20,126 bases of DNA from the IMG/VR virus record IMGVR_UViG_3300025425_000213, positions 1 through 20,126 of that record. The stretch is one strand, 5' to 3'. A model generated the notes under the pieces. The model ran no database searches, was not told where the DNA came from, and saw nothing but the letters and a program-made list of their open reading frames with translations. The position numbers and the translations under genes were made by a program. Below, piece by piece: positions 1 to 20,126 of this stretch. How positions within the stretch are numbered: the first letter of the stretch is position 1; the number at the start of each line of letters is the position of its first letter. Source of the DNA: a virus.

Positions 1-206
1 GAGCTAGAAACCCAAAGCTGGTGGCGTACACACAGAAGGTGCAGCGGGTTGTTGTTAAAGCAATGGCAGGGAGGTTGAAGGACAACACGAGACAAGCAAC
101 TCACTATCACACCCTAGCTGTCTACCCCCAGTGGGCAAGCAGGTTGAAAATGACTGAGGTCATCGGTTTCCACGTTTTTTATAGATATCACAGGAGAAAG
201 AAATGA
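1..206 (+). CDS. SleB-like cell-wall hydrolase (Hydrolase_2), C-terminal fragment
   Basis: The frame is open from the left edge (first full codon at position 3) to a TGA at 204-206, so this is the 3' end of a longer gene. The visible 67 residues carry the end pattern of SleB/CwlJ-type hydrolases: the block ATHYHTLAVYPQWA followed by IGFHVFYR. Family members act on peptidoglycan, and phages use them as endolysins or virion lysins. The catalytic glutamate of the family would lie upstream, outside the window. A GTG at 21 could be read as a start, but it has no ribosome binding site and would remove part of the fold, so truncation by the window edge is preferred. The stop overlaps the next start as ATGA at 203-206, suggesting translational coupling. 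The family call rests on motif recognition only. Confidence 0.8.
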   Translation, partial: ARNPKLVAYTQKVQRVVVKAMAGRLKDNTRQATHYHTLAVYPQWASRLKMTEVIGFHVFYRYHRRKK

Positions 207-406
207 CTTGCAACGACTGCGAACGATACAAACTGAGCGCGTCCATGTGGCGTGCCGAAGCATACAAACACGCGGGTACACCCTTACCGTGGGAGCCCGA
301 AGAACTGCTACGCAAAGAGTATGAGCGTGGGTATGCAGACGCGATGAACTGGAAGGTACAGAATCATCTTGAACACTTATCACCAAAGGAGAAACAAAAT
401 GACTGA
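203..406 (+). CDS. Small hypothetical protein with N-terminal CxxC
   Basis: This 67-residue protein begins at an ATG preceded by AGGAG at 192-196, six bases upstream, a very good site. It starts MTCNDCERYK, a CxxC pair, and is otherwise rich in charged and aromatic residues with a probable helix around residues 30-55. I do not recognise a family. It overlaps the hydrolase stop by four bases and the next gene by eight, so it sits in a translationally coupled run. Two cysteines alone do not make a zinc site unless the protein dimerises. Its position points to an early accessory protein, but no function can be assigned. Confidence 0.75.
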   Translation: MTCNDCERYKLSASMWRAEAYKHAGTPLPWEPEELLRKEYERGYADAMNWKVQNHLEHLSPKEKQND

Positions 407-596
407 TGTGGAAAGAGAGTTGGATTTCCAACTGGGCGACTTACAGCGCGAGAACGCCGCGCTGCGCCGACAACTAAGCGCGACGGTGGATGAGACCTTG
501 CATCTGCGCCACACACTACAACACATATACGCCAAGACTTTGTTGGCGTTAGCACCAAAAGAAGTAACAGAACATGACGACAACCAGTGTCAATAG
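399..596 (+). CDS. Small coiled-coil hypothetical protein
   Basis: This 65-residue protein starts at ATG 399, chosen because AAAGGAG lies at 385-391 with seven bases of spacing; an upstream in-frame start at 369 has no comparable site. Residues 1-45 have a heptad-like pattern with many Glu, Arg, Gln and Leu (for example LQRENAALRRQL), predicting a coiled coil and probably an oligomer. The C-terminus is polar. No enzyme motif is visible and I do not recognise the family. The gene overlaps the preceding one by eight bases and ends eight bases before the VRR-NUC gene. Confidence 0.75.
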   Translation: MTDVERELDFQLGDLQRENAALRRQLSATVDETLHLRHTLQHIYAKTLLALAPKEVTEHDDNQCQ

Positions 597-604
597 GGGG
601 TAGC

Positions 605-967
605 ATGACACAAACCCCCGAAGCGAAAGTTAAGAAGCAGGTGCGAGCCCTGCTCGACAAGTACGGCATCTACCACTTCATGCCGCCTGCTAATGGATTT
701 GGCCGCGCAGGCATCCCCGACATCGTCGGGTGCTTCGATGGGCAGTTCATAGCGGTGGAATGTAAGGCGGGTAAGAACGCCACCACCGCACTACAAGACC
801 GAGAGATTGCCGCAATCATTGCGGCTAATGGGGTAGCCCTAGTAGCTAACGAACACAACTTAAACCAACTAGAGGAGGCCATTTTATGGATGCAAGAAAG
901 AGCGAAGCTGAAATCGTGGGAGACATGGAGCGGATCACAGGATCCCTTGATGAAGAGGGGACGCTAG
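605..967 (+). CDS. VRR-NUC domain nuclease
   Basis: This 120-residue protein has the VRR-NUC (PD-(D/E)XK superfamily) core. Glu7 lies in the first helix, GIPDIVG supplies Asp39, AVECKAG supplies the ExK pair Glu52/Lys54, and Gln64 follows in the next helix. Stand-alone VRR-NUC proteins of this size are common in phages and are thought to cut branched or structured DNA, as the domain does in FAN1; the substrate here is unknown. ATG 605 is chosen because AGGGGG at 595-600 sits just upstream, whereas an alternative GTG at 587 would put that site inside the gene. The last 82 bases overlap the next gene, and the tail after about residue 103 lies beyond the nuclease fold. Confidence 0.9.
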   Translation: MTQTPEAKVKKQVRALLDKYGIYHFMPPANGFGRAGIPDIVGCFDGQFIAVECKAGKNATTALQDREIAAIIAANGVALVANEHNLNQLEEAILWMQERAKLKSWETWSGSQDPLMKRGR

Positions 968-1188
968 TGTTGAAGTCCATCATCTACAAAGTACTAAAGA
1001 GTTTTGACCCTGACGATGACGGCACGCAGGTGTTGATGATTTCCAAAAACAAAAACTTGAAAGGTAGCACGGACATTACAACCATGAACATGGATGCGTA
1101 CGAAGCAACCACCTTTATGTACGAGGTGACCGAGTTCCTATCAATGCGCATGCAAGACGATGCGCCCCCGCGTGAGATGATGAGTTAG
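886..1188 (+). CDS. Hypothetical acidic protein
   Basis: This 100-residue protein begins inside the 3' end of the nuclease gene but has one of the best ribosome binding sites in the window, AGGAGG at 873-878, seven bases before the ATG. The sequence is acidic in its first half (DMERITGSLDEEG, FDPDDDGTQ) and methionine-rich at the end. There are no cysteines and no obvious catalytic motif, and the composition looks like a small soluble helical and strand protein. I do not recognise a family. It could modulate the neighbouring nuclease or polymerase, but only gene order suggests that. Confidence 0.75.
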   Translation: MDARKSEAEIVGDMERITGSLDEEGTLVLKSIIYKVLKSFDPDDDGTQVLMISKNKNLKGSTDITTMNMDAYEATTFMYEVTEFLSMRMQDDAPPREMMS

Positions 1189-1211
1189 TTTTTAAACCAA
1201 GGAAAAAGAAA

Positions 1212-1436
1212 ATGAATACACAAAACACACCGGCAACCCGCCACGTTTATTACACATGGTTGGAAAGAAACGGCGGGTACGCCAAGGATGAGACGCTACG
1301 CGACAAGTTGGCAGGGATGGCAATGCAGGCATACCTATCCGATCCAGATTTTAGGTGGGGCGCAGAAGATGCAACGAGGTACGCAGCGGAGCACGCATAC
1401 GCCGCCGCCGACGCCATGTTGAAGGTGCGCATCTAA
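1212..1436 (+). CDS. Small hypothetical protein upstream of the polymerase
   Basis: This 74-residue protein has AAGGA at 1199-1203, eight bases before the ATG. It has an aromatic N-terminal half (HVYYTWLERNGGY) and an alanine-rich helical C-terminus (AAEHAYAAADAML). Helices of the latter kind are frequent in small phage proteins encoded near replication genes. The stop codon overlaps the polymerase start as TAATG at 1434-1438, so the two genes are probably translationally coupled. No function is recognised. Confidence 0.75.
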   Translation: MNTQNTPATRHVYYTWLERNGGYAKDETLRDKLAGMAMQAYLSDPDFRWGAEDATRYAAEHAYAAADAMLKVRI

Positions 1437-3415
1437 TGAGTAAACCGTTCGACGAAATCATAACTGTTGACTTCGAGACGTATTGGGACAGCAGAACGTT
1501 TACGCTTAGCAAGATGACCACTGAGGAGTACATACGTGATGAAAGATTCACCGACTTCGGAGCATGCTTCCATCTATATGGAAGCGACCAACCAATTGAA
1601 TGGGTTAGAGGATGCGATATACCTAGATACGTTTCGGGGGTCGACTGGGGACGAACCGCACTTCTCGCCCACAACGCCCAATTCGACGTGTCAATCCTTT
1701 CTTGGAAATATAACGTCACGCCAGCCTTCATTCTCGACACCCTATCAATGGCACGAGCTTTACGCGGCGTGGAGGTTGGCAATTCCCTCGCGCGGTTGGC
1801 AAGCGCTTTTGGCCTTCCCGCCAAAGGGAAAGCCCTACATTCGACTGATGGACTACGAGAACTGGATGAGCAGATCGAAGAAGAACTCGCGGAGTACTGC
1901 AAGCACGATGTGTTCTTGTGCGAACACATATTTTCAGCCCTTCGAGTTGGATACCCTACGAAAGAACTTAGGCTTATAGACATGACGCTTCGGATGTACA
2001 CGGAGCCGACATTGGTGCTGGACGGCCTGATGCTACTTAACGCTATTGAAGAGGAGAGAGAAACCCGTGAAGCCTTACTACAAAAGCTCGACGTGGAGGA
2101 GAAAGACCTCGCGTCGAATCCAAAGTTTGCTGCCATACTTAACACGCTTGGGATTCCTGCCCCGAAGAAAATCAGTAAAACTACCGGCAAAGAAACACTT
2201 GCTCTGGCTAAGAACGACGCCATGTTCCAAGCGCTCCTTAATCACCAACGTGACGACGTTGCCCTTCTTTGTGAAGCGCGCCTTCGGGTTAAATCAACCA
2301 ATGAGCGAACCCGGGCACAACGGTTCTTCGACATCTCGCAACGCGGGAATCTCCCGGTCCCACTCTCGTATTTTGGGGCTCAAACTGGGCGCTGGTCAGC
2401 CAGTAAAGGTTCAGCCATCAACATGCAAAACCTCAAGCGAGGATCGTTCCTGCGTAAAGCGGTTATGGCTCCCGAAGGGCATCAACTCGTCGTCGGCGAC
2501 TTGTCGCAAATTGAACCACGCGTTCTTGCGTGGTTGGCGGATCACGAAGACATGCTGGACATTTTCAGGGCTGGAGGTGACCCTTACGCATTGTTCGGCG
2601 CTCAAATGTTTAACACACCGGGACTTACGAAAGATTCACACCCGGACCTCCGACAATCTGCTAAGTCTGCTCTACTCGGGTGTGGGTACGGCCTCGGTTG
2701 GGCCTCGTTTTCGGCGCAACTAGTTGTAGGGTTCCTTGGTGCCCCACCCGTCATGTACGACAAGGACTTTGCTAAAAGACTAGGAGTTAATAAGAGGTTC
2801 ATTGAGCGTTTTGTGGAATGGGATGACAACATCCAGAAGATGGAGGAGATACCCCACACCTGCACAGAGCAGGAGTTGTTGATCCATTGCGTAGCCGCCA
2901 AGAAGATCATAGACATATACCGGGCCACCGCCCACCCAGTGGTGACGTTCTGGGAGATGTGCTCGGGGCTGCTGCAAAAAAGCCTTTACGGTGGGGAGGA
3001 GGTGGTGTATAAATGTTTAACGTTCCGCAAGGAGGAGATAGTACTCCCCAGCGGGATGAGCCTGCGCTACCCGAATCTTCGCCGCGTTAAGAACGAAGAG
3101 ACCAAGCGCACGGAATGGCTCTACGGAGCCGCAGGCACCCCACCTACTAGGTTGTATGGAGGTAAGATTACGAACAACATTACGCAGGGCGTAGCACGTA
3201 TTGTAATGACTGACGGGATGCTACGGGTTGAAAAAAGACACCCAGTCAAGGGGACAGTGCATGACGAACTCATTGCTGTCGTACCTAATGCTGAGGTAGA
3301 GGACGCTAAGCCTTGGGTCTTGGCGCAGATGACTATGGAGCCACGGTATTTGCCGGGCATCCCGCTAGGCGCTGACGGTGGCGCGCACCGTAGGTATGGA
3401 GAAGCAAAGCAATAA
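1436..3415 (+). CDS. polA-like: Family A DNA polymerase with 3'-5' exonuclease
   Basis: This is a replicative phage polymerase of 659 residues. The DEDDy proofreading domain is complete: Asp12 and Glu14 in VDFET, AHNAQFD with Asp84, and YCKHD with Tyr154 and Asp158. Polymerase motif A is GDLSQIE (Asp355), motif B is RQSAKSALLGCGYG (Arg406, Lys410, Tyr418), and motif C is HDE at 609-611. There is no 5'-3' exonuclease domain, as in T7 DNA polymerase and other phage relatives. The residue aligned with E. coli Pol I Phe762 is Leu414. ATG 1436 overlaps the upstream stop and has AAGG ten bases upstream; longer in-frame starts would only translate the previous gene out of frame. The primase-helicase and SSB-like genes downstream are its likely partners. 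Confidence 0.97.
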   Translation: MSKPFDEIITVDFETYWDSRTFTLSKMTTEEYIRDERFTDFGACFHLYGSDQPIEWVRGCDIPRYVSGVDWGRTALLAHNAQFDVSILSWKYNVTPAFILDTLSMARALRGVEVGNSLARLASAFGLPAKGKALHSTDGLRELDEQIEEELAEYCKHDVFLCEHIFSALRVGYPTKELRLIDMTLRMYTEPTLVLDGLMLLNAIEEERETREALLQKLDVEEKDLASNPKFAAILNTLGIPAPKKISKTTGKETLALAKNDAMFQALLNHQRDDVALLCEARLRVKSTNERTRAQRFFDISQRGNLPVPLSYFGAQTGRWSASKGSAINMQNLKRGSFLRKAVMAPEGHQLVVGDLSQIEPRVLAWLADHEDMLDIFRAGGDPYALFGAQMFNTPGLTKDSHPDLRQSAKSALLGCGYGLGWASFSAQLVVGFLGAPPVMYDKDFAKRLGVNKRFIERFVEWDDNIQKMEEIPHTCTEQELLIHCVAAKKIIDIYRATAHPVVTFWEMCSGLLQKSLYGGEEVVYKCLTFRKEEIVLPSGMSLRYPNLRRVKNEETKRTEWLYGAAGTPPTRLYGGKITNNITQGVARIVMTDGMLRVEKRHPVKGTVHDELIAVVPNAEVEDAKPWVLAQMTMEPRYLPGIPLGADGGAHRRYGEAKQ

Positions 3416-3425
3416 GGATGGTTAA

Positions 3426-3719
3426 ATGACAGCCGAGAAAAAACTGCCCCGCAAGATAAAAGTGGGCGACAAGTGGTATAGCGTTGAGATAGCGGAAACA
3501 TTAAATCGGCAGGCGCACATTGGGGAGATCGACTACGGTGCCCAGCGCATCCGCATAGTGACTAATCGGTACCCGTTAATGCAGGAAACGTTTTGGCATG
3601 AGTTAACTCACGCCATTCTGGAGGGCATGGGCGAGCACCAACTAAACAACAACGAGCCATTTGTCGAAGAGTTTAGTAGTCGCCTATACCGGGCAATTAA
3701 ATCAGCAAGGTTCAAATGA
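3426..3719 (+). CDS. Small zinc metallopeptidase-like protein (HExxH)
   Basis: This 97-residue protein contains WHELTHAIL, an HExxH zinc-binding motif with His58, Glu59 and His62. A glutamate-rich helix follows (NNNEPFVEEFSSRL), in which Glu77, Glu81 or Glu82 could be the third ligand. Before it lies a strand-rich segment with DYGAQRIRIV, typical of small ImmA/IrrE-like or minigluzincin-like phage proteins. ImmA relatives cut repressors, but no partner repressor is evident here, so a target cannot be named. AAGGA at 3414-3418 lies seven bases before the ATG. The stop overlaps the next start as ATGA at 3716-3719. Confidence 0.85.
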   Translation: MTAEKKLPRKIKVGDKWYSVEIAETLNRQAHIGEIDYGAQRIRIVTNRYPLMQETFWHELTHAILEGMGEHQLNNNEPFVEEFSSRLYRAIKSARFK

Positions 3720-4387
3720 CCAAACCTATTTCATGGAGCCACAGCTCCCTTAAAGACTACGAGGGGTGCGCGCGACGCTACCACGAGGTAAAGGTGCTCA
3801 AGAACCACCCATTCACGGACACCGTTGCCACCATCTACGGCAAGGAGCTACACGAAGCTGCGGAGTTCTACATCCGCGACGACACGGCGTTGCCCAAACA
3901 GTTCGAGTACATCAAGGACACGCTGGATGCGCTCAAGGACAAGCCCGGTCGCAAGCTGTGTGAGCACAAGATGGGGTTGACCAAGGACCTACAACCCTGT
4001 GACTTCATGGCTAAGGACGTGTGGGTACGAGGCATCGCGGACTTGCTCATCATTAACGACGACAACCTGACCGCTCGGGTGGTGGACTACAAGTCCGGCA
4101 ACAACAAGTACCCTGACTTGGAACAGCTACGACTCATGGCGTTGATGGTGTTTGCACATTTCCCGCATATCCGCAAGGTGAGTGGGGCGCTGCTGTTTGT
4201 TGCCAAGAACGATATGAAGAAGGCGTCCTTTGAAGTTGATCAGGCTGAAGGATTTTGGTGGGACTATCGGGAACGTGTCGCTCGCATTGAACAGGCATAC
4301 GCCACAGGAGTTTGGAACCCTAAGCCTACGCCACTGTGCGGATGGTGCGCGGTTAAGTCCTGTGAATACAACACAAAAAGGAAATGA
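3716..4387 (+). CDS. PD-(D/E)XK exonuclease, Cas4/RecB-like, with four-cysteine signature
   Basis: This 223-residue protein matches the Cas4/RecB-like nuclease family (PDDEXK_1). It has a GKELHEAAE helix with His46, GIADLLI with Asp109, VVDYKSG with Asp124 and Lys126, and EQLRLMAL with Gln137. Cys18 near the N-terminus and Cys208, Cys211 and Cys216 at the C-terminus reproduce the arrangement that holds a 4Fe-4S cluster in Cas4 and AddB. Expected activity is single-strand exonuclease or end resection. There are no CRISPR genes or arrays around it, so a role in phage recombination or replication is more likely than adaptation. It is coupled by ATGA to the peptidase gene upstream, with AAGG just before the start. 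Confidence 0.92.
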   Translation: MTKPISWSHSSLKDYEGCARRYHEVKVLKNHPFTDTVATIYGKELHEAAEFYIRDDTALPKQFEYIKDTLDALKDKPGRKLCEHKMGLTKDLQPCDFMAKDVWVRGIADLLIINDDNLTARVVDYKSGNNKYPDLEQLRLMALMVFAHFPHIRKVSGALLFVAKNDMKKASFEVDQAEGFWWDYRERVARIEQAYATGVWNPKPTPLCGWCAVKSCEYNTKRK

Positions 4388-4388
4388 T

Positions 4389-4640
4389 ATGACACAGACA
4401 AACGGCAAGCGTGATTACAAACACGCATACAAACTACAAAAGAAAACAGGTGAAACCGAGGACCAACTTGAGCGCCAAACAGGGAGGCGCGTATACGCTA
4501 AGGCCGGGGTTGTACTTTCTGCCGACGAGCAGATCGACCACAAGAAGAAAATAAAAGACGGCGGCAAAAGCACCAAAGGCAACATGCGGGTGCGTAGTGC
4601 CACAGCTAACATGCGCGACAACGGCAAAGCTAAAACATAA
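4389..4640 (+). CDS. Minimal HNH-like (HNN) nuclease-related protein
   Basis: This 83-residue basic protein begins one base after the previous stop, with AAGGAA just upstream of ATG 4389. The N-terminus KRDYKHAYK and the C-terminal half resemble small phage HNH proteins: a DH pair at Asp50/His51, a GG turn at 58-59, Asn65 in GNMRVRS and Asn74 in TANMR. The final metal-binding His is replaced by Asn, as in some HNN enzymes. No CxxC zinc pairs are present. It may be an active nicking or endonuclease, or a DNA-binding derivative. In-frame ATGs further upstream fall inside the preceding gene and lack a binding site. Confidence 0.75.
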   Translation: MTQTNGKRDYKHAYKLQKKTGETEDQLERQTGRRVYAKAGVVLSADEQIDHKKKIKDGGKSTKGNMRVRSATANMRDNGKAKT

Positions 4641-4654
4641 ACCACGGAGAAGCA

Positions 4655-6217
4655 ATGGAGATATTAGAAGACAAAGCGGTTGTCTTTAAAACCCGTACGC
4701 CCGATAGATATTCAGTCATACCAAAGCACAAGGTGCTCAAGCAAGAAGGAGACACTTATGAGATAGCCGTCTACTGGGGGCTAGACGAAGTCAAGGTACT
4801 AAGGAACCTCGGACTAAAGAACGTACCTTCCCCCATCACACGCCGATACAACTGGCCCGGGCGATACAAGCCAATGAGTCATCAAATCGACACGGCGGCT
4901 TTCTTGACGCTGAACACCAAAGCGTTTGTGTTCAACGACCCCGGCACAGGCAAGACACTGTCTGCGTTATGGGCGGCGGACTACCTGATGAAGCGCGGGG
5001 CTGTGCGAAGGTGTCTAATACTTTGCCCACTGTCGATCATGCAGAGTGCGTGGATGAATGACTTAAACAACTCGATCATTCACCGAAGCGCAGTTATTGC
5101 GCACCATGCCAAGTCATCACGTCGCATAGAGATGATTCAGGGAGACTATGAGTTCGTTATCTGCAACTATGATGGATTGAATTTGATCGCCACGGAACTC
5201 AACAACGACGGCAGGTTTGATTTGGTGATCGTGGACGAGGCCAACGCATACAAGACGACCACCACTAAACGATGGAAAACATTGCAGTCAATCCTGCGCC
5301 CCAACACACACCTGTGGATGATGACGGGTACGCCTGCGGCGCAGTCGCCTGCGGACGCATACGGTTTAGCAAAGCTAGTTAACCCTGAGAACGTGCCGCG
5401 CTTCTTTACCGCATGGCGTGACCAAGTCATGTTCAAGATGACCATGTTCAAGTGGGCAGCAAAGCCCGGCGCTAAGGGAATGGTCTACGACGCGCTACAA
5501 CCTGCCATACGCTACACCAAAGAGCAGTGCTTGGACTTGCCGCCAGTCATCACGATGACACGAGAAGTCCCACTAACCCCACAGCAGGCGAAGTACTACA
5601 ACATGCTCAAGGAGCAGATGTTGATACAGGCGTCCGGGGAGACCATCACCGCAGTCAACGCGGCTACTGGCGTAAACAAACTGTTGCAGATCTCCTGTGG
5701 TGCGGCGTACACAGACGCTGGTGAAGTGGTGGAGTTCGATGCAGCGCCTCGACTCGGCGTGCTCCAAGAGATTCTGGAAGAGACTAGTCGCAAGGTCATC
5801 ATCTTTGCACTGTACCGCTCGATCATTAACACCATCCAGAGCCACTTAACCAAGTGCAATATAGCCAACGAGTGCATCCACGGAGGAGTCTCGGCCAGTA
5901 AACGAGCCGACATCATTAGCCGCTTCCAAAACCGCCCTGACGAAACACGAGTGTTGGTCATGCAACCCGCCGCTACTGCACACGGGATTACCCTAACTGC
6001 GGCAGATACAGTGGTATTTTTTGGGCCTTTAATGAGCGTTGAGCAGTACATCCAGTGCATCGCGCGCGCCGACCGCAAGGGGCAAAATAGTGACAAAGTA
6101 ACAGTTGTTCACATTGAAGGTAGCCCAATTGAAAAGAAAATGTTTAAAGCCCTCGCCAGTAAGGTAGTAGATAACAACCTGCTGACTGAGATGTTCAAGA
6201 TAGAAATAAATTTATGA
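4655..6217 (+). CDS. SNF2-type superfamily 2 helicase/translocase
   Basis: This 520-residue protein has both RecA-like lobes of an SF2/SNF2 ATPase. Motif I is PGTGKT (Lys100), preceded by a Gln in MSHQ. Motif II is VDEAN at 193-197, motif III is TGTPA at 224-228, motif V lies in TAHGITLTAAD, and motif VI is QCIARADRKGQ with Arg471 and Arg474. The C-terminal lobe ends in the HIEGSPIEKKMF segment seen in phage SNF2 proteins. Such enzymes remodel protein-DNA complexes or branch-migrate DNA, as UvsW does in T4. The usual His of motif II is Asn197. GGAGA lies before the ATG. The gene ends the first plus-strand cluster, just ahead of an internal promoter. Confidence 0.94.
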   Translation: MEILEDKAVVFKTRTPDRYSVIPKHKVLKQEGDTYEIAVYWGLDEVKVLRNLGLKNVPSPITRRYNWPGRYKPMSHQIDTAAFLTLNTKAFVFNDPGTGKTLSALWAADYLMKRGAVRRCLILCPLSIMQSAWMNDLNNSIIHRSAVIAHHAKSSRRIEMIQGDYEFVICNYDGLNLIATELNNDGRFDLVIVDEANAYKTTTTKRWKTLQSILRPNTHLWMMTGTPAAQSPADAYGLAKLVNPENVPRFFTAWRDQVMFKMTMFKWAAKPGAKGMVYDALQPAIRYTKEQCLDLPPVITMTREVPLTPQQAKYYNMLKEQMLIQASGETITAVNAATGVNKLLQISCGAAYTDAGEVVEFDAAPRLGVLQEILEETSRKVIIFALYRSIINTIQSHLTKCNIANECIHGGVSASKRADIISRFQNRPDETRVLVMQPAATAHGITLTAADTVVFFGPLMSVEQYIQCIARADRKGQNSDKVTVVHIEGSPIEKKMFKALASKVVDNNLLTEMFKIEINL

Positions 6218-6224
6218 AAGGGGG

Positions 6225-6252
6225 TTGCGGCACGTTCGGAAACGTGTACACT
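6225..6252 (+). promoter_or_regulatory. Candidate sigma70 promoter with palindrome filling the spacer
   Basis: This lies in the only sizeable gap of the plus-strand block (6218-6284). TTGCGG at 6225-6230 and TACACT at 6247-6252 are separated by 16 bases. The spacer is exactly CACGTTCGGAAACGTG, a perfect inverted repeat with six-base arms and a four-base centre (6231-6246). It looks like an operator under RNA polymerase or, in RNA, a short hairpin. The start of transcription would fall near 6259, giving a short leader with AGGAG at 6274-6278 before ATG 6285. The -35 is moderate. No second copy of the palindrome was found in the window. Confidence 0.55.
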
Positions 6253-6284
6253 GTCAAACGGTAGACAAATAAAAGGAGAAGTAA

Positions 6285-6680
6285 ATGGTAGATGAAGAAG
6301 CTGTAGGTTTGGATAAACTGGTGCATATACACGCCAAGATCAAAGCAAAGATCCTGACATTCGATGCACAGATTGCCGAGCTAGAAGAACACCGTACGGA
6401 AGTACGCATGGCGATTAAAGACCAGATGCGCGCATTAGGTTTGACATCGCTCAACACTCCCCACGGGCGTGTAGCTTTGGTGCAAAAGACCCGATACCAC
6501 ACCAACGACTGGGACTCATTTAAAAAGTTCGTTCTTGAGCATGAGGTCGTAGAACTGTTGGAACAACGTATCAGTCAAAGCAACATCGTGACATTCCTTG
6601 AAGAGAACCCGGGGGTAGTACCTCCCGGATTAAACTCGTTTTCGGATTTTGACATCCGTGTAACCCCTGTAAGAAAGTAA
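6285..6680 (+). CDS. Conserved-looking phage protein with N-terminal coiled coil
   Basis: This 131-residue protein has an excellent ribosome binding site (AGGAG at 6274-6278, six bases before ATG). Residues 8-50 form a charged heptad-like helix (AKIKAKILTFDAQIAELEEH). A compact domain follows, with GRVALVQKTRY and the end segment NPGVVPPGLNSF, a VPPGLN-type ending I associate with small phage proteins encoded next to single-strand binding or recombination proteins. No catalytic residues stand out. It is the first gene after the internal promoter and lies eight bases before the SSB-like gene, so the two are probably co-expressed and may act together. Confidence 0.8.
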   Translation: MVDEEAVGLDKLVHIHAKIKAKILTFDAQIAELEEHRTEVRMAIKDQMRALGLTSLNTPHGRVALVQKTRYHTNDWDSFKKFVLEHEVVELLEQRISQSNIVTFLEENPGVVPPGLNSFSDFDIRVTPVRK

Positions 6681-6688
6681 CGCAAACC

Positions 6689-7666
6689 ATGAGTAACGTA
6701 ATGCTGTTTTCCCCATCAACCGTTCCTGCCTTCGCTCGTAACAACGAGCTGTCAGATACCGCCAAAGCCCTAACGGGTGGTAATGCCAGCGGCTCCACAA
6801 CTAAGCGCATCTCCATCAAGGGGGGTGTGTTCCGTTTGGTAGCTGGCGGCAAAGAAATTGCCACCGTTGATGAGAGGTACCTCGACATAATCATTGTTAA
6901 GGCGGCGCCTAAAGTCAGCCGTATTTTCTACGGCAAATCCTACGATGCAGACAACATCACAGGCCCTGACTGCTGGAGCAACGACGGGGAAACGCCCGAG
7001 ACAACCATAGAGACCCCGCAGTTTTATAACTGTGCTGGATGCCCCCAGAACCAAGCCGGTTCAGGTAACGGTAACAGCCGCGCCTGCCGCTTCCAACAGC
7101 GCTTGGCCGTGGTGTTAGAGAACAACCCTGACGGAGACGTGCTCCAGTTGACGCTTCCAGCGACAAGTATTTTTGGTAAAGAAGATGGGGATAGGCGAGG
7201 ACTGCAGGCATACGCCCGCTACTTGGCTGCACAAAGCCCACCTGTCAACCCCGAGCAGATTGTTACCCGCATGAAGTTCGACATCCAGTCAGAGAGCCCT
7301 AAGCTGACTTTCCAGCCCCAACGCTGGTTGACGGAAGAAGAGTACGAGGTCTCCTTGAAGCAAGGCACTAACCCTGATGCCGACCGCGCAGTCGTAATGA
7401 CTGCGGCGCAAGCGGACGGTGTGAAGCCTACTCCGATGAAAATCGCTGGCGCTGCCCCCAAGCCCGTTGCCAAGCCTATGGGCGAGATGATGGACGAAGA
7501 CGACACTGCTGCGGTGGCTGAAGTCAAAACCACCAAGGCCAAGACTAAGGCGGTAGCCGACGAGGAAGATGAGCCGGAAGTCCGTAAGGACGAAGCTAAG
7601 CCAAGCGCTGTGCCAGCCAAGAAAGCTAAGTTGGCCGACATCGTATCCGAGTGGGACGACGAATAA
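6689..7666 (+). CDS. Probable ssDNA-binding protein with four-cysteine site and acidic tail
   Basis: This 325-residue protein has three parts. Residues 35-90 are rich in strands (ISIKGGVFRLVAGGKEI). A cysteine site follows with Cys95, Cys115, Cys118 and Cys133 (FYNCAGCPQN, RACRFQQRLAV), which could bind zinc in the manner of T4 gp32. Strand-rich sequence continues to about 215, then a long Lys/Glu/Ala linker, ending in SEWDDE. A folded core, disordered linker and short acidic tip is the plan of phage and bacterial SSBs such as T7 gp2.5. The function is inferred from this layout and from its place between helicase, primase and polymerase genes, not from a clear family signature. The ribosome binding site is weak (AAGAAAG at 6671-6677). 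Confidence 0.7.
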   Translation: MSNVMLFSPSTVPAFARNNELSDTAKALTGGNASGSTTKRISIKGGVFRLVAGGKEIATVDERYLDIIIVKAAPKVSRIFYGKSYDADNITGPDCWSNDGETPETTIETPQFYNCAGCPQNQAGSGNGNSRACRFQQRLAVVLENNPDGDVLQLTLPATSIFGKEDGDRRGLQAYARYLAAQSPPVNPEQIVTRMKFDIQSESPKLTFQPQRWLTEEEYEVSLKQGTNPDADRAVVMTAAQADGVKPTPMKIAGAAPKPVAKPMGEMMDEDDTAAVAEVKTTKAKTKAVADEEDEPEVRKDEAKPSAVPAKKAKLADIVSEWDDE

Positions 7667-7667
7667 G

Positions 7668-7704
7668 AAAGGCGGGGCGCTCGTAAAACAGCGCCCCAAT
7701 AAAG
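7668..7704 (+). promoter_or_regulatory. Stem-loop between a Shine-Dalgarno-like site and the HTH start
   Basis: GGGGCGCT (7674-7681) and AGCGCCCC (7690-7697) form a perfect eight-base-pair, GC-rich stem with an eight-base loop, right after the SSB-like stop and seven bases before ATG 7705. No T-run follows (AATAAAG), so it is a poor intrinsic terminator. AAAGG at 7668-7672 lies just upstream. With the stem folded, only eight unpaired bases separate it from the ATG. A translational role, or partial transcript attenuation between the two genes, is therefore possible. Confidence 0.55.
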
Positions 7705-7983
7705 ATGCCATATTCACAAGGAATAAAAGACAAGATAGCCGCCACACCTAAAACGACCGGAAGTCAATTAGGGCGGTGGGCTATTCACCACGACTTTTCA
7801 GTTGTGCGAATATCGAGGGCTCTGGGCGTCACGCGCCAGACCGTATACAACTGGTTCTTGGGCACGGAAATCTTCCCGGCGTACCGTGATCGCGCCGAGT
7901 GGATGCTCAAGATTTTACAAAGCGCAAACAGCGCAGATGACGCATGGAGAACAGTATGTCAGGAATTGAACCTAAAGCCCTAA
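7705..7983 (+). CDS. Helix-turn-helix DNA-binding protein
   Basis: This 92-residue protein has a clear helix-turn-helix at about residues 32-52: VVRISRALGVTRQTVYNWF, with the small residue, turn glycine and recognition helix in the usual places. It resembles compact phage regulators of the Cro/XRE type. There is no additional domain apart from a C-terminal helix. No Shine-Dalgarno lies directly before ATG 7705; a hairpin fills that space, and no better in-frame start exists. It could bind the palindromic promoter at 6225-6252 two genes upstream and form an autoregulated unit, which is an inference from position. Its 3' end overlaps the next gene by 28 bases. Confidence 0.82.
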   Translation: MPYSQGIKDKIAATPKTTGSQLGRWAIHHDFSVVRISRALGVTRQTVYNWFLGTEIFPAYRDRAEWMLKILQSANSADDAWRTVCQELNLKP

Positions 7984-8141
7984 GCAATGAAGAGTTGATC
8001 CGCTATGCCGAAGACATGGCGCATGGTGCAGGCATGAGCAAAGCCTTTCAACTTGAATTGACCCACCGCTTCACGATGCTTGTTGATGCCGCAACGACCT
8101 ATCGCGCAGACACCCGCCAGCTCGAACTCCCCCTGTTTTAA
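7956..8141 (+). CDS. Small protein with C-terminal sliding-clamp-binding-like motif
   Basis: This is a 61-residue protein. ATG 7956 is preferred over ATG 7944 because GGAGA at 7946-7950 is then correctly spaced. The body is one or two helices (SNEELIRYAEDMAHG, LTHRFTMLVDAA). The extreme C-terminus is RQLELPLF, fitting the QLxLxL form of the bacterial beta-clamp-binding motif; E. coli Pol IV likewise ends in such a hexapeptide. The gene lies 14 bases upstream of the primase-helicase, so a role linking phage replication to the host clamp is plausible but unproven. I do not recognise a named family. It is too small to be an enzyme. Confidence 0.75.
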   Translation: MSGIEPKALSNEELIRYAEDMAHGAGMSKAFQLELTHRFTMLVDAATTYRADTRQLELPLF

Positions 8142-8155
8142 ACCCGAGGATTTAT

Positions 8156-11026
8156 ATGACCCCGCTTGAATTCCTAGCGGTTGTTTTGCCGTCCCCGGAC
8201 CACGGGTATTACTGTGTGGCAGAACTCAGTACAAGAAAAAAAGAGCACCGATTCAGTCCGGCGCTTGAAGAATTGGAGGAACATGTAGCGCGCTGGGATA
8301 GCGCAGACTGTGACGTTTATTTTGCATTGGCGACTTTTGAGAACGGCGACACCAGAGAGGCAGTGAACGCCCAGTACCTACGCAGCTTGTTCGTGGATAT
8401 GGACGGCTACGAGACCAAGAAGGCCGCAGTAGAAGCGATAAACACATTCATGGATAGGGTAGGGCTAGACCTGCTTGGTGCGCCCTACATCGTGGGTTCT
8501 GGTGGCGGCTTGCACGTCTACTGGCCCTTCACGGAAGACGTGGCTGTTGATAGGTGGAAACCCTTAGCTGAAGGATTGAAGCGCCTATGTAAGCAGGAAG
8601 GCTTGAAGATCGACATGACGGTAACAGCAGACGCCGCCCGAGTCCTTCGCGTACCCGGCACACGCAACCACAAGAAGAAGTACGGCACCCCCAAGCCTGT
8701 GCGCATACTGAGCGAGGGAGACACCTTCGCGTTCGAGGACCTTGAGTCGCTCATCATCAGCCAGCTAAAGTCGCAGGTGGTACCCATGCCTACGCCCACC
8801 CTACGGCTGGAAGGGGTCAGGCCAACCAGTGTCAGTTCTGTATCCACGATTGCACCACTGTTTCAAAACAGCGTCACCAAGTTTCGCACCATCTATAAAA
8901 AGACGCAGGCGGGTACAGGTTGTGCCCAGCTTTCCAATTTCGTAGAGAACGCGGCAGAGGACGGTATGGAGCCCCAGTGGAGAGCGTGGCTGAGTATTGC
9001 CCAAAAGTGCGAAGACGGCGACAAGGCGGTGATATGGCTTAGTGACCTGCACCCCTACGACACAGACCGCATGAACCAGAAACTGGCGGAGATCAAGGGG
9101 CCCTACCCCTGTGTGAAGTTTGATTCCGAGAACCCCGGTGTGTGCGACAACTGCTCCCATCGCGGCAAGATAACCAACCCCCTAGCGCTTGGCAGAGAAC
9201 TGGACTTGGTGACCGAGCCCGTGGTCATGGAGGTAGCGATGCCTGCGCAGATACCGATCAAGGTACTACGCCCAGAGCCGCCCCACGGGTACGCTTATGG
9301 TAAGAACGGTGGTGTGTTTATGGAGAAGGACTCTGTGGACGATCAGGGTAACGCCATAAAGAAGCAGATCATGTTGTGCCAGTACGATTTGTTCCCCGTA
9401 GACATCCTGAACTTCAACGGCGTCCACGAGGTGCACCTACGCGCTATACGCAGCGGTCGGGTACAGGACATCACAGTGGCACAGGAGAGCATCGCCAGCA
9501 AGGATACAACCATCAAGACGCTAGCTAGTCAGAACGTCATGGCGGCGTTTGGTTCGGGCAATGACAAAAACCTGTACGAGTATGTCCGCGCCTGTGTGGA
9601 GAAGCTAAGCGTGGAGCGTGCGCCTATTGCGCTACCTACTAGCTATGGCTGGCAAGATGATGGTTCGTTCGTGTTTGCCGGGCGTATATACAGCAAGAAC
9701 AAGGAGCCAATATCGGTACCCATGTCGGGGCTGGAGAACATCACGTCGAACACCCAGCCTACAGGGACACTAGAAAACTGGCAGAAAGTTGTACAGCTTT
9801 TAATTCGTCGGCGGTTGTGGGACCACTTAGCGGTTGTGCTGCTGGGTGCTGGCGCGCCCCTTATGAAGTTCACCAAGTTGTATGGCATGACCATTCACTG
9901 CGCGTCTAGGAATTCAGGTACAGGCAAGAGCTTGGCGTTGGATACCGCCGCCGCTATATGGGGGCACCCGGTGCACTACCGCACGGGTTCAGGCACCTCC
10001 GCAGTGGCTATGCAGCAGCGCCTTGGTTTGCTTCGCAGCTTGCCGTTGGTCACGGACGAAATCACCACCAACAACCGCAAGGACTTCGAGTGGTTCCCAG
10101 CCTTCTTGTTTAGTATGAGCGAAGGTCGCGGCAAAGAGCGCATGGAGTCCGGGTCCAACAAAGAACGTCTGAACCTGTCTACGTGGGCCACGCTTGCCAT
10201 CATGTCCTCCAACCGGAACGCCGTAGATTACCTAGCGGGGGAGCGCCAGCACTCATCTGAAGGAGAGCTAAGGCGTTTGTTGGAATTTTCTATTGACCAG
10301 AAGTTACAGTGGACCGATGACGAGATCGAGGTCATCAAATCTTTGCAGGACAACTACGCCTTGGCCGGGGTAGAGTTATCACAGTACTTCGTGGACAACA
10401 CGGAATACATAAAGAAGCTGGTAGACGACACGACCCGCCAGATGTACAAGCACTACAACGCACCACGAGACGAACGCTTTTGGATGGCGGCCATAGCTTG
10501 CGGGGTTGTTGCCGGGGTTCTTTTCAATGGCAAGCACACGAATCTGGCTGAAATCCCCATGCAAGAAATCATGGTAGCGTATGGTCGAGCCGTAGAGACT
10601 ATGCGCGCCAGTATCCACGGTGGTTCGGTCAACGCGGAAGACGTGCTGAACTCCTACATCCAAGAGAATCAGGGCAAGTTTGTTGTCGTTAAGTATGGTG
10701 AGAGAAGTGGGCTTCTGGCACATTTCCAAGACGGCACCGAGGTCGGCAGGAACACCGCGCGGCAGGAGGTCATGGGGCGTGTGGAGCACGGGCACACGGC
10801 GGGATATATTGACTTCTACATTGAAGAGCGCTTACTTCGCGCACACTGCTCGACCATGAGTTACAGCTACCAAAACTTCAAGCAGGAAATGCAAGAGTTG
10901 TTTCAGATACGCTACCAGAAAAAGAAAGACTTGCTTGCCAAGACCGATGGCCCTACGATGCGCGTAGCCGCGATTCAAATAAGTAGACGTGTTGATGAAG
11001 ACGACGCCCCACTCACACAAAACTAA
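8156..11026 (+). CDS. Primase-helicase fusion (AEP/PrimPol-like primase plus DUF927-type ATPase)
   Basis: This 956-residue protein has primase features at the N-terminus: FVDMDG with Asp81 and Asp83, SGGGLHVYW with His120, and ARVLRVPGTRNHK at about 161-173. Together these match the three motifs of archaeo-eukaryotic-type primases found in phage and plasmid primase-polymerases. A middle region has Cys319, Cys330, Cys333 and His335, a possible zinc site. The C-terminal half resembles DUF927 helicases: Walker A SGTGKS with Lys591, Walker B LVTDE with Asp634/Glu635, and the sensor-like MSSN segment. It should prime and unwind at the phage fork. GAGGA at 8146-8150 sits five bases before the ATG. 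Its 3' end overlaps the next gene by 32 bases. Confidence 0.9.
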   Translation: MTPLEFLAVVLPSPDHGYYCVAELSTRKKEHRFSPALEELEEHVARWDSADCDVYFALATFENGDTREAVNAQYLRSLFVDMDGYETKKAAVEAINTFMDRVGLDLLGAPYIVGSGGGLHVYWPFTEDVAVDRWKPLAEGLKRLCKQEGLKIDMTVTADAARVLRVPGTRNHKKKYGTPKPVRILSEGDTFAFEDLESLIISQLKSQVVPMPTPTLRLEGVRPTSVSSVSTIAPLFQNSVTKFRTIYKKTQAGTGCAQLSNFVENAAEDGMEPQWRAWLSIAQKCEDGDKAVIWLSDLHPYDTDRMNQKLAEIKGPYPCVKFDSENPGVCDNCSHRGKITNPLALGRELDLVTEPVVMEVAMPAQIPIKVLRPEPPHGYAYGKNGGVFMEKDSVDDQGNAIKKQIMLCQYDLFPVDILNFNGVHEVHLRAIRSGRVQDITVAQESIASKDTTIKTLASQNVMAAFGSGNDKNLYEYVRACVEKLSVERAPIALPTSYGWQDDGSFVFAGRIYSKNKEPISVPMSGLENITSNTQPTGTLENWQKVVQLLIRRRLWDHLAVVLLGAGAPLMKFTKLYGMTIHCASRNSGTGKSLALDTAAAIWGHPVHYRTGSGTSAVAMQQRLGLLRSLPLVTDEITTNNRKDFEWFPAFLFSMSEGRGKERMESGSNKERLNLSTWATLAIMSSNRNAVDYLAGERQHSSEGELRRLLEFSIDQKLQWTDDEIEVIKSLQDNYALAGVELSQYFVDNTEYIKKLVDDTTRQMYKHYNAPRDERFWMAAIACGVVAGVLFNGKHTNLAEIPMQEIMVAYGRAVETMRASIHGGSVNAEDVLNSYIQENQGKFVVVKYGERSGLLAHFQDGTEVGRNTARQEVMGRVEHGHTAGYIDFYIEERLLRAHCSTMSYSYQNFKQEMQELFQIRYQKKKDLLAKTDGPTMRVAAIQISRRVDEDDAPLTQN

Positions 11027-11213
11027 ACTGTTCCCTTGGGCAAAGCTGCATAAGGGGCAGGGGTTCTTTATCCCCTGCCTCAACCTTCAGGAAATGACAG
11101 GCGCCGGTCTACGAGCCGCCGTGTCCCAAAAGATAACCGACGCCAAGGCCTACTCCGCAATCAGGACAGGTTTACTTGGCGTCTGGTTTTACCGCCCCAA
11201 GGCTAGGGGCTAG
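10995..11213 (+). CDS. Small conserved-looking phage protein, last of the plus-strand block
   Basis: This 72-residue basic protein starts at ATG 10995, inside the end of the primase-helicase gene; GTG 10989 and TTG 10992 in the same frame are alternatives. No clear Shine-Dalgarno is visible, so it probably depends on coupling to the upstream gene. Residues 22-32 (KGQGFFIPCLN) followed by a basic helix and LLGVWFYRPKA resemble small phage proteins with a GDSFFVP-type opening and an R-rich helix, often found near replication genes. The function is unknown. A ten-base-pair stem (11054-11081) lies within it. Its stop overlaps the stop of the opposing giant gene. Confidence 0.68.
   Translation: MKTTPHSHKTKLFPWAKLHKGQGFFIPCLNLQEMTGAGLRAAVSQKITDAKAYSAIRTGLLGVWFYRPKARG
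11054..11081. other. GC-rich stem-loop near the convergence point
   Basis: GGGGCAGGGG (11054-11063) pairs with CCCCTGCCTC (11072-11081) through ten base pairs including one G-T wobble, with loop TTCTTTAT. It lies inside the last plus-strand gene and 128 bases beyond the stop of the minus-strand giant gene. Read in the minus direction the stem is followed by TTATG, only a weak T-run. It may end or stabilise the minus-strand transcript, but it does not meet the usual terminator pattern. Confidence 0.35.
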
Positions 11214-14200
11214 GACAGATCTTTAATACGCCGCGACATGCGAATCTCAAGGCGTTTAATTTCCTGAACCCTGTCACGCTTTTGATCGGGGGTCAGGGTC
11301 TTAGATGCCGCAATACCGCGTTTAAGTTTAGCCAACTCGCCCATCTCTTGACGGAAAGAACCGCCAAAGGAGTTAAGCGCAATTTCCGTAGAGTACTTCT
11401 GAGCAAACGCTTTGGCATCGGCTCCCCGGCCTTCGGCAATCATCGTGTTGTACGTACGTTTGGCCTGTTGGAACTCCTCGAGCCTATCGTACGCAGCATT
11501 GACCACACCCCGTCCATCAGCAGGTTGAAACAGAGTGCCGATAACTGGGTACTCGTTGATGAGTTTAGTTGGGCGCTCTGCCTGATCTGTCAACGGACGG
11601 ATGGCTACGTTAGGTATCTGTAGTAGGGTAATACCCAATGACCCTGTGTAGCCCCGGACAAGATGCTCAACCTGCATTGGGGAGACCGTGCCAAATGTAG
11701 CCGCGCTCAACATCTTTGCCAGCTCGGTGGTGTTGGGGCTGTAGCGCTCGCTTTTGGTAAGTCCCTGCATGCGATCAGACTCGACGGGGGAGCCAGTAAA
11801 GAACGAGTAGTTAGTTGCCACCTCAACAATAGGCTTCATGCCTTGTGGCATGCCGACAGGCACTGTCTGGTAAGCCAAAGCACCAAACGCCTTCATGGCT
11901 TCCCCGGCTTTCTGGTCGCCAAACGCCACGTTGAATACCATTTCTGGGATTGACTTAAACGCGTAGCCCAATTCAAATGGGATTGGCACACGCAGACTTG
12001 CCTCCACACCGGGCAGTGGGATGAACCAGTTGAGCGCGCGCTGTTCTGGCGTTGCGTTCTTATAAGACTCGTCGTCCTGCATCAGGGCCGCGTAGGCCAT
12101 AGTGCCTGCCGCCATCATAAAACCACGCTTGAGCATTAATGCTTGGACGTTCATTTCCTTCTGGAACAGTGACACCCCTTTACCGGCTCTCCACAACACA
12201 TCCAAACCCTGTATCTGAGCGTTAAAGAACGGCACCATCATGGACATGAACTGCATGCTGGGAGACACACCGCGACGGCTAAAGTTCATAGACTCCAGCG
12301 AACCAAGCAACGCCTGCATGTGGGTCATGCCCTTTTCGCGGTACATGTTGTACAGAACAGCGCGGGTTGATGAGTCGCCTTGAATAGCAAACCCTTCAGC
12401 CTTAGCAACGAGTTTCTGCCAGCCAGCCTTACCCCCAACGGTATCGCGCAAGATGCGCGTGATGTCTTGCTTGTCGCCAGTAAACACGTTACTACTGATA
12501 GCGCCTGCTTGTTGCAGGATACTTTGCGTTTCGCTCTTGCCGCCTACCATCTTAGTCAGCTCTTTAAAGGAACTAGCGATTGGAGCGAAATTGCCGCCGG
12601 TAACCATCCACGCGTTGAGCGGGTCACGAATGGCTTGACGCAGCGCGTAGGTAGGCATTATTGTCACTGTCTTACGCAACAAGTTAGCAGGGTAGCTCAT
12701 CAAACGAACAACCGCTGGGATAGTGGTCTTTATGCCCTCCAAGCCTTTAACCAGCAGATCGGCTGGAACCCCATACGCGTCATCAATAACGGCGTGCTTC
12801 ATTTCGCCGCCTTCACGGAACCGTACGATATTGGTGCCCGCAGGGCCTGATCCTTTGCGGATTTCAGCGCTACCCATTTTCTGCAGAACGTACGCCACGT
12901 CTTTTGTCTGGATATTGCGCATGCCCATATCAAGAATCATGCGGGTGTTCTGCAACGCGCTCTCAAAGAACGGCAGGATAGAGTCCTCGCCACCAATTAA
13001 CTCTTTGAGGTACGGCTGGTTCTTAAGATTGCCGATCTTAACAATTTTCTCACGGTCAATCATCAGCTCTACTTCTTCTCCGTTTTTACGGTAGAACGGG
13101 ACGTAATCTAGCGCTGACAATCTAACAGCCTCATCACGAGACATTGCGCCTGAGTCAGACAGGAACGTAAGCAAGTCTTTGTTGTACTGGCGGTATTGTT
13201 TACGAGCAGACTCAAAAGCGTCTTTAATTTTTGAGTTGTTTTGCACGTCCTTGTTAACCGCGTCCCAGTCAGCCTTGGCTTGCTTGGCGTCTTTAAAGTT
13301 CAACTTGTCCCAGCCGATTTGCCCCTGACCTGCGCGAAGACCTGCCATCCATGTAGTAAACATTTCTTCAGCGGCTTGTTCATTACCAATACCCGCGTCA
13401 CGCAAAGTCTCCGCAATACGGGCAATGTTGTCGCCTTCAACAGCCTCAAACGTGTGGGTGCCATCGGCGGCCTTAACGCGTCGTACAACACCATTAGAAG
13501 CAGCTTGCGCTACGTATTGGTTGACCTGTTCGCCAAAGCGCATGTAGTAGAGCGTCTGGAACAGTTGCATGTCGGGGATAACTCCGCGCTCGACACCCTT
13601 GCGCAACAGCTCCTCGATAGGCGCAAAGCGATCCAGTAACTGAGTGCGCCAAGCAAGCGCCCTATTTGTTTTACTGCTTTCTGGAGCGGCTGCGGCGGGG
13701 CTAAACAGCGACGCCATAAACCCGGAAGTCCGCGCAACCTGTCGACCAGCGGCGGCTTGCGCTTCTTTAGAGATACCAGCGGCAAACTTTGGCTCGGTGT
13801 TAGGGAAAACCCCACGTAGCACAGACGCGACGTTGTCGATCTGTCTGCCTTCAGTCATCGGCATTGCTTTTTCAAACAGGTTCAGGATGTTCTGTGTAGC
13901 TTGCTTGTTAAAGTCAACGCCTTCCTTCAGCCCCAAGAACGCCAGCACCTTGTTAATAAAGCGGGTAACCATGTTACCCCCGCCTGTCCACTTAACATTT
14001 GCCAACTTGTTCTGCAGCACACGGTTGGACAGCATCTCAGAGGCAAATTCAGCAATGTTAGTTATGCCGTACTCACGCGCAAGATTGGTGTTCTTTTTAA
14101 CCGCCGCAAACATAGACTCCAGCTCAACACGCGCCGCTTTCTGAGCGTCGGTCAAGGTGTCTATTGGCGCTTTTAACAATCGCAGCGTAACAGCGTGGAT

Positions 14201-17200
14201 CATCTCGTGCAAGATGACTTCTTCGCTCACTGCCTCTTCGTCAAACTGCATTACCGCTTTATTGGACTCGTAGCTACCCGCCGCACGTTTGCCGTCCACG
14301 TACAGGTCTGAGACCATTTCAACTTTAACGTTCCCTAGCAGCGTAGCCAGAAGTCCGGACAGCTTACGCACAAAAGGCGTAGCCCCGCTCTCGGCCAGTA
14401 ACTCCGCAGCCCTTACAGCATCGCCTGAACGAAGCGCTTTGATGACGTTAACCTTTACAGGCGTGAATGATGGTGCATCGTATGCCTGAGAGTTTTCCCG
14501 TAGATAGTTGTCTTCTGCAGAGTCAACGTCTTCGTCTATAACGTCGGCAATATTCTTCCTACCCTTCGTTACTTTCTGCAGGTCCGCTGCCAACGCTTCG
14601 GCCTCTGTCGCATCCTGCCTCGCTAGCTCAGCACGGAGTTTTTGACGCCATTTTGAATTAGATGTGTCAATGCCAAACGTTTCTTCTGCAATACGCTTAT
14701 CTTCAGCAATCTGTTCTTTAGTGCCGCGTGTACGAGTTATAGTACGTTTAGCCGTGTCAAGCGTTTTCAAATCGGCCTTCATTTGGCGGCGATTTAATTC
14801 CGCAGTTTGTCCTTCCGGTGACAACTTGCCGAACTCTTCAATAGACATGTCGGCAGGCGCAGCCATCTCAGCGCTTGTAATAGGCACATTGCGCTGCTTA
14901 ATACCTCGTGCTTCCGATAAGCGCTGACTTGTTCCCGTACGCCCCAACCCCGCCTTACTCTCCTCAGTGCCCCCGCGCAGGGACGCCGGAGCAGCCGACT
15001 GCGTCCGAGTAACAGGTCCAATAGCCCGTTTGCCTTTTGCGGCTTTGCGCTCTTCCAACACATCGTCCACAGAATTCAGTATTTTCTGTAAACGAGCAAG
15101 GTCTTCTTGAAGCGTCAAGCCTTTAGCGCTTAACGCTGCCTGTTTAGCAGTTGAACCGGCCTGACGGAACTTCAACATGCGCTGCTCTAACTCGCGGCGA
15201 AGGCGACCAGCGGTTTCTTTTGCAGTTCTTTCTGCGTCTTCGGCTTGCGCAACTCGTGCGCGTTGTACCTTGGCTTCGTCTGCCAATTGTTTAACGGCCG
15301 CAGGGGGTACGTTTGCCGCCTTCTTTGCTTTATCTAAATCTTTTGTAAACCGATCCAGTATTTTCTGCTCGAACTTAACATTAAAGTCTCTATACGCGGC
15401 AACCACAACCGTAGAGCTGTCGACGGTCTCCATGTACTTGTCTTGCACAGTGGCAAGCGCGGTTTCTTGTGTTTCAATTTCTTCAAGCAGGGAGTCGATG
15501 CGTTTCTGTACGTCCGGCGTAATGCCTTCTTGATTAGCCTGAGCAAACGCTTTCTGGATGCCTTCTTTGGCTGCAACAAGTCTTTTATTAGTGGCCTCAA
15601 CCATGGGGCTGAAGATGGCTTTTCGAGCTGCCTGTATATCAGCAAGTGCAATAGCGCGGGCACCATACATTACCTCTTGCACTTCTGCGCGTTGGTCTTC
15701 AACTTTCCTAAAAACCTTAGCAACTTTTTCTTTCTTTTTTAAGTTCGCGCTTTGCTCCGCTGCGGCTTGTTGTTTTTCAAGTTTAGCAATGTCCTCCTTA
15801 GCCTTAGCGACAGCGGCTTGCCCGTTACGAACGGCAGGAGAACTCATCAAAGCGCGGAAGTTTTTGCGAATAACACCAAGCTCCTTGTCCTCACGGCGAC
15901 GTTCTGTCGTGTTGTCGAACAAAGACTTCTGCCCGGCTTCGCGTTGCTCAGTAGCTGTCGGCTCCACCGCTTTGAGCGTGTCGTTGATGGCTCGCAAGTC
16001 CGACATGCGCGGTTGACGGTTAGCTAGTATGGCATCTACAACACCCTCAACTGCATCGAGTAGGTCGCGTGAAGCCTTGCCCTCATCCATGATGTCGGCA
16101 GCTTCGTTCAGCACGTCACGTGCCGCAGGGCGCATCTCCTTCATCTTAGCCATCTTATTACGGACAAATTCCGTGCGACGAGCCAACTCCCCCTTCAAGG
16201 TTGTGGCTGTTTCGCCTTTGGCTTCGGAGGTCTTCCGCGCTTCTGTCTCTGCAAACTGCGTACGAAGCAGTGGTTTTTCTACCTGTGCCTGCCGCTTGCC
16301 AAACAACCCATCACGAATTTTAGGCAGTGCGCTAAGGGAATCGATAATAACTTCCTGCGCAGCACGAGGGGCACCAAACGGACGCTCTGCCAGTGGGCGA
16401 GAGTCCCGTGTCTCTAACACCGCGTTTTTAATAATCTGTCCGCTACGCATCTGAGCAGGGGCAACAATCCGCGTTTCTTTATATGCGTCACTGCGGTCCG
16501 CCGTAGATCGCGTGGAGATTTCTTCCAGCGCAGCGTTCAAAATGCCGTCCATCTCATCTGCAGCTTTGAGCGCTTCGTCCCTAGTCAGGGCGGGACGGCC
16601 TGCGGCACGACGGTGAGTTGCGGCTTCTCGCAACGCCGCCTTGATGTACTTGGCGCGAGCTTCGTTGGCGTTGGACTGCACATTTGCTAATGTGTCATTG
16701 AACAGCGTACCGCTGGTGCCCTGTCGATACAGCCCTGCGCGAATATCCGTCAGTGCGCCAGTGAACTCGTTAAGTGCGGTGTCTTGGTCCGCGCGCGCGT
16801 CAAACACTTGCTTTAAATAACCATCACTTTTTTCGCGGATGTCGTTAATCTGGTCGCGTATGTCGTCAGCCTTCTCTCTATTAGAGACCACCATGCTGTT
16901 AGACAGCTTATCAACCTGAGTCAGCAGCGTGTTGTATTGATTGTTCGCCACCTTGAACTGCTGGCGCGGCATTGGTGTTACGGTTTCTGAAACCGGCACA
17001 ATGTCCGTTGCTCCCACACCAAACAAATCAGTAATGGCTTTGGCAGCGCCAAAAGAAAGGCGCTCGGCTTCAACAGTTGAGGCCCCCGGTGTCTCAGATT
17101 CTTGGCCGAAACGCTGTAATGCCGCAGTCTCGGCGTCTATGACCTCCCGTGTACGGGCGCTATCCTCGCGCCCAGCCCCCATTTGCTTTCCAAGAAGATT

Positions 17201-18709
17201 ATCGTCTTCACGGCGACGTGCGGCTAAGTCCAGCATGGGGGCGTTTTTACCAAGCATAGTGCTCTGGGCACCGCCGACATCGCCTAACTGTTGTTGCAGC
17301 TCATCAATTCTGTCAACAAGTTTGTCCGCTTTAGCAGGATCGAAGCTGGGGCCTGCCATCTTAGACAAGGACTCCTGCGCTTTAGCAAGCTGGGTCTGCA
17401 ACTGCACTTGTTGGCTAGCGGTGTCTTGAAATCCTGACGCTTTTAATTGCGCGTTTACGGTGCCTAGCTCAGAAGTCATGACACTACGTTGGTCACGGAG
17501 TTTTTTGTAGGTCTCCATGTCCTGAGCAGTAATGGCATCGCTCATTTGCTGCTGGTTGTCGTCAATGACACGCTCTAAATACTGGCGCTGCTCCATGAGC
17601 TGAGAGCCTTCTGGGGGAGCGGCTTCTTGTGATGCTTGGGGCTCAACAGCCTCCATACCGGGCAGAGTGCTCTGCGCTTGAGTACTTGCTTCAACATAGG
17701 GAACCGCACGAGTCTCGGTGCCGCCCTCAAGAAGCGATAGTTGATCTAGACGGGCTTGTTCAGCGGCTGTGGCTTCGTCAGCTACGCGTCGGTCTTCTGT
17801 AGCTACTACGTCCTTGGCCCGGCCTTGGGCACCAATGCGACTACCTGCCCCAAACAAACCACCAAGCGTGGCACCGCCGATGAAGTTGTCTAGGTACTCA
17901 CCGCGAGCTTGCTCGTCCATCATGTCGAGACCGGCCTGCATACGCTCAAATACCTGCTGACCCGCTTCGGTCAAACCCTCGATACCGGCGTTCTTGGCAA
18001 CCTGAATACCTCCGGATTTTACTAACCCTGCGGCAGAGGCTTCAGCTAATTTACGGGCAGCGCCGAGCGCTTCTTCTCTAGTTGCCTCACGGCCAAACTT
18101 ACCTAAGAGTTTATTTACGCCGGGCAGGAAGCGTAAGGCGGCAGTATCTAGCGCGGCTTGTGGGATAGCGGCAGCTACGGCAGCGCCCAGTTTAAGGTCT
18201 TCAGGGGCGGTGCCCTCTTCCAACTGGCGTGATAAGTTAGAACCTGTAAACTGAGTAGCAGACGCGGCCCCAGCGCCAAGCAAACCGGCGGCAGTAGCGC
18301 CAAGACCAAGGGCCCCAGATACAGGAGCGGTGCTTGCCAGACCAGCGGCAACAATAGGCGCAGCCATATAAGCAGCCGATTGTCCCAACAATCCCGTTAC
18401 GTAATCAATAGGATCTTCGGAGAACTCTGCTTGACGGTATATTTGCCCAGCTTTTTCGCGCTGTGCCTCAGAGTATTCCGCTCCGCCTTCGATACCCAGC
18501 CCGGCACCGATAGCGCCGATGTCACCTTTTAGGTTCTCAAAGCCTGATTTAACACCGGCGATAAAACCTGTTTCAGGCTCCGCTTTCGGGGGACCTAAGC
18601 CAAAGGCTTCAGGGAACTGTTCTATGGCTTTGGCGTATGCCGTTTGCTGGTCCATCCCTTCAGGGACTTCAATAGAGTTGCCGTTCGGAAGGGTTAGATA
18701 TTGCGCCAT
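11210..18709 (-). CDS. Giant virion-associated polyvalent protein with metallopeptidase motif and LPD38-like region
   Basis: This protein has 2499 residues. The N-terminus (MAQYLTLPNGNSIEVPEGM) is a short module common at the start of large phage proteins. A glycine/alanine-rich hydrophobic stretch follows at 106-155, then long charged, helix-rich coiled-coil sequence to about 1450. HEMIH at 1501-1505 with EFASE (Glu1554/Glu1558) fits the zinc site of polyvalent-protein metallopeptidases. From about 1680 to the end is the region seen in LPD38-type polyvalent proteins, with NFSRRG at 2142-2147 and MVPFFNAQIQG shortly after. Such proteins are carried in virions and injected with DNA, like T7 gp15/gp16. 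GAGGA (complement of 18721-18725) lies eleven bases before the ATG. No RNA-polymerase motif was seen. Confidence 0.85.
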   Translation of the reverse strand: MAQYLTLPNGNSIEVPEGMDQQTAYAKAIEQFPEAFGLGPPKAEPETGFIAGVKSGFENLKGDIGAIGAGLGIEGGAEYSEAQREKAGQIYRQAEFSEDPIDYVTGLLGQSAAYMAAPIVAAGLASTAPVSGALGLGATAAGLLGAGAASATQFTGSNLSRQLEEGTAPEDLKLGAAVAAAIPQAALDTAALRFLPGVNKLLGKFGREATREEALGAARKLAEASAAGLVKSGGIQVAKNAGIEGLTEAGQQVFERMQAGLDMMDEQARGEYLDNFIGGATLGGLFGAGSRIGAQGRAKDVVATEDRRVADEATAAEQARLDQLSLLEGGTETRAVPYVEASTQAQSTLPGMEAVEPQASQEAAPPEGSQLMEQRQYLERVIDDNQQQMSDAITAQDMETYKKLRDQRSVMTSELGTVNAQLKASGFQDTASQQVQLQTQLAKAQESLSKMAGPSFDPAKADKLVDRIDELQQQLGDVGGAQSTMLGKNAPMLDLAARRREDDNLLGKQMGAGREDSARTREVIDAETAALQRFGQESETPGASTVEAERLSFGAAKAITDLFGVGATDIVPVSETVTPMPRQQFKVANNQYNTLLTQVDKLSNSMVVSNREKADDIRDQINDIREKSDGYLKQVFDARADQDTALNEFTGALTDIRAGLYRQGTSGTLFNDTLANVQSNANEARAKYIKAALREAATHRRAAGRPALTRDEALKAADEMDGILNAALEEISTRSTADRSDAYKETRIVAPAQMRSGQIIKNAVLETRDSRPLAERPFGAPRAAQEVIIDSLSALPKIRDGLFGKRQAQVEKPLLRTQFAETEARKTSEAKGETATTLKGELARRTEFVRNKMAKMKEMRPAARDVLNEAADIMDEGKASRDLLDAVEGVVDAILANRQPRMSDLRAINDTLKAVEPTATEQREAGQKSLFDNTTERRREDKELGVIRKNFRALMSSPAVRNGQAAVAKAKEDIAKLEKQQAAAEQSANLKKKEKVAKVFRKVEDQRAEVQEVMYGARAIALADIQAARKAIFSPMVEATNKRLVAAKEGIQKAFAQANQEGITPDVQKRIDSLLEEIETQETALATVQDKYMETVDSSTVVVAAYRDFNVKFEQKILDRFTKDLDKAKKAANVPPAAVKQLADEAKVQRARVAQAEDAERTAKETAGRLRRELEQRMLKFRQAGSTAKQAALSAKGLTLQEDLARLQKILNSVDDVLEERKAAKGKRAIGPVTRTQSAAPASLRGGTEESKAGLGRTGTSQRLSEARGIKQRNVPITSAEMAAPADMSIEEFGKLSPEGQTAELNRRQMKADLKTLDTAKRTITRTRGTKEQIAEDKRIAEETFGIDTSNSKWRQKLRAELARQDATEAEALAADLQKVTKGRKNIADVIDEDVDSAEDNYLRENSQAYDAPSFTPVKVNVIKALRSGDAVRAAELLAESGATPFVRKLSGLLATLLGNVKVEMVSDLYVDGKRAAGSYESNKAVMQFDEEAVSEEVILHEMIHAVTLRLLKAPIDTLTDAQKAARVELESMFAAVKKNTNLAREYGITNIAEFASEMLSNRVLQNKLANVKWTGGGNMVTRFINKVLAFLGLKEGVDFNKQATQNILNLFEKAMPMTEGRQIDNVASVLRGVFPNTEPKFAAGISKEAQAAAGRQVARTSGFMASLFSPAAAAPESSKTNRALAWRTQLLDRFAPIEELLRKGVERGVIPDMQLFQTLYYMRFGEQVNQYVAQAASNGVVRRVKAADGTHTFEAVEGDNIARIAETLRDAGIGNEQAAEEMFTTWMAGLRAGQGQIGWDKLNFKDAKQAKADWDAVNKDVQNNSKIKDAFESARKQYRQYNKDLLTFLSDSGAMSRDEAVRLSALDYVPFYRKNGEEVELMIDREKIVKIGNLKNQPYLKELIGGEDSILPFFESALQNTRMILDMGMRNIQTKDVAYVLQKMGSAEIRKGSGPAGTNIVRFREGGEMKHAVIDDAYGVPADLLVKGLEGIKTTIPAVVRLMSYPANLLRKTVTIMPTYALRQAIRDPLNAWMVTGGNFAPIASSFKELTKMVGGKSETQSILQQAGAISSNVFTGDKQDITRILRDTVGGKAGWQKLVAKAEGFAIQGDSSTRAVLYNMYREKGMTHMQALLGSLESMNFSRRGVSPSMQFMSMMVPFFNAQIQGLDVLWRAGKGVSLFQKEMNVQALMLKRGFMMAAGTMAYAALMQDDESYKNATPEQRALNWFIPLPGVEASLRVPIPFELGYAFKSIPEMVFNVAFGDQKAGEAMKAFGALAYQTVPVGMPQGMKPIVEVATNYSFFTGSPVESDRMQGLTKSERYSPNTTELAKMLSAATFGTVSPMQVEHLVRGYTGSLGITLLQIPNVAIRPLTDQAERPTKLINEYPVIGTLFQPADGRGVVNAAYDRLEEFQQAKRTYNTMIAEGRGADAKAFAQKYSTEIALNSFGGSFRQEMGELAKLKRGIAASKTLTPDQKRDRVQEIKRLEIRMSRRIKDLS

Positions 18710-18771
18710 AACAGTGTAAGTCCTCGGATTTTGACAAAGCCCTCAGCTACCGGACGCCGGGGGTGTGCGTA

Positions 18772-20126
18772 TTATTGCAGCTTACCCTGTACCTGTCCAG
18801 TTGGTTTTGCGGACAGCGCCGGGCCTACGCCAAACATCGCCGCAAATGCAGCCCTGCTCAGTAGTGGCGTAAGCGCGGCTGTGGATTGGTTCTTGGTGAT
18901 GTAGTCCGCATAGGCCGTGTCCATATTGAACTTACCTTCAGAAGAATACTGAGATATGATGCGCTGCTGCTCTTCGTAGCCGCGAAGGGGGTCGCCTTTG
19001 CCTTTCGGGTCAAGCGAGCCGACCAAACGTTGTTCACTTGATGGCATCTCGGCAATAGCTCGCTGATTAGCTTGGTTAGACGTAGCAATAGCTCGCTGAT
19101 TAGCTTGGTTAGACGTAGCAATAGAGGTTTGGATCCTACCTTGATACTCTGTACCGGCAGCGCTAATACTGGCAGTAGCCAACGCACGCGCGGTCTCGGC
19201 ATTTGTCTGACCTTCGGTTGTTGCCAGTTTAAACATATTGTCGCTAAGACGGCCTTCGGCAGCAACCACACCCGCTTCGGCTGCTTTAGTACGAGAAAAC
19301 CGATCTTTCTTGTCGGAGCGCTTGGCATCTTCCAAAGAGTCGTAGGCGTCGAACAGCTTGTCTTTGCGGTCGTTGAGACTAGCCAGCCCCTTCTTGTAGC
19401 CGCCCATACCTTGCAACGCACCTTTACTAATGTTGGCAAAAGCGTTGGGGGACTCGCCGCCCATCATAGCCAGACCGGCCTCTAAGAAAGCTAAACCGTA
19501 GTTAGACTTTTCGTCTTTTTCCAGCTTACCCTCACGCTCTTTCAAACGCTTCTCTCTGCCTACGCCGTACTCACCCATCTCTTCTTGGAACTTCCTCTCG
19601 TCCGTCACGTTCTTGTTAGCAAAATCAACTTCTTTTTTGCCCTGCTTGGTAGCAATTTCTTCTGCCTTTGTGTTGTCAATGTCCTTGTAGAACGGCTTGA
19701 GCGCGGCGAGCTTCCCGGCAACATCCATCTCAGCCGGAGCTGCAGTAGCGGCGACTGGGGCAACGGGAGCAACCTGCTGAATTCCCGACGCCATATTAGC
19801 TCCATTATAGGGAGACTCATCGGGGTTATTTCCCGCTGCCGGGCCCGGCAGTGGCGCAGATCCGGGAATGTCACGGCGTGGGTCAATCTTAGCAAACCTA
19901 CTGCGCGCATCCGCTGCTCTGCGTTCTAGTTCTGGGGCCTGCGCTTTTTCCTTGCGGGCAACATCAAGCTCGGCTTTACGTTCGTTGATACTACTTAACC
20001 ACTCGTATGCTAAGCCGAGACCGCCCATCTCTTTTTTACGCTCAAACTCGGCACGTTCCGCGGTTGACATGGGAGGACTAGGCATGCGCCCATACTGCGG
20101 GTAGTTTGAGCCGCGTCGAGGGTCGG
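18772..20126 (-). CDS. Internal virion/ejection-like coiled-coil protein, 5'-incomplete
   Basis: The frame stays open from the TAA at 18772-18774 to the right edge. The ATG at 20083-20085 has no Shine-Dalgarno, and codons upstream encode continuing proline/arginine-rich sequence (GSNYPQYGRMPSPPM), so the real start is probably outside the window. The visible 451 residues are rich in Ala, Lys and Glu. There is an N-terminal charged helix, a Pro/Ala linker (VAPVAPVAATAAP), then LAFLEAGLAMMGG followed by ANISKGALQGMGGYKKGL, a pattern I associate with podophage internal virion proteins. Near the C-terminus is a perfect tandem repeat of AIATSNQANQR. It lies 62 bases upstream of the giant gene and probably shares its transcript. 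Confidence 0.78.
   Translation of the reverse strand, partial: DPRRGSNYPQYGRMPSPPMSTAERAEFERKKEMGGLGLAYEWLSSINERKAELDVARKEKAQAPELERRAADARSRFAKIDPRRDIPGSAPLPGPAAGNNPDESPYNGANMASGIQQVAPVAPVAATAAPAEMDVAGKLAALKPFYKDIDNTKAEEIATKQGKKEVDFANKNVTDERKFQEEMGEYGVGREKRLKEREGKLEKDEKSNYGLAFLEAGLAMMGGESPNAFANISKGALQGMGGYKKGLASLNDRKDKLFDAYDSLEDAKRSDKKDRFSRTKAAEAGVVAAEGRLSDNMFKLATTEGQTNAETARALATASISAAGTEYQGRIQTSIATSNQANQRAIATSNQANQRAIAEMPSSEQRLVGSLDPKGKGDPLRGYEEQQRIISQYSSEGKFNMDTAYADYITKNQSTAALTPLLSRAAFAAMFGVGPALSAKPTGQVQGKLQ
19052..19124 (-). repeat. 33-base in-frame tandem repeat, about 2.2 copies
   Basis: Two identical 33-base units at 19052-19084 and 19085-19117 are followed by a seven-base partial copy. 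Each unit encodes the eleven residues AIATSNQANQR (in some phase), so the repeat keeps frame and adds a polar helical turn. Complete identity at the DNA level suggests a recent duplication or slippage product, or an assembly artefact. Confidence 0.9.

Follow-up and report, generated by a model that had tools for sequence, protein, structure and literature searches.

A conserved phage microprotein with a putative C-terminal clamp-binding motif, a candidate adaptor to the host DnaN clamp

A microprotein of 61 residues, encoded in the replication region of an uncultivated phage, ends in a putative clamp-binding motif, and its sequence makes it very probable that it binds the host clamp DnaN through the canonical pocket. 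The protein appears to be built from a predicted hairpin body, a fast-evolving linker and a terminal clamp peptide. It constitutes a new family, while the binding of clamp peptides is in itself a known principle. We propose that it serves as an adaptor between the replication machinery of the phage and the clamp of its host.

The window is the whole 20,126-base IMG/VR virus record IMGVR_UViG_3300025425_000213, which is probably a fragment. The list of open reading frames, together with PHROG and Pfam profile searches, places the replication region in the plus-strand genes between 1355 and 11026. These encode, in order, a family A DNA polymerase with 3′–5′ exonuclease (1355–3415; PF00476, E 3e-24; the true start may be later), a PD-(D/E)XK exonuclease, an SNF2-type helicase, a Pam3 gp33-like protein, a conserved protein of 325 aa with an acidic C-terminal tip (6689–7666), a small helix-turn-helix (HTH) protein (7705–7983), the microprotein (7956–8141) and a primase-helicase with a phage primase-like N-terminus and a DUF927 domain (8156–11026). 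The HTH protein gives weak Pfam matches to HTH_23 and HTH_28, below the cut-off, and has relatives in 156 locus records. The 325-aa protein belongs to phrog_27714, whose function is listed as unknown in PHROGs. Its lysine/acid-rich tail has the conserved tip ...VSEWDDE (...VSDWDDE in relatives), and the counterpart in Pseudomonas phage Rollin is also acidic at its tip (...AGWDD). These tips are reminiscent of those of ssDNA-binding proteins, and from this likeness we infer that the 325-aa protein may play a similar role. The close relatives L003 (5065–5544) and L004 (1277–1756) have an extra ORF of 159 aa between the genes of the 325-aa and HTH proteins, which is missing from the window and from L005–L007. 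On the minus strand a giant protein of 2499 aa (11210–18709), probably virion-associated, contains two internal stretches that resemble clamp motifs, QLSLL at residue 323 and QKSLF at residue 927; the second is QQSLNLLF in the single aligned relative.

The original prediction of an ORF at 7956–8141 ending in QLELPLF is confirmed exactly. Its 61 codons (MSGIEPKALSNEELIRYAEDMAHGAGMSKAFQLELTHRFTMLVDAATTYRADTRQLELPLF) run on the plus strand from an ATG at 7956 to a stop at 8139–8141, preceded by a Shine-Dalgarno-like GGAG at 7946–7949 within the HTH gene. A second in-frame ATG at 7944 would lengthen the protein by four codons, but 7956 is the likelier start because the GGAG is placed 6 nt before it. 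A Shine-Dalgarno-like site precedes the inner ATG in 155/155 microprotein loci. The conserved MEKNM sequence was considered as a set of functional N-terminal residues, and is better explained by this site together with the overlap with the HTH gene. The microprotein lies in the –1 frame relative to the HTH gene, but its production by programmed frameshifting was likewise rejected; no slippery heptamer is visible by eye in the overlap, and the independent Shine-Dalgarno-like site is always present. The primase-helicase starts 14 nt past the microprotein stop codon, with its own Shine-Dalgarno sequence, GAGG at 8146–8149, downstream of that stop.

How widespread is the microprotein? Searching with the 61-aa protein alone matched only an identical contig. 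The primase as query gave five contigs with a 64–68% identical primase, each of which has in the same place a 66-aa protein that is ~37% identical to the window microprotein and ends in QLDLFK. Scans based on alignments of the primase and of the microprotein added ~150 further loci, and the relatives as a whole come from ~150 metagenomic phage contigs. The microprotein is present in all 155 usable locus records (some of which overlap on the same contig), invariably 13–18 nt before the start of the primase-helicase, and throughout the family the HTH gene overlaps its start. The loci fetched with the primase only (n = 84) constitute an unbiased sample for the microprotein; every one carries it, and in every one it has a C-terminal clamp-binding motif. 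Over all loci the motif is found in 147 of 155.

The phage group, with contigs up to 66 kb and at least 260 primase relatives in IMG/VR, is without a close cultured member; the nearest cultured primases, those of Pseudomonas phage Rollin and the Rhizobium RHph_TM phages, are ~25% identical. No relative of the microprotein was found among 50,697 cultured phage records by tblastn with two family members, and in the distant relatives Rollin, RHph_TM3_14A, Xp15, Kochitakasuvirus R4900a and Effie the replication region has neither the gene nor the motif. A scan of GTDB genomes with the primase gave no match. With the microprotein, the sole match in 84,980 GTDB genomes was L159, a contig of 4.3 kb assigned to a Myxococcales MAG (isolate ErkenSummer); it may be misbinned phage DNA and is not enough to assign a host. 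A single match to a plasmid was judged meaningless. Sixteen members of the family matched no Pfam family, and the search of PHROGs gave no family match, only one PHROG at E 0.098 in one member. Our search of the open-access literature, outside which many journals lie, turned up no account of such a phage microprotein.

The putative motif of the window, QLELPLF at 8118–8138, is of the hexamer type QLxLxL followed by F, and the alignment reveals it as a rare outlier in a family whose norm is the pentapeptide QLDLF plus one residue. A motif is present in 83 of the 89 distinct microprotein sequences, always four residues or fewer from the C-terminus. The variants QLDLF, QLELF, QRDLF, QQDLF, QIDLF, QKDLF, QPELF, QLPLF, QLRLF, QLKLF, QLNLF and QMPLF hold Q1, L4 and F5 and vary at positions 2 (mostly L) and 3, much like the reported tolerance of clamp peptides (PMC11139829). 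QL(S/D)LF is the published clamp-binding consensus, and of the peptides QLDLF binds most strongly; there is little difference in binding between pentamers and hexamers, and position 3 is free (PMC11139829). With weighting of the sequences at 70% identity, which leaves an effective number of 19, Q is conserved at 97%, and L4 and F5 at 100% where the column is occupied (84%). In most members F is followed by K, S, L, I, Q, LDTK or PETK, and since these carry at least one further residue, a free F at the C-terminus is not the feature that is recognised. Thus the proposal of a QLxLxL(F) sequence at the free C-terminus holds for the terminal location of the motif, while the form QLELPLF and the free phenylalanine do not represent the family.

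The motif had been expected to persist while the body drifts, and this is what is found, with pairwise identity among microproteins dropping to 26%. By simple counting over 3,103 pairs of 40–85% identity, which are not independent of each other, the helices have pN/pS values of 0.50 (helix 1) and 0.38 (helix 2), the linker is freer at 0.69, and the five motif positions together give 0.14; at Q and at L4–F5 pN is as low as 0.002, compared with 0.51 in the linker. QLDLF is written in 18 different codon strings, so selection acts upon the peptide, and constraint at the DNA level does not explain its conservation. Two marks of a partner with a clamp-binding motif are found here, namely a match to the consensus in a flexible region and purifying selection among homologues.

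For two different members of the family (A3 and A4) AlphaFold2 predicts a two-helix hairpin, with block means that are mostly 86–95 in the helices. In the window, the predicted helix 1 (L-S/T-N-x-E-L-I...) corresponds to 7986–8021, and helix 2, which column conservation also supports (family consensus LPxxWQxELLRRF), to 8040–8093. The fast-evolving linker at 8094–8117 is predicted to be flexible; in A3 and A4 the tail has no helix and lower pLDDT, with block means of ~68–72. The protein beyond its tail had been described as too short for an enzyme, and no enzymatic domain is found, yet it is not formless; it is a conserved predicted hairpin. A search of the PDB with the hairpin fold gave no match, and the profile hit 9hnh_A (E 0.007), which stems from weak similarity to repeating helical units, was judged irrelevant.

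Two clades lack the motif. The first comprises L122, L150, L157 and L158, whose closest sister L151 still has QLNLF, and the second L127, L129, L130 and L132. All eight records retain the hairpin body and, as far as the contigs reach, the same polymerase, helicases, HTH protein and primase. In a primase tree of 102 sequences (17 loci, all carrying the motif, were left out) the motif occurs on both sides of the midpoint root, so that two losses provide the simplest reading. No convincing replacement motif was found in the motif-less records; QMSLL in L160 was rejected in this role, as it belongs to a short ORF without gene support. Since both clades keep the replication genes without it, the motif is not indispensable. 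That the body is kept where the tail has been lost suggests that the two do different jobs and have separate partners.

It was also predicted that the window encodes no clamp of its own, and in agreement with this a Pfam search of 10 window proteins revealed no clamp domain. Among the relatives the search covered clamps of the DnaN type. With positive controls in each case, the DnaN C-terminal domain PF02768 is absent from 11 relatives of 50–66 kb and PF00712 from the 8 motif-less records, all of which may be fragments. When homologues of 15 window genes were scanned in all loci, a recurrent clamp motif was found only in the microprotein and in none of the other 14; relatives of the family A polymerase have one stray motif in 69, and none that is kept. 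Because no other gene family keeps the motif and no DnaN domain was found, this region shows no link to the host clamp other than the microprotein.

Close parallels are found in bacteria. Escherichia coli Pol II and Pol IV, Pol III alpha and Hda all have QL(S/D)LF or QLxLxL on a flexible tail with negative residues nearby, as does the microprotein. In Pol II and Pol IV the motif is C-terminal, and the window variant is matched most closely by the QLSLPL that Hda carries not far from its N-terminus (PMC11139829). The motifs of Pol III alpha and Hda are internal or N-terminal. The bacterial carriers are polymerases or AAA+ proteins with demonstrated binding, whereas here a phage protein of 61 residues that has no enzymatic domain is proposed to bind. 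The initiator TrfA of plasmid RK2 needs its clamp motif to assemble the replisome (PMC4980987), and thus exemplifies a replication protein of a mobile element that engages the host clamp, as we propose for the microprotein. TrfA is however a DNA-binding initiator whose plasmid uses host Pol III, while the microprotein is a small protein in its own right, alongside a phage primase-helicase and a family A polymerase.

How might the microprotein act? In our preferred reading it would be a dedicated clamp adaptor. The C-terminal peptide, QLELPLF here and QLDLF-x in most relatives, would dock in the protein-binding pocket of host DnaN, while the two-helix body would hold another component of the phage replisome; the primase-helicase encoded by the next gene is the likeliest candidate, with the family A polymerase as the alternative. 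The replication machinery of the phage would thereby be fastened to host clamps on the DNA, with a gain in processivity or targeting to primed sites. The gene, its conservation, the purifying selection upon the motif, its uniqueness among the replication genes and the predicted hairpin with flexible tail support this chain, which taken as a whole we put at a probability of about 0.5. The partner of the body and tethering as the outcome are less certain than the binding of DnaN; because the body is without a recognisable relative in Pfam, PHROGs or the PDB, the choice of partner is a guess from gene order. The broader proposal is tentative, with the odds a shade against it: that a clamp-less phage lineage evolved a stand-alone adaptor coupling a primase-helicase and family A polymerase replisome to host DnaN, making a composite phage–host replisome joined through one detachable peptide.

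In the main rival reading the same peptide would be put to a different use. By competing for the DnaN pocket the tail might deny Pol III, Hda and repair polymerases access to the clamp and so bring host replication to a halt, the phage itself relying on a clamp-independent family A polymerase. Small phage proteins that stop host replication through DnaN or the clamp loader are known, including Twort gp168, G1 gp240 and N4 gp8; the first two, from staphylococcal phages, are directed at host DnaN (PMC3594737) and are similar in kind to the microprotein. The Caulobacter toxin SocB uses a clamp motif to occupy the DnaN pocket (PMC9690074), and by its description resembles the microprotein. The lack of a retained clamp motif in every other replication gene of these phages would also be in keeping with blocking. 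Yet Twort gp168 lacks a clamp motif, by eye shows no similarity to the microprotein, and fills the DNA channel and not the motif pocket (PMC11139829), whereas the microprotein carries the motif. SocB is a host toxin of a toxin–antitoxin pair, in contrast to a gene of a phage replication region. Furthermore, the microprotein adjoins the primase-helicase gene in every locus and does not lie in an isolated early takeover region, and a bare competitor peptide would not need a helical body that is constrained and persists where the tail is lost. The gene order, permanent linkage to the primase and conserved folded body thus lead us to favour tethering over blocking, which we regard as unlikely.

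We consider it improbable that the microprotein is a regulator guided by the clamp, linking the HTH protein or phage transcription to DNA-loaded host clamps and so coupling gene expression or origin firing to replication. The overlap of the HTH gene with the microprotein start throughout the family is consistent with such a role, as is the resemblance of the window variant to the QLSLPL of Hda, and in T4 the late genes are transcribed with the help of clamp-bound factors that have clamp motifs at their C-termini (PMC9690074). These factors, gp33 and gp55, are like the microprotein phage proteins with C-terminal clamp-binding peptides, but they bind the phage's own clamp gp45, whereas no DnaN-type clamp was found here. 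Moreover, contact between the HTH protein and the microprotein would be hypothetical, gene overlap being common in phages, and the Hda-like form is restricted to the window's own lineage.

Still less probable is a convergent likeness to clamp motifs, in which the peptide would be another short motif such as an SSB-tail-like sequence or a PDZ/protease signal. Its C-terminal position behind a flexible and partly acidic linker would suit this reading, but most members have residues after F, and the conserved positions Q1, L4 and F5, with a variable third and mostly L at the second, are those of the clamp motif. Short motifs do arise by chance, and from the amino-acid composition of the window the odds at any one C-terminus are ~5e-4 with the broad pattern and 1.3e-5 with the strict pattern (the microprotein being the sole case among 350 stop-to-stop ORFs of at least 30 aa), yet recurrence in 84/84 loci fetched by another gene, synonymous codon variation and the conserved start site and position leave virtually no room for chance resemblance or a non-gene ORF.

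Phages with a family A polymerase are usually assumed to replicate without help from the bacterial clamp, with T7 borrowing thioredoxin in its place. A core microprotein that carries the strongest known clamp peptide across a large uncultivated group suggests another solution, in which the host ring is borrowed by means of a tiny adaptor. Because this group has kept the clamp peptide through changes in most of the rest of the protein, its phages probably connect to the host clamp in place of a clamp of their own. The likely target of an unannotated ORF of 61 residues can thus be assigned from its conserved tail alone. The family also supplies natural variants of the clamp peptide.
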